Shown one piece after another: positions 1 to 64,000 of a stretch of 64,000 nucleotides of DNA; position 1 is the stretch's first letter, and each line of letters begins with the position of its first letter. Below the pieces are notes generated by a model. That model did no database searches. It was given only the letters and a program-made list of their open reading frames with translations, and was not told where the DNA came from. Source of the stretch: Arcobacter sp. EP1 (GTDB lineage Bacteria; Campylobacterota; Campylobacteria; Campylobacterales; Arcobacteraceae); NCBI GenBank assembly GCA_001655195.1, contig LPNY01000021.1, positions 426 through 64,425 on the forward strand. Direction: 5' to 3'. Both the position numbers and the translations under genes were made by a program.

Positions 1-295
1 TTGGATGCCCTGTTCTATTTTTATCACTATAAATAACATAATATAGACCACCTACACTTTTTCTGCAACGAAAAAATTTCAATGTCCACCGTTTTTTATG
101 CCATAATGTATCATCTAATGAATAGTTATCTTTAATAAATGATTGAAAACGTGTCTGTTTTAAATAGAGTACTAAGCGGTCTGTTGCCATATCTAATGTG
201 TTAGTAGTTGTTTTAGGAATAAAGATATAAGCAATTATTGATAAAAGTGCAATAGTGATGACAACCTCTATAAGAGTAAAGGCTGCTTTTTTCAT
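1..295 (-). CDS. Type II secretion/type IV pilus-like pseudopilin, partial (C-terminus outside window)
   Basis: The translation starts MKKAAFTLIEVVITIALL, a class III prepilin signal: two lysines, a prepilin-peptidase site before FTLIE with the conserved Glu at +5, then one hydrophobic helix that serves both as membrane anchor and as pilin assembly core. The residue before the cut is Ala rather than the usual Gly. The visible part runs about 98 residues and leaves the window, so this is a GspH/GspG-like minor pseudopilin of unknown system. Its ATG overlaps the stop of the upstream membrane protein by one base, so it is the fourth gene of the operon that begins at 2395. Confidence 0.75.
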   Translation of the reverse strand, partial: MKKAAFTLIEVVITIALLSIIAYIFIPKTTTNTLDMATDRLVLYLKQTRFQSFIKDNYSLDDTLWHKKRWTLKFFRCRKSVGGLYYVIYSDKNRTGHP

Positions 296-1512
296 TAATA
301 CCCTAACAAGTTTTGTTTAGGAACGATATAAAAAGTTAAAATCTCTTTATCGTAATAACTAACACTATAAGAAGGATACTCTTTATAATAAGGATTAAAT
401 GTTATTAAAAACTTGTTTCCAGAAGTTATATTATAAAACTGCAATCGTTTTGTTAATTGATAATCATCTGAAAAAACCTCATTGATTTCTTCTTCTTTTA
501 ATATAGTGGCTATCTCTTTTGCAAAATGATACTTATATGCAAAATGTTTTTGTGGTTTTGCAAGGAGTAAATACAAGGGTTTGTTTACAACTGTAAGTAA
601 AACATTAATAGCCAATAGTGCAACAACAAGGAAAGCCAACTTTCTATGCATTCCTCTAAACTCTGGCAACCGTACTCTAAAGGTATGAAAAAATAGTTTT
701 AACATTAAAGGTAGAGTAATAACAACATAAGGTGCAAAATCTTCAATATAAACTTTTTGTCGTATTGAAAAAAGAAATGAGAAAACTAAAGCCGTAACTG
801 AGATATACCAATATAAAGATCTATTTCCTTTAATCCCTATTCGATACATGGCATAAAAGAAGTAGATAAAAAGTAAAGGAGAAAAGATTGAACCATAAAT
901 AGCAAATAGGTCCAATAGATACCCTTTTGGTTTTCCACTGGTTTCAAATCCATAAATGTACATGGATAAACCAAACAGAATTAAAGAGACAATAAAGAGC
1001 TGATTCTCTTTTTTATTTAATGCATAAAAGAAAAGTGCCAAAAAGAAAACGGCAAAGGAGTTATCAATAAAAAGAAATAACACTAATAAATAATAGTTAT
1101 GTTTTCCATAGGTCTTATAATAATATAGATACAGTAAAGTAAAAAATGTAACGATAATAGCAGTATTGACTAACAGTGAGGCACTTAACACTCCAGGCAA
1201 TAACATAAAGAGAATAACATTAATGAGTCTGTCACTCTCATATTTAAAGTAACCTTTTGTTAATAAGTACATTAAATAAGCACTACTCGCATAAAAAAGA
1301 ATAAAAGGTAGTCGTAAGGCAATATCATTAAAACCAAAGATTTTTAGGGGTAAAAAGGTTACTAATGTTAATACCGAAGTATTATCAAAAACATTAAGTG
1401 CCTCTTTATAAGAGATACTTAAACTATTAGCAACAAAGAGTAGACAAATAATAAAGATAGCAAGAACTATTGCAAAACCATATTTGTATACTTTGTCGCT
1501 TAATATTTTCAT
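295..1512 (-). CDS. Polytopic membrane protein, GT-C / glycosyltransferase family 39-like
   Basis: The 405-residue protein has about ten predicted membrane segments starting near residue 12, and a short hydrophilic C-terminal part from about residue 325. The arrangement (helix, acidic-containing first loop, then many helices, then a C-terminal soluble domain) resembles GT-C glycosyltransferases of the ArnT/PMT type, which move sugars from lipid-phosphate donors. No diagnostic motif is complete enough to name a substrate. It overlaps pabA upstream by 4 bases and the pseudopilin downstream by 1 base, so translation is probably coupled. It could equally be annotated as a membrane protein of unknown function. 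Confidence 0.5.
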   Translation of the reverse strand: MKILSDKVYKYGFAIVLAIFIICLLFVANSLSISYKEALNVFDNTSVLTLVTFLPLKIFGFNDIALRLPFILFYASSAYLMYLLTKGYFKYESDRLINVILFMLLPGVLSASLLVNTAIIVTFFTLLYLYYYKTYGKHNYYLLVLFLFIDNSFAVFFLALFFYALNKKENQLFIVSLILFGLSMYIYGFETSGKPKGYLLDLFAIYGSIFSPLLFIYFFYAMYRIGIKGNRSLYWYISVTALVFSFLFSIRQKVYIEDFAPYVVITLPLMLKLFFHTFRVRLPEFRGMHRKLAFLVVALLAINVLLTVVNKPLYLLLAKPQKHFAYKYHFAKEIATILKEEEINEVFSDDYQLTKRLQFYNITSGNKFLITFNPYYKEYPSYSVSYYDKEILTFYIVPKQNLLGY

Positions 1513-2078
1513 AGTTTTAAAAAGTTATCAATCATCTCATATCCATATTCACTCATAATGGATTCAGGATGAAATTGTACTCCATAGATTTGTTTACCTT
1601 CAACTTCTAATGACATAATCTCATGATCATCTAGACTAACTGATGTAGGGATAATACACTTAGGTAAGGTCTCCTCTTTTACTGTTAAAGAGTGATATCG
1701 TGTTTGGGTAAACTCTTTTGGTAAACCTTTAAATAAGGTACTCTCTTTAGTTACTTGAATTTTCGAAGTTTTTCCATGCATCATATTTTTTGCGCGAATC
1801 ACGTCACCACCAAAAGCTTGTGCAATACTTTGATGCCCTAAACAAATTCCAAAAATTGGCGTTGTATCTTTAAAGTGTTGTATCACATCTAAACACACAC
1901 CTGCATCATCTGGCGTTGCAGGACCAGGAGATAGTATAATCTTTTCAGGATTTAAAGCCTCAATTTCTTCAACTGTTAATTCATCATTTCGAATAACTTT
2001 TAAATCAGCTCCTAATTCTAAACAATACTGCACAATATTATAAGTAAAACTGTCATAATTGTCTATCATTAATATCAT
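1509..2078 (-). CDS. pabA: Aminodeoxychorismate/anthranilate synthase component II (glutamine amidotransferase)
   Basis: This is a class I glutamine amidotransferase of 189 residues, the usual family length. It starts MILMIDNYDSFTYNIVQY. The oxyanion strand is LSPGPATPDDAG, the nucleophile Cys lies in FGICLGHQSIAQAFGG, and the catalytic His-Glu pair is in VQFHPESI. The family supplies ammonia from glutamine to chorismate for folate (PabA) or tryptophan (TrpG) synthesis; many bacteria use one subunit for both. No pabB, trpE or other trp gene is adjacent, which favours a shared or folate role but does not prove it. The gene overlaps its neighbours on both sides by 4 bases. Confidence 0.9.
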   Translation of the reverse strand: MILMIDNYDSFTYNIVQYCLELGADLKVIRNDELTVEEIEALNPEKIILSPGPATPDDAGVCLDVIQHFKDTTPIFGICLGHQSIAQAFGGDVIRAKNMMHGKTSKIQVTKESTLFKGLPKEFTQTRYHSLTVKEETLPKCIIPTSVSLDDHEIMSLEVEGKQIYGVQFHPESIMSEYGYEMIDNFLKL

Positions 2079-2395
2079 AAAGGCATGCCTTGATCAGCTT
2101 GTTGTTGAGCAGTCTGTTGGTCTTTATGTGCTTGTTCAACTTCATCTGCTTTTCGTTGTAGTTCTGCCATCCAAAGACGGATTTCATCAAAATGATCCGG
2201 TCTAAGATTATCAGATTTCGTCCACTTTACTTCATCAACCATACCACCATACGGCTCACTTAACTCTTCATATTTCTTTTCATATTCATCTGTGCTATTA
2301 CAAATAATAGATTCACCATCAGATGTATCGATTAACTCAATATACCAACTACCGTCTTCATTTACTTTAATATTTGATTCAAAAATAACGCTCAT
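2075..2395 (-). CDS. Small acidic protein of unknown function
   Basis: This 106-residue protein was not recognised. It has no signal peptide or membrane segment. The N-terminal 70 residues look like a compact mixed domain (starting MSVIFESNIKVNEDGSWYIE), and the last 30 residues are Gln/Ala/Glu-rich and probably helical or disordered. It is the first gene of the four-gene operon that includes pabA, with a 4-base stop/start overlap. An AAGGT-type ribosome site precedes the ATG. The region upstream is shared with the divergent iron-transport operon. Confidence 0.6.
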   Translation of the reverse strand: MSVIFESNIKVNEDGSWYIELIDTSDGESIICNSTDEYEKKYEELSEPYGGMVDEVKWTKSDNLRPDHFDEIRLWMAELQRKADEVEQAHKDQQTAQQQADQGMPL

Positions 2396-2475
2396 AATTT
2401 ACCTTCTTTTTTTAAAAGTAGTATTATATCACTATTATATTTAAAGATATAATCTTGACTATCCCACTATACTTT

Positions 2476-2494
2476 GATAATCATTCTTATTATT
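2476..2494. promoter_or_regulatory. Candidate Fur box 1 upstream of fbpA
   Basis: The 19-base sequence matches the classical Fur consensus GATAATGATAATCATTATC at 14 of 19 positions (GATAAT...TTATT). It lies 73 bases before fbpA and within the divergent promoter region, where it could also affect the gene starting at 2395. Binding is inferred from the match and from the iron-uptake genes downstream. Confidence 0.55.
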
Positions 2495-2528
2495 AAGAAT
2501 ATTTTAAGTGTAGTTCTATTACAATTTC

Positions 2529-2547
2529 AATAACAATTATCATTACG
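2529..2547. promoter_or_regulatory. Candidate Fur box 2 upstream of fbpA
   Basis: A second AT-rich palindromic stretch (AATAACAATTATCATTACG) matches the Fur consensus at 13 of 19 positions and ends 19 bases before the fbpA start codon. Two boxes about 53 bases apart would allow iron-dependent repression over the whole promoter. The match is by eye only. Confidence 0.45.
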
Positions 2548-2566
2548 AAATTAAAGAAGGAAACAT

Positions 2567-3574
2567 ATGTTAAAGAAATTAGCACTAAGTGCTTTAGTAT
2601 TAGGGAGCTCATTACTTGCAAGTAATGAAGTAAATGTTTATTCTCATAGACATTATGACACAGACAAAAAGCTTTTCAAAATGTTTGAAAAGAATACGGG
2701 AATTAAAGTAAATGTTGTTAAAGCAAAAGCAAGTGCATTAATCAAAAGAATGTCAAGTGAAGGTAAAAACTCACCAGCAGATGTACTTATTACTGTTGAT
2801 GCAGGAAGACTTTTCCAAGCAAAACAAAAAGACTTATTACAACCAATTGAGTCTGATTACTTAAATAAAAATATCCCTGCAACATTAAGAGATAAAGATA
2901 ACAAATGGTTTGCATTAACAAAAAGATCACGAGTTGCAGTTTACGCTTTAGATTCTGATGCAGGTAAAAAATTATCAACATATGAAGATTTAGCCGACCC
3001 CAAATTTAAGGGACAAATTGTTGTAAGATCATCAAATAATATTTATAACCAATCTTTATTAGCAGCAATGATCGCACACCATGGTGAAGACAAAGCATTA
3101 GAATGGGCAAAAGGTGTTGTAAAAAACATGGCAAGAGATCCAAAAGGTAACGATAGAGCACAAGTTAAAGCTGTAGCAAATGGTCTTGGTTCTGTTGCAA
3201 TTGCAAACACGTACTACATTGGTAAAATGGTTAACAACAAAGACAAGTCTCAAAGAGAAGCAGTTAAAAAAGTAAAAGTATTCTTCCCAACATTTAAAAA
3301 CGGTGGAACACATATTAACGTTTCTGGAGCTGGAGTTGCTAAATATGCACCAAACAAAGCAAATGCAATTAAGTTTATTGAATTTATGGCATCTGCAGAA
3401 GCACAAAAATTATTTGCAGAAGGTAACTATGAGTACCCAGTATTAGCAAATGTTCCTTCATCAAAATTAGTAGGTTCTTGGGGAACTTTCAAAGATGATA
3501 CAATTTCTATTAATACTTTAGGTGAAAATAATGCAAAAGCTGTTAAAATCTTCGACCTCGCAGGATGGAAATAA
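2567..3574 (+). CDS. fbpA: Fe(III) ABC transporter periplasmic substrate-binding protein
   Basis: This 335-residue protein has a signal peptide (about residues 1-18, MLKKLALSALVLGSSLLAS) followed by a ferric-binding-protein fold. NEVNVYSHRHYDTD matches the FbpA/FutA N-terminus. The adjacent tyrosines Y216 and Y217 in ANTYYIGKM are the classic Fe(III) ligands of this family. The protein binds ferric iron in the periplasm and hands it to the FbpB/FbpC importer encoded just downstream in the same orientation. A strong ribosome site (AAAGAAGG) precedes the ATG. Two Fur-like boxes upstream suggest induction under iron limitation. Confidence 0.93.
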   Translation: MLKKLALSALVLGSSLLASNEVNVYSHRHYDTDKKLFKMFEKNTGIKVNVVKAKASALIKRMSSEGKNSPADVLITVDAGRLFQAKQKDLLQPIESDYLNKNIPATLRDKDNKWFALTKRSRVAVYALDSDAGKKLSTYEDLADPKFKGQIVVRSSNNIYNQSLLAAMIAHHGEDKALEWAKGVVKNMARDPKGNDRAQVKAVANGLGSVAIANTYYIGKMVNNKDKSQREAVKKVKVFFPTFKNGGTHINVSGAGVAKYAPNKANAIKFIEFMASAEAQKLFAEGNYEYPVLANVPSSKLVGSWGTFKDDTISINTLGENNAKAVKIFDLAGWK

Positions 3575-3595
3575 AAAAAGGCTTTTTAAACAACT

Positions 3596-5176
3596 TTGAA
3601 TTACTTGAATAAACTTACAATAAGCAGTGTTCTTTTAACACTGCTTATTTCAGCACCAGCACTATTAATCTTTATAAATATATTTTCAAGCAGTGAACAC
3701 TGGCAACATTTAGTTGATACTGTACTCTTTGGATATGTATTTAATTCACTTTATATTATGGTAGGTGTTGCTGTACTTACCTCTACAATTGGTTTTTCTA
3801 CCGCATATATTACTTCTGTATTTACATTTACTGGTTCCAATTTTTTTCACTATGCACTTATTTTACCCTTTGCTATTCCAACATATATTGTTGCATATGC
3901 ATATGCCGGGATGTTTGATATCACAGGAAGTGTGACAACATTTATCCTAGAATTACTTGATAAAAAAATCACTGAAGTCATCTTTTTTGACATTATGTCT
4001 ATTGAAGGTGCAATTTTAGTTATGTCTCTAGTGCTTTATCCTTATGTTTATCTCATTTCAAAAACCTATTTAAGAGCTGAATCAGCATCAATTATTGATG
4101 CATCAAAAACCATGGGATTAACTAACTTTCAGATTTTTTATAAAGTTGTTATTCCAATCTCACGTCCTGCTATTGTGGCAGGAGTTATTTTAGCGGTAAT
4201 GGAAGCGGCAGCTGATTATGGCGTTGTGGACTATTATGGTGTACCAACATTTGTAACAGGAATTTTTAGAACATGGTTTGGAATGGGAAGTGTTGAAGAT
4301 GCTTCAAAACTTGCTTCCATGCTGATGCTTTTTATTTTTTTATTAATCTTTTTAGAACGTTATCAAAGACGAAATAAACGTTATAAAAGTAGTGGTAAAG
4401 ACTTCAAACCCCTTTCAAAACAAAAACTTACTGGAACAAAAAATATTTTGGCTTTTATTATCTGTTTTGTTCCATTTCTTTTAGGATTTATTTTACCATT
4501 TTTACAAATGTCTTACTGGTTCTATCTCTCATATGAAGATATCATGGATGAGGATTTTTACACAGTGCTTTACCAAACATTAGCACTTGGAGTAGGAACA
4601 GCACTATTGATAACTATCTTAGCTTTTCTATTTACATACAATGTAAGACTTCACAAAAATCAACTTGCAGAAAACCTTACACAAACGGCTAAACTTGGTT
4701 ATTCAATTCCTGGGGCTGTTGTTGCAGTTGGGGTACTTAGTTTCTTTTCACTTGTTGACCATACTTTTGATATTTTAATTAGTGGAACTATTGTAGCTGT
4801 TGTTTTTGGTTACCTAGTACGGTTTATTGCCATATCCATAAACAATTTTGAAGCAGGATTTAGTAAAATTCCTCAAAGTTATGACGATGCATGTAAAACA
4901 ATGAATGTTGGTCAACTCTCTACTTTTTACAAAGTAATACTTCCACTAATAAAAAATGCGGCCTTTGCTTCGTTTATTGTTATCTTTATTGAAGTCATCA
5001 AAGAGTTACCACTTACGATGGTATTAAGACCATTTAACTTTGATACATTAGCTGTTCTATCCCATGAACTTGTTGGTCAAGCACAGGTTTTTGAATCCAG
5101 TGTCCCTGCAATGTTTATTGTACTATTTGGAATAGTTTCTGTACTTTTATTAGCAAAAAAAATGATTAAGGATTAA
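3596..5176 (+). CDS. fbpB: Fe(III) ABC transporter permease (double BPD-type)
   Basis: This 526-residue protein has about twelve membrane helices in two homologous halves. Each half carries an EAA loop for contact with the ATPase: DASKTMGLTNFQIFYKVVIP near residue 165, and a second one, DDACKTMNVGQLSTFYKVILP, in the C-terminal half. This fused arrangement is typical of FbpB/AfuB. The only start that fits is a TTG at 3596, because an in-frame TAA lies just upstream at 3587; the ribosome site is weak, so translation may depend on the highly expressed fbpA 21 bases upstream. fbpC follows after 2 bases. Confidence 0.9.
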   Translation: MNYLNKLTISSVLLTLLISAPALLIFINIFSSSEHWQHLVDTVLFGYVFNSLYIMVGVAVLTSTIGFSTAYITSVFTFTGSNFFHYALILPFAIPTYIVAYAYAGMFDITGSVTTFILELLDKKITEVIFFDIMSIEGAILVMSLVLYPYVYLISKTYLRAESASIIDASKTMGLTNFQIFYKVVIPISRPAIVAGVILAVMEAAADYGVVDYYGVPTFVTGIFRTWFGMGSVEDASKLASMLMLFIFLLIFLERYQRRNKRYKSSGKDFKPLSKQKLTGTKNILAFIICFVPFLLGFILPFLQMSYWFYLSYEDIMDEDFYTVLYQTLALGVGTALLITILAFLFTYNVRLHKNQLAENLTQTAKLGYSIPGAVVAVGVLSFFSLVDHTFDILISGTIVAVVFGYLVRFIAISINNFEAGFSKIPQSYDDACKTMNVGQLSTFYKVILPLIKNAAFASFIVIFIEVIKELPLTMVLRPFNFDTLAVLSHELVGQAQVFESSVPAMFIVLFGIVSVLLLAKKMIKD

Positions 5177-5178
5177 TA

Positions 5179-6168
5179 ATGGTTGGTGTTAGTGTTAAAA
5201 ACTTCTCTATTGCCTTTGGAAATACACAAATTTTAGAAGAGATCTCTTTTGATGTACAAGCCGGAGAGATTTTTACAATACTTGGACCTAGTGGATGTGG
5301 GAAAAGTACCATTCTGAGAAGTATTGCATCTTTACAAGATAACTTTCAAGGTGAAATTCTTCTGAATGAAACTTGCTCCTTAACACAAAGTAATAAATGT
5401 CATAAAGATATTGGTTATATCTTTCAAGATTATGCCCTATTCCCTCATTTAAATGTTCAAGAAAATATCGAATTTGCATTGGATAAGTTACCAAAACTAG
5501 AAAGACAAAGGCGCCTAGATAAACTTTTAGTACAATTTGACTTGCAAGAACATCGTCATAAACAAATTCATGAGTTAAGTGGTGGTCAACAACAACGTGT
5601 TTCAATTGCACGTGTTATTGCCTATGAACCAAAAGTTCTACTATTAGATGAACCTTTCTCAAATCTCGATTCACTGCTACGAAACAAAACAAAAAACTGG
5701 CTCAAACAAATCATTAAAGAGTTAGGACTTAGTGCTATATTAGTTACCCACGATCAAAAAGAGGCACTTAGTATGTCTGATAAGATTGCTATTATCAATA
5801 ATAAAACCATTAAACAAATAGGAACTCCACAAGAGCTTTTTGATAAACCAAACTCTTTATATGTTGCGAAGTTTTTAGGAGAAATCAACCTACTACCCCA
5901 TAAAGTTGCAGAACACTTTGATATTGAAATCAAAGAGAAACAACATCTAATCTTGCGTACAAATAAAACATTCGTTAAAAGCGAAAAAAATGATTTTTCA
6001 CTTACAGTTAAAGATATCTCTTATTGTGGGGAGTACAATGAATTGGAACTTAGTTTCAACGATTTTCCCAATAATATCATCACCGTACGAGATCATGAAC
6101 TTTTTGATTACTCAGTAAATAGCCAACTCTATTTGGATTTGAACAGCTCAAACTTAATTGTTTTATAA
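5179..6168 (+). CDS. fbpC: Fe(III) ABC transporter ATP-binding protein
   Basis: This 329-residue protein is a typical FbpC. Walker A is GPSGCGKST (36-44), the Q-loop is in IFQDYALFPH, the signature LSGGQ is at 133-137, Walker B ends in LLLDEP with D157/E158, and the switch His is in LVTHDQKEA. Residues from about 235 form the regulatory OB-type domain of the CUT1/iron subfamily. It energises ferric iron import by FbpB with substrate from FbpA, and is the last gene of that operon. A hairpin follows at 6174-6215. Confidence 0.93.
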   Translation: MVGVSVKNFSIAFGNTQILEEISFDVQAGEIFTILGPSGCGKSTILRSIASLQDNFQGEILLNETCSLTQSNKCHKDIGYIFQDYALFPHLNVQENIEFALDKLPKLERQRRLDKLLVQFDLQEHRHKQIHELSGGQQQRVSIARVIAYEPKVLLLDEPFSNLDSLLRNKTKNWLKQIIKELGLSAILVTHDQKEALSMSDKIAIINNKTIKQIGTPQELFDKPNSLYVAKFLGEINLLPHKVAEHFDIEIKEKQHLILRTNKTFVKSEKNDFSLTVKDISYCGEYNELELSFNDFPNNIITVRDHELFDYSVNSQLYLDLNSSNLIVL

Positions 6169-6173
6169 CCTCT

Positions 6174-6215
6174 ATTAACCATAACAAAGTCTACTTTTAA
6201 CTTTTTATGGTTAAT
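6174..6215. terminator. Inverted repeat after fbpC, possible terminator or operator
   Basis: Perfect 11-bp arms (ATTAACCATAA at 6174-6184 and its complement at 6205-6215) are separated by 20 bases and followed by a T/A-rich stretch. It sits between fbpC and the next gene and could end the fbp transcript. The long loop and lack of a clean T-run also leave an operator for the following gene possible. Confidence 0.4.
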
Positions 6216-6242
6216 TTATTATTATAGTGATAAACTTTTCAG

Positions 6243-8480
6243 ATGAAATCTCTATTAAAACAACTACTAATTTTACTGGTTTTACTTAATACAGCTTGGG
6301 CAAATAGTGTTCAAAAAGTTTCTATCCAATTAGATTGGTTACATCAATTTCAATTTGCAGGATATTATATTGCTAAAGAAAAAGGCTTTTATAAACAACG
6401 AGGTCTTGATGTTACTATCAAAGAGTTTAACTTTGATGTGGATCTTTTAAAAAGTGTCTTAAATCAAGAGAGTACCTATGCAGTAGGTAAATCTTCACTT
6501 ATTTTAGATAAAATCAATGGTGCAGATATCGTCTCTTTAGCAGCAATTTATCAGCACTCACCAATGGTACTGTTAACTCGAAAAGATTCTTTAATACAAA
6601 CACCTAAAGAACTCTATAGAAAAAAAGTGATGCTCACCCCTGATGCTAGAATGGCTGTTGCTATTCACTCAATGATTGTAAGCCAAGGAATAAAACTAGA
6701 AGATGTAAAATTTGAGCCCCACAGTTTTAAACTGGATGATTTAATCTCAGGAAAGACAGATGCCATGGGGTGTTATCTATCCAACGAACCTTTTTTACTC
6801 CAAGAAAAAGGGGTTGACTTTAATATTCTAGACCCAAGAGATTATGGTTTTGACTTTTATGGAGGGCTTCTTTTTACCTCACAAAAAGAGGTAACAAATC
6901 ATCCTACACGAACGCACAATTTTCACATGGCAACCATGGAAGGTTGGAAATATGCTTTTGAAAATATCCAAGAAACAGCTCAAATTATTTTCGATACCTA
7001 TAACACCCAAAAGAAATCGCTAAAATCACTTATTTATGAAGGTGAAGTACTCAAGAGTCTATCAGAATTTGAAGAGGGTAATCTAGGTAAAATTAGTGTC
7101 AAAAAATACAGTGAAATTCTTAAAATCTATTCCCTATTGGGGTTTTCTCATAATAAACAAGCCTTAGATGAATTTATTATTGAACCAAACAGTGTACTTT
7201 TAAGTTCTAAGGAAAAAGAGTTTTTAAAAACAACTCCTATTCAATTTAGTGCCAATAAAAACTCGATTTATGAAACCAATATGAAACAACGACGTACATC
7301 ATATGATGTTTTAAGTTTGCTAGAAAAAAAACTACCTATTTTGATTAAAACTGATCAAACTGATATTAACGACAATACGATTTATATTTATGATTCAAAT
7401 AATGATAAACACCAAAATATGCATATAAGTAGACCCATTATCGATTTTGATATTGCTGTAGCAACGCAAAAAAAAGAGGGTTATATTGCAACCATTTCAT
7501 TACTCAATAATAAAAAAGTAGCCATTGTAAAAGATGCACCATTTATCAATAACCTACAAAAAGTAGCTCCTAACATTGAGTATATATTAACAGATACCTT
7601 AGAAGAGGCCTTTAATCTACTTGATGAAAACAAAATTTATGCAGTAATCGAACTATTGCCTACATTAAACTCTTATCTTAATGTAAGTAACTATGATAAT
7701 ATTAAAATTGCAGGTACAACAAAACAGACCCACCCTATTCAATTAGCTGTTGAAAAAGACAACATCCTTCTTCAAACTATTTTAAATAAAGCTGTTGATA
7801 AAATTACTTCTGAAGAAAAAGAGTTCATCTATCACGCCTACTTAAAAACCAAAAAGCAACCTAAAAAAGAGTCCGATACATTTTTTATTTTTGCAATACC
7901 AATAGTTTTGGTTATTCTAGCTATTATATTCATTACAAATCGTCGTTTATCCAAAGAGATTAAACATCGAATTCAAATTGAAGATGCTCTGGCTACAATG
8001 AATAACCTTGATGCGTTAACCCAAATATATAATCGACGAAAAACTATTGAAGCACTACAAGACAATATCGCAATTTCAAAACGATACAAAAGACCGCTTT
8101 CTATTATTTTCTTTGATGTTGATGACTTCACAAAAATTAATACGCAATATGGTCACGCAATTGCAGATACTGTTTTAAAAGAGCTTTCTCAACTCATTAA
8201 ATCAAATATCAGATCAGCTGATATTCTTGGACGTTGGGATGGAGAAGAGTTTATTATTGTTTTACCAGAAACCATTGAAGAAGAAGCCAAAAAAAGTGCT
8301 GAAAATATAAAAGAGATTGTCTATCAACACGATTTTGAAGAACTACAAAGTTTTGTCAGTTGTAGTTTTGGAATAGCTTCATTAAAAGAAAGAGATACTA
8401 TGGATTCACTCATAAAAAAAGCAACCCAAGCAATGTTAGAGGTTAAGAAAAGCGGGAAAAATGGCGTAAAAGTAGGATAA
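6243..8480 (+). CDS. Sensor diguanylate cyclase: NMT1/THI5-like periplasmic domain plus GGDEF
   Basis: Domains in the 745-residue protein: signal peptide (1-20); NMT1/THI5-like substrate-binding domain (about 22-320, opening VSIQLDWLHQFQFAGYYIAK); a second periplasmic region (about 330-540) opening SSKEKEFLKTTP, resembling SBP_bac_3 sensors; a membrane helix (547-569); and a cytoplasmic GGDEF domain (about 590-745). The signature is D666-G-E-E-F670 instead of GG(D/E)EF, so one conserved Gly is lost. The inhibitory RxxD site is intact (R657, D660). It probably senses a small periplasmic ligand and alters cyclic-di-GMP; the changed signature makes catalytic activity uncertain. A stand-alone gene between fbpC and convergent ubiD. 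Confidence 0.85.
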   Translation: MKSLLKQLLILLVLLNTAWANSVQKVSIQLDWLHQFQFAGYYIAKEKGFYKQRGLDVTIKEFNFDVDLLKSVLNQESTYAVGKSSLILDKINGADIVSLAAIYQHSPMVLLTRKDSLIQTPKELYRKKVMLTPDARMAVAIHSMIVSQGIKLEDVKFEPHSFKLDDLISGKTDAMGCYLSNEPFLLQEKGVDFNILDPRDYGFDFYGGLLFTSQKEVTNHPTRTHNFHMATMEGWKYAFENIQETAQIIFDTYNTQKKSLKSLIYEGEVLKSLSEFEEGNLGKISVKKYSEILKIYSLLGFSHNKQALDEFIIEPNSVLLSSKEKEFLKTTPIQFSANKNSIYETNMKQRRTSYDVLSLLEKKLPILIKTDQTDINDNTIYIYDSNNDKHQNMHISRPIIDFDIAVATQKKEGYIATISLLNNKKVAIVKDAPFINNLQKVAPNIEYILTDTLEEAFNLLDENKIYAVIELLPTLNSYLNVSNYDNIKIAGTTKQTHPIQLAVEKDNILLQTILNKAVDKITSEEKEFIYHAYLKTKKQPKKESDTFFIFAIPIVLVILAIIFITNRRLSKEIKHRIQIEDALATMNNLDALTQIYNRRKTIEALQDNIAISKRYKRPLSIIFFDVDDFTKINTQYGHAIADTVLKELSQLIKSNIRSADILGRWDGEEFIIVLPETIEEEAKKSAENIKEIVYQHDFEELQSFVSCSFGIASLKERDTMDSLIKKATQAMLEVKKSGKNGVKVG

Positions 8481-8493
8481 AATCCTACTTTTA
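8467..8493. terminator. Bidirectional intrinsic terminator overlapping two stop codons
   Basis: TAAAAGTAGGAT at 8467-8478 pairs perfectly with 8482-8493 around a three-base AAA loop. The A-tract and T-tract on either side make it work for both strands. It contains part of the stop codon of the GGDEF gene and the stop codon of the convergent ubiD gene. Confidence 0.85.
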
Positions 8494-10305
8494 TAACTGG
8501 TATTGTTTAACTAACTCGTCACTGACTTCAATAATTTTTCTTTCCCTAAGATCTTGAAGAACCGCAGGCGTACAATCAACATCATCTGGCCAACGTCTTA
8601 AAAAATTATCCAATTCGCTTTTATTGGTTCCATCAACACCAATTGTATGCCCTTCAATATAAATATCTCGATTTGAATCAATATTATTAACCACTCGCCA
8701 AATTAACATATAGGGGTTGTTCACATCATTTTGATTAGCATCATCAACGAGAACTAATACTTTGATATGGTCATAGAGTGGTTTTAACGCTTCAAATAAA
8801 TGTTTCTGGCTTCTTTTTTTATCAACAGTTACAACCGTAACAGGATTTTTTGTATGAGTATAATACTGTTTTAATTGCTTAACTTCAGATGTAATACTTT
8901 GCATTCGTGAAAGAAGTTCCTCATCACTTAAAACTTTAATGCCTTGCATAGGTATCTCATCACCGGTACAATCTAATCCAAGTTTTCCACCTAAAGCAAA
9001 TTTTGGACTGGAGTGATCTAGTGCATCAACTACCCCTTTTGATATCATCATCTCTTCAATATTGAGTCGATTTAAAATATGTCGTACTAAAGCATCATGG
9101 TCTGTTAATTCAGGGGCATCTTCACCAACAAAAATGGCATGTTTAACAAAACTCATCTGTCCTACACCCCAAAAGGCGTGCATCATCTGTTGAGCGTGAC
9201 CTGGATAAAGTGTTTTTATTTTTGCAATTATCAGGTTATGAAAAACTCCATTCTCTGGCATATAATAATCAATTAAATCAGGTGCAGTGGTTTTTAGAAG
9301 TGGCAAGAAAATACGCTCAGTTGCATGTCCCATATATTTATCTTCTAATGGTGGTTTTCCAACAACTGTTGCTAAATATGTAGGGTTTTGTTTACTAGTA
9401 ATTGCAGTAACTTCCATAAATGGATACTCTTCTTCTAAAGTATAATATCCCGTATGATCACCAAATGGTCCTTCAATACGCATTTGGCTTGGGTCTACAA
9501 ATCCTTCAATAATATAATCATTATCTCTTGGGACATAAATATCATTGGTAATACTTTTGACTAATTGGGCATTTTTGTTTTTAACAAATCCATACAACAT
9601 CAACTCAAAAATACCAATAGGTAGTGGTGCTTGTCCACACCAAATATACATTGGATCTCCACCAATACCAATAGAGACTGGCATTTTTTTACCAGCTTTT
9701 TTATACTCATGGAAAAAGTGGTTGGAGTCTTTGTGAATTTGCCAATGCATTCCAAGGGTATTATCATCATAAACTTGTAAACGATACATTCCTAGATTTT
9801 TCATCTCTCCATTAAGAGAAGTGGTATAAACTTGTCCCATAGTAATAAAGGGACCACCATCTTGCTCCCACGTGGTTAAAACAGGTAAGTCAGAGAGTTT
9901 TGCTTCATCGCCTAATTTGATGACTTGTTGGCACTCCCCTTTACCTTTACTCTTTTTAGGAATGGTATTTTTTAAAGCGAATAACTTACCAAAGGTTGAA
10001 AGTTTTTCACTAAAACTTGTAGGGGGTTTCATTTTTAGTAATGATTCAATCTCAGCACCAATTTTATCCCCATCTCCAATAAATAGTTTAACGGCCTTTT
10101 CGTTACAAAAAACATTCATTAAAACTGGAACATCAAATTTTTTATCATTTTTTCTATCTACCACATTGGTAAATAAAAGGGCTTTTGAATCCTCTTTTTT
10201 TACCTCTACATAGGCTACGTGAGGTATCTCTAAATAGATATCAAGTTCTTCATCAATAACTCGTAATAAGTCATTCTTCTTTAAAATTTCTATTGCTTCT
10301 TTCAT
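8491..10305 (-). CDS. ubiD: UbiD-family decarboxylase, menaquinone biosynthesis type
   Basis: At 604 residues this is longer than E. coli UbiD (about 497) and matches the long menaquinone-associated UbiD subfamily found in organisms using the futalosine pathway, as Campylobacterota do. UbiD hallmarks visible are GMYRLQVYDDNTLGMHWQIHKD, the metal/cofactor region EGPFGDHTGYYTLEEEYPFMEVT, and GKLGLDCTG near the C-terminus. The family uses prenylated FMN made by UbiX, which is not encoded here. The inferred role is decarboxylation of a naphthoate intermediate in menaquinone synthesis, which would feed the quinone used by the complex I and fumarate reductase encoded nearby. It is monocistronic and divergent from patB. 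Confidence 0.85.
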   Translation of the reverse strand: MKEAIEILKKNDLLRVIDEELDIYLEIPHVAYVEVKKEDSKALLFTNVVDRKNDKKFDVPVLMNVFCNEKAVKLFIGDGDKIGAEIESLLKMKPPTSFSEKLSTFGKLFALKNTIPKKSKGKGECQQVIKLGDEAKLSDLPVLTTWEQDGGPFITMGQVYTTSLNGEMKNLGMYRLQVYDDNTLGMHWQIHKDSNHFFHEYKKAGKKMPVSIGIGGDPMYIWCGQAPLPIGIFELMLYGFVKNKNAQLVKSITNDIYVPRDNDYIIEGFVDPSQMRIEGPFGDHTGYYTLEEEYPFMEVTAITSKQNPTYLATVVGKPPLEDKYMGHATERIFLPLLKTTAPDLIDYYMPENGVFHNLIIAKIKTLYPGHAQQMMHAFWGVGQMSFVKHAIFVGEDAPELTDHDALVRHILNRLNIEEMMISKGVVDALDHSSPKFALGGKLGLDCTGDEIPMQGIKVLSDEELLSRMQSITSEVKQLKQYYTHTKNPVTVVTVDKKRSQKHLFEALKPLYDHIKVLVLVDDANQNDVNNPYMLIWRVVNNIDSNRDIYIEGHTIGVDGTNKSELDNFLRRWPDDVDCTPAVLQDLRERKIIEVSDELVKQYQL

Positions 10306-10400
10306 ATAATTACCTAATATTTTATTATGGCAGTTATTTTATCTTATCCCTAATTAAAAGTGCCACTACCTAGCCAAAAAGAGATAAAAAGTATAGCTTT

Positions 10401-10408
10401 GGTATAAT
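10401..10408 (+). promoter_or_regulatory. Candidate promoter -10 for patB
   Basis: A perfect TATAAT (10403-10408) preceded by GG lies 33 bases before the patB start codon, in the gap between two divergent genes. No good -35 hexamer is seen at the standard distance, which is usual for housekeeping promoters in Campylobacterota. Confidence 0.5.
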
Positions 10409-10440
10409 ACGGAAAAATAATAATTATAAGAGAATAGAAT

Positions 10441-11604
10441 ATGCATAATTTCGACGAAATAGTAAATAGAAAAGATACCAACTGTTTAAAGTATGATGCG
10501 TTACCAAAATATTTTGGTATTGATGATGCTCAACCTCTATGGGTTGCGGACATGGATTTTAAAACACCTGAGTTTATTAATAACGCTATTATAGAACGAG
10601 CACAACACGGTGTTTATGGATATGCAAAAGCAACACCTGCGCTACTTAATTCTATTGTAAATTGGATGAAGGAGCGGCACGATTGGCAAATTGATGCCTC
10701 ATGGATTAGTCTTGCAAATGGGGTTGTCCCTGCATACTCTGCTGCCATTGAAGCCTTTAGTGAAATAGGTGATGAAGTCATCGTACAAACACCTGTTTAT
10801 TATCCTTTGTTTAATAGTGTCAAACACAATAAAAGAAAATTGGTTACGAATCCATTAGTAGAAAAAGATGGGCGTTATACAATGGATTTAGAGGATTTAA
10901 AATCAAAAATCACAAAAAAAACTAAGATTTTAACCCTATGTTCACCTCACAATCCAGTTGGACGTGTATGGGATAAAGCGGAGCTTGAAGCCCTTGCAAA
11001 TATCTGTTTAGAAAATAATATCACGATTATTTCTGATGAAATTCATGCAGATATTGTTTTCAAAAAATTCACCCCATTAGCGAAGATTTCTAAAGAGATT
11101 TCAGATATTACCATTACCTTAAATGCGGCAGGTAAAACCTTTAATATTGCGGGGTTAAATTGTTCATATGCAATTTGTGAAAATAAAGATTTATTGAAAA
11201 GATTTAATGATGTAGTAATTAAAAGAGAAATTAACTCAATCAATGTTTTTGGATTTACAGCACTTCAAAGTGCATACGAAAATGGACAACCATGGCTTAA
11301 AGAATTATTAGAATATCTTAACAATAATATAACTTTTGTTGATATGTATCTAAAGGAAACAAAATCAAAAATCACCTTTAAAAGACCCGAGGCAACATAT
11401 CTGCTTTGGTTTAGCTTTAAAAATTATTCTATGTCTCACTCTGAAGTAAAAGAGAAGTTGTTAAAAGTGGCAAAAGTTGCACTAAATGATGGCTTAACCT
11501 TCGGTAAAAACGGGGAGTGTTACTTCCGACTCAACTGTGCTCTACCCCAATCTGAGCTCAAAACTGCTCTGAGTAAAATCGTAACAGTTTTTGATGAAAA
11601 TTGA
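10441..11604 (+). CDS. patB: PatB/MalY-family aminotransferase, probable cystathionine beta-lyase
   Basis: This 387-residue fold-type I PLP enzyme starts HNFDEIVNRKDTNCLKYD, matching the MalY/PatB subfamily. WVADMDFKTP is the family's N-terminal substrate segment, CSPHNPVGRVW and SDEIHADIVF are the PLP-contact strands, and K232 in AAGKTFNIAGL is the Schiff-base lysine. Members cleave the C-S bond of cystathionine to homocysteine, pyruvate and ammonia; some also act as regulators. It stands alone, with a candidate -10 upstream. An FNR-like site straddles its stop codon but more likely serves the nuo operon downstream. Confidence 0.88.
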   Translation: MHNFDEIVNRKDTNCLKYDALPKYFGIDDAQPLWVADMDFKTPEFINNAIIERAQHGVYGYAKATPALLNSIVNWMKERHDWQIDASWISLANGVVPAYSAAIEAFSEIGDEVIVQTPVYYPLFNSVKHNKRKLVTNPLVEKDGRYTMDLEDLKSKITKKTKILTLCSPHNPVGRVWDKAELEALANICLENNITIISDEIHADIVFKKFTPLAKISKEISDITITLNAAGKTFNIAGLNCSYAICENKDLLKRFNDVVIKREINSINVFGFTALQSAYENGQPWLKELLEYLNNNITFVDMYLKETKSKITFKRPEATYLLWFSFKNYSMSHSEVKEKLLKVAKVALNDGLTFGKNGECYFRLNCALPQSELKTALSKIVTVFDEN

Positions 11605-11614
11605 TTAACATCAA
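11601..11614. promoter_or_regulatory. FNR/CRP-type site upstream of the nuo operon
   Basis: TTGATTAACATCAA matches the FNR consensus TTGAT-N4-ATCAA exactly in both half-sites. It overlaps the patB stop codon and lies 107 bases before nuoA. An identical half-site pair precedes the TPP-enzyme operon at 43766. Which Crp/Fnr-family protein binds it is not known from this window. Confidence 0.5.
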
Positions 11615-11675
11615 GAAAGTATTACCTTTTTTCTCACTCACCTGAATGTTTAATTAATTGAACACTTTTCACACG

Positions 11676-11705
11676 TAGATTGTACGAAACTTATTGTACA
11701 ATCTA
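11676..11705. promoter_or_regulatory. Inverted repeat at the nuo promoter
   Basis: TAGATTGTAC (11676-11685) and its exact complement GTACAATCTA (11696-11705) are separated by 10 bases and end 15 bases before nuoA. The right arm contains TACAAT (11697-11702), which could serve as a -10 element, though it lies close to the start codon. This suggests an operator or a leader hairpin. A related TTGTAC pair occurs before frdC. Confidence 0.45.
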
Positions 11706-11720
11706 CCCATATAAAATTAA

Positions 11721-12095
11721 ATGGATAAACAAATGTCAAACGAATTACTATTATCATCAAGCATCTTTGTTGTAATTGGTATCATCCTAGTAGGAGTTTT
11801 TTTCCTAACCAAATATCTTGGACCAAATAACAAAGACGATGTTGCAAAAAATACCGTCTATGAATCAGGGGTTACAAACCCTATTGGGGGAACCAACTTA
11901 CGATTTAGCGTAAAATTCTACCTTGTAGCAATTTTATTTGTAATATTTGATGTTGAAATTATTTTTATGTTTCCTTGGGCGGTAAACCTACGAGAACTTG
12001 GACTATTAGGACTAACTGAAATGTTCATGTTTATGGGATTACTTATTGCAGGACTAATTTATATCTATAAGAAAAAGGCACTTTCATGGGATTAG
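11721..12095 (+). CDS. nuoA: NADH-quinone oxidoreductase subunit A
   Basis: This 124-residue membrane subunit of complex I has three helices (about 12-34, 68-90 and 95-117). The conserved loop YESGVTNPIGGTNLRFSVKFYLVAILFVIFDVEIIFMFPW carries the cysteine-less variant of the loop and the acidic FDVE segment near the quinone cavity. Two ATGs are possible, at 11721 and 11733; the longer form is listed. It opens the nuo operon and overlaps nuoB by 10 bases. Confidence 0.93.
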   Translation: MDKQMSNELLLSSSIFVVIGIILVGVFFLTKYLGPNNKDDVAKNTVYESGVTNPIGGTNLRFSVKFYLVAILFVIFDVEIIFMFPWAVNLRELGLLGLTEMFMFMGLLIAGLIYIYKKKALSWD

Positions 12096-12601
12096 GAGCA
12101 GAAGCGAACTTAGGTGATTCTATTGTTACCACGCGACTTGACAAAGCAGTAAACTGGGCACGATCATACTCGTTATGGCCAATGGTATTTGGTACAGCGT
12201 GTTGTGGTATTGAATTTATGTCCGTTGCAGCATCACGATATGACTTATCACGATTTGGAGCAGAGGTTGTACGATTCTCTCCACGACAAGCGGATTTACT
12301 TTTTGTAGCAGGAACGATTAGCTACAAACAAGCTCCCGTATTAAAAAAGATTTATGATCAAATGTGTGAGCCTAAATGGGTTATTTCAATGGGTGCGTGT
12401 GCAAGTTCTGGTGGATTCTATGACAACTACACAACTCTTCAAGGAATTGATGAAGTGATTCCTGTTGATGAATACATTTCAGGATGTCCTCCAAGACCTG
12501 AAGCTGTTCTTGATGCAATTATGCGAATTCAAGAAAGAGCACAAGATGAATCTATTATCAAAGATAGAGTTAAAGAGTACAAAGGAATCCTAGATGCTTA
12601 A
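12086..12601 (+). CDS. nuoB: NADH-quinone oxidoreductase subunit B
   Basis: This 171-residue peripheral subunit binds cluster N2, the last Fe-S centre before quinone. The tandem cysteines in FGTACCGIEFM, the third ligand in SMGACASSGG and the fourth in ISGCPPRPE are all present. It overlaps nuoA and nuoCD, consistent with coupled translation. Confidence 0.95.
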   Translation: MGLGAEANLGDSIVTTRLDKAVNWARSYSLWPMVFGTACCGIEFMSVAASRYDLSRFGAEVVRFSPRQADLLFVAGTISYKQAPVLKKIYDQMCEPKWVISMGACASSGGFYDNYTTLQGIDEVIPVDEYISGCPPRPEAVLDAIMRIQERAQDESIIKDRVKEYKGILDA

Positions 12602-14228
12602 GCCTGATATGATTGTAGATGTTAATGAGATTAAACCTCTTATTACCAAACTGAAAAATGAAGAGGATTTCAATCTACTATTAGATATCACAGTAGTAGA
12701 TTATTTGAAATTCCCAGATGTAACACCTTCACGATTTGCAGTGATTTATATCTTAAGAGACAAAACATTTAAACTTCAAAAAACAATTAAAGCTTATGTG
12801 GATGATAATACTTTAGCAGTGCCATCAATCACAGATTTATATCCAGCAGCAAACTGGGCAGAAAGAGAAGCTTTTGACCAATATGGTGTAACATTCACAG
12901 GTCATCCAAACATGAAAAGAGTTTTAAATCACCACCAGTTTAAAGGGCATCCTTTACGAAAAGATTATCCAGTAACTAAAGGTCAAATTTGTACTGAGAC
13001 TGAAGATTTAATGGATGAAATGATTCCACTATTAGAATCAAAAGGTTATACAAAAGAGGACCACGAAGAGTTAATGTTCTTAAATGTTGGTCCTTCTCAC
13101 CCTGCATCTCACGGTACAATTAGAAACTTTGTTGCAATGGAAGGTGAGAGTATTCGAGCCTGTGTAACTGAAATTGGTTACTTACACAGAGGGTTTGAAA
13201 AAGCGTGTGAAACACATACTTATAACCAAATCATTCCTTATACAGATAGGCTTAATTACTGTTCAGCAATCTTAAATAACATTGGTTACTCAAAAGCTGT
13301 TGAAGAGATGTTACAAATTGATATCACTCCACGAGCAAAAATGATCCGAGTTATTATTGGAGAACTTAGCCGAATTACTGACCACATTGTTTGTAATGCT
13401 GCTAACATGGTTGATATGGGTGGATTAACAAACTTCTGGTACATTTTCGCCCCTCGAGATAAAGCGTATGATTTACTCTCAAAATTAACAGGTGCTCGAT
13501 TAACAAATTCATATACAAGAATTGGTGGTCAAACTTACGATTTATATGATGGTTTTGAAGCTGATTTAGATGACGTTTTACGAGACGTTGAAAAAGCAAT
13601 TGATGATGCATTATCATTAGTTGAAAAAAATAGAATCTTCCAAGACCGATCACAAGATGTGGGTGTTATTGATGCGCAGTTTGCTATTGAGAATGGAATA
13701 ACAGGTCCAAACTTAAGAGCCGCTGGAATTTCATATGATATGCGAAAAGATAAACCATACTACGGATATGAAAACTTTGACTTTGATGTAATTATTGGAA
13801 GTCATGGTGACGTTTATGACCGAATCATGGTGCGATTTGAAGAGATGAGACAATCAATTAGAATTATAGAACAAGCAATGAAAGAGTTACCAGATGGTCC
13901 AGTTAATGTTGATCATCAAGGAATAGTTTTACCTTCAAAACCTGATGTTTACGGGAATATTGAAGGGCTTATGAACCAATTTAAATTGACTTTCGAAGGG
14001 GTTAAAGTTCCTAAAGGTGAATATTATGGTTCAACTGAAGCTGCAAATGGAGAGTTAGGTTTCCATATTACAAGTGACGGAAGTGGAACGCCATACAAAG
14101 TAAAATGTCGTCCACCATGTTTCTACTCGCTAGCAGCATATTCAAAAATTGTAGAAAATTCAATGCTAGCAGATGCCGTTATTACCATGGCATCAATGAA
14201 CTTTATTGCAGGGGAGTTTGATAGATAA
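12594..14228 (+). CDS. nuoCD: NADH-quinone oxidoreductase fused subunits C and D
   Basis: The 544-residue protein joins two complex I subunits. Residues 1 to about 150 are NuoC (30-kDa subunit: LYPAANWAEREAFDQYGVTF, GHPLRKDYPV). Residues from about 155 are NuoD (49-kDa subunit: FLNVGPSHPASHGTIRNFV, IGYLHRGFEK, GELSRITDH, with C-terminal CRPPCFYSL...GEFDR), which forms the quinone-binding pocket with NuoB. Fusion of these two genes is known in several lineages, including E. coli. It overlaps nuoB by 8 bases and nuoE by 1. Confidence 0.95.
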   Translation: MLKPDMIVDVNEIKPLITKLKNEEDFNLLLDITVVDYLKFPDVTPSRFAVIYILRDKTFKLQKTIKAYVDDNTLAVPSITDLYPAANWAEREAFDQYGVTFTGHPNMKRVLNHHQFKGHPLRKDYPVTKGQICTETEDLMDEMIPLLESKGYTKEDHEELMFLNVGPSHPASHGTIRNFVAMEGESIRACVTEIGYLHRGFEKACETHTYNQIIPYTDRLNYCSAILNNIGYSKAVEEMLQIDITPRAKMIRVIIGELSRITDHIVCNAANMVDMGGLTNFWYIFAPRDKAYDLLSKLTGARLTNSYTRIGGQTYDLYDGFEADLDDVLRDVEKAIDDALSLVEKNRIFQDRSQDVGVIDAQFAIENGITGPNLRAAGISYDMRKDKPYYGYENFDFDVIIGSHGDVYDRIMVRFEEMRQSIRIIEQAMKELPDGPVNVDHQGIVLPSKPDVYGNIEGLMNQFKLTFEGVKVPKGEYYGSTEAANGELGFHITSDGSGTPYKVKCRPPCFYSLAAYSKIVENSMLADAVITMASMNFIAGEFDR

Positions 14229-14704
14229 TGGGTAAATTTATATACACAGAAGAAAACGAAAAAGAGTTTCAAAGAATATTAGCAAAATATCCAAATTCAG
14301 ACTCTATGATGCTTCCTGGACTTTGGTTAGTACAAGAGCAAGAAGGATGGGTATCACCAGAAGCAATGATTTTTATTGCTGATAAACTTGGTAAATCACC
14401 TATTGAAGTACACTCATTTGCTTCATTTTATACAATGTTCAACTTAAAACCAATTGGTACGTACCATATTGAGTTATGTAAAACACTCTCATGTATGATC
14501 ATGGGTGCACCTGAACTTAAAAAATTCATTAAAGAGACTATTGGAATTGAACCAGGTCAAACAAGTGAAGATGGTAAATTTCATTTAAGTGAAGTTGAGT
14601 GTCAAGGAGCATGTGGTGGAGCACCTATGATTGCATTAAACCACACTTACCATGAAAACTTAACCGTTGACAAATTAAAAAATATTATCGAGGGGTGTAA
14701 GTAA
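14228..14704 (+). CDS. nuoE: NADH-quinone oxidoreductase subunit E
   Basis: This 158-residue thioredoxin-like [2Fe-2S] protein binds cluster N1a. The four ligands are the cysteines in CKTLSC and, about 35 residues later, in ECQGACGGAP. It pairs with NuoF in the NADH-oxidising module. Its presence sets this organism apart from Campylobacter jejuni and Helicobacter pylori, which replace nuoE/nuoF with unrelated genes. It overlaps nuoF by one base. Confidence 0.95.
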   Translation: MGKFIYTEENEKEFQRILAKYPNSDSMMLPGLWLVQEQEGWVSPEAMIFIADKLGKSPIEVHSFASFYTMFNLKPIGTYHIELCKTLSCMIMGAPELKKFIKETIGIEPGQTSEDGKFHLSEVECQGACGGAPMIALNHTYHENLTVDKLKNIIEGCK

Positions 14705-15960
14705 TGGCTGCTGATATTGTAAAAATTGTAAGTAAAAACTTTGACATTCCAGATTCACATAAACTTGAAGTGGCATTAAAACATGGACGGTATGAATCAA
14801 TTGATAAACTTTTTTCAATGGAACCAGATGATGTAACAGAAGAAGTTTGTAAATCAGGACTTCGAGGAAAAGGTGGTGGGGGAGCTGCTTGTGGACCTAA
14901 GTGGAAACTTATGCCACCAGTTGATGATCGACCACGATACTTAATTGCAAATGGTGATGAATCAGAACCTGGAACATTTAAAGATAGACAAATTTTTCAA
15001 TATGACCCACACCTATTAATCGAAGGTATCATTTGTACTTCATATGCAATTGGAGCACATGATGCATACATCTACATCAGAGGAGAATACAAATTCTTCA
15101 TTGATAGATTAAATGCGGCAATTGACGAAGCGTATGAAGCTGGAATCATTGGGGAAAAAGTAATGAACAAATATGACTACCCTATGAACATCACCGTTCA
15201 TCGAGGTGGTGGAGCATATATTTGTGGTGAGAAATCAGCACTTATTGAATCTATTGAAGGTAAACGAGGACACCCACGATTAAAACCACATGGTAAAGAG
15301 TGTGAGTGGTTCTACGGTATGCCTGCAACGGTAAACAATGTTGAAACGATTGCATCTGTTCCTAATATTGTATTAAATGGTTATGAGTCATATACAAAAT
15401 ATGGTACGGAAAAAGCTCCTGGAACAATGCTGTTTGCAATGAGTGGACCGGTTAAAAACCCTGGTGTGTATGAAATGCCATATGGAAACAAGATGATTGA
15501 TGTGATCAATGAGATTGGTGGTGGTATGCAAGATGGATTAAAGCTAAAAGCAGTAATTCCAGGCGGGGCATCGTGCCCCATTTTAACAGCCGAAGAAGTA
15601 GAGACGGCATATTTAGACTATGAATCAATGTGGGATATTGGTTCAACTCTAGGTACAGGAGGTATGATGATTATCCCTGAAGGTGTGTCAATGGTTGAAG
15701 TGGCAAAGAATTTAATTGAATTCTACCACCATGAATCATGCGGACAATGTACACCATGTAGGGAAGGTACAGGATGGATTAATAAAATCCTACGGCGGGT
15801 CTTAGACGGGGAAGGTACAGACCAAGACTTAGACACAATTCTAGATGTATGTGAAACAATGAATGGTAAAACAGTATGTGTATTTGCACCTGCTGTAAAA
15901 GATATTATCAAATCAATTGTTGAAAAATATCGAGATGAATTTGTGGCAGAATTCAAATAA
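14704..15960 (+). CDS. nuoF: NADH-quinone oxidoreductase subunit F (NADH/FMN-binding)
   Basis: This 418-residue subunit carries the FMN and NADH sites and cluster N3. NADH-side motifs include ANGDESEPGTFKDR and GGGAYICGEKSALIESIEGK. Cluster N3 ligands lie in ESCGQCTPCREGTGW with a fourth Cys near VCVFAPA. The glycine-rich FMN loop reads GLRGKGGGGAACGPKW where most family members have RGRGGAGFPTGxKW, so the Ala-Gly-Phe-Pro-Thr part is altered while the glycines and KW remain. It probably is active, but the loop deserves a check. gltA follows after 30 bases. Confidence 0.93.
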   Translation: MAADIVKIVSKNFDIPDSHKLEVALKHGRYESIDKLFSMEPDDVTEEVCKSGLRGKGGGGAACGPKWKLMPPVDDRPRYLIANGDESEPGTFKDRQIFQYDPHLLIEGIICTSYAIGAHDAYIYIRGEYKFFIDRLNAAIDEAYEAGIIGEKVMNKYDYPMNITVHRGGGAYICGEKSALIESIEGKRGHPRLKPHGKECEWFYGMPATVNNVETIASVPNIVLNGYESYTKYGTEKAPGTMLFAMSGPVKNPGVYEMPYGNKMIDVINEIGGGMQDGLKLKAVIPGGASCPILTAEEVETAYLDYESMWDIGSTLGTGGMMIIPEGVSMVEVAKNLIEFYHHESCGQCTPCREGTGWINKILRRVLDGEGTDQDLDTILDVCETMNGKTVCVFAPAVKDIIKSIVEKYRDEFVAEFK

Positions 15961-15990
15961 AAAACTTAACTTAACTAAAGGAGAAAACAC

Positions 15991-17277
15991 ATGGCAAAGA
16001 ACACAATGACGTTAACAGACAACCGAACTGGTAAAGAGTTTGAATACAACATTATGAGTGGAACAAGAGGACCAGATGTTGTTGATATTCGATCTTTCTA
16101 CAAAGATTCAGGAATGTTTACATATGACCCAGGATATACTTCAACAGCTTCTTGTGAATCAAAAATCACATTTATTGATGGTGAAAATTCTGAACTAAGA
16201 TATCGAGGATACGATATCGCTGAATTAGCAGGTAAACACTCTTACTTAGATGTTTGTTATTTACTAATGAGAGGAAGACTTCCTAATAAAGAAGAATCTA
16301 AAGATTTCGATTTAGAAATTAGACATAGATCTTTCGTACATGAAGGACTTATTAGAATATTTGACGCATTCCCAGACCATGCACATCCAATGGCTACGTT
16401 AGGTGCAGCTGTAATGGCTCTATCAACTTTTTATAAAGAGCACTTAAACCTAGAAGATGAAGATCAATTTAAAGAGATGAGAAGACGAATCGTTGCAAAA
16501 ATTCCTACAATTGCTGCAATGGCGTACAGAAACTCTATTGGTGTACCACAAATTTACCCAGATGTAGATAGATATTTCACTGAAAACTTCTTATACATGA
16601 TGAGAGCTTACCCAGGTGGAAAAATGAAAAACCTTGGTGGTGGTATCAATGATGAGATTAGACAAGTTGAAGTAGATGCACTTGATGCAATCTTCACACT
16701 TCATGCAGACCACGAGCAAAATGCTTCTACTACAACAGTTAGAGCAGTTGGTTCAACAGAAGCTCACCCATATGTATCTATTGCATCTGGTATCGCTGCA
16801 CTTTGGGGATCAGCGCACGGTGGTGCAAATGAAAAAGTTATGGATCAATTAAAATTAATTGGTGATGTTAAAAATGTACCTACATACATTGCTAAAGCAA
16901 AAGATAGAAATGATCCATTTAGATTAATGGGATTCGGACACCGAGTTTATAAAAACAGAGATCCAAGAGCTGAAAGTCTAAAAGGACTACAAGATCAACT
17001 AAGAAAAGAGTTAAACTTAGACTCTAAATTACTAGATGTTGCAGCAGCCGTTGAAGAAGCAGCATTAGCTGATGACTACTTCAAGGATAGAGGATTATAT
17101 CCAAACATCGACTTCTATTCTGGTGTTATTTTAACAGCGCTTAAAATCCCAGTAGAAATGTTTACACCAATTTTCGTAATCGGTAGAACAGTTGGATGGA
17201 TTACTCAGTGGTCAGAGTTAAAACAAGACCCTACAGCAAAAATTGCTAGACCAAGACAGTTATATACTGGTAAATAA
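15991..17277 (+). CDS. gltA: Citrate synthase, inserted in the nuo operon
   Basis: This 428-residue hexameric-type (type II) citrate synthase condenses acetyl-CoA with oxaloacetate at entry to the TCA cycle. Conserved catalytic regions are LHADHEQNAST, SAHGGANEKVM and GFGHRVYKNRDPRA, and FYSGVILTALKIP holds the catalytic Asp. It is preceded by a strong AAAGGAGA ribosome site and separated from nuoF and nuoG by about 30 bases each, while other nuo genes nearly touch. Arg codons are mostly AGA, more so than in the flanking nuo genes. The gene appears inserted into, and cotranscribed with, complex I. Confidence 0.96.
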   Translation: MAKNTMTLTDNRTGKEFEYNIMSGTRGPDVVDIRSFYKDSGMFTYDPGYTSTASCESKITFIDGENSELRYRGYDIAELAGKHSYLDVCYLLMRGRLPNKEESKDFDLEIRHRSFVHEGLIRIFDAFPDHAHPMATLGAAVMALSTFYKEHLNLEDEDQFKEMRRRIVAKIPTIAAMAYRNSIGVPQIYPDVDRYFTENFLYMMRAYPGGKMKNLGGGINDEIRQVEVDALDAIFTLHADHEQNASTTTVRAVGSTEAHPYVSIASGIAALWGSAHGGANEKVMDQLKLIGDVKNVPTYIAKAKDRNDPFRLMGFGHRVYKNRDPRAESLKGLQDQLRKELNLDSKLLDVAAAVEEAALADDYFKDRGLYPNIDFYSGVILTALKIPVEMFTPIFVIGRTVGWITQWSELKQDPTAKIARPRQLYTGK

Positions 17278-17306
17278 TTAAACAAGTGCAAAGGAGATAA
17301 CACTAA

Positions 17307-18743
17307 ATGAGTGAAATGGTTAAATTAACAATTAATGATAAGGAATTGGAGGCCCAAGAGGGCAGCTTACTAATCGACAAACTATTGGATGATGGTATCC
17401 ATATTCCTCATTTTTGTTATCATAAAGCACTAGGAAAAGATGGAAACTGTCGAATGTGTATGGTGGAAATCGAAGGTCAAAAACGACCACAAATCGCCTG
17501 TGATACTCCAGTCAAAGAGGGAATGATTGTAAGAACAAAAAGTGAAAAGATTATGTCTGTTAGAAAAGACATTCTTGAACTTCAACTTATCAATCATCCT
17601 ATTGACTGTCCGACATGTGATCAAGCAGGTGAATGTAAATTACAAGACTTTTATATGGAGAGTGGTTTCTACCACTCACGTGTAAACCTAGATGTAAAAA
17701 ATCATGCACGTAAAAGAACTGACCTTGGATCTGATGTTATGTTAGACCAAGAGCGATGTGTTCTTTGTACACGTTGCGTAAGATTTTGTCAAGAGGTAAC
17801 AGGAACAGGTGAGTTAGGCGTTGTTAGCCGAGCAGACCACAGTGTTATCGATATTTTTCCAGGTCGACCACTTAGCAATCCATATGCAATGAATGTAGTT
17901 GATTTATGTCCAGTTGGAGCTTTAACAAATAAAGACTTCCGTTTCAAACAACGTGTTTGGTTTATGGAATCGTTTAATGCTATTTGTTCAGGGTGTTCAA
18001 AAGGGTGTAATATTGAAGTTGACCATAGAAAAGAGAAATATCAAGATGACCAAATCTTTAGATTTAGACCACGGTTTAATGATGATGTAAATGGTTATTT
18101 TATGTGTGATTATGGAAGACTTTCATACAAAAATGAAGGTGAGAACAGACTTGTTAATGCAACAATTAATAGTGAAGAAGTGTCAACTGACAATGCAATT
18201 GCAGCACTTTATTCAGAAGTTGCAAAAAATGAGAATGCACTCTTTCTTGTAAGTCCAAATCTTTGTTTAGAAGAGATGCAAAACTTAAAAGCGTTTGCAG
18301 AGCTAACTAATGCAAATATTTCAGGATACTCTCCACAATATTTTGATGAATCGTTTGGAGATGACTATTTAAGAAAAAGTGACAAAAGTGCTAACCGAGC
18401 TTCATTTAAAGAAGCTAGTATTAGTGAAGATGAAAATGAGTTTAAAAACTATTTAGAGGCTGCTTCATTAGTAGTAGTTTTTGATAACAACTACTTTGAC
18501 GAGAACTTAAAATTATTGGATAAAAAGAAAGTGATTTCATGTTTCTCAAACAAATCAAACACAGCAGATAATTCTGCTATTGCTATTCCACTAGCATCAT
18601 TTTATGAAAAATGTGGAACTTATATTAATTGTGATGGAATTAAACAAAAAGTTGTCTCAGGAATCAATAGAGATAACCCAAGTGAAAACGTTACAACACT
18701 CTTGGAGACAATTAAAACAATGTTAGAAAAAGGAAATATATGA
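17307..18743 (+). CDS. nuoG: NADH-quinone oxidoreductase subunit G, short form
   Basis: At 478 residues this is about half of E. coli NuoG (908). The N-terminal Fe-S part is complete: [2Fe-2S] N1b (CYHKALGKDGNCRMC...C), N4/N5 ligands (HPIDCPTCDQAGEC, CVLCTRCVRFCQEV) and an N7-type set (CSGCSKGC plus the Cys of FMCDYGR). The molybdopterin-like region is reduced to about 200 residues with poor conservation, ending near CGTYINCDGIKQ. It transfers electrons from NuoF toward NuoI. It overlaps nuoH by 4 bases, and a good AAAGGAG ribosome site precedes it. Confidence 0.92.
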   Translation: MSEMVKLTINDKELEAQEGSLLIDKLLDDGIHIPHFCYHKALGKDGNCRMCMVEIEGQKRPQIACDTPVKEGMIVRTKSEKIMSVRKDILELQLINHPIDCPTCDQAGECKLQDFYMESGFYHSRVNLDVKNHARKRTDLGSDVMLDQERCVLCTRCVRFCQEVTGTGELGVVSRADHSVIDIFPGRPLSNPYAMNVVDLCPVGALTNKDFRFKQRVWFMESFNAICSGCSKGCNIEVDHRKEKYQDDQIFRFRPRFNDDVNGYFMCDYGRLSYKNEGENRLVNATINSEEVSTDNAIAALYSEVAKNENALFLVSPNLCLEEMQNLKAFAELTNANISGYSPQYFDESFGDDYLRKSDKSANRASFKEASISEDENEFKNYLEAASLVVVFDNNYFDENLKLLDKKKVISCFSNKSNTADNSAIAIPLASFYEKCGTYINCDGIKQKVVSGINRDNPSENVTTLLETIKTMLEKGNI

Positions 18744-20023
18744 GTACAGCATCAATCGTAGTCATTATTGTTAATATACTTTTAGCTGTAGTCCTAGCTG
18801 TTGGACTCACCCCTGTATTTGTATGGTGGGAGAGAAGAGTAGCAGGATTTATACAAGATAGAACCGGTCCAAACCGATGTAATATTGGACCAATGAGATT
18901 GGGTGGACTTATTCAAAGTATTGCAGATATGTTAAAGTTAGTGTTTAAAGAGGACTTTACTCCTTCACACATCAAACATACATTCTTCTTTACTATTGCA
19001 CCAGGAATTGTATTTATTTGTTACTTCCTAACTTTTGCTGTTATTCCATTTGCAGATGATATTGTAATTGATGGTGTTTCTCACCCAATGCAAGCAATGC
19101 CAATGCAACTTGGAATGATGTGGTTCTTAGCATTTGCAGGACTTTCAGTATATGGAATCATTTTAGGTGGATATGCATCAAATAGTAAATATGGTTTCTT
19201 AAGTGCTATTCGATCTTCTGCACAAGTTATTTCATATGAGGCATCAATGGCTTTAGCACTTATCTCTATGTTATTAACATATGGAACTATTCATTTAGGT
19301 GATATGGTTGATATTCAAGGTGGATTACTATTTGGTTTCATTCCAGCTTGGGGTGTATTTATGCAACCATTAGCAGCATTAATTTTTATTGTATGTATTT
19401 TCGCTGAAACAAATAGAACACCATTTGATATCGCCGAAGGTGAATCAGAAATCGTTGCAGGTTACCACACAGAGTATTCAGCAATGCGATTTGGTCTTTT
19501 CCAAGTATCAGAATTCGCTGCAATGGCAGGAGCATCTGCAATTATTGTAACTCTATTCTTTGGAGGTTATAATATTCCTTGGTTAGATACGGCAACTCTC
19601 AAAGCAAATATTGATATTGTAATGATTGTCATTATGGTACTTGTTCCATTAAAAGTTTTTGTTCTGACAAAATGGATGAAAAAAAACAACCGATGGGAAG
19701 ACGAAAATGATATTCGAGCACGTGAAACAAAAATCCTTATCCCAGCATTTTGGACAATTGCAGGATTAACTGTTGCGGCACTTGGATTACTGTTAGTATC
19801 AGGACTTGGAGCAAATGGAGCATCTATTGCAGTTGCCGTTATTCAAATTGGTACTTTTTTAGTGAAATTTTTCATGATGGTTTTAGTATTCATGTGGGTT
19901 AGATGGACGCTATTACGATTTAGATATGACCAATTACAGATGTTAGGGTGGAAAATTTTATTACCACTAGCCCTATTTAATATTTTTGTTACTGCATCAG
20001 TAATTGTGTTTTTAGGATTATAA
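18740..20023 (+). CDS. nuoH: NADH-quinone oxidoreductase subunit H
   Basis: This membrane subunit links the peripheral arm to the proton-pumping arm and lines the quinone channel. Family motifs are WWERRVAGFIQDRTGPNR, GGLIQSIADMLKLVFKED, ETNRTPFDIAEGESEIVAGYHTEYSAM and the C-terminal MWVRWTLLRFRYDQL. It is 427 residues against about 325 in E. coli; the added length comes from an extra hydrophobic segment and loop between about residues 290 and 370. It overlaps nuoG by 4 bases; nuoI follows after 2 bases. Confidence 0.95.
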   Translation: MSTASIVVIIVNILLAVVLAVGLTPVFVWWERRVAGFIQDRTGPNRCNIGPMRLGGLIQSIADMLKLVFKEDFTPSHIKHTFFFTIAPGIVFICYFLTFAVIPFADDIVIDGVSHPMQAMPMQLGMMWFLAFAGLSVYGIILGGYASNSKYGFLSAIRSSAQVISYEASMALALISMLLTYGTIHLGDMVDIQGGLLFGFIPAWGVFMQPLAALIFIVCIFAETNRTPFDIAEGESEIVAGYHTEYSAMRFGLFQVSEFAAMAGASAIIVTLFFGGYNIPWLDTATLKANIDIVMIVIMVLVPLKVFVLTKWMKKNNRWEDENDIRARETKILIPAFWTIAGLTVAALGLLLVSGLGANGASIAVAVIQIGTFLVKFFMMVLVFMWVRWTLLRFRYDQLQMLGWKILLPLALFNIFVTASVIVFLGL

Positions 20024-20025
20024 TT

Positions 20026-20532
20026 ATGGGTATTAAAATAGTTAAAAGAAGCGGTCGAAGCTTCGCAGATAAACTTTACATACCAGCTATCGTTGGCGGT
20101 ATGAAAACTACATTTGGTCACTTTACAAAAAACTTGAAGGACACATCAAACTTACGAACTATGCAATATCCAGAGGTTCAACCAAGTGATATTGACGAGC
20201 GATATAGAGGTGTTCATAGACTTACAAAGTGGGATGATGGTAGTGAAAAATGTGTTGCATGTTATATGTGTGCAACGGCATGTCCTGCTCAATGTATCTT
20301 CATTGAAGCAGAAGAACGATTTGATGAAGTCGCTGAAAAACGTCCAAAGCAGTTCAAAATTGACTTACTTGAGTGTGTCTATTGTGGATACTGCGTTGAA
20401 GCGTGTCCTTGTGATGCTATTCGAATGGATACAGGAATTTTCAGTTTCACTGCCAGTAATCGAGAAGAATTTTTAGTTGATAAAGAGTATTTAATGAATA
20501 ATGAAAGATCAAAGGATTTTGATAATGACTGA
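20026..20532 (+). CDS. nuoI: NADH-quinone oxidoreductase subunit I
   Basis: This 168-residue ferredoxin-like subunit holds clusters N6a and N6b. The two 4Fe-4S motifs are CVACYMCATACP and CVYCGYCVEACP. It passes electrons from NuoG to NuoB. The end of the gene overlaps the start of nuoJ by 8 bases. Confidence 0.95.
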   Translation: MGIKIVKRSGRSFADKLYIPAIVGGMKTTFGHFTKNLKDTSNLRTMQYPEVQPSDIDERYRGVHRLTKWDDGSEKCVACYMCATACPAQCIFIEAEERFDEVAEKRPKQFKIDLLECVYCGYCVEACPCDAIRMDTGIFSFTASNREEFLVDKEYLMNNERSKDFDND

Positions 20533-21043
20533 TTTTATGTTTTTAGCACTTTCTGCACTTGCCATTGCAGGTGGTGTAGCTATGCTTGCATATAGAAACC
20601 CAATGTACAGTGCACTAGGTTTACTAATTTCAATCTTAGCAGTAGCAGGTCTATTTGCACTTTTAAGCGCAACCTTTTTATTCATGGTTCAAATCATTGT
20701 TTATGCAGGTGCAATTATGACACTAATTCTTTTCATCTTAATGTTTCTTAACATTGGAGAAAAAGATTTACCAGAAGAACCAAGTAAAGTCAAATTTATC
20801 GGGTTTGGGGCACTGCTTATGTTACCAATGAATATTCTAATTATTAAAGCAGTATCAAACTTACCAGATGCTGATTTATCAATTGTAGAAGAAGATAGCA
20901 CATTTGGTGGAATCAAAGCAGTCGGTATGGTTTTATATAACAACTGGCTTGTTGCTTTTGAGCTTGTTTCAATTTTATTACTGGTTGCGCTACTTGGTGC
21001 CGTTGTATTAGTGAAGAAAAAGAAAACAAGGGGTCAAGCATGA
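20525..21043 (+). CDS. nuoJ: NADH-quinone oxidoreductase subunit J
   Basis: This membrane subunit of complex I has five helices and the conserved third-helix segment FMVQIIVYAGAIMTLILFI with the pi-bulge Tyr. The ATG at 20525 is chosen because AAAGGA lies nine bases upstream and the product then begins MTDFMFLALSALAIAGG; an in-frame ATG at 20501 would add eight residues inside nuoI with no better ribosome site. It is about 172 residues and overlaps nuoK by 4 bases. Confidence 0.92.
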   Translation: MTDFMFLALSALAIAGGVAMLAYRNPMYSALGLLISILAVAGLFALLSATFLFMVQIIVYAGAIMTLILFILMFLNIGEKDLPEEPSKVKFIGFGALLMLPMNILIIKAVSNLPDADLSIVEEDSTFGGIKAVGMVLYNNWLVAFELVSILLLVALLGAVVLVKKKKTRGQA

Positions 21044-21351
21044 TTACATTAACGTCTTATGCAGCAGTATCAATGATTTTATTTTCACTGGGTGTTATTG
21101 GTGTAATAGCACGAAGAAACATCTTTGTAATTTATATGTCAATTGAGTTAATGCTAAATGGAATCAACCTATTTTTAATGACATTTGCACGATACCACTT
21201 TAATATGGATGCACAAGTAATTTCAATTATGGTTATTGCAATTGCGGCAGCAGAAGCAGCTATTTTCTTATCAGTTATCATTTTATTATTCAGATCAAAA
21301 CGATCACTGGATACGGATATCTTTACAACACTTAAACAAGGAGGTAAATAA
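21040..21351 (+). CDS. nuoK: NADH-quinone oxidoreductase subunit K
   Basis: This 103-residue three-helix membrane subunit carries the conserved glutamates in its helices (MSIELMLNGINL and AAAEAAIFLSV), which take part in proton translocation. It overlaps nuoJ by 4 bases and touches nuoL. Confidence 0.95.
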   Translation: MITLTSYAAVSMILFSLGVIGVIARRNIFVIYMSIELMLNGINLFLMTFARYHFNMDAQVISIMVIAIAAAEAAIFLSVIILLFRSKRSLDTDIFTTLKQGGK

Positions 21352-23237
21352 TGCATACTAACTTATTAGTTTTTATAATTTTAGCTCCTTTAGTAGGTGC
21401 CATTTTAAACGCTGGATTATATTTTTACAGTATTAAAAAGAGAAAGCTATCACAAAATATTTTTGCATGGATTGGAACAGTTACTCCATTTATTGCGTTT
21501 TTATTTACATTAACAATCTTTTTAGAGATGTATTCATCAGGAACAACTGTTTCTCAAAACCTTTTCACATGGTTAAAAGTTGATGAATTAACAATTGAAA
21601 TGAAACTTCTAGGAGACAATCTCTCAATTTTCATGTCAATGTTTGTTACTTTTGTTGGATGGTTAATTCATATTTATGCAGTAGGTTACATGAATAAAGA
21701 CGAAGGATTCGGAAAGTTTTTTGCGTACTTTAACCTCTTCTTAGCATCAATGTTGATTCTTGTACTAGCAGACAACCCAATTATTCTATTTATTGGATGG
21801 GAAGGTGTTGGAGTATGTTCATACCTTTTAATTAAATTTTACTATGACAATCCAGAAAATGTTATGGCAGGTAACAAAGCATTTATTGTTAACCGTGTTG
21901 GTGACTTTGGATTTATCTTAGGTGTAATCACACTCTTCTTTGCTATTGGACAAGGTAACTTATCATTTGACTCAATTGAAGCAAACCTAGGTAATGCTTC
22001 TACAGAACTACTTGTTTTATCAGGAATTTTACTCTTCGTTGGAGCAATGGGTAAATCAGCACAGATTCCTTTATATACATGGCTTCCAGATGCCATGGCA
22101 GGACCTACACCAATTTCTGCACTGATTCATGCAGCAACAATGGTAACAGCTGGTATCTATATGGTTGCACGTTTCCACTTCCTTTATACAGGAATTGAAG
22201 AGATTGGAACATTTATTGCGTATATTGGAGCATTTTCTGCTCTACTTGCAGCAATCATTGCAACACGACAACAAGATATCAAAAAGATTCTTGCATACTC
22301 AACCATGTCACAATTAGGGTATATGTTTATTGGAGTTGGATTAGGTTTCTACTCATCAGGACTTTTCCACGTATTTACCCACGCGTTCTTTAAAGCGATG
22401 CTGTTCATGGGTGCAGGTGGTATGATTATGGCACTTCATCATGAGCAAAACATCTTTAAAATGGCACAACATAGAGTTCAATTACCAATTATCTCATTTT
22501 GTATGTTAGTTGGTGTCATTGCAATTTCTGGTATTCCTCCATTTTCTGGATTCTTCTCTAAAGATGCAATTTTAGCTGCAGCTTTCCAAGAGGGTGAATA
22601 CTTAATTTGGTTAATCGGTATGGGAACAGCATTCTTAACAGCATTTTATATGTTTAGAATGTACTTCATCCTTTTTGTTGCACCAAATAAAAAGATTGCA
22701 CAATATACTTACTCTCCAAAAACAGTAACACTGCCTATGCTAGTGTTATCTATTGGAGCAATTCTAGCAGGGTTCTTAAACTTCCCAGCAATTTTTGGTG
22801 GAGAAGCACGAGTTGACCTCTGGTTAGCACAACTTAACTCTGAAAAAATCCATATGTCACATGTAACAGAATATATTTTAATGATAGCTTCAATTGCAGT
22901 TGCAGCTGCTGGTATCTATGCCGCATATAAAAAATATGCAAAATATGATGTTTATCAGCCAGAGAGTGAAGAAGGACTTATTGCTAATAAGTTCTATGTA
23001 GATGAAGCGTATGACAAAATTTTTGTACAAACAGCAAAAAAACTATCAGTCTTTATTGATAAAGTTCTTGATATGAAAATTATTGATGGATTCATTATGG
23101 GTGTTTGTAATGAATTTATTAACGTTGGTCAAAAAGTATCAACATCACAAAATTCAAATGTTAGATTCTATGCAACTTTCATGCTAATTGGTATGAGTTG
23201 TATCTTTATCTATCTATATATAACGTTAGGATTATAA
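21351..23237 (+). CDS. nuoL: NADH-quinone oxidoreductase subunit L
   Basis: This 628-residue antiporter-like proton-pumping subunit has about sixteen helices. It contains the family motifs GWEGVGVCSYLLI, MGKSAQIPLYTWLPDAMAGP, ALIHAATMVTAGIYMVAR and STMSQLGYMFIGVG, with the key Lys and Glu residues present. The C-terminal part forms the lateral helix along the membrane arm. nuoM follows after 1 base. Confidence 0.95.
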   Translation: MHTNLLVFIILAPLVGAILNAGLYFYSIKKRKLSQNIFAWIGTVTPFIAFLFTLTIFLEMYSSGTTVSQNLFTWLKVDELTIEMKLLGDNLSIFMSMFVTFVGWLIHIYAVGYMNKDEGFGKFFAYFNLFLASMLILVLADNPIILFIGWEGVGVCSYLLIKFYYDNPENVMAGNKAFIVNRVGDFGFILGVITLFFAIGQGNLSFDSIEANLGNASTELLVLSGILLFVGAMGKSAQIPLYTWLPDAMAGPTPISALIHAATMVTAGIYMVARFHFLYTGIEEIGTFIAYIGAFSALLAAIIATRQQDIKKILAYSTMSQLGYMFIGVGLGFYSSGLFHVFTHAFFKAMLFMGAGGMIMALHHEQNIFKMAQHRVQLPIISFCMLVGVIAISGIPPFSGFFSKDAILAAAFQEGEYLIWLIGMGTAFLTAFYMFRMYFILFVAPNKKIAQYTYSPKTVTLPMLVLSIGAILAGFLNFPAIFGGEARVDLWLAQLNSEKIHMSHVTEYILMIASIAVAAAGIYAAYKKYAKYDVYQPESEEGLIANKFYVDEAYDKIFVQTAKKLSVFIDKVLDMKIIDGFIMGVCNEFINVGQKVSTSQNSNVRFYATFMLIGMSCIFIYLYITLGL

Positions 23238-23238
23238 T

Positions 23239-24723
23239 ATGAGTGCAGATATATTATCATTTATTATATTTTTACCTGCAGTTGTTGCTTTTGGTTTAAT
23301 GGTTACAACTAAAAATGTTGAAGCAGTTCGTAATATTGCTTTTTTAACAACATCTGTTATTTTAATACTTGTATTAAAAATCTATTTAGACTTTGAACCA
23401 CAAGTAGGTATGCAGTTTGTAACAAATGTACCTTGGATTAGTGAATATGGAATTAATTATTACATTGGAGTTGATGGTTTCTCATTAACAATTCTTATGA
23501 TGATTGCAATTTTGATTCCTACTGCTTACTTACTTCTGTGGGAGGGTAGAACTAAAGGTTACTGGTTAAATATGCTTCTTGTGCAAACAGGGGTAACAGG
23601 AACGCTTTTATCACTTGATGTTATTCTATTTTACTTCTTCTGGGAAGTAATGCTTTTACCAGTATTTATTATGATTGGTATTAATGGATTTGGTGATAAA
23701 GTATTTACAACTATAAAAGTAACTATCTATACAATGGCTGGTTCACTGTTAATGTTCGTTTCAATTCTTTACCTTGGTGTTGCATTCTTCAATGAATTTG
23801 GACACTGGACATTCCAATATAATGAATTAACTAAAATAACAACTCTCACTTATAGTGAACAAATTTGGTTATTCTTAGCCTTTGTTATCGCTTTTGGTAT
23901 TAAAATTCCTATTTTCCCACTACATACATGGATTATGGAAACCTATAAAAATGCACCAACTGGAGCCGTATTCTTACTATCATCTATTATGGCAAAACTT
24001 GGAGTTTATGCAATCGTTCGATTCATGATTCCCATTTTTCCAGAGATTTATGTTGAATTCTCTTCATGGTTTGTATTTATTGGTCTATTTGGGCTTATCT
24101 ATTTTGGTATTGCAGCACTTATGCAAGATGATATCAAACGAATGTTCGCTTACTCATCAGCATCACACTTAAGTTTTATTGCAGCAGGTATCTTCTCACT
24201 AAATGCTTACGGTATTAATGGTGCACTTTATTTAATCATTGCACACGCAATTGCAACAGGAGCGCTCTTCTTACTTGTTGGTGTTATTCATGATGAAACT
24301 GGATTTAAAACCATTAAAGACTTAGGTGGATTAGCAAAAAAGACACCTATTTTAACCTTTATTTTTGCAGTAATGTTATTTGCAAATGTAGGATTACCAG
24401 GAACAAATGGATTTGTATCTGAGTTGTTAATTATCTTTGGTATCTATGAATTTAATCACACCCTTGGATATATCTCAGCATTAACAGTCATCATTGGAGC
24501 TTCATACATGTTATGGATGTTCCAACGAGCAATACTGCAAAAAAGAGAAGATGGTACTGAATTACAAATGCGAGATTTAAAAATTAAAGAGATCGTGGGA
24601 CTTGCACCTTGGGTTATCTTAGTATTTTTGATGGGTATTTATCCAGACGTGTTTATTGACAAGTTTGAACCAACAGTAACCCACTACTTAAATGATATTT
24701 TAAAAATTGGAGCGATGAAATAA
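23239..24723 (+). CDS. nuoM: NADH-quinone oxidoreductase subunit M
   Basis: This 494-residue antiporter-like subunit carries [16 protein letters not shown] with the essential Glu, [23 protein letters not shown], and [16 protein letters not shown]. It pumps protons in the membrane arm between NuoL and NuoN. It overlaps nuoN by one base. Confidence 0.95.
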
Positions 24724-26240
24724 TGGCTGATATATTCTATGGTGATTTATACTATTTTGTACCAACGTTAACAGTTCTAACAGCAGCAATTGTTTTAATG
24801 TTTATGTCGATGTATGATCGATTTAAAATTAAACATTTTATCTATACATCGTCGCTATTTTTATTAATAGCATTAGGGTTTACAATTGCAGATTTTGGTG
24901 AACTATTTAGTACGCGACCGTACAACGACCTGTTTAACAACGTATTAATTTTTGACACCTACGCAAACTTTTTCAACCTTCTATTAATTTCAGGGACACT
25001 ACTTGTTATTTTAATTGGAGAACACTACTTCCAAGATCACCCTTATTTTAAAGGGGAGTTCTTTGCAATTATTATGTTTGCTCTTTTTGGAATGATGGTT
25101 CTAGCTCACGCAAATGAACTTATCACTGCATTTATAGCCTTAGAGATTGCCTCTTTTGCTGTTTATGTAATGGTAGGATTTAACACAGAAGATGACAAAA
25201 GAGTTGAAGCAATCTTCAAGTACTTAGTACTAGGTTCATTTATTGGAGGATTTTACCTTTTAGGTTCTGTACTTATTTTTGGTGCAGTTGGAAGTACAAA
25301 CTTCACTGAAATTGCAGCCTTTATCAGTGCAAATAGCAATGGAGATCTTTCATTAGTTTATATTGGTATTACCTTACTATTATTTACTTTTCTTTTCAAA
25401 GTTGCAGCCTTCCCATTCCAATCGTGGGTATTAGATGTTTATCGTGGTGCTCCAATGTTAGTAACTGCTTACATGGCATCAACTTTCAAAATTGCAATTT
25501 TTTCACTGTTCTTACGAGCATTTTTACAAAATTTTAGTTCACTAATCAACTACTGGGATAACATTGTTTATGTACTTGCTATCTTTACATTAGCACTTGG
25601 TACATGGTTAGCACTATCACAAACGATTGTAAAAAGAATGTTAGCGGCATCATCAATTGTACATACTGGTTATTTACTTATCGCATTTTTAGCAATTGGA
25701 CAAAACATTGCAAGTGCATATGCAACAATGTTCTACCTTATTGCATACCTATTATCTGCTATTGGAGCATTTGGTTTAGTTTCTCACATTATCTCAGAAA
25801 CAAAAGTGAGAGTTACTTATGATGACTTTAAGGGTTTAGCACACGAAAGACCGTTCTTGGCAGCATCTATGACTATTTTCCTTTTCTCACTTGCAGGAAT
25901 TCCTTCAACTATTGGGTTTATCGGAAAATTCTATGTGTTTACTGAAGCCATTAATGCAGGGTTTGTAAGTTTAACAGTATTAGCAATTATTGCAACATTT
26001 GTTTCAGTATACTACTACTTTAAATTGATTGCGATGATGTACTTTTATCCTACAAAAGAAGAGTGTGTGAGTGAAGCGTTTAATGACAAACGAATCTCGA
26101 CGTATGTGATTGCATTTGTTGCTGCACTTATCCTTTGGGGTGGTATTGGTAGTGCCATTGTATTCTTCGTACCAATTCCAAATATTGACGCAATTATGGA
26201 AGTTTCTAAGTTAGCTGTAGAGTCTCTATTCATAAAATAA
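24723..26240 (+). CDS. nuoN: NADH-quinone oxidoreductase subunit N
   Basis: This 505-residue antiporter-like subunit is the last gene of the operon. Motifs seen are [41 protein letters not shown] and [18 protein letters not shown] strong terminator follows at 26307-26332. Confidence 0.95.
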
Positions 26241-26306
26241 AATGTGTTATTAAGTAACAAATACTTATTCATTTTATACACTGTTTTTTAAAACTTAATT
26301 TTTTTT

Positions 26307-26332
26307 AAAAGCCCACATTTGTGGGCTTTTTT
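26307..26332 (+). terminator. Rho-independent terminator after nuoN
   Basis: AAAAGCCCAC (26307-26316) pairs perfectly with GTGGGCTTTT (26321-26330) around an ATTT loop and runs into a T-stretch. It closes the nuo operon and isolates it from frdCAB. Confidence 0.9.
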
Positions 26333-26339
26333 CTTTTAC

Positions 26340-26356
26340 TTGTACAAAAGTTGTAC
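26340..26356. promoter_or_regulatory. TTGTAC repeat upstream of frdC
   Basis: TTGTACAAAAGTTGTAC holds two direct TTGTAC units 11 bases apart, the first within a TTGTACAA palindrome. A plausible -10 TATACT lies about 30 bases downstream, near 26382. The unit resembles the arms of the nuo promoter repeat. Its function is unknown. Confidence 0.3.
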
Positions 26357-26511
26357 GCCTATCTACATAATTTATACATAATTTTATACTATGATTGAAG
26401 TCCTATTTAGCTATACTATCGCTACGTTAATTGAAAGGTCCAAATCAAATAAAAGATTTAATAAAGTTTTTTATTTGCTTTGGTAAAAAAAATCATGAGA
26501 AAGGATGTCAT

Positions 26512-27303
26512 ATGAGTGACCTAATTGAAGGTTATTTAGGTAAGACTGTTGAGAGAAAAAAGAGTAGAGTTCCAGCAAAACTTGATTATATTCAAAGTGC
26601 CACTGGTTTAATTCTAGGTCTTTTTATGTGGGGACATATGTTATTGGTATCGTCAATATTACTTGGTGAAGACGTAATGTATACAGTTACTAAACTTTTA
26701 GAAGCAAGTTTCATTATTGATGGAGGAAGTCCTATACTAGTATCAATCGCTGCGTTAGTGATTTTTATTATTTTTATTACCCATGCCGCTATGGGAATGA
26801 GAAAACTTCCAGGAAGCTTTAAACAATATCAAGTAATGAAAGCGCATGCAAATAACATGGGGCATGAAGATACAAAACTATGGTTTACACAAGCCTTTAC
26901 TGGATTTGCAATGTTCTTCTTAGGTTCAATTCACCTTTACATTATCATGACTAATTCTGATGCTATTGGTCCATATGCATCTTCTGATAGAATTTGGTCT
27001 GAGTGGATGTGGCCTTTATACATTCTTCTATTACTAGCTGTTGAGTTCCACGGAACAATTGGTTTATACCGACTTGCTGTTAAATGGGGATGGTTTGATG
27101 GTGATGATCCAAAAGCAGCAAGAGCAAAGCTTAAAACTTGGAAAAAAATATTAACTTACTTCTTCCTAATTTTAGGATTCTTAACACTTGCTGCGTACAT
27201 GAAGATTGGTATGGATAATGCAGCAGCTGGAAAAGTTGGTGAAAGATACCAACCAAGTGCTCAAGTTATTGAGTACAAAATTAATAGTGGGAGAGTTGCG
27301 TAA
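26512..27303 (+). CDS. frdC: Fumarate reductase cytochrome b subunit
   Basis: This is the dihaem, five-helix membrane anchor of the Wolinella/Campylobacter type. Starting at the ATG at 26512 (AAGGA seven bases upstream) gives [19 protein letters not shown], the expected N-terminus, and about 263 residues; a TTG at 26431 would add 27 atypical residues. Haem-ligand histidines are in [23 protein letters not shown] and [10 protein letters not shown]. It takes electrons from menaquinol to FrdAB. The gene overlaps frdA by one base. Confidence 0.93.
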
Positions 27304-29288
27304 TGAAAATTAATTATTGTGATGCATTAGTTATTGGTGGAGGACTTGCTGGTTTAAGAGCTGGTGTTGCTGCACAAAAAAAGGGATTAAGTACTGTAGT
27401 ATTATCACTTGTTCCTGTTAAAAGATCGCACTCTGCAGCTGCTCAAGGTGGTATGCAAGCATCTTTAGGTAACTCTAAAATGTCCGATGGTGACAACGAA
27501 GATTTACACTTTGCTGATACGGTAAAAGGTTCTGACTGGGGATGTGATCAAGATGTTGCAAGAATGTTTGTACACACTGCACCAAAAGCAATTCGAGAAT
27601 TAGCATCATGGGGTGTTCCTTGGACAAGAGTTCGAGAGGGAGCAAGAGAAGCCGTTATTAATGCTAAGAAAACAACTATTACTGAAGATGCGGATAGACA
27701 TGGTTTAATTATGTCAAGAGACTTCGGTGGTACTAAAAAATGGCGAACATGTTATACAGCAGATGCAACTGGACACACAATGTTATTTGGTGTAGCTAAT
27801 GAAGCATTAAAACATGATGTTGATATTAGAGATAGAAAAGAAGCTATTTCATTGATCCATGAAGATAACAGATGTTATGGAGCAATTGTAAGAGATTTAA
27901 TTACTGGTGAATTAGAAGCTTACGTTGCTAAGGGAACCTGTATTGCTACTGGTGGATATGGTCGAGTATTTAAACAAACTACAAATGCTGTAATTTGTGA
28001 AGGTATTGGAGCAGCAATCGCGCTTGAAACTGGTGTTGCAACACTAGGAAACATGGAAGCTGTACAATTTCACCCAACACCAATCGTTCCATCAGGGATT
28101 TTATTAACTGAAGGTTGTCGAGGAGATGGTGGAATCTTAAGAGACGTTGATGGTCATAGATTTATGCCTGATTACGAGCCAGAAAAGAAAGAGCTAGCTT
28201 CTAGAGACGTTGTTTCAAGAAGAATGATTGAGCACATTAGAAATGGTAAAGGTGTACCTTCTCCATATGGTGATCACATTTGGTTAGATATCTCTATTTT
28301 AGGTCGAGAGCACATTGAAAAGAACTTAAGAGATGTTCAAGAAATTTGTCAAATCTTTAATGGTATTGACCCAGCAGACGAAGGAAAAGCCGGATGGGCT
28401 CCAGTTCTTCCAATGCAGCACTACTCTATGGGTGGTATTAGAACAAAACCAACTGGTGAATCACAAAAATTAAATGGATTATTTGCGTGTGGTGAAGCTG
28501 CTTGTTGGGATATGCATGGATTTAACAGACTTGGTGGAAACTCAGTATCTGAAACTGTTGTTGCAGGTATGATTATTGGTAACTACTTTGCAGATTACTG
28601 TTTAACAAATGATGTAACAATTCCAACTGCAACTGTTCAAAAAGCACTTGACAAACAAGATGCATACCTTGATGAAATCTTAGCGTATGAAGGTAACGAA
28701 GATATCTTTGTTATTAAAAACAGAATGCAAAATCTTATGGATGAAAAAGTTGGTATCTTTAGAGATGGTACAGGACTAGCAGAAGCGGTTGATGAATTAG
28801 AAGATCTATTAAAGAAAACAAAACAAATCACTGTTAAATCTAAAGAGAGATGTGGTAACCCAGAGCTTGAAGAAGCGTACCGAGTTCCAAGAATGCTTAA
28901 AGTAGCACTTTGTGTTGCTAAAGGTGGACGAGAAAGAACTGAATCAAGAGGGGCTCACTATCGAGAAGACTTCTTAAAAAGAGATGATGCAAACTGGTTA
29001 AACAGAACATTAACTTCTTGGCCAAGTGAAGACGATACTCAACCAACAGTAACATATGAAGATTTAGACATTATGACAATGGAAATGCCTCCAGCATTTA
29101 GAGGTTATGGTGCAAAGGGAATGATTATTGAAAATGAATTATCAGCAAAAAGACAAGCTGAAGTTGATGAAATCACTGAAAAGATGCAAGCTGAAGGAAA
29201 AGACCGACACGAAATTCAAGATGCTTTAATGAACTTTGATTTACCAATGAACTATAAAGAGAAAAATGAAAGAGCAGGAGACAAATAA
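27303..29288 (+). CDS. frdA: Fumarate reductase flavoprotein subunit
   Basis: This 661-residue catalytic subunit reduces fumarate to succinate (or the reverse). It has the N-terminal dinucleotide fold ([17 protein letters not shown]), the flavinylation region [14 protein letters not shown] with the His that carries covalent FAD, and the active-site segment [15 protein letters not shown]. Length and the C-A-B gene order match epsilonproteobacterial quinol:fumarate reductases rather than mitochondrial-type SDH. It touches frdC and frdB by one base. Confidence 0.95.
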
Positions 29289-30025
29289 TGAGTGCAGCTA
29301 AAGGTAGAGAAATAACGATATCAGTACTTAAGTTTAATCCACGATCTAAGATATCAAAACCTCACTATGTGGATTATAAATTAGAAGAAACTCCAGGAAT
29401 GACTCTTTTCATTGCATTAATGAAGATTAGAGAAGAGATGGATCCTGATTTATCATTTGACTTTGTATGTCGAGCAGGTATTTGTGGTTCTTGTGGTATG
29501 GTAGTAAATGGAAAACCTGCACTAGCTTGTAGAACACTTATTGCTAACTATCCAGAAGGAAAGTTAACACTTCTTCCAATGCCAGCATTTGAACTAATCA
29601 AAGATTTATCTGTTAACACTGGTAACTGGATGGATGCAATGTCTAAAAGAGTTGAATCATGGATTGTTAACAATGAAGCGGAAGAGACTAACATCGCAAA
29701 AATGGAAGAGCGAGTTGATCCAGATATTGCTGACCAAACATTTGAATTAGACAGATGTATTGAATGTGGTATTTGTGTTGCTTCTTGTGGTACAAAACTT
29801 ATGAGACCTGACTTTGTTGGACCAGTTGGACTTAATAGAGTTGCGAGATTCGAAGTAGACCCTCATGATACAAGAACAGCAGAAGACTTCTATGAATTAA
29901 TCGGTGACGATGATGGAATCTTTGGATGTATGTCTTTACTTGCATGTGAAGACCACTGTCCAAAACACTTACCATTACAAAACAAAATTGCATACTTAAG
30001 AAGAAAACTCGTTTCATTACGATAA
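29288..30025 (+). CDS. frdB: Fumarate reductase iron-sulfur subunit
   Basis: This 245-residue protein carries a plant-type [2Fe-2S] site ([21 protein letters not shown]), then [11 protein letters not shown] and a C-terminal cysteine set ([12 protein letters not shown]) for the [4Fe-4S] and [3Fe-4S] clusters. It wires FrdC haems to FrdA flavin. A terminator follows at 30068-30103. Confidence 0.95.
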
Positions 30026-30067
30026 CACTTTCTAGGAGGGGTTTTCCTCTCCTGTGCAACACCATAG

Positions 30068-30103
30068 AAAAAGTCAATTATTCATTGGAATAATTGACTT
30101 TTT
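30068..30103 (+). terminator. Rho-independent terminator after frdB
   Basis: AAGTCAATTATT (30071-30082) pairs with its exact complement at 30089-30100 around a six-base loop, followed by T residues. It ends frdCAB before the dynamin genes. Confidence 0.88.
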
Positions 30104-30260
30104 GTATTTTAGGAGCAAAAAATTAGTTGTTTTTTTTAAATAAACTTTTAGCCTTTTAGCTATCACACTCAAGGTGATACTCCTATAGAATCAAAAGGAA
30201 AACTAAAATTTATAAACACAATAATAAATTCTAAAAACTGCATCACTTGAAAGGATAACA

Positions 30261-32603
30261 ATGTCTTTAGCAAATGATTATTTCTTACTCTATCACGGTA
30301 CGAATGATATTGAGCAAATTACTACATACGGTACAGAAGCGTATAAAAATCGCGATGAGTTTTTCGAAGTAGCCGCATTAGCACTACTACCTACTCGAAG
30401 AAATTACGAACGATTTATCACACTGGATAGCTTTAAAAAACTCCTAACGCATATTACAACAAAAGAGGTTACTAATCTCGATGAACTCTATCAATTACAG
30501 TACTGTTTAATTGATTCAATTGAAAATGATACACAAAACTGTCAGATTGAAAAAATCCATGAAAGTTTTGATTATTTAAAAAATGAAAATATCTTAGAAT
30601 CAGTATCCTATAACAAACTCATTTCCCTCTTTGACCCAGAAGAGCTTGCCGTATGTAATGATGAAATGGAAATTGAAGATGATTTAGAAATTAAAAATGA
30701 CAAAACATTTAAAGAACTACGACAAGATATAGAAGAGTTAATCGATAATTTACAAGATACCTTTAACTCAAATGAGTATAAAAATGAGTTAACTCAAACC
30801 GTAAACTATTTAGAAAACCAAAAGTTCTCTATTGGAATCACAGGTGTTATGAATGCTGGTAAATCAACCATGCTCAATGCCCTTATGGGACAAGAGATTT
30901 TAGGAAGTGCTGTTGTACCAGAAACAGCAAATCTTACTATTGTAAAACATGGTCACCCCCAAGCCAAAGTATTTTACTGGAATAAAAGTGAATGGGATCG
31001 AATTAAGTCATCGGCTAATGAGATTGAATCAATTCGAAATTTTGTTAAAGAGACCCACTCTATTTTTGGTGACGAACTAAACGAACTCATCCAAGAAGAG
31101 TCACGAAGTGAAAAAGTAGACATCAACAACTTAGCCGCTTACACTTCAGCGGAAGCCAGCGGTAAAAAGTGTAACCTAATAAAATATGTTGAACTCAAAT
31201 CTGATTTAAACTTTTTAGCTGATGGTATTGAAATAGTTGATACTCCAGGTCTTGATGACCCTGTTATTCAACGTGAAGAAATAACGAAAGAGTATTTATC
31301 GCAGTGTGATTTAATGCTTCATTTAATGAACGTATCTCAAAGTGCCACATTAAAAGATATTGAATTTATTATTGATGCTCTACTCTATCAAAATATCACA
31401 AAACTTTTAGTAGTAATTACACGAGCCGATACCGTTTCACCTGAACAACTTCAAGAGGTTATCAACTACACAAAATCATCAATTGAAGCACAACTCAAAG
31501 CACAAAACAAAGATAGTCAGTTAGACTATATTCTAAAATCTATCCAATTTATTCCAATCTCTGGAAAAATGGCACTACTTCATAGAACAGGAAAAAGCAA
31601 AGAAGCAATAGATGCTGGCTACAATATCGAAGATACAGGTATATTAGAAATTGAAGAGTACTTACACGAAACCCTCTTTGGTTCAAACTCTAGCAAATCT
31701 GATTTGATTATCAAAGGTGCTAAAACGCAACTGTTAAAAAGTATTGAAAAAGAGCTAAAATCATTTAACTACGAACTTATTCTTCTCTCAAAATCAAAAG
31801 AAGAACTTGAAGCTGACCTACAAGAGTTTAGCAAGAAAAAAGCAGCTAACCAATCAATCTTTGAAGCCATGGCACAAGATATTAATATTCATAAAAATGA
31901 TGCAAAAAGCTATCTTTCAACCTTAGAGACATTTTTAATTAATGAGCTCTTAGATTTACAAGGGATCATTAAACAACGGGTTTTCTCTGATGTTCGATAC
32001 TCTTTTGAAAAAACTAAAAAACGTCCTGAATCAAAACGAATCCGAGCTATTGTTGAAACAGCAATCAAAGATGGAATTATTGATGTAATTCGAGATTATC
32101 GATACAAGTTTATTAAAAAGTCTCAAAGTATTGGTGAACTTTTTGAACAAAAATATCAAGATATGGGATTTACAATCGGCCATAGAAATGATAACTTTGA
32201 TGCAAGAGGCTTTTTCCAAGATGACTTTAAAAGTGGTTTTTTAACCAGTTCCAATGAAGTATTAATTTCAAAAATTGTGGGTGAAGTCTCTAAGAGTAAA
32301 GCGAGTAAGTTACCAGAACTTGACCGTACAATTGAAGGTTTTATCAAAGAAGAGTTCTCACCTATTGAAGTAAATATCAAAGAGAAAGCAAACACTGTTT
32401 CAAAAACACTAATTGATAACTTCTTTAATGAAATTGCAGAACCACTTAAAGTCTTTGAAGCAAAACTACTAAAAGATGAAAAAGCCCTACAAACACGAAT
32501 TGCTACTTTTGAAGAGAATGAAGCAAACAAAGATGAACTTACTATTGAAGTTCACAAAAAAATCAAAAAACTTGAATCAATTTCAAAGGAGTTAAAAGCA
32601 TGA
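30261..32603 (+). CDS. Bacterial dynamin-like GTPase, first of a tandem pair
   Basis: The 780-residue protein carries a dynamin GTPase domain from about residue 165: G1 GVMNAGKST (195-203), G3 DTPGLDDP, and G4 in VVITRADTV. Long helical regions flank it, including heptad-rich stretches from about 490 to 560 and near the C-terminus. The N-terminal 150 residues are an extra helical domain. A tandem pair of dynamins (DLP1/DLP2, Cj0411/Cj0412) is known in Campylobacter jejuni, where the partners form a hetero-tetramer that tethers membranes. This gene corresponds in position and size to the first partner. It overlaps the second by 4 bases. Confidence 0.85.
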   Translation: MSLANDYFLLYHGTNDIEQITTYGTEAYKNRDEFFEVAALALLPTRRNYERFITLDSFKKLLTHITTKEVTNLDELYQLQYCLIDSIENDTQNCQIEKIHESFDYLKNENILESVSYNKLISLFDPEELAVCNDEMEIEDDLEIKNDKTFKELRQDIEELIDNLQDTFNSNEYKNELTQTVNYLENQKFSIGITGVMNAGKSTMLNALMGQEILGSAVVPETANLTIVKHGHPQAKVFYWNKSEWDRIKSSANEIESIRNFVKETHSIFGDELNELIQEESRSEKVDINNLAAYTSAEASGKKCNLIKYVELKSDLNFLADGIEIVDTPGLDDPVIQREEITKEYLSQCDLMLHLMNVSQSATLKDIEFIIDALLYQNITKLLVVITRADTVSPEQLQEVINYTKSSIEAQLKAQNKDSQLDYILKSIQFIPISGKMALLHRTGKSKEAIDAGYNIEDTGILEIEEYLHETLFGSNSSKSDLIIKGAKTQLLKSIEKELKSFNYELILLSKSKEELEADLQEFSKKKAANQSIFEAMAQDINIHKNDAKSYLSTLETFLINELLDLQGIIKQRVFSDVRYSFEKTKKRPESKRIRAIVETAIKDGIIDVIRDYRYKFIKKSQSIGELFEQKYQDMGFTIGHRNDNFDARGFFQDDFKSGFLTSSNEVLISKIVGEVSKSKASKLPELDRTIEGFIKEEFSPIEVNIKEKANTVSKTLIDNFFNEIAEPLKVFEAKLLKDEKALQTRIATFEENEANKDELTIEVHKKIKKLESISKELKA

Positions 32604-34603
32604 GTATTTTAAACAATTTTGTACAAGAGTATGCTGATAAGTTCTTTGAAAAAGAGGAAGTTTTTGAAGAGGGTCTAGTTGGTGATATCAAACGTATTAA
32701 TGCTAAACTTTTAGACGAAAAGTTTAAACCCTCAATTCAATTAAAATCAATTTTGGATAAACAAATTCGTCGCGCACGTTATCCAATGGAAGTAGCAATT
32801 ACAGGTCAGTTCTCTTCTGGGAAATCAACCTTTTTAAATGCCCTGCTTTCGCGAAATATTTTACCTACGGGAATTACTCCCGTTACTTCAAAAGTTAACT
32901 TTATCAACTATGGCGAAGAGTACAAACTCAAAATCACCTATAACTCTGGGGCGCAAGAGTATGCTGCCATTGATGCTATTGCTGATTTTACAGATCAGCG
33001 AAAAGATGAGATGAATGATATTAAATACCTTACTCTTTATGCTCCAATGGATATCTTAAAAGATATCTCTTTTGTTGATACACCAGGTCTTAACTCTCAG
33101 TCTCAAAGTGACACCGATACAACACGAAAAGTATTACGAGATGTGGGTGGTATTATTTGGTTAACTCTTATTGATAATGCAGGAAAAATGAGTGAAGCCG
33201 AAGTTTTAGAAGAGTATATGGAACACTTCAAAAATAAATCACTGTGTGTGCTGAATCAAAAAGATAAATTTAGCCAAGAACAAATTGAAACTACAACCAA
33301 CTATGTTTCTGATAAATTTGCAAAGTATTTTGCACAAGTGAGTCCAATCTCAGCAAAAATGGCACTGGAGTCTAGAGCCCATCACAACGATGTTCTCATT
33401 GAAGATAAACAAGACAAGTTACTAAAAAATATCAAAAATGCCCTAAGCGGTAATATCGCTTCAATTGCAAAAGACCTTGATAATTATTACAAAGATATCA
33501 ATGAAATCCATAGCCTTGATACTTCTAATAATGATAAGATGTTAAAAGAATCAAACATTCAAGTAGTACTTGATTTTATTAACAATACCATTCGACCGCA
33601 AGCAGCAGAAGCAAAAGAGTTTGCTATAAAAAAAGACCTCAAAGGTATTTGTGATATTTTAGTAAAAGAGTATGGAACAATTCTAGGTGTTTTTGATTCA
33701 TTAACTGAGATTTTAAAAACAGCAGAAGATGACGTCATTGCAAACTTTGATGAAATTCATAAAACCTATTCAAAAGAACTTTTTGGAGTCTATAATGCCC
33801 TTGAGACAATTATGGAAAAAATGGCACATGAAACCTATAAAAACATCAAAACACAAAAGGCCCACCGTTTTGAAGAAAAAAGTGGTTTCCTAAGTAAAGA
33901 TAATTTTGAAAAAGTTGAGTACGATACCTACTGGATTGATTCGGACAATGTTTATAAAAATCTTTTTTATGATGATCAAACCATTGATAAAATGTTCAAA
34001 CGAACCATTAAAGACTTAAAACAAATCGAACTTAATGTTGATGAAGATTTTAGAAATATTTACCGAAATATTAAAATGCGTGTTCATCGTTGGCAAGAAC
34101 CTTATGAGCTCATTCGAAAACATCGAGAAATCGCTTCTGACACAGAGTTTTCACAAACACGTCACTTTGCAGCAAAAGTATATGAAAATGTTTTAAGAGA
34201 TTACCATCGAGCTATTTTAGAAAATATTTCAGCTTTACGTAAAAAGTTTGCTTATTTTAATGGGGCACTTTCGTATAGTTATATTCAAACAACACAAGCA
34301 ACCATTGCTCATTTTGAACAACAAATTGCAGAATCGGTACATCTTTACGAAAGTGAACCTACAAAATTCTCAGTTTATCATCCACGAGAAGATGAAATTT
34401 TGACAAAACTAAAAGCAAATTTTGGATTTGAAAAAATTGAGGACTTCTTAACATCAAAACGTAACTATCTATTTAAAATTATTAAATATTCAAAAGAGCA
34501 GTATCTTGAAATCAATGGTGGTCGTATTGAGTTTGTTAACTCTAAAAAGGGCGAATACCTGCAAAAGATTGAAGACTTAAAAGCAATAAAAGAGGAAATA
34601 TAA
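32600..34603 (+). CDS. Bacterial dynamin-like GTPase, second of a tandem pair
   Basis: The 667-residue partner has its GTPase domain near the N-terminus: G1 GQFSSGKST (69-77), switch threonines in LPTGITPVTSKV, G3 DTPGLNSQ, and G4 LNQKD. Helical stalk regions follow from about residue 330, with a hydrophobic-aromatic patch near 550-570 (ISALRKKFAYFNGALSYSY). By analogy with the C. jejuni pair it acts with the upstream protein on membranes, possibly in envelope repair or cell shape; that role is inferred. A terminator hairpin encloses its stop codon. Confidence 0.85.
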   Translation: MSILNNFVQEYADKFFEKEEVFEEGLVGDIKRINAKLLDEKFKPSIQLKSILDKQIRRARYPMEVAITGQFSSGKSTFLNALLSRNILPTGITPVTSKVNFINYGEEYKLKITYNSGAQEYAAIDAIADFTDQRKDEMNDIKYLTLYAPMDILKDISFVDTPGLNSQSQSDTDTTRKVLRDVGGIIWLTLIDNAGKMSEAEVLEEYMEHFKNKSLCVLNQKDKFSQEQIETTTNYVSDKFAKYFAQVSPISAKMALESRAHHNDVLIEDKQDKLLKNIKNALSGNIASIAKDLDNYYKDINEIHSLDTSNNDKMLKESNIQVVLDFINNTIRPQAAEAKEFAIKKDLKGICDILVKEYGTILGVFDSLTEILKTAEDDVIANFDEIHKTYSKELFGVYNALETIMEKMAHETYKNIKTQKAHRFEEKSGFLSKDNFEKVEYDTYWIDSDNVYKNLFYDDQTIDKMFKRTIKDLKQIELNVDEDFRNIYRNIKMRVHRWQEPYELIRKHREIASDTEFSQTRHFAAKVYENVLRDYHRAILENISALRKKFAYFNGALSYSYIQTTQATIAHFEQQIAESVHLYESEPTKFSVYHPREDEILTKLKANFGFEKIEDFLTSKRNYLFKIIKYSKEQYLEINGGRIEFVNSKKGEYLQKIEDLKAIKEEI

Positions 34604-34612
34604 TCCTCTTTT
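34588..34612 (+). terminator. Terminator whose loop holds the stop codon of the second dynamin gene
   Basis: AAAGAGGA (34589-34596) pairs with TCCTCTTT (34604-34611). The seven-base loop contains the TAA stop codon, so a terminating ribosome would cover the hairpin. The T-tract is short, so the strength is moderate. Confidence 0.6.
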
Positions 34613-34658
34613 ATAATACAAAACTTACCTTGTAAATTTTGTATTTTTTTGTTAAAAT

Positions 34659-34673
34659 TCTCCTTCGGGGAGA
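34659..34673 (+). promoter_or_regulatory. Hairpin sequestering a Shine-Dalgarno sequence
   Basis: TCTCC (34659-34663) pairs with GGAGA (34669-34673) around TTCGG. The GGGGAG ribosome site of the following gene lies inside the right arm, five bases before its ATG. Such a fold could limit translation until opened. Confidence 0.4.
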
Positions 34674-34677
34674 AAAA

Positions 34678-35058
34678 ATGAATAACAAGTTGCTCTTTAC
34701 TTTAACACTTTTTATTACCTTAGTAACCTACATCTATCTATTAGGAGAGGTTCGTACTATTCAAATCATTGTCAACGAAATGATTTTTGTTTTATCCCTT
34801 TTTCCACTTTTAATTATCTATTTTTACTATAAATTAAAACTTCGTGGATATGATGTGGAACACCTCATAAATAAACGGCAACTCTCATTTAAAATGACTG
34901 TTTTACTATTTTTAGTCATTGAAGTTTTTGACTATTTTTATGAGGGTGGATTTACAGGTATGATTTCTCAATGGTTTTTATACTGGATACTTGGGCTTTT
35001 ATCTCTTTTACTCATTGATACCATTCATTTTTATCGTATTTCAAAGCTCATTCGTTGA
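34678..35058 (+). CDS. Small integral membrane protein of unknown function
   Basis: The product is 126 residues from the ATG at 34678, chosen because GGGGAG lies directly upstream; a TTG at 34639 would add 13 residues without a ribosome site. About four hydrophobic helices are visible (residues 5-25, 30-50, 70-90 and 95-115), with short basic loops. No family was recognised. It overlaps the metallopeptidase gene by 4 bases (TTGA), so the two are probably translated together. Confidence 0.7.
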   Translation: MNNKLLFTLTLFITLVTYIYLLGEVRTIQIIVNEMIFVLSLFPLLIIYFYYKLKLRGYDVEHLINKRQLSFKMTVLLFLVIEVFDYFYEGGFTGMISQWFLYWILGLLSLLLIDTIHFYRISKLIR

Positions 35059-35546
35059 AACAACTCCAACACTATCCTGCCCATATTCAATCCCAAGTTC
35101 AAAAACTTATTGAGACTAAAACCTTAGGGAAATACTTACTTTCAAAGTATCCAGCCGCACATACGATTACCAATGATAAACTTCTTTACAACTATGTAAC
35201 TACATTGAAAAATAGTTATTATAAAAAATATACTATCAATAAAATCATTTACGATTCAAAAATTAATGTCATTGATAATGCATTGGGATTGCACACCTTT
35301 ATTTCAAGAGTTCAAGGTAACAAATTAAAATCAAAAAATGAAATACGAATTGCGACACTCTTTAAAAAAACACCCTTAGCTTTTTTAGAGATGATAGTGG
35401 TGCATGAATTAGCACATTTGAAAGAAAAAGAACACAATAAAGCTTTTTACAATCTGTGTACCTATCAACAACCTGACTATCACCAAATTGAGCTAGACTT
35501 GCGATTATACCTCATTCATTGTGAAAGATTTGGGAAACTTTATTAA
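35055..35546 (+). CDS. YgjP/WLM-like zinc metallopeptidase (DUF45-type)
   Basis: The 163-residue protein carries HELAH (117-121) followed by H127 in EKEHNKAFYNL, the HExxH...H zinc-ligand pattern of the YgjP/SprT-like group, in which the third ligand sits in an NHS/HNK-type motif. The start is a TTG overlapping the previous stop codon. No signal peptide is seen, so it acts in the cytoplasm. Its substrate is unknown. It is cotranscribed with the small membrane protein upstream. Confidence 0.75.
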   Translation: MKQLQHYPAHIQSQVQKLIETKTLGKYLLSKYPAAHTITNDKLLYNYVTTLKNSYYKKYTINKIIYDSKINVIDNALGLHTFISRVQGNKLKSKNEIRIATLFKKTPLAFLEMIVVHELAHLKEKEHNKAFYNLCTYQQPDYHQIELDLRLYLIHCERFGKLY

Positions 35547-35614
35547 AATTATTTTATAAGAGGTTAACATAGTTTATACTATACTCATGCCTACTAAAGC
35601 ACTTAGGAGTAGTT

Positions 35615-36190
35615 TTGATAAACAACAATATCTGTTATAAATTTGGTGTTCCACACAGTGATGATTTACAAAAACTACAAGATGTCTGCTTAGATGTTGT
35701 TAATGCCAATGGGCCAACACAAAATCTACTGATTTTTATAGCTTTTAATCTTTTAATCTTTTTTTTACTCATATTCTTTGCAAAAGCAATCACAACAAAC
35801 AAACTCTATATTCGTGCCTATTACAAGGCAAGTTTTAACTATTTTATTCAAACAGCAACAATCATAGGTACCTTACCTGTTATGATGTATTTTATCAGTG
35901 ATTCATTTTCTATTATTGGTCAAATTATCTTAACAGTGAGTCTCTTTACTCTTGTTTACATCATGTATGAATATTGGCCAACAGTTAGAATACATCCCCC
36001 TGCACAAACAGGAATTATATCTACTATCTTAACAACACTTTTTACAATCAGTTACTACTATACGTTACAGTTAAACTTTGAAGATGAAGCCTTTTCAAAT
36101 ATTGTACTTCTAACTCTTTTGACACTTTATTGTATGGTACTTCATATTTTTATCCGTCTTATAACAGAAGTTAGAAAAAATCAGCACTAA
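35615..36190 (+). CDS. Membrane protein of unknown function
   Basis: The 191-residue protein was not recognised. After a polar N-terminus with two cysteines it has about five hydrophobic helices (near residues 32-52, 66-84, 90-108, 128-146 and 155-178). It starts at a TTG at 35615 with AGGAG eight bases upstream. It converges on two short minus-strand genes just downstream. Confidence 0.65.
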   Translation: MINNNICYKFGVPHSDDLQKLQDVCLDVVNANGPTQNLLIFIAFNLLIFFLLIFFAKAITTNKLYIRAYYKASFNYFIQTATIIGTLPVMMYFISDSFSIIGQIILTVSLFTLVYIMYEYWPTVRIHPPAQTGIISTILTTLFTISYYYTLQLNFEDEAFSNIVLLTLLTLYCMVLHIFIRLITEVRKNQH

Positions 36191-36191
36191 G

Positions 36192-36269
36192 TTATTTATT
36201 AAGTCTCCAACCAAAGTAAAGACTGACCACTAATAAAATCGATAAATATAAATATGCATTTTCAGGCAT
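36192..36269 (-). CDS. 25-residue single-helix membrane peptide (small ORF)
   Basis: The ORF encodes MPENAYLYLSILLVVSLYFG followed by WRLNK. That is one hydrophobic helix with a basic end, the usual form of bacterial membrane micro-proteins. AAGGAAC precedes the ATG at a proper distance. It lies 10 bases after the stop of the minus-strand gene at 36280, which suggests a two-gene unit. Its stop codon lies 1 base from the end of the convergent gene. Function is unknown. Confidence 0.5.
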   Translation of the reverse strand: MPENAYLYLSILLVVSLYFGWRLNK

Positions 36270-36279
36270 CGTTTGTTCC

Positions 36280-36591
36280 TTATTTTTTATTTACCATATC
36301 TTCCCCTATATAGGGAATCACATGGTGGGTTAATAAACAGTGATAAAGTGATTGAAAGTTTTCAAAGTTATAAGGCATTCGTCTGTTTTTAGCATGAGGT
36401 ACAATATCAACAGGCAAACAAAGCAGACTCTCTTCACTCATTTTTTGTAATACTTTATCTTCTTGTATCATAAAAAGATAGTTTTGTTCAATACTCTCTT
36501 GGGACTGTTTTTGAATATCAAAAAAGATTTCGTTTAAAATTCTTGAGGAATCAAGAACAATATAATTTCCACGTTTACTATAAAATTTCAT
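36280..36591 (-). CDS. Small soluble protein of unknown function
   Basis: The 103-residue protein starts MKFYSKRGNYIVLDSSRILN and has no membrane segment or signal peptide. A central CLPVDIVPHAKNRRMPYNFEN stretch is the most motif-like part; HAKNRR could be a nucleic-acid or phosphate contact, but this is a guess. It was not recognised. Its promoter faces the Rrf2 regulator gene across about 290 bases. Confidence 0.6.
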   Translation of the reverse strand: MKFYSKRGNYIVLDSSRILNEIFFDIQKQSQESIEQNYLFMIQEDKVLQKMSEESLLCLPVDIVPHAKNRRMPYNFENFQSLYHCLLTHHVIPYIGEDMVNKK

Positions 36592-36762
36592 TCTGTTTCT
36601 TCATTTTAGATTTTTTATTATAACAAATATATGAAAGATTATATAAGAGGTTGTGTGTATTGTGCAAAAGTAATGTAGTAGGGAAAAATTACTTTTACAA
36701 AATGGGAAAATAATACATACAACTTCTTATATGAATATACTAGTTTAGCGACTAATTATATT

Positions 36763-36776
36763 CCACCCTTAAGTGG
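36763..36776. promoter_or_regulatory. Palindromic operator-like site 1 (Rrf2 promoter, distal)
   Basis: CCACCCTTAAGTGG resembles the CTACCT-N2-AGGTAG palindrome found three more times in this locus; four outer bases on each side are complementary. It lies 105 bases before the Rrf2 gene and is the weakest match of the four. Confidence 0.4.
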
Positions 36777-36808
36777 TATATGGAATAGTAGTTAAATAAA
36801 ACTTAATT

Positions 36809-36822
36809 CTACCTTTAAGTAG
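36809..36822. promoter_or_regulatory. Palindromic operator-like site 2 (Rrf2 promoter, proximal)
   Basis: CTACCTTTAAGTAG lies 46 bases (centre to centre) from site 1 and just upstream of a likely -10 (TATACT, 36846-36851). The surrounding 27 bases (36801-36827) match those at 37688-37714 with a single difference, so this is a long shared element. The likely ligand is the Rrf2 protein encoded downstream. Confidence 0.6.
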
Positions 36823-36880
36823 TATTATTTTAAGGAAAATTGTAATATACTATAAAATCTAATAAAAAGTAGCTTATATA

Positions 36881-37291
36881 ATGAAATTAAATACTACATC
36901 ACAATATGCTATAAGAATTCTAACACTCATAGCAATTGACAATGAAAAACGTTACAATGCAAAAGAATTATCTCAAAAACTAATGATTCCTTATAAATAT
37001 CTAACTAAAGTAATGACCTACTTAGTTAATGCAGAACTTATTGTATCTTTAAGAGGAAGAGAAGGTGGTTATGTTCTGAATAAAGAGGCTAAAGATATCT
37101 TTGTTGTTGATATTTTGGATGCGGTAAAAGAACAAATAGATAAAAAAATGTGCCTACTGGGCGTTGGTTTATGTACAGGAAGTAATAAGTGTGCACTTCA
37201 TGACGACTGGCAAGAACCCAAAAAACTCCTCAATAAAATGTTTTCAAAAAAGAGTTTAGAGGAATTAAAAAAACAAGCAACCAAACTATAA
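36881..37291 (+). CDS. Rrf2-family transcriptional regulator with three-cysteine cluster motif
   Basis: The 136-residue protein has the Rrf2 winged-helix: LNTTSQYAIRILTLIA (helix 1), NAKELSQKLMIPYKYLTKVM (recognition region) and SLRGREGGYVL (wing). Three cysteines at 91, 98 and 104 (C-x6-C-x5-C) match the Fe-S ligands of IscR/NsrR-type members, with one extra residue in the first gap. It probably senses Fe-S status, nitric oxide or oxidants. Two palindromes in its own promoter imply autoregulation. No isc/suf genes are adjacent, so it is not clearly IscR. Confidence 0.88.
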   Translation: MKLNTTSQYAIRILTLIAIDNEKRYNAKELSQKLMIPYKYLTKVMTYLVNAELIVSLRGREGGYVLNKEAKDIFVVDILDAVKEQIDKKMCLLGVGLCTGSNKCALHDDWQEPKKLLNKMFSKKSLEELKKQATKL

Positions 37292-37313
37292 AAAGAGAAA
37301 ATCTCTTTTTATA
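37287..37313. terminator. Bidirectional terminator between convergent genes
   Basis: TATAAAAAGAGA (37287-37298) pairs perfectly with 37302-37313 around an AAA loop. It serves the Rrf2 gene on the plus strand and the secreted-protein gene on the minus strand, covering both stop codons. Confidence 0.82.
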
Positions 37314-37629
37314 ATCCGATAACTTTATAAGCTCCTGTATCATCTCTTTTTACGCTTAGGTGATTAAACTCTTGATTATCTAAAATAACATCATAGTTTC
37401 CAAACTCAGATTTTTGTTGAACATCAATAACATTAATATCTCTAAAATAGACAATGTGATTATCGATACTATTCAACTTTTCTAATGCATTGGGTGCTAA
37501 CAGTACTGACATCTCTTTATTATTCATTGTTTTTAATGCTTTTAAAAACTGTTGTGTTACTTTTTCAACAACAATTTCATTTGCAAACAGACTACCTACC
37601 ATTGTTACTAATAGTATTAATTTTTTCAT
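37309..37629 (-). CDS. Small secreted protein, likely Rrf2 target
   Basis: The 106-residue protein has a signal peptide (about 1-16, MKKLILLVTMVGSLFA). The mature part (EIVVEKVTQQFLKALKTMNN...) resembles small periplasmic SnoaL/NTF2-like or DUF4440-type folds in outline, but no motif is firm. It has no cysteine or haem motif. Its start codon lies 19 bases from a perfect CTACCTGCAGGTAG palindrome, and a second one lies 48 bases farther up, so it is the most likely regulated gene of the neighbouring Rrf2 protein. AAGGAAAG is the ribosome site. Confidence 0.65.
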   Translation of the reverse strand: MKKLILLVTMVGSLFANEIVVEKVTQQFLKALKTMNNKEMSVLLAPNALEKLNSIDNHIVYFRDINVIDVQQKSEFGNYDVILDNQEFNHLSVKRDDTGAYKVIGL

Positions 37630-37647
37630 TTTCTTTCCTTATTATTA

Positions 37648-37661
37648 CTACCTGCAGGTAG
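37648..37661. promoter_or_regulatory. Palindromic operator-like site 3 (secreted-protein promoter, proximal)
   Basis: CTACCTGCAGGTAG is a perfect 14-base palindrome located just before the ribosome site of the minus-strand gene, where a bound protein would block transcription. It is the best match of the four related sites. Confidence 0.6.
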
Positions 37662-37695
37662 TATTTAAAGAATAGTATTATAGCTTTACTTAATT

Positions 37696-37709
37696 CTACC
37701 TTTAGGTAG
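37696..37709. promoter_or_regulatory. Palindromic operator-like site 4 (divergent promoter region)
   Basis: CTACCTTTAGGTAG has perfect six-base arms and lies 48 bases from site 3 and 121 bases before the plus-strand gene at 37831. It could control both divergent genes. Its flanks match site 2. Confidence 0.6.
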
Positions 37710-37830
37710 TATTTAAGTATATCTTTTATTTTTTGTAATAGTACCTTTTAAGTACCTTTTCCTTTTATAATTATAAAAGATAAAAACTAGAACTGTAAAT
37801 TCATTGAAATTATAGTTTGGGATAAGCACG

Positions 37831-38418
37831 ATGAAAATTTTAATTTATGACAACTGCCACAGTGAGCTTGAAGCTCTGTACAATATGTTAATCAACATTT
37901 CAGATGAATTTAAAATCGATAAAGTCATGGAGACAAAAAGGGGTTACCTACTCTATGAAGAGCATAACCATGATTTTATTTTTATCAATAGTGACTGCCA
38001 CCATGGCAAAAACTTCCTAAATGAAATTCACAACAAAAATCCTCAACAAAATCTTATTGCACTCTCAGATAGTCTAAATTGTACGGATAATATTAAATGT
38101 AGTTTTTGTAAACAAGAAGACAATAAATTTCTACTTGTACGACCTATTTACTCTAATGATCTTTTCTATTTGTTGTTAGGAAACAACAAACGCCCTACAT
38201 ATTGTGATAATAACCAAATATTAAAACGGCTAAAAAAGATTGATCAAAATTTTCATAATTTTGATTTCTGCATTGAGAATAAAATGTTTGTTAATAAAAA
38301 TAGTTTTTTAAAACGTGATGAAAAAGTTTTTAATCTATTAACTCAACTAAAATTGCAAAATATTCCTTATGAGATTGACTCCACAAAAAATATTAAAATT
38401 TTAGAGCAAGAAAATTAA
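37831..38418 (+). CDS. Degenerate receiver-like protein with cysteine motif
   Basis: The first 120 residues of this 195-residue protein follow the CheY layout: MKILIYDNCHSELEALYNML (strand 1, helix 1), DFIFINSD (strand 3), LIALSD (strand 4) and LLVRPIYSNDLFYLL (strand 5, helix 5). The phosphoacceptor Asp is replaced by Asn53, the strand 1 acidic pair is reduced to one Asp, and the conserved Lys is Arg104, so phosphorylation is unlikely. A C84-x5-C90-x2-C93 set sits between strands 4 and 5. The C-terminal 75 residues are unrecognised. It may be a phosphorylation-independent or metal/redox-sensing pseudo-receiver. Confidence 0.6.
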   Translation: MKILIYDNCHSELEALYNMLINISDEFKIDKVMETKRGYLLYEEHNHDFIFINSDCHHGKNFLNEIHNKNPQQNLIALSDSLNCTDNIKCSFCKQEDNKFLLVRPIYSNDLFYLLLGNNKRPTYCDNNQILKRLKKIDQNFHNFDFCIENKMFVNKNSFLKRDEKVFNLLTQLKLQNIPYEIDSTKNIKILEQEN

Positions 38419-38579
38419 TCTTCTTGTTCTTTAAGTACGGTTATCATTTGATAAAAATTTTCACGTTCCTCAGGAGTCATATCAATTTGGTCTAACTGAT
38501 GTTGAATCTCTTCTTCTGGTAACTCTTTTAACATGGGAACAACCATTTTTAAAAACTCTTGTAACTCTTCTTCACTCAT
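38415..38579 (-). CDS. 54-residue acidic helical protein (small ORF)
   Basis: The ORF encodes MSEEELQEFLKMVVPMLKEL and continues for 34 more mostly acidic residues, ending KEQED. It looks like two or three amphipathic helices. An AGGAG ribosome site lies close upstream of the ATG. It converges on the receiver-like gene with a 4-base overlap. It is too short for standard ORF cut-offs, but composition and ribosome site support a real gene. Function is unknown. Confidence 0.65.
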   Translation of the reverse strand: MSEEELQEFLKMVVPMLKELPEEEIQHQLDQIDMTPEERENFYQMITVLKEQED

Positions 38580-38581
38580 AA

Positions 38582-38903
38582 AAGCTCCTTTTACTTACAT
38601 ACTTACGTCACAATTTTATAATATACAAGGCTTTATTTAGGTTAAAGAATAAATCTATTTGAAAAAAGAAAGAAATTGATACGAATCTATTCTTTTCTGT
38701 TGATTAAAAAGAGGTGGGAGAGAGAATAACTTAGGGTTGAAAGGGTTCCATTTAATCTACAGAAAAGTCAAAGGTACAAAGGTGTGATAAGATTGCCTTT
38801 GTAGAAAAAGTTTATCCTAAAAAGATTACAAAATAGTGACAATTTCATTTTAAAACTAAAAATGTAAAGAGAGGATAAAGAAAGAGAAGTATATAATTAT
38901 TTC
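38582..38903. other. Intergenic region without a recognised gene
   Basis: About 320 bases between the 54-residue ORF and the next plus-strand gene hold no convincing ORF. The only structure noticed is an inverted repeat, TACAAAGG (38775-38782) with its complement at 38796-38803 around 13 bases, not followed by a T-run. Purine-rich DNA surrounds it. A small RNA cannot be excluded. Confidence 0.4.
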
Positions 38904-39338
38904 ATGAATAAAACACACTTTAAAACCCACTATAATAAATACTTTGAACAAGTGATCAATCAAAAGATTATCTCTATTTCAAGTAACAAAACCGATTCAT
39001 TACAGATTCACTACCTTAAAGAGGGCAAGGAAAAAGTACTTACTATCAACGCTGAAATTCAAAGAGACAGTGCTGGTTTGTTAGATTTTCAATTTCTTTT
39101 AGGGCTACAAACGCCTAAAAACAGTAAGTTTTCTCCAATATATGAAAATATCAAAGCCATAGATGAAGTATCACTTTATATTGCTGAAGATATGTTTTGT
39201 AAAGAACAAGCCTTAGAGTTTAAGTATGAAGAGAATAACTATTTTTATATTCTTATTTACACAGATATGGCAGAGATGACATTAGAATTCTTTGATGAAA
39301 AGTTAGAGGCCAAAAAGTTTAAAAAAATTAGTTACTGA
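38904..39338 (+). CDS. Protein of unknown function
   Basis: The 144-residue soluble protein was not recognised. The sequence alternates hydrophobic strands with charged turns (IISISSNKTDSLQIHYLKEG, VLTINAEIQRDS, FYILIYTDMAEMTLEFFDE), suggesting a beta-rich domain. It overlaps the convergent histidine kinase gene by 7 bases. It has no visible ribosome site of strength. Confidence 0.55.
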   Translation: MNKTHFKTHYNKYFEQVINQKIISISSNKTDSLQIHYLKEGKEKVLTINAEIQRDSAGLLDFQFLLGLQTPKNSKFSPIYENIKAIDEVSLYIAEDMFCKEQALEFKYEENNYFYILIYTDMAEMTLEFFDEKLEAKKFKKISY

Positions 39339-40930
39339 GCCTCGTTTTTTAATAATACAATACTAAACTTAGCGCCAGTAAAGCGTTTTGTTTTGTATTC
39401 ATACGCTTCATTTGATACGATTAGTTTTCCCTTCATATGTTTTTTAACAATCTCTTGAGACATATATAAACCAATACCTGTACCTTGACTTTTATGTTTT
39501 GTTGTAAAATAGGGTTCAAAAACCTTATCTTTAATTTCGTCATTGATTCCACCAGCATTATCTTTAACTTCAATGATAATTTCACTACTTGTACTATAAA
39601 CTTCAATAAAAATATAACGTTTACTATCAATGAGTTTTAATGCATCTCGCGCATTATTGAGTAAATTAACAAGAACTTGAATAAACTCATTTTGAAAGGT
39701 AAACAACTCTAAATTTGCACAGTTTTTGATTACTTCAATCTCTAAATCTTTCGAAGCTGATGCAGAAAAAGTCAATGCATTATCAATAGCATGTTCAACA
39801 ACAAATGAGGTTTTATTTTTATTAGGTTTAAAAAACTCACTAAAATCATCAATTGTTTTTGATAAAAACTGAGAGTTTTTATTGATATCATCAAGTCCAG
39901 CTTCTAATAACTCTTTGTTTAAAAGACCACTCTCATTTTGCAGTTTCATACCTGTTGCTAAAACTGATACAACAGAGAGAGGTTGTCGCCATTGGTGAGC
40001 AATATTTTCAAGCATCTCTCCCATTGCAGCCATTTTAGATTGGTGATACATAAGTCGTTCATACTCATGTAACTCCTCTTTTGCATTATTGACCTCATCT
40101 TCTAACGTTTTATTGTAGTTTTTTAATTTTTGATTAAGAGACTCTTTTTTCTTTTCTATTTCAACACGTTCAGTAATATCTCGTGAAATAGCAATAATAT
40201 AATCCGTTGATTGATAAGACTTCATACTCAAAGTTGTTTCAACAGGAAAAGAGTTACCATCTTTACAACCATACAGTCCATACGTTGTCATAGACTCTTC
40301 TTGTCCAATTTGTCGAAATATTTCAGGTATTTCCATGCTATTACTATTTAACGCTTTTCTAAAATCAGATACACGCTTAGTACGAAACTCTTCTACGGTG
40401 AAACCTAATTTTTCACAAGCAACTTTATTAGCAAACTCAACATATTGTGTCTCTTTGTTCACCAAAAAAATGATATCAGAGGTGATATTTAAAAATTCAA
40501 AATAGAGTTGTAAACGTTCTGTTCGCTCAATTCGATTACTGATATCTCGAACATACGAAATTAAAAAAGGTGATTCATCCATGATGACGAATTTAGAAGA
40601 GACCTCAACAGGGAAAATCATCCCCTCTTTAGTTTTATGAGTGGATTCAAAAACATTACCCCGTTCACTCTCATTTTCATTTTCACTAAAGGACTTGAAT
40701 ATTTCTGAAAACTTCTTTTGACTATTGACTTCAGGATTCACATCCCAAACATTTAAACGCGTAATCTCTTCTTTACTATATCCCAAATCATTACAGCCAA
40801 CTTCATTAGCATAAATAATTCGACCAGCTTGGTTAATCCAGTAAATTGCTTGATTGGAAAGTTCAAAAGAGGATTGTAATATAAAATTAATATGTTTTTT
40901 TTCTAACTGTTCCACATTAACCTTTATCAT
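39332..40930 (-). CDS. Orphan sensor histidine kinase with two PAS domains
   Basis: The 532-residue kinase has PAS 1 (about 15-130), PAS 2 (about 140-255, with DITERVEIE at its end), a coiled coil (255-300), a dimerisation/phosphoacceptor helix with His312 in MLENIAHQWRQPLS, and a HATPase domain (N-box NLLNNARDAL, G1 KDNAGGIND, F-box VFEPYFTTKHKSQGTGIGLYMS). No membrane segment is seen, so it is a cytoplasmic sensor. No response regulator is adjacent. It shares its core with three other kinases in the window. Confidence 0.9.
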   Translation of the reverse strand: MIKVNVEQLEKKHINFILQSSFELSNQAIYWINQAGRIIYANEVGCNDLGYSKEEITRLNVWDVNPEVNSQKKFSEIFKSFSENENESERGNVFESTHKTKEGMIFPVEVSSKFVIMDESPFLISYVRDISNRIERTERLQLYFEFLNITSDIIFLVNKETQYVEFANKVACEKLGFTVEEFRTKRVSDFRKALNSNSMEIPEIFRQIGQEESMTTYGLYGCKDGNSFPVETTLSMKSYQSTDYIIAISRDITERVEIEKKKESLNQKLKNYNKTLEDEVNNAKEELHEYERLMYHQSKMAAMGEMLENIAHQWRQPLSVVSVLATGMKLQNESGLLNKELLEAGLDDINKNSQFLSKTIDDFSEFFKPNKNKTSFVVEHAIDNALTFSASASKDLEIEVIKNCANLELFTFQNEFIQVLVNLLNNARDALKLIDSKRYIFIEVYSTSSEIIIEVKDNAGGINDEIKDKVFEPYFTTKHKSQGTGIGLYMSQEIVKKHMKGKLIVSNEAYEYKTKRFTGAKFSIVLLKNEAQ

Positions 40931-40998
40931 CTAAGTATTTAATTATTATGTACATAAAGCTCCCATTCTTATGCATACTAAAAATTAATAGTTACTAA

Positions 40999-41421
40999 CT
41001 ATTCGTTTAAATATCTCCATTTATCTTCATTTTGTATAAGGATAATTTTTCGAATTTTATTATAATAAATAACATCTTTGGTCCCAAGGAATTTTAAAGC
41101 TCTTTGATACCGATACTTTACATTTTCCCAATTTATATTCTCTTCGCTTTTAAGTTCACCCTCAAACCACGAAAGTTCTTCTTCAATATCGAGCTTCTTT
41201 GTACTTTGTAAATACATATTATCGTTTGGAATCTCGAAAAAGATAGCATTGTTATTTCTATTAAACCACAATATATCTTTTTTATCCAGACGTTTCTCAA
41301 CTTCTGCTAGCAGCTTTTCGTCTGACTGCAAAACAGACACTAACTCATCCATGCAATCTTTCACATCTGTAATACGTGAGGATTGTATAGCACTATAAAC
41401 CTCATTCGCTAAACTTTGCAT
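40999..41421 (-). CDS. Soluble protein of unknown function between two kinase genes
   Basis: This 140-residue protein was not recognised. The N-terminal half is helical and acidic (MQSLANEVYSAIQSSRITDV), and the C-terminal half looks strand-rich and aromatic (NVKYRYQRALKFLGTKDVIY). No signal peptide or membrane helix is visible. It lies between two same-strand histidine kinases with gaps of about 70 and 100 bases, so it may be cotranscribed. Confidence 0.55.
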   Translation of the reverse strand: MQSLANEVYSAIQSSRITDVKDCMDELVSVLQSDEKLLAEVEKRLDKKDILWFNRNNNAIFFEIPNDNMYLQSTKKLDIEEELSWFEGELKSEENINWENVKYRYQRALKFLGTKDVIYYNKIRKIILIQNEDKWRYLNE

Positions 41422-41523
41422 TACTCCCTTTCCCTATTTGTAACATTTTTCTAATAATTATATATTTTTTTTGTTATTATAGCTTAATTTATGGTTTTTA
41501 CCTATATCTTTTCTTAATATTTT

Positions 41524-43140
41524 CTAAATTGGCAGTGTAATTACAAATTCTAGTCCGTGGTATTCTTTATTCTCGTGAATAAAACTATTATTTCGTGCTT
41601 CGATTGTTCCTTTCATATGTTTCTCAATAATCTCTTTACACATATACAATCCAATACCAGTACCGTTGCTTTGGTGTTTAGTAGTAAAATAGGGTTCAAA
41701 AATACGATTGATAATCTCTTCTTTTGCTCCCTTTGCAGAATCGATGATTTTAATCACCGCATTATTTTTATCTTGATAAGCTTGTACATAGATAAATCGT
41801 TCCTCTTCATCTAAAAATGCCAACTCATCTACTGAGTTATTCAAAATATTCATAAATACTTGTGTTAACTCATTTTCTAGTGTAAATAATACAATATTAT
41901 GAATATCCGATATAACATTCACGCTTTTACTTTTTAAGGTTATATCAATGAGCGTCAAAGTATTTTCAAAAGCCTCTTTGATATTAAATTTAACTTCAAT
42001 ATTGTCAGATTTGAAGTAATTTCTAAAATCATCAATAGTTTGAGAAAGATATTGAGCATTTTCATTGATACTCTCTAGTGCTTTATGCTCTAGAGCATCG
42101 TCTAAAATCCCTAACTCTTTTTTAACTTTTAATCCCGTTGCAGAAGTCGAAATAACAGAGAGAGGTTGTCGCCATTGGTGGGCAATATTTTCTAACATCT
42201 CTCCCATCATAGCTTGCTTTGATTTATGCATGAGCAACTCTTCTTGCTTTTTTTCTCGTTCTAAATTTCTTTGTATTTGATACTCATTTTTATGCTTTTC
42301 AATGGCAATACCTGCAATACTTGCCCTATCTTCTATCACATGCAAATCAAACTCTGTTGGTTTTTTTGGATGATTATAATACATGGCAAAGGTTCCTAAA
42401 ACTTCCCCTTTTGATGAAAGAATTGGCTGTGACCAACAAGCCTGTAAACCTGCTTTTAAGGCGAGATTCTTTGCTTGCCCCCAATTATCATGTTCTGAAA
42501 TATCTTCAACAATTATACGTTTTTTCAAATAAGCTGCAGCCCCACAAGATCCAACATCCTCACCAATTTTCATACCATCAACTTTTTTAGTAAAAAACTC
42601 TGGAATACTTGGTGCGGCTGCTGAAAAGAGTCGTTTTCCACTTTTATCCAACAGCAAAATCGAACAGCGCATATCTGATTTCATCTTTTCAGCTGATTTA
42701 ATTACTTCATTTAAAACATGCAGGAGGTTATCCCCTTGAGCAATATGTTTGAGGATTTTTTTATCTTCTTGATAGAGTACTGAAGCCTCTTTATTTTGGG
42801 TAATATCTTTTCGAATGGTTAAAATTCCTTCAACATTTTCCCCATCATATAAAAAACGTCTTTTAGTATCAAAAATTTTTATCTCATTATGGATAGTAAT
42901 AATCTCCTCATACACTAAGACCTCTTTATTATCTTCTGAATCATTATGTGAATCAGCTGTATAATTAGAGTTAAATAGAGTATTCTCATAGTTTCCAATT
43001 ATGGAGTCTTTGGATACTGAAGAAAATGAAGCAAAAGCATCATTACACTCTAATATCTTTCCCCTCGTATCAGAAAAGGAGATTAAATCCTCTAATAGAT
43101 TATAAATATCAAGATCTATGCATTTTTTGTTGTCTTTCAT
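41524..43140 (-). CDS. Orphan sensor histidine kinase with PAS-like and GAF domains
   Basis: Domains in the 538-residue protein: PAS-like (about 10-120), GAF (about 130-290: RCSILLLDKSGKRLFSAAAP, VGSCGAAAYLKKRIIVEDI, SQPILSSKGEVLGTFAMYY), a coiled coil, the phosphoacceptor His321 in MLENIAHQWRQPLS, and HATPase (EIINRIFEPYFTTKHQSNGTGIGLYM). The G1-box reads IIDSAKGAKEEI, departing from the usual DNGGGI, which may weaken ATP binding. It is cytoplasmic and has no adjacent response regulator. Confidence 0.9.
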   Translation of the reverse strand: MKDNKKCIDLDIYNLLEDLISFSDTRGKILECNDAFASFSSVSKDSIIGNYENTLFNSNYTADSHNDSEDNKEVLVYEEIITIHNEIKIFDTKRRFLYDGENVEGILTIRKDITQNKEASVLYQEDKKILKHIAQGDNLLHVLNEVIKSAEKMKSDMRCSILLLDKSGKRLFSAAAPSIPEFFTKKVDGMKIGEDVGSCGAAAYLKKRIIVEDISEHDNWGQAKNLALKAGLQACWSQPILSSKGEVLGTFAMYYNHPKKPTEFDLHVIEDRASIAGIAIEKHKNEYQIQRNLEREKKQEELLMHKSKQAMMGEMLENIAHQWRQPLSVISTSATGLKVKKELGILDDALEHKALESINENAQYLSQTIDDFRNYFKSDNIEVKFNIKEAFENTLTLIDITLKSKSVNVISDIHNIVLFTLENELTQVFMNILNNSVDELAFLDEEERFIYVQAYQDKNNAVIKIIDSAKGAKEEIINRIFEPYFTTKHQSNGTGIGLYMCKEIIEKHMKGTIEARNNSFIHENKEYHGLEFVITLPI

Positions 43141-43351
43141 TACTCAACCATTTTTTTGATATCTTTATTCTATCAAAAAAAAATGATATTTGTAAAATAA
43201 ATAAATAATTCTTTTGAAAGTCTTATTTTCCCACTAACAAAGAGTTTTTTTGTAATTTTTTAAAAAGAATAATTTTATTTTTCGAATTAGTTTTATTTTT
43301 TTTGCTTAATTAAATTTTACTCGTATTACAATTATGAATCAAGGGGCTATC

Positions 43352-43540
43352 ATGACTAATATTATGATTGGTATTATTATCCTTTTTGCACTATTATGGT
43401 TTTACGCCTTTACCTCTATTATTGATAAAAAATTCAAAGATAAACAGGCAAAACAACTTTGGATTCTTGCTATTACTTTTATTCCACTTCTTGCTTTTAT
43501 TTATATTTTCGTTGAAGACGATTTTATTCAATCTGAATGA
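43352..43540 (+). CDS. Small membrane protein, PLDc_N-like, copy 1
   Basis: From the ATG at 43352 (AAGGGG upstream) the product is 62 residues with two hydrophobic helices and the pattern W..A..FIPLLAFIYIF, resembling the PLDc_N two-helix family. A second gene at 47047 encodes a protein of the same length with the same pattern. The ATG at 43334 would add six residues but has no ribosome site. Together they flank the TPP-enzyme/aldehyde dehydrogenase operon. Confidence 0.7.
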   Translation: MTNIMIGIIILFALLWFYAFTSIIDKKFKDKQAKQLWILAITFIPLLAFIYIFVEDDFIQSE

Positions 43541-43700
43541 TAATTCATAACTTCATTTACATGCTCTTAATAAATTGCTATAATTAACTTTCATATGGGA
43601 GAAAATAGACAAATCTTATCCTTATCATTGATAAGCATTATTATTAATTTAGTACTTTAATCTATAAATTTAAACTTAATATAATATTAGAGTAGCGACT

Positions 43701-43717
43701 GTGTCGAATATTCGCAC
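43701..43717. promoter_or_regulatory. Palindrome upstream of the TPP-enzyme operon
   Basis: GTGTCGAATATTCGCAC is a 17-base near-palindrome with one mismatched pair, centred on CGAATATTCG, in the 297-base gap before the TPP-enzyme gene. It is operator-like and stands out in otherwise AT-rich DNA. No regulator gene is adjacent. Confidence 0.35.
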
Positions 43718-43765
43718 TCATGTATAAAATTTAATTAACGAGGTACTAATTACTTTTTTTTAACA

Positions 43766-43779
43766 TTGATTTAAATCAA
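43766..43779. promoter_or_regulatory. Perfect FNR/CRP-type site before the TPP-enzyme operon
   Basis: TTGATTTAAATCAA is an exact TTGAT-N4-ATCAA palindrome, lying 58 bases before the start codon and probably near the -40 position for an activator. It suggests control by an oxygen- or redox-responsive Crp/Fnr regulator. Confidence 0.6.
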
Positions 43780-43837
43780 TTTGTGAGAAACTTACGCAAA
43801 ATTATCGAAATAAAAAATTAAAATTTGGAGAAAATAA

Positions 43838-45484
43838 ATGAAGGCATCTGATTTATTTGTAAAAGCCTTAGAGAATGAGGGCGTAGAATACATTTTTGGT
43901 ATTCCAGGTGAAGAGAACTTAGACTTTTTAGAATCATTAAGAGAGTCAAAAATTAAGTTAATTCTAACACGACACGAGCAAGGTGCAGGTTTTATGGCTG
44001 CAACTTATGGAAGACTAACTGGAAAAGTTGGTGTATGTATTTCTACACTTGGGCCTGGAGCAACAAACTTTGCTACAGCAGCTGCATATGCTCAATTAGG
44101 TGCAATGCCAATGCTTATGATTACAGGTCAAAAACCAATTAAAAAATCTAAGCAAGGACGATTCCAAATTATTGATATCGTTGGAATGATGAAACCAATG
44201 ACAAAATATGCGAAACAAGTTGTAAATGGAAATAACATTCCTTCTATGGTTAGAGAGGCATTTAAAATTGCTACAAATGAAAGACCAGGTGCAGTTCATA
44301 TTGAATTACCTGAAGATATTGCTGAAGAAGAGGTTGAAGAGAACATCTATCCAGTTCAAGATTTCCAATATCCACAAGCGCACAAAAAAGCAATTAAAGA
44401 TGCGGTTAAGATGATTGAAAAAGCAAAAAGACCACTATTATGTATTGGTAATGCTGCAAACAGAGGTGATATGAGTACTGCATTAACTGACTTTGTTAAT
44501 GAAACAGGTATTCCATTCTTCTCTACTCAAATGGGTAAAGGTGTAATCGATGAAAACCACAAGCTTTGTTTATCAACAGCAGCACTTTCTAAAGATGACT
44601 TTATTCACTGTGCAATTGAAAGAGCTGACTTAATTATTAACGTTGGACACGATGTTATTGAAAAACCACCATTCTTTATGGAAAACCACAAGGGTGCAAC
44701 AGAAGTATTACACGTGAACTTCTTCCCATCTGAAGTTGATGATACATATTTCCCACAATTAGATGTTGTAGGTGATATTGCAGCAAGTATGGAAAAAATT
44801 ACAAATGCTATTTCAAGACAAGAGCACTGGGATTTTGATTACTATATTCGACTTGCAGAAGAGATTAGAACAAAACTTTCTAAATACTTCGGAGATACAA
44901 GATTCCCAATCTTACCTCAAAAAGCAGTTAGAACGATTCGACAAACGTTAGATGATAAAGATATTGTAACATTAGATAACGGAGTATATAAAATCTGGTT
45001 TGCTAGAAACTACAGATGTGCACAACCAAATACACTTCTTTTAGATAACGCATTAGCTACTATGGGTGCTGGACTTCCTTCTGGTATGGCAGCAAAAATG
45101 GTTAGACCTGATTCTAAAGTTGTATCTGTTTGTGGTGATGGTGGATTTATGATGAATGACCAAGAGATGGAAACAGCTGTAAGACTAGGACTTGATTTAA
45201 CAGTAATTATTTTAAATGATAACTCATACGGAATGATTAAATGGAAACAATCTGGTATGGGATTTGAAAACTATGGTCTTGATTTAGAAAACCCTGATTT
45301 TGTTAAATTTGCTGAATCATTTGGTGCAAGTGGACATCGACCAGAATCAGTTGAAGAGTTTGAAAAAACATTAGAAAAGTGTGTAAATGGTAAAGGTGTA
45401 CATCTAATTGACTTAGCAGTTGATTATTCACTTAACCACTCAATTTTAAATGAATTATTAGCAAATAAACAGTGTATGATATAA
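43838..45484 (+). CDS. Thiamine-diphosphate enzyme of the acetolactate synthase family
   Basis: The 548-residue protein has the three-domain layout of acetohydroxyacid synthase-like enzymes. The PYR domain holds Glu47 in RHEQGAGFMA and GRLTGKVGVCISTLGPGATN; the PP domain holds the TPP motif starting at G433-D-G, with NDNSYGMIKWKQ. This resembles stand-alone catabolic acetolactate synthases; no small ilvN-type subunit gene follows. The next gene is an aldehyde dehydrogenase 28 bases away, so the pair may convert 2-oxo acids or acetaldehyde-type compounds. The exact substrate cannot be told. Ribosome site TTGGAG precedes the ATG. Confidence 0.8.
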   Translation: MKASDLFVKALENEGVEYIFGIPGEENLDFLESLRESKIKLILTRHEQGAGFMAATYGRLTGKVGVCISTLGPGATNFATAAAYAQLGAMPMLMITGQKPIKKSKQGRFQIIDIVGMMKPMTKYAKQVVNGNNIPSMVREAFKIATNERPGAVHIELPEDIAEEEVEENIYPVQDFQYPQAHKKAIKDAVKMIEKAKRPLLCIGNAANRGDMSTALTDFVNETGIPFFSTQMGKGVIDENHKLCLSTAALSKDDFIHCAIERADLIINVGHDVIEKPPFFMENHKGATEVLHVNFFPSEVDDTYFPQLDVVGDIAASMEKITNAISRQEHWDFDYYIRLAEEIRTKLSKYFGDTRFPILPQKAVRTIRQTLDDKDIVTLDNGVYKIWFARNYRCAQPNTLLLDNALATMGAGLPSGMAAKMVRPDSKVVSVCGDGGFMMNDQEMETAVRLGLDLTVIILNDNSYGMIKWKQSGMGFENYGLDLENPDFVKFAESFGASGHRPESVEEFEKTLEKCVNGKGVHLIDLAVDYSLNHSILNELLANKQCMI

Positions 45485-45512
45485 TACTAAAAATTAAAAA
45501 AGAAGGATAAGA

Positions 45513-46904
45513 ATGAGTACAATTGAAGTAACATCACCATTTGATGATAGCGTTGTTGGGACAGTTCCATTTAGTTCATATGAAGAAGTAGAAGCTGCTA
45601 TTGATTTAGCAGAAGCTACTTTTTTAGACCATGCAAATGCACTACCAAAATATAAAAGAGTTGAAATCTTAGAGAATGTTGTTGAAATCATGTCTTCTCA
45701 AATTGATGAATTAACTAAATTATGTGCAAGCGAAGGTGGAAAACCTTGGGTTGACTCACAAGTTGAAGTTCACAGAGCAATTAATGGTGTAAAATTAGCA
45801 ATTGAAGCTTTAGGTACTTATGAAGGTAAAGAAGTTGCTATGGGTCATACAGCATCAAGTGCAAATAGAATGGCTTATACTTTTAAAGAACCTATTGGTG
45901 TTGTTGCTGCAGTATCTGCATTTAACCACCCGTTAAACTTAGCAGTTCACCAAATCATTCCTGCAATTGCTGTTGGTTGTTCAGTTGTTATTAAACCTGC
46001 TACACAAACTCCAATGTCAGCTATTAGAATGGTTGAAATTTTAGAAGAAGCTGGTCTACCAAAAGGTTGGGCACAAGCAGTAGTTTGTGATAGAAAAGCT
46101 GGTGAATTATTAGCAACATCTCCTAAAGTAAATGCATTAACATTTATCGGTTCTGGTGCTGTTGGTTGGTACTTAAACTCAAAAGTAGCACCTGGTACTA
46201 GAGTTGCATTAGAGCATGGTGGAGTTGCACCAGTTATTATCGAGCCAGATGCAGATATTGATAATTTAATCCCTGCAATTGGAAAAGGTGGTTTCTATCA
46301 CGCAGGTCAAGTTTGTGTATCTGTTCAAAGAGTATTCGTACATGAATCAATTGTTGATGAAGTAGCGTCTAAACTTACTGATTATGCATCTAAACTAGTT
46401 GTAGGAAGTCAATTAGACCCTAAAACTGAAGTTGGACCATTAATTAACAACAATGAAACAAATAGAATTGAAGAATGGGTTAATGAAGCTGTTGAAAAAG
46501 GTGGAAAAATCTTAACTGGTGGTAATAAATTATCTCCTTCAACATATGAACCTACAGTAATCCTAAACCCTGCTGATGATGCATTAGTATCTACAAAAGA
46601 GGTATTTGGACCTGTTGTTTGTATCTACTCATACTCTAATATTGAAGATGCATTTGATAGAGCGAATCAATTAGAAGTATCTTTCCAAGCAGCTATATTT
46701 ACTAAAAATATTGATACTGCGTTAAGAGCGGTTAAAAGATTAAATGGAACTACTGTAATGGTAAATGACCATACTGCATTCAGAGTTGACTGGATGCCAT
46801 TTGGAGGAGCAAAAGCTTCTGGACTTGGGATGGGTGGAATCCACCACTCTATGGACGAGTGTTCAAATGAAAAAATGATGGTTATTAAATCACCTGTTTT
46901 ATAA
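45513..46904 (+). CDS. NAD(P)-dependent aldehyde dehydrogenase
   Basis: The 463-residue enzyme has the ALDH fold: VVAAVSAFNHPLNLAVHQI near the cofactor site, FIGSGAVGWYL, catalytic base Glu234 in ALEHGGVAP, nucleophile Cys268 in GQVCVSVQR, and EVFGPVVCIY. The usual LELGG reads LEHGG. It oxidises an aldehyde to the acid; the partner TPP enzyme upstream suggests the aldehyde comes from 2-oxo acid chemistry. AGAAGGA precedes the ATG. A strong terminator follows at 46921. Confidence 0.88.
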   Translation: MSTIEVTSPFDDSVVGTVPFSSYEEVEAAIDLAEATFLDHANALPKYKRVEILENVVEIMSSQIDELTKLCASEGGKPWVDSQVEVHRAINGVKLAIEALGTYEGKEVAMGHTASSANRMAYTFKEPIGVVAAVSAFNHPLNLAVHQIIPAIAVGCSVVIKPATQTPMSAIRMVEILEEAGLPKGWAQAVVCDRKAGELLATSPKVNALTFIGSGAVGWYLNSKVAPGTRVALEHGGVAPVIIEPDADIDNLIPAIGKGGFYHAGQVCVSVQRVFVHESIVDEVASKLTDYASKLVVGSQLDPKTEVGPLINNNETNRIEEWVNEAVEKGGKILTGGNKLSPSTYEPTVILNPADDALVSTKEVFGPVVCIYSYSNIEDAFDRANQLEVSFQAAIFTKNIDTALRAVKRLNGTTVMVNDHTAFRVDWMPFGGAKASGLGMGGIHHSMDECSNEKMMVIKSPVL

Positions 46905-46920
46905 AACCATTTTGAATACA

Positions 46921-46966
46921 AAAAAAAAGGGGGGGAATTAGCCATTGAGCTTATTCCCCTTTTTTT
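46921..46966. terminator. Strong terminator after aldehyde dehydrogenase
   Basis: An 11-bp stem with one mismatch (46932-46942 with 46949-46959) has a six-base loop, an A-run before and a T-run after, so it should work in both directions. It separates the operon from the second small membrane paralogue. Confidence 0.88.
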
Positions 46967-47046
46967 GTTCTTTAAAACTACTCTTTTCTTCTTTGTTTAA
47001 ATTAATTTTCAAAAGACTATAATAGTTATAGATGAAAGGAGTTACT

Positions 47047-47235
47047 ATGACAAATATTACCTTTATCATTCTTCCAATTTTTGGAATATTTTGGCTCTAC
47101 TGTTTAGCATCAATAATAGCTCAAACCTTTAAAAATAAAGAGCATAAAGTGTTTTGGCTTGTGGCTGTTTTATTCGTACCTCTATTATCCTTTTTTTACA
47201 TTTTCCTAAAAAAAGACTTAATAGAATCACAGTAA
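47047..47235 (+). CDS. Small membrane protein, PLDc_N-like, copy 2
   Basis: The 62-residue product (MTNITFIILPIFGIFWLYCL...) aligns without gaps to the copy at 43352: same MTNI start, W-Y-SII-FK spacing and a PLLxFxYIF-D-I-S end. Two helices are predicted. AAAGGAG directly precedes the ATG at 47047, which is therefore preferred to 47032. Function is unknown; the family often sits as a membrane anchor or accessory. Confidence 0.7.
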   Translation: MTNITFIILPIFGIFWLYCLASIIAQTFKNKEHKVFWLVAVLFVPLLSFFYIFLKKDLIESQ

Positions 47236-47404
47236 AAAATAAACGTCACAACAAATATTATTAAATTTTTAAATTTATTAATAAGCCACTTTATAGGGTG
47301 TTAGTTGGTTATTTTTAACCCATCATAAAATTATTTCTAATTACTATATAACTACTTTTTTTATTTTGTGATATAATCAATACATCAAAATTTGGTGTAT
47401 AGTA

Positions 47405-49135
47405 ATGAAAGCAAAACTTTTTCTTTTTATACTACTGTTAAGCAATACACTTTTTGCACAAAATTCTTTTTTATCCGTTGAACAAATTGACTACCTAAAA
47501 AAGAAAAAAGTCATAAAAATGTGTAACAACCCAAACTGGGAACCCATAGAATTTGCCAAAAATAATGACTTAAATAATATGCAAGGTATTGCAATTGATA
47601 CTTTAAATATTATTGAAAAAAAACTGGGAATTACCTTTGAAAATGTTCCAACAAAAAGTTGGAAAGAGTCCCAAGAATTTCTCAAAAATAAAAAATGTGA
47701 TATTTTACCCTGTGCAGTTAAAACAACTAAACGAAGTGAATATGCTAACTTTACAAAACCCTATTTAAACCTTCCATTAGCAATTTTTACTCAAAAAGAT
47801 AAACCAATTGTCTCTGGGCTTGATGAAGTTATGGATAAGACATGGACTCGACAACAAGGTTCAGGACTTATTACAAAACTACGAAAAGTCTACCCTGATT
47901 TAAAAGTCATAGAAGTCAAAGGAGACAAAGAGGCCCTACAATGGGTTAACAGTGGGAAAGCCTACTTTACTATTGCTACCCTACCTGTTGCTTCACACTA
48001 TATCTCAAAGTTTTCTCTGAATGATTTACATATAGCTGGATATTCTAAAATGTTATACGATTTAAGTATTGCCGTTCGCAATGATGATACAATTCTTTTA
48101 TCAACACTAAACGATACATTAGCACAAATCACCCCGGAACAAAACAAAACAATTTTTAAAAAATGGGTTTCCCCAAGTATTAAAGAACCTATTGTGGATT
48201 ACACACTATTTTGGCAACTTTTAGTTGTTGTTGTTATTGTGATTGCGTTACTTATCTACCGTGAACGAGAAGTTGATAAAATGAATAAATTTTTAAAACT
48301 TACCGTTAAACGAAAAACACGAAAACTCGAAGCGCTCAATGAAAGTTTGGAAGAAAAAGTTGAAACTTCTGTTGCTAACATCAGAGAACGGGACAAACTT
48401 TTAACCCAACAAGCCAAAATGGCATCTATGGGAGAGATGTTAGAAAACATTGCCCATCAATGGCGTCAACCACTTTCGGCTATTACTGCAACATCAACGG
48501 GAATGAAAGTACAATCTGAAATGGGCTTACTAAGTGATGAAGATAATAAAAAAGCCTATGACAATATCACCAATGCGGCAAATCTACTCTCTCAAACCAT
48601 TGATAACTTTAGAGACTTTTTTAAAGTTGAAAAAGATACAACCATTTATGATATCAATGATTTGTATAAAAAAACTCTTTTTTTAGTTGACTCACAATTT
48701 AAGCATAATAATATTAAATTGATTGAAAATACCAGTACGGTTAAAATTAAAATCTTAGGAAATGAGATTATTCAAGTTATTCTCAATCTCTTAAATAATG
48801 CCAAAGATGCCCTACTAGAGAATAAAGTTGAAAATAAACTCATTTTTGTAGATATTTTTACCCAAGAAAAATCTCTATTTATTAATATTAAAGATACTGC
48901 TGGAGGAATTCCAGAAGATATTATTGATAGAATCTTTGAACCTTATTTTACAACAAAAGAGAAGCATGGGACAGGAATTGGCCTGTACATGAGTAAAAAA
49001 ATTATTGAAAACCATCTCAATGGGAAACTCTGTGTTATAAATAGAGAGTTTGAACATAAAGGTGAAACTTATAAGGGTGCTAAATTTATCATCCAGCTTC
49101 CATTGAATGAAGAAATCAATACAAATATAAATTAG
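47405..49135 (+). CDS. Orphan histidine kinase with periplasmic SBP_bac_3 sensor domain
   Basis: The 576-residue protein has a signal peptide (1-19), a type 3 solute-binding sensor domain (about 30-255; KKKVIKMCNNPNWEPIEF at its start, CDILPCAVKTTKRSEYANFT central), one membrane helix (about 268-288), a coiled coil (290-335), His351 in MLENIAHQWRQPLS, and a HATPase domain (NLLNNAKDAL, KDTAGGIPED, IFEPYFTTKEKHGTGIGLYMS). It should sense an amino-acid-like ligand in the periplasm. No response regulator is adjacent. Confidence 0.9.
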   Translation: MKAKLFLFILLLSNTLFAQNSFLSVEQIDYLKKKKVIKMCNNPNWEPIEFAKNNDLNNMQGIAIDTLNIIEKKLGITFENVPTKSWKESQEFLKNKKCDILPCAVKTTKRSEYANFTKPYLNLPLAIFTQKDKPIVSGLDEVMDKTWTRQQGSGLITKLRKVYPDLKVIEVKGDKEALQWVNSGKAYFTIATLPVASHYISKFSLNDLHIAGYSKMLYDLSIAVRNDDTILLSTLNDTLAQITPEQNKTIFKKWVSPSIKEPIVDYTLFWQLLVVVVIVIALLIYREREVDKMNKFLKLTVKRKTRKLEALNESLEEKVETSVANIRERDKLLTQQAKMASMGEMLENIAHQWRQPLSAITATSTGMKVQSEMGLLSDEDNKKAYDNITNAANLLSQTIDNFRDFFKVEKDTTIYDINDLYKKTLFLVDSQFKHNNIKLIENTSTVKIKILGNEIIQVILNLLNNAKDALLENKVENKLIFVDIFTQEKSLFINIKDTAGGIPEDIIDRIFEPYFTTKEKHGTGIGLYMSKKIIENHLNGKLCVINREFEHKGETYKGAKFIIQLPLNEEINTNIN

Positions 49136-49198
49136 TTCTTCCATTTTTATAAATATCTTAGTCAAAAATCATTACAATCTTCAAAAAAGGATTAAAGC

Positions 49199-49636
49199 AT
49201 GACCTACAAAGTCTACCTATCAGGCGAAATACATACTTCTTGGCGAGAAGAGATTATTCAAGGATGCCATGAAAAAAATTTACCAATAGAATTTTTAAGT
49301 GCTGTTACCAACCATGAAGCCAGTGATGCCGCAGGGGATTTATTAGGAGAAGAAGAGAAACAATTCAACCGAGATAATAAAAGTGCCAAAGTTAATACAA
49401 TACGAATTCAAACAATGATTCAACAATCAGATATGGCTATTATTCGCTTTGGTGATAAATACAAACAGTGGAATGCAGCTTTTGATGCAGGTTATTGTGC
49501 GGCACTCAATAAGCCCTATATTACACTACATGATGAATCAATCATCCATCCACTCAAAGAAGTTGATGCTAATTCAAGAGCATGGGCAACTACTACACAA
49601 CAAGTTATTAAAATCTTGGCGTATTCAACTAAATAG
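49199..49636 (+). CDS. YtoQ family protein
   Basis: The 145-residue protein closely follows the YtoQ family pattern: MTYKVYLSGEIHTSWREEI at the start, NHEASDAAGDLLGEEEKQFNRD, and a C-terminal SRAWATTTQQVIKIL. The fold resembles nucleoside 2-deoxyribosyltransferases, with DMAIIRFGDKYKQWNAAFDAGYCAAL as the ligand-facing segment. The function of the family is not established. It is monocistronic. Confidence 0.88.
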   Translation: MTYKVYLSGEIHTSWREEIIQGCHEKNLPIEFLSAVTNHEASDAAGDLLGEEEKQFNRDNKSAKVNTIRIQTMIQQSDMAIIRFGDKYKQWNAAFDAGYCAALNKPYITLHDESIIHPLKEVDANSRAWATTTQQVIKILAYSTK

Positions 49637-49785
49637 TTTTAAAAACTAGAACTATATCAAAATTGGCAAACCCTACTTAGTTTGTCAACTTTTTGCATCA
49701 CTTTTTTTTATTAAAACCTGCCATAAAAAAGAGTATCTAACCAAATTTTCAATACAATACAACAATTATTTTACAAGATGAGACA

Positions 49786-50520
49786 ATGCTACTATCCAAC
49801 GAACAAATAGAAGAATTCAATACAAATGGTTTTTTAATTATTAAAAATTTTGCCAACATACAACAGTGTGATGAAATACTAACAAAAGCAAAAGAACATC
49901 TGGCATTAAAACAAGCACCCATTGAAACAGAACAAGAGTACACAAAAAAAAGTTCAAATGATATTACTGTACGACGTCTTCGGCAAGTTTACAATAGAGA
50001 CCCAATTTTTAAAAGTTGGATGAGTGATGCAAAGATACAACCAATTTTAAAACAGTTATTACAAGACCAGCCCGTAATTACCCTAGCTCATCATAACTCA
50101 ATCATGACAAAGATGCCTTTTGAGAGTTCACGTACGTTTTGGCATCAAGATAGACGTTATTGGCATTTTGAAAATGACGATTTAATCTCTATTTGGCTGA
50201 GTTTAGATGATGAGTTTTTAGAAAATGGTCTCTTAGAGTTTATTCCCAAAAGTCATAAAATCAAGTTTACAAAAGAGCAGTTTGATAAAGACTCAAACTT
50301 TTTGGATGAACACGAAACAAATAAAAAAATCATTGAGAAAAAAGTGCATCAAAACCTACAAAAAGGCGACATTGTCCTTTTTCATTGTAAAACACTGCAC
50401 CATGCTAGTAAAAACAAAACCAATAAAGCAAAAATATCTTTTGTTTATACTGTACGAGCACAAAATAACAAACCACTAAAAAATACGCGAAGTGACTATA
50501 AGGAAATCATCATTGAATAA
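49786..50520 (+). CDS. Phytanoyl-CoA dioxygenase (PhyH)-family oxygenase
   Basis: The 244-residue protein is a Fe(II)/2-oxoglutarate-dependent oxygenase of the PhyH family. H120-x-D122 in FWHQDRRYW, a distal His at 205 or 206 (TLHHAS) and FEFIPKSHK-like spacing (LEFIPKSHKI) fit the metal site and jelly roll. The substrate is unknown; small soluble PhyH proteins hydroxylate varied metabolites. It overlaps the Tex gene by 8 bases, so the two may be cotranslated. Ribosome site is weak. Confidence 0.82.
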   Translation: MLLSNEQIEEFNTNGFLIIKNFANIQQCDEILTKAKEHLALKQAPIETEQEYTKKSSNDITVRRLRQVYNRDPIFKSWMSDAKIQPILKQLLQDQPVITLAHHNSIMTKMPFESSRTFWHQDRRYWHFENDDLISIWLSLDDEFLENGLLEFIPKSHKIKFTKEQFDKDSNFLDEHETNKKIIEKKVHQNLQKGDIVLFHCKTLHHASKNKTNKAKISFVYTVRAQNNKPLKNTRSDYKEIIIE

Positions 50521-52624
50521 AGAATTTATTAACCTACTTGAAGAGAAAACTCAACTAAACTCAAAAGTCATTAAAAATATCATTACCCTAATTGATGAGG
50601 GGTGTACCATCCCTTTTATTGCTCGATACCGAAAAGATTTAACCAATAACGCAAAGGATGAAGAGCTTCGTATTTTTGAAGAGACTTATAACTATTTACA
50701 AAAACTTTTTACCCGAAAAGAAGAGATTATCAATCTACTTGTCGAGAAAAACTTTTTAAATGAAAAAGTAAAACAACAGATCAATGAAGCTAAAACCCTG
50801 CAAGTCTTAGAAGATATTTACGCACCCTTTAAAGATAAAAAATCTTCTCGCACAAGTAATGCCATAAAAAATGGATTGGAACCTTTAGCAAACATCATAC
50901 AAGGTTTAAAACATACAACAACAGAGTGTGAACAAAAAGCCAAACAGTTTTTGTCAAATGAGATAACTTGCGTTGATATTGCCATCCAAGGTGCAAAAGA
51001 TATTATTGCACAACGATATGCTGATGATATTAAATCAAAAGAGATTATAAGAAAACTTATTAACAACTGGGGAAGCTTAGAAATCAAAGAGGGTAAAGAA
51101 TTTAATAAAAATGGTGTTTATGCTAACTTTGCAAACAGTACAGAAAAAATCAAATACATAAAACCCCACAGAACTTTGGCAATACTGCGTGCTGTTAATG
51201 AAAAAGAACTCAGTATTAAAGTGGACATTGATGAAAAACATATTTTAGAAAATATCAAAAAGTACAAAATCCCATCCTTTGCAAACAGTTCCAAAGAGCT
51301 GGTTTTTGATGCATATAAAGATGGTCTAAAACGACTACTGCTTCCTAGTTTAAAACGAGAAGCCCTAGCAACTTTAAAAGAAGATGCCAGCAAAGAAGCT
51401 ATTGAACTCTTTGGAAAAAATCTCAAAGAATTATTGCAAACTGCACCCTTAGTCAATCATGTTATTTTAGGAATGGACCCAGGATTTAAAACAGGTTGTA
51501 AGTTAGCAGTTATTGACCAAAATGGTCTTTTTTTAGACTCTGGTGTGATTTATCCAACTAAACCAAAAGAGGATATAAAAAGTAGTTCAAAAAGTCTGCT
51601 TGAACTTATCAATAAACACAATATCACAGCCATTGCTATTGGAAATGGGACAGCTTCCAGAGAGACGGCGTCATTTGTAGCCAACTTAATCAAAGAAAAT
51701 AATCTAAGTATCAATTATGCCATTGTAAGTGAAATTGGTGCTAGTGTTTATTCTGCTTCTAAAATAGCTTCCCTAGAGTATCCACAATTAGATGTTACTA
51801 TTCGTGGGGCTATTTCCATTGCAGCACGGCTTCGTGACCCCATGGCAGCACTGGTTAAAATTGATCCAAAATCCCTTGGAATTGGGCAATATCAACATGA
51901 TGTAAACCAAAAAGAGTTAACGTTAAAGCTAGAAAATACAACCATTGATTTAGTGAATAAAGTAGGTGTTGATATTAATTCAGCTTCCTATAAACTGCTC
52001 TCATTTATCTCAGGGATTTCAGAAAAATTAGCACAAAACATTGTTGAACATCGAGAAAGAATCAAAAAGTTTACCACAAAATCCCAACTACTTGAAGTAA
52101 AAGGGATTGGAGCAAAAGCCTATGAACAATCTGTTGGGTTTTTACGTATTAAAGATGGGCGTTCTATTTTAGATAATACTGCCATTCATCCAGAAGATTA
52201 CGGTATCACTAAAACTCTACAAAAAAGTTATGATGTTAATACCATCAGTGAGTCTCAAATAGACACTATTGCACAAAATATAAATTCAACACCTTTTAAA
52301 CTACAAGATATTATTCTTGAACTCAAAAAACCGGGGTTTGATATTCGTGAAAACTTCAACCAAGTGCAATTTGCCAGTGATGTTGTCAACATAGAAGATT
52401 TAAAAGAGGGATTTATTTTAAATGGCATAGTACGTAATATTACTGATTTTGGTGCATTTATAGATATTGGGTTAAAAAATGATGCCCTACTTCATATTTC
52501 ACAAATCTCACAAAAACGTATTTCACATCCTAGTGAGGTTTTAAGTATCAATCAAAATTTAGAGAATATTAAAGTTATTTCGGTTGATTTGGAGAAACAA
52601 AGAGTTGGTCTTAGTTTAAAGTAA
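50513..52624 (+). CDS. tex: Tex-family RNA-binding transcription accessory protein
   Basis: The protein (about 703 residues) shows the Tex layout: N-terminal helical domain with TIPFIARYRKDLT, the YqgF-like RNase H fold with GMDPGFKTGCKLAVID, helix-hairpin-helix repeats (SFISGISEKLAQNIVEHRER, LEVKGIGAKAYEQSVGFLRI) and a C-terminal S1 domain (GFILNGIVRNITDFGAFIDI). The TTG at 50513 is chosen because AAGGAAA lies six bases upstream and gives MNKEFINLLEEK; a GTG at 50492 would add seven residues with a poorer site. It binds RNA and affects transcription or ribosome rescue in other bacteria. Confidence 0.92.
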   Translation: MNKEFINLLEEKTQLNSKVIKNIITLIDEGCTIPFIARYRKDLTNNAKDEELRIFEETYNYLQKLFTRKEEIINLLVEKNFLNEKVKQQINEAKTLQVLEDIYAPFKDKKSSRTSNAIKNGLEPLANIIQGLKHTTTECEQKAKQFLSNEITCVDIAIQGAKDIIAQRYADDIKSKEIIRKLINNWGSLEIKEGKEFNKNGVYANFANSTEKIKYIKPHRTLAILRAVNEKELSIKVDIDEKHILENIKKYKIPSFANSSKELVFDAYKDGLKRLLLPSLKREALATLKEDASKEAIELFGKNLKELLQTAPLVNHVILGMDPGFKTGCKLAVIDQNGLFLDSGVIYPTKPKEDIKSSSKSLLELINKHNITAIAIGNGTASRETASFVANLIKENNLSINYAIVSEIGASVYSASKIASLEYPQLDVTIRGAISIAARLRDPMAALVKIDPKSLGIGQYQHDVNQKELTLKLENTTIDLVNKVGVDINSASYKLLSFISGISEKLAQNIVEHRERIKKFTTKSQLLEVKGIGAKAYEQSVGFLRIKDGRSILDNTAIHPEDYGITKTLQKSYDVNTISESQIDTIAQNINSTPFKLQDIILELKKPGFDIRENFNQVQFASDVVNIEDLKEGFILNGIVRNITDFGAFIDIGLKNDALLHISQISQKRISHPSEVLSINQNLENIKVISVDLEKQRVGLSLK

Positions 52625-52628
52625 AAGT

Positions 52629-53123
52629 CTATTCTTCAACTAAAAACTTTCCAACACTCTTGTCTTTTTTAAGTTTTGAATGTTCTACTACAACTCCATG
52701 CATAGCTAGATAGATACCATCGTTGATTGGTGCATTTAAAAATCCTAAAGCTTGTGAAAAATTCATGGTGGCTTCCACTTCATCAATACTCATTGGAATC
52801 ATAGCTCCTGTGAAAACGATTTTTTTGTTGGTGATTTGTTCACTTAAAAAAGCTGCTGTTAAATCAATAGTATCAGTACCGTGGACGATGATAATATTAT
52901 CAGTGGGCGTTTGTTTTACCATATCAGTAATAAGTTGTCGGTCATTGTCGTTCATGTCCAAACTATCTTTTGAAACCACATTTTTGATTTCAAACTCTAC
53001 ATTATGACATGAAGCAATAATTTTATCTAAAGCAATATTATCAGTGGGAACATCTAATGTACCATTGATGGCATTGTAACGTTTATTAAAAGTTCCGCCA
53101 GTATTAATAATTGTAACTTTCAA
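52629..53123 (-). CDS. Asparaginase N-terminal-domain protein (short form)
   Basis: At 164 residues this is half the length of a type I/II L-asparaginase and contains only the N-terminal domain. The first catalytic Thr (T11 in INTGGTFNK) and the second motif H81-G-T-D-T85 are intact, as is FTGAMIP with the catalytic Lys region altered (no Lys seen after FTGAM). The ORF ends cleanly at a normal stop, and no remnant of the C-terminal domain follows, so it is a family variant rather than a fresh truncation. Activity is uncertain. Confidence 0.82.
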   Translation of the reverse strand: MKVTIINTGGTFNKRYNAINGTLDVPTDNIALDKIIASCHNVEFEIKNVVSKDSLDMNDNDRQLITDMVKQTPTDNIIIVHGTDTIDLTAAFLSEQITNKKIVFTGAMIPMSIDEVEATMNFSQALGFLNAPINDGIYLAMHGVVVEHSKLKKDKSVGKFLVEE

Positions 53124-53188
53124 AGGTAACCTTTTGCTTTTATTTTAAACATAATAGCATATAATAACTGTTTTAAAAAAGGTATCAT

Positions 53189-53377
53189 ATGTCAGACAAA
53201 ATAGTTTTTAATCACACTTACGTTCATTATAAAAATGGATTATCCTATACCCCAATTAATCACTGTAAAATACAAGAGAATGATATTTGGGTAGATGCAA
53301 TTATCTATAAAACAGGCAGTAACGAACTTTTTGTGCGAAGCTTAAAAGAGTTTCAAGAGAAATTCACAAAAAAGTAA
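53189..53377 (+). CDS. DUF1653-like small protein
   Basis: The 62-residue protein carries YVHYKNGLSYTPINHCKI, WVDAIIYKTG and LFVRSLKEFQEKF, the order and spacing of the DUF1653 family (Y-HYKG-Y ... vVYr ... wvRP-eeF). The family is a small beta-rich fold of unknown role. It stands alone and converges on a thioesterase gene through a shared palindromic terminator. Confidence 0.65.
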   Translation: MSDKIVFNHTYVHYKNGLSYTPINHCKIQENDIWVDAIIYKTGSNELFVRSLKEFQEKFTKK

Positions 53378-53389
53378 ATTTACTTTTTT
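53368..53389. terminator. Bidirectional terminator palindrome
   Basis: A perfect 22-base palindrome, six A, GTAAATTTAC, six T, lies between two convergent genes and includes the stop codon of the plus-strand one. As a hairpin it would carry T-tracts on both strands, though it is weak in GC. Confidence 0.6.
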
Positions 53390-53390
53390 G

Positions 53391-53753
53391 CTAATTCTTT
53401 GCTAGTTTGTGTTTAGTTGGTTTTTTATTGTAATCAAGTGCAACAATAACAACCTCATCAACTTGAACAATAATCTTATTTGTTGTTTTATTTCGTAGTT
53501 CACACTTCACTGTTATTGACGTTGTTCCAACTCGAATTAATTCTACTCCAGAAATAAGAATATCTCCAATATTTGCAGCACTTTTAAACTCTAAAGCTGA
53601 CATTTTCACTGTTGCAATTTTATTAGTCTCAAGTAAGTTTGCAGCAAAAATAATAGCATCTTCATCAACCCATGAAAAGGCTTGTCCTCCAAAAAGAATC
53701 CCAGCGGCATTTAAATGTGGGTACATTACCATTCGTTGTGTACTATATTCCAT
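53391..53753 (-). CDS. Hotdog-fold acyl-CoA thioesterase
   Basis: The 120-residue protein has the YciA/BFIT-type hotdog pattern: MVMYPHLNAAGILFGGQAFSW (with the central hot-dog helix following), WVDEDAIIFAANL holding the catalytic Asp, and strands VKMSALEFKSAANIGDILIS and SITVKCELRNKT. It hydrolyses acyl-CoA thioesters; chain length unknown. It is monocistronic on the minus strand. Confidence 0.85.
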   Translation of the reverse strand: MEYSTQRMVMYPHLNAAGILFGGQAFSWVDEDAIIFAANLLETNKIATVKMSALEFKSAANIGDILISGVELIRVGTTSITVKCELRNKTTNKIIVQVDEVVIVALDYNKKPTKHKLAKN

Positions 53754-53835
53754 GTATCTCCTAGACTTTCATATTCCGTATTCTAGTAAGATATTAGTAA
53801 AGGTAAGATAAAAATTTCAAGCTACTACTAGGAAC

Positions 53836-54606
53836 TTAAGTTTTTGGGAAAAAAAGTTCAAAGGCTCTAGGGATTTTTTTTAAACTATCCAAGTGATTTA
53901 ATACTAATCCTTCTTGGGAGAGTGCTGCTTTAACGATTTGTTTATTATAATCAAAACCATTAGGTTCATTAATATACTCTTGAACATCAATCCATTTTGC
54001 CTCTACAATTTCATCCGTATCTTGAATATCTATTTCTAAACTCAACGGTTTTGCACGACAAAGAATATAGAGATTACTTTTATTAAATTGGTGGGGATAG
54101 AAATGCCCTAAAGATACGATTGAGTCAAAACAGACATTAACCCCTGTTTCTTCATAAACTTCTCGTTTAACAGCGCTTTGGATTAACTCAGCATCATCAA
54201 TATGTCCACCAGGAAGTTTAAAACCAACAGTGGAATGTTTTTCCTTGATAACTAAGAGTTCATTTTTATCATTGATTACTACAACACCAACTCCTAAGGT
54301 ATGATTTGAAGCAGTTGGAATAATTGGATTTGTGATAAGTTTTTTGACCATTAAAATTTTATGTGATTCACATGTATGAAATTCAAATCCTAATTTAGCA
54401 CACAATGGCACTAAAGTAGCTTGTTTTATAGAGAGATAAATCCACAAGAGTTTTCTTTTTTCACCTATAAGTTTACTAATAAGTCTTTCAAGTTTCTCTT
54501 CAAAACCATCTTCATCATAGATAAAACTACTCTGCCCAATGGTAATACCATCATATCTATCTAAAACAATTTCAAAACCTTCGAAGTTTTCGCAGTATTC
54601 ACTCAT
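53836..54606 (-). CDS. NUDIX hydrolase with pre-nudix N-terminal domain
   Basis: The 256-residue protein has a complete Nudix box at 134-156 (GHIDDAE, seven residues, then REVYEETGV), which binds the catalytic metals. Residues 1-90 form an acyltransferase-like N-terminal domain similar to the pre-nudix segment of the NUDT6-like group (LWIYLSIKQATLVPLCAKLG). The substrate, probably a nucleoside diphosphate derivative, cannot be named. It follows the FIST/kinase pair by 22 bases and may belong to that operon. Confidence 0.85.
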   Translation of the reverse strand: MSEYCENFEGFEIVLDRYDGITIGQSSFIYDEDGFEEKLERLISKLIGEKRKLLWIYLSIKQATLVPLCAKLGFEFHTCESHKILMVKKLITNPIIPTASNHTLGVGVVVINDKNELLVIKEKHSTVGFKLPGGHIDDAELIQSAVKREVYEETGVNVCFDSIVSLGHFYPHQFNKSNLYILCRAKPLSLEIDIQDTDEIVEAKWIDVQEYINEPNGFDYNKQIVKAALSQEGLVLNHLDSLKKIPRAFELFFPKT

Positions 54607-54628
54607 ATTTCTCTTTTATATTTCACTC

Positions 54629-55840
54629 TTATATTTCGTAACTTGCAACAATAGGTAACTCAATAAAAAACTTTGCACCATGTTCACTGTTTTTTACATA
54701 AAATCTTCCACCTAAATGATTCGTAATAATATCATAACTTGAATACAGCCCTATACCCGTGCCTTGACTTTGATGTTTTGTTGTAAAATAGGGATTAAAT
54801 ATTTTATCAATAATTGTTTCATCAATACCACCACCATTATCTTCAATAGCAATAATAATATTGTACTCATTACTAAAAACACTATATTTAACCCACTTTT
54901 CATCTTTATCACTGATTATTAATACTTCTCTTGCATTATTTAAAATAGAAATAAGCACTTGTAAAAGTTTTCCTGTTATCAAACGAAATCGTATAGGTGT
55001 TGGTTCCATAAACTCTTCAATCAACTCTACTTTATCTAACTCATAAGAAGACTCTACTAATCGTAATGCCATTTTAACTCTATCTTGTATGATTATTTCT
55101 CTCAAGCGGTGCGAATCATTAATATAATCCCTAAACTCATCAATGGTATCTGATAAAAAATGTACATTTTTAGTAATACTGTCCGTATAGTGAAAAAAAT
55201 CTTGATCTGTTAAAATATTGAGTTCTTTTTTTAACTTCATGCCACTTGAAGCTGTTGAAATAATACTTAAGGGTTGTCGCCACTGGTGGGCAATATTTCC
55301 AATAAGTTCGCCCATTTGTGCCATCTTTAACTGTTCAAAAATCTGTTTCTCTTTGAGTTTATTCTCTTCAACGGCTTTATCAACTTCTCCTTGCAAGTTA
55401 AAGGTCAAAGTTTTTAACTGTTCATTTTTATCTTCTAAAGATTCTACATTTAAACAAGCACAAATACTAATATTGAGTTTTTTTCGAAAACTCTCATAAA
55501 TAGAGATAATGAAATCCAAATCAATTTGTACATCATAAATAAAGAGTAAGACACTCTTCTCTAATTTATAAAGTAGTAGAGTCAATTCGTTACTTAACTC
55601 TTTTTTGACAATTTTTTCATCATCACAAAACTCTAAAAAAGTATCAATATCATAAGGAATACTTTTTCCTATTGCAACTACTTGCTCTAAAGCATCATCA
55701 TTTTTATAAAATGCTCCATAAATAGCATCGGTTTCCATAATAAAAGTCTCAACAACCTCTTGCATCATCTCATCAAGTTTGAGACTATTTCCTATGGAAC
55801 CATGACATCGATATGAAATTGAGAGTTGATTTAAAAGCAT
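54629..55840 (-). CDS. Orphan histidine kinase encoded with a FIST protein
   Basis: The kinase is about 403 residues from the ATG at 55840, chosen because AGGTGG lies just upstream and the product begins MLLNQLSISYRCHG; an ATG at 55858 adds six residues. A GAF-like region spans about 10-135, a coiled coil follows, and His185 is in LIGNIAHQWRQPLS. HATPase motifs are SILNNAREVL, EDNGGGIDET and KIFNPYFTTKHQSQGTGIGLY. It overlaps the FIST gene by 10 bases, so FIST probably serves as its input partner. Confidence 0.9.
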   Translation of the reverse strand: MLLNQLSISYRCHGSIGNSLKLDEMMQEVVETFIMETDAIYGAFYKNDDALEQVVAIGKSIPYDIDTFLEFCDDEKIVKKELSNELTLLLYKLEKSVLLFIYDVQIDLDFIISIYESFRKKLNISICACLNVESLEDKNEQLKTLTFNLQGEVDKAVEENKLKEKQIFEQLKMAQMGELIGNIAHQWRQPLSIISTASSGMKLKKELNILTDQDFFHYTDSITKNVHFLSDTIDEFRDYINDSHRLREIIIQDRVKMALRLVESSYELDKVELIEEFMEPTPIRFRLITGKLLQVLISILNNAREVLIISDKDEKWVKYSVFSNEYNIIIAIEDNGGGIDETIIDKIFNPYFTTKHQSQGTGIGLYSSYDIITNHLGGRFYVKNSEHGAKFFIELPIVASYEI

Positions 55841-56889
55841 ATTCCACCTACCACACATGTTTTATTGTAAAAATGAATAAACTTTTTACCTTGATTAGCA
55901 ATTTCACCTATGGTTATAGCTCCCATTATTGTCGAAGCATGGGTATTTGAGGAGATTATCTTTAACTCATCATCAAAAGCCGTATCCAAAAAACCAACAC
56001 GAGAGACACAATCAAATAACATTATAAATCGACAATCACTTTTAACTGCCTCATCTGCTGCACTTTTTGCTGCTTTTAGTAGATCCTCCTTTTCTCCTGT
56101 TAAAATATTAATAATAGAATTTTCTTTAATTTCGCCCACTAAAACTAAACTGTTATCTTCAAAAGCAATTGGGTCTCTGACAATTTGTTCCCCTTTGTAT
56201 TTTACAATTCCAATGGGATAATTTTTAGCAAGTTCTAAAAAGTTTTCAGCAGTTAACTTTTGTCCACAATCTTCTTCTATAACTTCTGAATAAACTTTAA
56301 GTGCAGATTTATAATCAATTTGAGCGAGTCTATTCTTTTCACTTTTTGTTGCTAAAAAAGGACCTTTTAGATATTGCCAACCATGTCTAACGCCAATATC
56401 AATGGGGATTTTAAGCTTTATTAAAATTGCTGAATTATTAACAAAACCCTCATTAGTAAATAGTGCACCTTCAAGACTATCTTGAATACTTCCTGCTCCA
56501 CCACCAATAATATTTGTATTTAAATCAACACTTGCATAGAGTTTTGATAAGAATGACTCATTAAAAGAAGAGAAACCATCCAAAAGAGTTATTACCGATT
56601 CTATGTTTTTAAAATCTTCACTCTTTATTGTGCAATGTTCAATATCATTGATACAAACGGCTTCCATATTTGTTTCAATTTCAAAAGAAATCACACCTTC
56701 ATCATATAACTTATTATTATAGATTATTTGTGGGAAAAAAGCACCATAAAGCTTGAGTTTAGTCCCCTGTAAAGTCTTTATATCAAGAAGTGTTTTAGAA
56801 GCAACGTAAAGCAAGTATGAACTAGTACTATTTTTATTATTAAATAGAAATTCATCAAAATCTTCGAAATATTTAATATCTGCTTTCAT
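55831..56889 (-). CDS. FIST-domain sensory protein
   Basis: The 352-residue cytoplasmic protein has FIST_N features in the first half (LYVASKTLLDIKTLQGTKLK, GVISFEIETNMEAVCIND, IIGGGAGS) and FIST_C at the end (ENSLVLVGEIKENSIINIL, HASTIMGAITIGEIANQGKK). FIST domains are proposed to bind small ligands such as amino acids. It is cotranscribed with and overlaps a histidine kinase, which is the main clue that it feeds a signalling pathway. Confidence 0.82.
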   Translation of the reverse strand: MKADIKYFEDFDEFLFNNKNSTSSYLLYVASKTLLDIKTLQGTKLKLYGAFFPQIIYNNKLYDEGVISFEIETNMEAVCINDIEHCTIKSEDFKNIESVITLLDGFSSFNESFLSKLYASVDLNTNIIGGGAGSIQDSLEGALFTNEGFVNNSAILIKLKIPIDIGVRHGWQYLKGPFLATKSEKNRLAQIDYKSALKVYSEVIEEDCGQKLTAENFLELAKNYPIGIVKYKGEQIVRDPIAFEDNSLVLVGEIKENSIINILTGEKEDLLKAAKSAADEAVKSDCRFIMLFDCVSRVGFLDTAFDDELKIISSNTHASTIMGAITIGEIANQGKKFIHFYNKTCVVGGICF

Positions 56890-57069
56890 TCTAAAACCTT
56901 TCTTAAAGTTGAACCATTAAAGCATAAATAATTTTTAAAATCAAGTTATACGTCTATTTTAGCGATACATATTTAAATAATAAGTAGTATATAATTTTAA
57001 TAAAAATATTCATCTAGGATTAAGTTATTTAAAAATCTCTTTGAAAACATTAAAATATTTCTCAATGCT

Positions 57070-57098
57070 TTGTTTTTGCAACTATTGTAGCTTATAAT
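57070..57098 (+). promoter_or_regulatory. Candidate sigma-70 promoter for the glycosyltransferase gene
   Basis: TTGTTT (57070-57075) is followed after 17 bases by a perfect TATAAT (57093-57098), 32 bases before the start codon. The -35 is weak but spacing is ideal. Confidence 0.5.
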
Positions 57099-57130
57099 TT
57101 TAGAATATATTGAAAAAAGGGAGAGCATAA

Positions 57131-58240
57131 ATGAAGAAGTTTTTATACATCACAGACCAAGTAGAGTACAGTGACCATAGTTTTATCGGTCCACTATTTG
57201 AAAAATACCTCAAAGAGTTTTTTGACGTTACTATCGTATATTTCTCTGAATTTAAGTCAGATATTGAAATCAAAGGAAGCAATATTATTGTTCCAGATGG
57301 ATATAAAGGGAATATTTTAGAAGAACTTATCAAACATGATATTGACGTAGGTGCATATTCGTATGTTGTTGTAAGAAATATCGGAAAAGTTTTAAAATCT
57401 GTTTTAAAAACACAAGAACGATTTGACTTTAAAGTGGGATACCGACTCTCATTTCCAAAACGACGAGCACAAATGCAAGTTGACCAAGCAAACAATAAAG
57501 CTGGTTTCTTAGATGTACTTAACAATAAAATCAAAACATTCTCAGAAACAAACCTAATCAACGAATGTGACCTATTTTTACCAACGTCTGAAAGAATGCA
57601 CGAAGAGTTCTTTGAAGGAGTTACTGCAAAAACATTTATTTGTCCTCCAGCAATTGATCCAGATATCTTACATGATAACATTCAACATGAAGGTGAAGAG
57701 ACACGATTCTTCTATGCAGGAACACTGGATAAATTAAGAGAGTTTGATAAAGTACTTGATGCCTTTAATGACGTTCGAAGTGATAAATGGAAATTAACTA
57801 TTTCTACAAAAGATCCAGAGTATGCACAAGAGATTATCAATAAATATGATAGTTTAAAAAATCATGTAGAAATTCACAATGCACGAACACGAGATGAACT
57901 TCTTGATTTAATTGCAGCAGCAGATGTAACAGTATCAGCGCTACCTGATATTGCACTGTTTAATACATCAACACCAGTTAAAATCTTGGATTACTACTCA
58001 TCTGCCGTTCCTTGTATTATGACAAATAATGCCAACAATAATACTCTCTTTACAGATGACCATGACGCATGGTTCTGTAAATTTACAAAAGAGTCACTTC
58101 AAGAGAAACTTGAATATATTATTAGTTTAAGTAAAGAAGAAGTTGCCCAAGTTGGAGCAAAAGGTCAAGAGAGGCTTCTTGCTATTCGAAATTATAAAAC
58201 GATTGCTCAAAAATTAGCGCGAACGTTAGATTCACTATAA
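57131..58240 (+). CDS. GT4-like glycosyltransferase
   Basis: The 369-residue protein has a GT-B outline. The N-terminal half starts MKKFLYITDQVEYSDHSFIG. The C-terminal half has FFYAGTLDKLREFDKVLDAF, VEIHNARTRDELLDLIAAAD and NTSTPVKILDYYSSAVPCIM, where the E/D-x7-E-type donor motif is replaced by a Thr-Pro-Val-Lys-Ile-Leu-Asp-Tyr pattern. It likely builds a surface polysaccharide or glycan; no other glycan genes are adjacent. GGGAGAG precedes the ATG. Confidence 0.78.
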   Translation: MKKFLYITDQVEYSDHSFIGPLFEKYLKEFFDVTIVYFSEFKSDIEIKGSNIIVPDGYKGNILEELIKHDIDVGAYSYVVVRNIGKVLKSVLKTQERFDFKVGYRLSFPKRRAQMQVDQANNKAGFLDVLNNKIKTFSETNLINECDLFLPTSERMHEEFFEGVTAKTFICPPAIDPDILHDNIQHEGEETRFFYAGTLDKLREFDKVLDAFNDVRSDKWKLTISTKDPEYAQEIINKYDSLKNHVEIHNARTRDELLDLIAAADVTVSALPDIALFNTSTPVKILDYYSSAVPCIMTNNANNNTLFTDDHDAWFCKFTKESLQEKLEYIISLSKEEVAQVGAKGQERLLAIRNYKTIAQKLARTLDSL

Positions 58241-58247
58241 AGGTTTC

Positions 58248-58262
58248 GTGCCCGACGGGCAC
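58248..58262. terminator. Hairpin after the glycosyltransferase gene
   Basis: GTGCCC and GGGCAC pair perfectly around GAC. It is GC-rich for this genome and lies eight bases after the stop, but no T-run follows at once, so termination would need a neighbouring element. Confidence 0.5.
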
Positions 58263-58288
58263 ATGCCTTATTTTAAAATAAAATCATA

Positions 58289-58306
58289 GAGAGGCTTTTG
58301 CCTCTC
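58289..58306 (-). terminator. Terminator of the recQ-thyA-folA operon
   Basis: GAGAGGC (58289-58295) pairs with GCCTCTC (58300-58306) around four bases. On the minus strand it overlaps the methyltransferase stop codon and is followed by a broken T-stretch, so it is a plausible intrinsic terminator. Confidence 0.6.
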
Positions 58307-59093
58307 ACACTTCCCATGAAATAACAGCCCAAGAAACAAAATCACTTGAATGTTTGTTATTTTTAACATCACTTTCATAATAGGCTTCTAATCGTTGTTT
58401 TTCAGTATTTGTTAACTCACCTAAACTCCAAGCAATACTTTGAATAAAGTGTTCACAATTTTTATAAACACTACTTCGTCCTTCACTTTGAATAAAATTA
58501 ACACTAGCAGTAATTCCCATAGAATATAAGATATTCATCACGTAAATATAATCGGGTTTTTTAATAACTTCTCGTTGCATCACATCTAAAATAGCTTGAG
58601 ATACAAAAGTTCCTCCCACTTTATAAGAGAGATAAACTCTTTTTTTGGCATGATTATGAAGTTTTGTTAAAGCCTCTTTCATATCTTTTACTTCTAAAGA
58701 ACGCGATGCTAAAACAATGTCAGCTTTTGGAATACTACTCCAATCATCATACCAAGAGTAGTTTATGGGGTTAATATTATTAAGCTTTTTCTCTTTGGCA
58801 TTCTCTTCTAACAGTGATAACATTTTTGAAGAATAATCTAAGGCATAGACTGTTTGCAATTGTGTACCTAATCGTAAACTCAAATTACCAACACCACAAC
58901 CAACATCAAGAACGGTTTTACAACCGCTAAGATTGAGTAAATCGAGAAATTGTTCGTTATAGATAGAATCATGAACACGTTCATTCATGGAAGCAGCTTT
59001 GTTATCCCAAGCTGCTTGGCTTTTCATTTTAAATGTTGTTGCCTCTTTTTGTTGTTTGTAAAGGGCATTAAAGTCAATCTCATCAAAATGCAT
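58305..59093 (-). CDS. SAM-dependent class I methyltransferase
   Basis: The 262-residue protein has SAM motif I TVLDVGCGVGN (60-70), the acidic post-I residue in VYALDYSSKM, and motif IV-like ADIVLASRSLEVKDM. A preceding helical stretch (residues 1-50) is typical of small-molecule or lipid methyltransferases. The substrate is unknown. It is the last gene of an operon with folA, thyA and recQ, 12 bases after folA. Confidence 0.82.
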   Translation of the reverse strand: MHFDEIDFNALYKQQKEATTFKMKSQAAWDNKAASMNERVHDSIYNEQFLDLLNLSGCKTVLDVGCGVGNLSLRLGTQLQTVYALDYSSKMLSLLEENAKEKKLNNINPINYSWYDDWSSIPKADIVLASRSLEVKDMKEALTKLHNHAKKRVYLSYKVGGTFVSQAILDVMQREVIKKPDYIYVMNILYSMGITASVNFIQSEGRSSVYKNCEHFIQSIAWSLGELTNTEKQRLEAYYESDVKNNKHSSDFVSWAVISWEV

Positions 59094-59105
59094 GGCTAAT
59101 CTTTT

Positions 59106-59609
59106 TTAGTCTTTTTTAACATAAACTTTAAATTTCCATGCAGGGCTTTGTGTTTCTCCTTTAGAGACAACAGCTTCATAATCACGCTGTTCAACCATAT
59201 CCCAAGCAGCAAAATCAATAGGTTTTAAAAAGGCATCCGCCTCTCCATCAAAATCAACCTCACTTAGATACATTTTGTCCACATAAGGGAAAAGTGTCGC
59301 ATAAATATTAGCTCCACCAATAATAAAAAGTTCTTCTTCACCATTGGCTCTTGCAAAATTAAATGCCTCTTGAATATCACCAAAGGTGTATACACCTTCG
59401 TGTTCAAAACCTTTTGAAGATAGAACAATTGAAGTTCGATTTGGCAACGGTCTTCCAATAGATTCAAATGTTTTTCGTCCCATTAAGATGTGATGTCCAG
59501 AAGTGATTTGTTTAAAATTTTTAAAATCCTCAGAGATATGCCACAACATTTGGTTATTTAGACCAATCTCCCAGTTTTTTCCATAAGCTACAATCATTGA
59601 TATTTTCAT
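59106..59609 (-). CDS. folA: Dihydrofolate reductase
   Basis: The 167-residue protein matches FolA: MKISMIVAYGKNWEIGLNNQMLWHISEDF (substrate and NADPH loop with the Trp and an acidic residue in SED), HHILMGRKTFESIGRPLPNR (NADPH site) and EELFIIGGANIYATLFPYVD. It reduces dihydrofolate to tetrahydrofolate, the partner step to ThyA, which generates dihydrofolate. It follows thyA by 11 bases. Confidence 0.95.
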   Translation of the reverse strand: MKISMIVAYGKNWEIGLNNQMLWHISEDFKNFKQITSGHHILMGRKTFESIGRPLPNRTSIVLSSKGFEHEGVYTFGDIQEAFNFARANGEEELFIIGGANIYATLFPYVDKMYLSEVDFDGEADAFLKPIDFAAWDMVEQRDYEAVVSKGETQSPAWKFKVYVKKD

Positions 59610-59620
59610 ACTTTTTTTCC

Positions 59621-60484
59621 TTATACTGCCATTACTGCTTTTATTGATTCGTGAGATTTATATCCAACCAATTCAAAATCACTCATTTTAAAATCTTCAA
59701 TATTTTTAATCTCTGGATTAATATTCATGGTTGGTTTAGCAAATGGTTCTCGAGTTAACTGCAAGTTGACTTGATCGTAATGATTAGAGTAGATATGAGC
59801 ATCTCCAAAAGTATGCACAAAATCCCCTACTTCTAAATCACACACTTGTGCAATCATCATTGTAAGCAATGCATAAGAAGCGATATTAAAAGGAACCCCT
59901 AAAAATACGTCGGCACTTCTTTGGTATAACTGACACGATAGTTTCCCCTCTGCCACATAAAATTGGAAAAATGTATGACAAGGAGGCAGTGCCATTTGTT
60001 CTAACTCACCCACGTTCCATGCAGATAAAATCATTCTTCTTGAATCAGGATTTGTTTTGATTTGGTTGATGAGTTCTGCTAACTGATCAATTGCTTTGCC
60101 ATCAGTTCCCATCCACGATCTCCATTGCGCTCCATAAACAGGTCCCAACTCTTTTATCGTATCCGTATTTACATATCCAAGGTCTTTACCTTGAGCATCT
60201 GCATTGGCCGTCCAAACCGTTTTTTTACCGATTAAATTTTCCGCTTTATCACCAAAGTGAAGTTCAGCAAGTCGTCTTTCATCAGTACTTCCTTCAATAA
60301 ACCATAACAATTCAGAGATAATTGCTTTTAAAAACGTTTTTTTAGTTGTCACTAAAGGAAAGCCTTCACTTAAATCAAATCGCATTTGATATCCAAAAAC
60401 AGAGGTTGTTCCCGTTCCTGTTCTATCCTCTTTTTTAACACCTTTGGTTAAAATATGGTCTAATAAATCTAAATATTGTTTCAA
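59621..60484 (-). CDS. thyA: Thymidylate synthase
   Basis: The 287-residue ThyA-type enzyme methylates dUMP with methylenetetrahydrofolate. The catalytic Cys is in [12 protein letters not shown]; other motifs are [41 protein letters not shown] and [12 protein letters not shown]. It overlaps recQ by 4 bases and is followed closely by folA, a functional pair. Confidence 0.96.
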
Positions 60485-62589
60485 TTACTTTCCTTGATTA
60501 AATACTCATATAAATACAAGTATTGTCTTAATTCTTTCATACTTTCATACTGCAAACCGGACTCAATCCACTGCTTTATTTCACTTGGAATACGAAGCGG
60601 TTCTAACAGTTCTTCTTTTTTATTTTTTGAGATTTTATTATATTCAAATAAAAGTGAGATATGGCTAAGAATAGAAGTTATGCTTAAATCACGAATTTGA
60701 GATATCTCTTCAAGAGTTTTTTCATTTTCTATAAGTTCTAATGTTTCCAAATAGGTCTTTGTTAACTTCTTTGTAGGTACCCTCTTCTCTAACTCTTCTT
60801 TATTTTCCTCTTTTACTGTTTTACACAGTTGTAAAAATGCATCTCCATATTTCTCAAATCGCACTTTACCCACACCATTAATTTCTAAAAAATCCTCTTG
60901 GCTAGTTGGAAGTTTTGAACAAAGCTCTTTTAACGTTTTATCTCCAAAGATAACATAAGCTGGAACATCATGCTCTAAAGCTATTTTTCTACGTAGGGTT
61001 TTAAACTCTTCAAAAAGTTTTTCATCAAAGCTTAGTTCTACCTCTTCTTGTTCTTGTTTTTGTAAAATACCTAATTTATCCCTATCAATAAAAACTTTTT
61101 CATTACCTTTTAAAATACTCATTCCTAAACTGGTGATTTTTAGCGCTCGATACTCACCCAATGTTAAGGCACTATCGTCAATAAGTTTATCACAAATAGC
61201 AACCCACTCATTTTTACTTTTTTCATGTCCAATATTGTAAACGCTTAACTTTTCATGTCCAAACTCTAAAAGCTTTTGATTTTTAGAGCCTCGTAAAACA
61301 TCAATAATATGGTTTAATCCAAACCGTTGTTCCGTTCTAAAAATTGCAGAGAGTAATTTTTGGGCATCCACACTCACATCCACTTGTTCCACTTTACCTT
61401 TGGTACAACTATCACATAAGGTTTTACAATCTTCTATTTCATCTTCAAAATATGAAGCGATAAGTTTGTGGCGACACTGGTTAGAAACGCAATATCGATA
61501 CATGGCTTCTAATTTTTCTAAGGAAGTTTTTTTGTAGCCATCATCCAACGCCTCTTCAATTTGAATTTTACGTTTGACTTCATCTGATTTTGAGTAGAGT
61601 AAATAAGTATATGACATATCACCATCTCGACCTGCTCGACCGATTTCTTGATAGTAATTTTCTAAGGTTTTTGGCATAGAAGTATGTAAAACAAAACGAA
61701 TATTAGATTTATCAATTCCCATACCAAAAGCAATAGTAGCAACAACAATATCTATTTTTTCATAGACAAAATCTTCAAATACTTCATGTTTAATTTCGTT
61801 TGAAAGTCCCGCATGATAGGCTTTTGATTTGTAGTTATTCTCTTGTAAGAAAGCAGCTATTCCTTCTGCTTCTTTTCGAGTAAAGGTATAGATTATCCCA
61901 CACAAACCCTGATGGGATTTCAAAAACTGCAAAATCTGTTTTTTGCCATTTCCTATACGAGGTTCACAATATATATTTAAATTATCCCGTTTTGTCTGCG
62001 CTCTAAAATGGCGAGCCTCATTGAGGTATAAACTCTGAGCAATATCTGCTTCAACTTTTTTAGTTGCCGTTGCTGTAAAAGCAGCAATTGAAGTATTGGG
62101 AAAATTTTGTTTTAGACGGTCAAGATTTCGATACTCTGCTCGAAACTCGTGTCCCCAAGCACTAACACAGTGGGCTTCATCAATAACAAAATAGTTAATA
62201 TCTATATTTTGTAAAGTTTGAATAAACTCAAATGAAGTAAAACGTTCTGGGGCAACATAGAGAAACTTTAATTGGTTATGTTGTAATGCTTGTAGGGTTT
62301 GATTATTCTGCTCATTACTTTGCAGTGAGTTAATCATAGCCGCGCTAATATCAAGCTCATTGAGTGCTTTGATTTGATCTTGCATTAAAGCAATCAACGG
62401 AGAAATAACAACTGTTACACCTTGCATTAAAAGTGCTGGAAGTTGGTAACATAGTGACTTACCACCACCTGTAGGTAATATTGTCAAAACATCTTTTTTA
62501 GCTAAAATGGTATCAATAACTTCTTCTTGAAAGCTTCGAAAGTTATCGTATCCAAACTGTTCTTTTAAGATTGTGTACTTAGTATTCAT
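60481..62589 (-). CDS. recQ: ATP-dependent DNA helicase RecQ
   Basis: The 702-residue protein has the RecQ layout: helicase core with Walker A at 40-45 (TGGGKS), DEAH at 137-140 followed by [13 protein letters not shown], motif [12 protein letters not shown], the zinc region [24 protein letters not shown], an RQC winged helix and an HRDC domain from about 510. A C-terminal helical extension of some 90 residues follows. It unwinds DNA in recombination and repair, and is the first gene of the operon with thyA. Confidence 0.95.
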
Positions 62590-62674
62590 TTAGGGATAGT
62601 AGCATAGTTTGTGTTAATACTTAACGTTTAGAGACTCTTTTTTATCCTCTTTACTATCTTCTATTTTTGAGCTA

Positions 62675-63544
62675 TTATTTCTCTTTTTTATTGACAAGAA
62701 TAATTCCAAATATTACCATTGTAATACCTATAATAACATTCCACTCCAAGGCATCATCTAATAAAAAGTAAGAAATAATCACCGCACTAACAGGTACTAG
62801 ATAAAAAATTGAAGAAACTTTTGAAACGGCACCATTTTTAATCATAATATAAAGCAATGTTAATGATCCAATACTTACTCCCAAAGACATGTACGATAGC
62901 GCAATAATAAATTTGCTATCCCACACCACCCTAATTTCTTCAAAATATAAAAAAGGTAAAACAAGAAGTGTTGAAGAGAGTGTTTGTATAGCACCACCAG
63001 CAAAAAGATTCATATGAGCACAATACTTTTTTTGATATAGGTTTCCAAAGCTTAGCCCCAACAAGGCAATAATAGAAAAAACAACACCAAAAATCTTTGT
63101 ACTACTCATATCAATATTCATGACAACAACAAAAACAACACCAAAAAATCCAATAAGAAGTCCTAACCAAATTTTAGGATTTACCTCTTCACCTAAAAAT
63201 TTTATGGCTAAAAAAGAGACCAAAATAGGCTGTAAGGCGATAATCAATGCACTTAATGAAGCTGAGATTCCAAAAGCAAGCGATAAAAATACACCAATAG
63301 AAAAGGTACCAACAGTTAACATTCCTGCAATACTAATATGCATAAACTCTTTGTAATTAGAGGGCCAACGTGCTTTTATGAAATAGGCAATTAAACATAA
63401 AATTAAAAAGGCAATAAAAAATCTAATCGCTAAAAAAGCCATGGGTGAGGCACTTGTCAAACCATATTTAGTAAAAACAAATCCACTTCCATATAGAAGA
63501 ATAAAACCAAAAGGAAGCAATAAAGAAGGAGTAAATCTGACCAT
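62675..63544 (-). CDS. EamA/DMT-family transporter
   Basis: The product is about 289 residues from the ATG at 63544, where AAGGAA sits seven bases upstream and the product begins MVRFTPSLLLPFGF. An upstream TTG at 63583 lies in a terminator loop and is less likely. Ten helices in two EamA repeats are visible (FTKYGLTSASPMAFLAIRF in the first, LALSYMSLGVSIGSLTLLY in the second). The transported metabolite is unknown. Confidence 0.85.
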   Translation of the reverse strand: MVRFTPSLLLPFGFILLYGSGFVFTKYGLTSASPMAFLAIRFFIAFLILCLIAYFIKARWPSNYKEFMHISIAGMLTVGTFSIGVFLSLAFGISASLSALIIALQPILVSFLAIKFLGEEVNPKIWLGLLIGFFGVVFVVVMNIDMSSTKIFGVVFSIIALLGLSFGNLYQKKYCAHMNLFAGGAIQTLSSTLLVLPFLYFEEIRVVWDSKFIIALSYMSLGVSIGSLTLLYIMIKNGAVSKVSSIFYLVPVSAVIISYFLLDDALEWNVIIGITMVIFGIILVNKKEK

Positions 63545-63565
63545 AGTATTCCTTTTTTTGGGTAT

Positions 63566-63598
63566 AAAAAAAGTAGCCATCAAAATGATAGCTACTTT
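63566..63598 (-). terminator. Terminator for the short minus-strand unit before the transporter gene
   Basis: On the minus strand AAAGTAGC (63598-63591) pairs with GCTACTTT (63577-63570), extended by TGAT/ATCA around one mismatch, and is followed by seven T. It ends the transcript that starts near 63911 and separates it from the EamA transporter. Confidence 0.85.
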
Positions 63599-63600
63599 GA

Positions 63601-63755
63601 AAAGTCCTACTATTGATATGTATTTTAAAATTCTTTTAATCTGATCCTATAAAATAGGTTGAAACAACAAATTTACGAAGAAGTTTTTATACATAAAACT
63701 AAAACAACATCCACAATTCTTAGTAGGACTTACGAAGAAGTAGATTTAACACTTA
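63601..63755. other. Non-coding stretch of the short minus-strand unit
   Basis: About 155 bases follow the 27-residue ORF in the predicted transcript. They contain a repeated TTACGAAGAAG (near 63669 and 63730) and a ten-base inverted repeat (AGTCCTACTA near 63602 with its complement near 63719). No convincing gene was found. This could be an RNA structure or a decayed gene. Confidence 0.35.
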
Positions 63756-63839
63756 TTATACTGTCGCTTCAGCAAACATCATTACAATTAATGTTGCAGC
63801 TGATAAACTATAAATTGCAAGACCAAATAAACGTTTCAT
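63756..63839 (-). CDS. 27-residue hydrophobic peptide (small ORF) under TetR-type operators
   Basis: The ORF encodes MKRLFGLAIYSLSAATLIVM plus seven residues (MFAEATV). The product is a short basic start and a single membrane-helix-like segment. AAGGAG lies at proper spacing, and a consensus promoter (63918-63946) directs transcription toward it. A terminator follows about 160 bases after the stop. It may be a membrane micro-protein or a leader peptide. No homologue was recognised. Confidence 0.55.
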   Translation of the reverse strand: MKRLFGLAIYSLSAATLIVMMFAEATV

Positions 63840-63860
63840 CTTGAATCTCCTTAAATTAAT

Positions 63861-63876
63861 TTGACTAATCAGTCAA
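63861..63876. promoter_or_regulatory. TetR-type palindrome 1
   Basis: TTGACTAATCAGTCAA has six-base perfect arms and lies just upstream of the ribosome site of the 27-residue ORF. It is one of four related sites in about 130 bases. Confidence 0.6.
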
Positions 63877-63897
63877 ATTCAGAAAGGAGTAGAAACC

Positions 63898-63913
63898 TTG
63901 ACTAACTGGTCAA
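63898..63913. promoter_or_regulatory. TetR-type palindrome 2
   Basis: TTGACTAACTGGTCAA has five-base arms and should overlap the transcription start of the minus-strand promoter, a place for strong repression. Confidence 0.6.
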
Positions 63914-63917
63914 GGAA

Positions 63918-63946
63918 ATTATAACAAATATTGACTAACTAGTCAA
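63918..63946 (-). promoter_or_regulatory. Consensus sigma-70 promoter for the 27-residue ORF
   Basis: On the minus strand TTGACT (63946-63941) is followed by exactly 17 bases and TATAAT (63923-63918). It is the best promoter match in the window. Palindrome 3 covers the -35 and palindrome 2 covers the expected start near 63911, so it is built for tight repression. Confidence 0.75.
63931..63946. promoter_or_regulatory. TetR-type palindrome 3
   Basis: TTGACTAACTAGTCAA has six-base perfect arms and overlaps the -35 of the minus-strand promoter. Confidence 0.6.
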
Positions 63947-63974
63947 GAGGTTTTTCGCTAAATTTTGAAATTTC

Positions 63975-63990
63975 TTGACTGATTGGTCTA
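63975..63990. promoter_or_regulatory. TetR-type palindrome 4
   Basis: TTGACTGATTGGTCTA is a weaker fourth copy close to the window edge. It may serve a divergent gene beyond 64000, possibly the regulator itself. Confidence 0.45.
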
Positions 63991-64000
63991 GTTTATGGTT

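Follow-up and report, generated by a model that had tools for sequence, protein, structure and literature searches.

Genes and operators at the locus

The window, by which we mean the whole 64,000-nucleotide stretch of DNA that was analysed, carries two convergent genes at the locus under study. An Rrf2-family regulator of 136 residues, with the cysteine and histidine pattern C91-X6-C98-X5-C104-X2-H107, is encoded at 36881..37291 on the + strand, and a protein of 106 residues, with a putative Sec-type signal peptide recognised by eye and without family match, at 37309..37629 on the - strand. A terminator-like stem, found by pattern scan only, lies between the two genes at 37280..37320. The module is adjoined at 37831-38418 by a gene for a protein of 195 residues, with a weak match to receiver domains (E 0.054).

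Each gene is preceded by a pair of palindromes. Upstream of the Rrf2 gene are site 1 (CCACCCTTAAGTGG, 36763..36776), a decayed operator which matches the motif CTACCT-N2-AGGTAG at 8 of 12 positions and sits where nor-linked relatives have their norC-side site, and site 2 (CTACCTTTAAGTAG, 36809..36822), which matches at 11 of 12 positions with a single mismatch. The secreted-protein gene is preceded by two perfect operators, site 3 (CTACCTGCAGGTAG, 37648..37661), 18 bases from the start codon, and site 4 (CTACCTTTAGGTAG, 37696..37709), about at the expected -35 region. The original prediction had placed four sites at 36763, 36809, 37648 and 37696, in two pairs with spacings of 46 bases (sites 1 and 2) and 48 bases (sites 3 and 4), and these coordinates and spacings were reproduced; of its statement that all four share the motif, the part on sites 2, 3 and 4 (at most one mismatch) stood, and the part on site 1, with only 8/12, was generous. 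The 27-base stretches that contain sites 2 and 4 (36801-36827 and 37688-37714) were likewise found to be almost identical, with two differences.

Between the operators of the secreted-protein gene, a TATAAT at 37677..37682 (- strand) was read from the sequence as a possible -10; a good -35 hexamer was not found in this promoter, and the TATAAT was not among the elements listed by the promoter scan. For the Rrf2 gene, both sites are located upstream of its likely -10, so that autoregulation of another kind is possible.

A loose motif search of the window, allowing up to 3 mismatches, returned 15 sites against 13.5 expected; as this is background, only tight, paired sites carry meaning. In 100 shuffled windows, zero pairs of equal quality were obtained at 44-50 spacing. 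Sites without mismatch to CTACCTNNARGTAG are confined to the window locus in the whole 3.0 Mb genome, and the additional sites with 1 mismatch are mostly intragenic. A genome-wide search for other targets with a degenerate pattern was uninformative, with 70 matches compared to 83 in the reversed control. One of these 1-mismatch sites, the related palindrome CTACTTAAAAGTAG, is found between sufB- and sufC-like genes of the window genome (L006:1501-1514; G000:C38:282565); it could be fortuitous or point to a connection with Fe-S assembly.

The secreted protein and the adjoining gene

A clear homolog of the 106-residue protein was found in one other genome only, G058, where the module has the same arrangement; the two proteins are 50% identical, and the distance from the near operator to the start codon is 18 bases in the window and 17 in G058. 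Searching 399 genomes of the order yielded no clear homologs beyond these two, the weak matches being parts of larger ORFs, and none were found on plasmids. Weak matches in the family (best E 1e-5; G026, G004) fall in much larger proteins, of some 670 residues, and were discarded as noise. The fold predicted from the two sequences has low confidence, with a mean pLDDT of 48, and comparison of the model with the PDB gave no usable match.

The gene at 37831-38418 had been proposed as a divergent pseudo-receiver gene possibly under the same control. We dropped it as a target of the regulator, given its weak receiver match and the situation in G058, the one further genome that has the module, where it does not stand opposite the secreted-protein gene.

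The Rrf2 regulator and its orthologs

Over its whole length, the regulator exceeds the cut-offs of the curated Rrf2 models PF02082 (92.6 bits, cut-off 30) and TIGR00738 (101.3, cut-off 73.3), and stays below those of the equivalog models for NsrR (NF008240, a model of the enterobacterial-type NsrR; 33.2 bits, cut-off 182) and IscR (TIGR02010; 79.7 bits, cut-off 207.55). Its closest relatives among solved structures are IscR proteins. Orthologs, defined in the family by an E-value below 1e-28, are present in 27 of the 104 family genomes. The protein had been described as an Fe-S-type Rrf2 regulator with three cysteines; Cys91, Cys98 and Cys104 are indeed in place, and His107 has to be added to them. 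All four residues are invariant across the 27 family orthologs, and residue 8 is Gln, Lys or Glu, with Asp in none.

In a protein tree, which was built from few columns and rooted for drawing only, the regulators of the window and G058 form one group (100/97), nested inside a larger one that otherwise consists mainly of nor-linked members.

Operator pairs in related genomes

To follow the operators beyond the window, we compiled 107 non-redundant loci from family, class and named genomes, and counted as a pair two sites of at least 9/12, 44-50 bases apart, upstream of the Rrf2 gene. Such pairs are present in 61 of the 107 loci, with a control mean of 0.02. The spacings of the 61 best pairs include 45 (21 loci), 46 (21), 47 (12) and 49 bases (4, quinol-type), so that 54 of 61 fall at 45-47. 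In the usual arrangement, the regulator and the nor genes are divergent and have a common promoter with a palindrome pair: of the loci with a divergent norC or quinol nitric oxide (NO) reductase gene, 60/74 carry a pair no more than 160 bases from its start codon, with the near site 19-23 bases before that codon in 56 of the 60. The fixed spacing makes cooperative binding of the paired sites plausible.

When the family was searched with the pattern, pairs on both strands turned up at the Rrf2 locus of 12 of the 104 genomes and nowhere else, along with a single one-strand match outside this locus; five single matches came from the reversed control. Further strict sites of the family were considered and discarded, several of them representing one intragenic stretch that is common to genomes with and without the regulator. 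The co-occurrence of motif and Rrf2 gene that the original prediction had named as a check was borne out, in that paired strict sites track the Rrf2 gene through the 104 genomes and the class instead of being scattered.

The promoter of the secreted-protein gene aligns with norC promoters over both sites and the intervening stretch. The pair of the Rrf2 gene, read in the opposite direction, also resembles a norC promoter that no norC follows; the nor-side site of this pair is weak, at 8/12 in the window genome and 9/12 in G058. Judged by its sequence, the pair appears to be a remnant of a divergent nor promoter that has been lost.

Link to nitric oxide reductase genes

Genes for NO reductases are the prevailing neighbours of the regulator. 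They were found near it in about 85 of the 107 loci, which are mutually related and partly selected by protein similarity, such that counts over them, those of the operator pairs included, do not equal independent events. The typical neighbourhood of an ortholog comprises norC-norB with norD, norQ, norE and norF, or a quinol NO reductase. The identities of NorB, NorC and the quinol NO reductase were checked against solved structures, and NorE has a COX3 match; norD, norQ, norE and norF are presumably what we call them, the names being assigned by gene position and by what is generally known about nor operons. Further neighbours are nrdD/nrdG (anaerobic ribonucleotide reductase), a globin, and a NirK-like protein below the NirK cut-off. 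For 14 of the 107 orthologs, part of them on short contigs, an NO-related partner was not seen in the available sequence.

In the family, a NorB of type A (74-100% identity) occurs in 17 genomes and a quinol NO reductase in 4. Either of the two is present in 21 of the 27 genomes with the regulator and in 0 of the 77 without it (Fisher p 6e-17, relatedness ignored). A second NorB type (36-40% identity), adjoining nirS in the two genomes inspected (the window genome and G058), is found in genomes with and without the regulator. Type-A NorB is absent from the window genome and from G058, both of which carry the nirS-linked type. Around the norCB genes of the window genome, beside nirS on contig C38, no site with up to 2 mismatches was found within the surrounding 19.5 kb.

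Several neighbourhoods deserve separate mention. Regulator orthologs adjoin nrdD/nrdG in L065:944-3528, L066:6513-9927, L213, L215 and L216, with a perfect palindrome directly upstream of nrdD in L065. A more distant relative of the regulator (L131:414-1914) is encoded near a globin gene, a gene for an HPP-like membrane protein, and norQ/norD. In two Bacteroidota assemblies (L209, L211), we found related Rrf2 genes, one of which adjoins a quinol NO reductase; the pairing of regulator and nor may extend beyond Campylobacterota or may have been transferred. In Sulfurovum-like genomes (L258:5189-7465; also L128, L129), a like Rrf2 gene with one palindrome faces a two-gene operon for a COX1-family heme-copper protein of 551 residues, distant to solved oxidases, and a partner of 195 residues without Pfam match. 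This operon possibly encodes another kind of NO reductase.

Proposed explanation and alternatives

We consider it likely that the module in the window belongs to a Campylobacterota circuit built on an NO-responsive Fe-S Rrf2 repressor, and that its nor target has been replaced here by an orphan secreted protein. The regulator, with three cysteines and one histidine as IscR-like ligands, probably acts as a repressor that responds to NO; we infer operator binding, repression, NO as the signal and the order of evolutionary events from sequence comparison. In the proposed mechanism, without NO, dimers would occupy the two palindromes, about 47 bases apart and flanking the -10, and thereby block transcription. 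NO would damage the Fe-S cluster, the repressor would be released and the target expressed. In most relatives, the divergently oriented norCB or quinol NO reductase genes would be this target. The window genome and G058 would have lost that nor operon. In both, the operator pair at the promoter of the regulator itself has remained in partly decayed form, and another norC-type promoter, which is intact, would drive the small exported protein. In the window, one operator of that promoter would lie over the -35 region and the other just past the transcription start. The protein itself is predicted to be exported and may act in the cell envelope under NO stress. The order of the tree would fit a scenario in which nor was lost and the target replaced, as the loci with the secreted-protein gene group inside its mostly nor-linked part.

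That the regulator controls both itself and the secreted-protein gene via paired sites, as first suggested, is supported by the comparative data, the spacing being conserved across the class. The suggestion of an undescribed stress circuit has to be withdrawn: as the relatives show an association with NO reductase, the circuit is of a described kind, namely NsrR-like NO control. More tentatively, and with rather more doubt than conviction, the regulators could be taken as a distinct, Campylobacterota-wide class of NO sensors that govern NO reduction, with IscR-type ligands and a paired operator of their own, re-wired here to a hitherto unknown periplasmic NO-responsive or protective protein.

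Because of the ligand set, the main alternative is IscR-like sensing of Fe-S supply, iron or redox, with nor targeted since both NO reductase and anaerobic ribonucleotide reductase belong to the anaerobic enzymes rich in iron. It would account for the Cys-Cys-Cys-His ligands, for IscR as the nearest solved structure, for the single imperfect site between the sufB- and sufC-like genes and for nrdDG beside some orthologs. We regard it as unlikely, as nor genes dominate the neighbours and, within the family, the regulator co-occurs with a single nor lineage and with the quinol NO reductase; moreover, in the listed neighbourhoods, scanned by eye only, no isc/suf operon was noticed beside the regulator.

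Two further readings were weighed. If the regulator merely regulated itself in the window genome, the second pair would be a non-functional remnant of a moved or duplicated nor promoter, in line with the rearranged appearance of the module and with a secreted gene that is an orphan of two species. However, it is sites 3 and 4 that are perfect, whereas the pair of the Rrf2 gene is decayed, and both species have kept start-codon geometry and TATAAT, with secreted proteins that are only half identical, so that we give this reading a distinctly low probability. The palindromes might also be repeats that arose by chance, or serve as operators for a different factor, as the background-level counts of loose matches in the window and of the degenerate pattern in the genome would allow. 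Against this stand the strict paired sites, which follow the Rrf2 gene across genomes; by that comparison, a chance origin is already excluded, any other factor would need to accompany the Rrf2 gene without exception, and we hold this last reading to be very improbable as a whole. The NO-responsive repressor circuit is thus the explanation we favour.

Significance

Campylobacterota abound in numerous sulfidic and vent environments, and to our knowledge NO control in them is known mainly from the Crp-type NssR of Campylobacter. In the open-licence literature, subscription papers aside, we found no Rrf2 protein of this phylum described as regulating NO reductase. If the proposed explanation is true, a single operator motif offers a route to NO-responsive genes phylum-wide, the ligand set would help to examine which residues turn an Rrf2 protein into a sensor of NO, and the secreted protein would be a candidate NO-stress protein identified via its promoter alone.

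Comparison with known regulators

The regulator is like IscR in having Cys, Cys, Cys and His at matching positions (C91, C98, C104 and H107; Cys92, Cys98, Cys104 and His107 in E. coli IscR, PMC5411485). It is unlike IscR in scoring below the curated cut-off (80 vs 208 bits) and in adjoining nor genes, not isc/suf operons recognised by eye. IscR operator motifs also differ from CTACCT-N2-AGGTAG.

With NssR of Campylobacter jejuni, the regulator has the phylum and the presumed context of nitrosative stress and NO in common, but not the protein family: NssR, a nitrosative-stress regulator that controls a globin, is an unrelated activator of the Crp/Fnr family with the motif TTAAC-N4-GTTAA (PMC1274295).

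NsrR, as known from E. coli and Streptomyces coelicolor, shares with the regulator the Rrf2 fold, three cysteines and, presumably, a small NO-related regulon and autoregulation. Its gene stands beside NO-removing genes, a context that recurs here both in the neighbourhoods of the regulator and in its co-occurrence with NO reductases across the family. In the literature, motifs and regulons of NsrR have been described for gamma- and beta-proteobacteria, Bacillus and Streptomyces (PMC1274295). In S. coelicolor NsrR, Asp8 is the fourth cluster ligand (PMC5411485), whereas the present orthologs have Gln, Lys or Glu at that position and an invariant His107. The NsrR operator is gATGyAT-N5-ATrCATc (PMC1274295), unlike the CTACCT-N2-AGGTAG found here, which comes in pairs, and the score of the regulator is far under the curated NsrR cut-off (33 vs 182 bits). 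Judged from its sequence and context, the regulator would act like NsrR, yet it departs from NsrR in the eighth residue, in its operator and in its score against the curated model.
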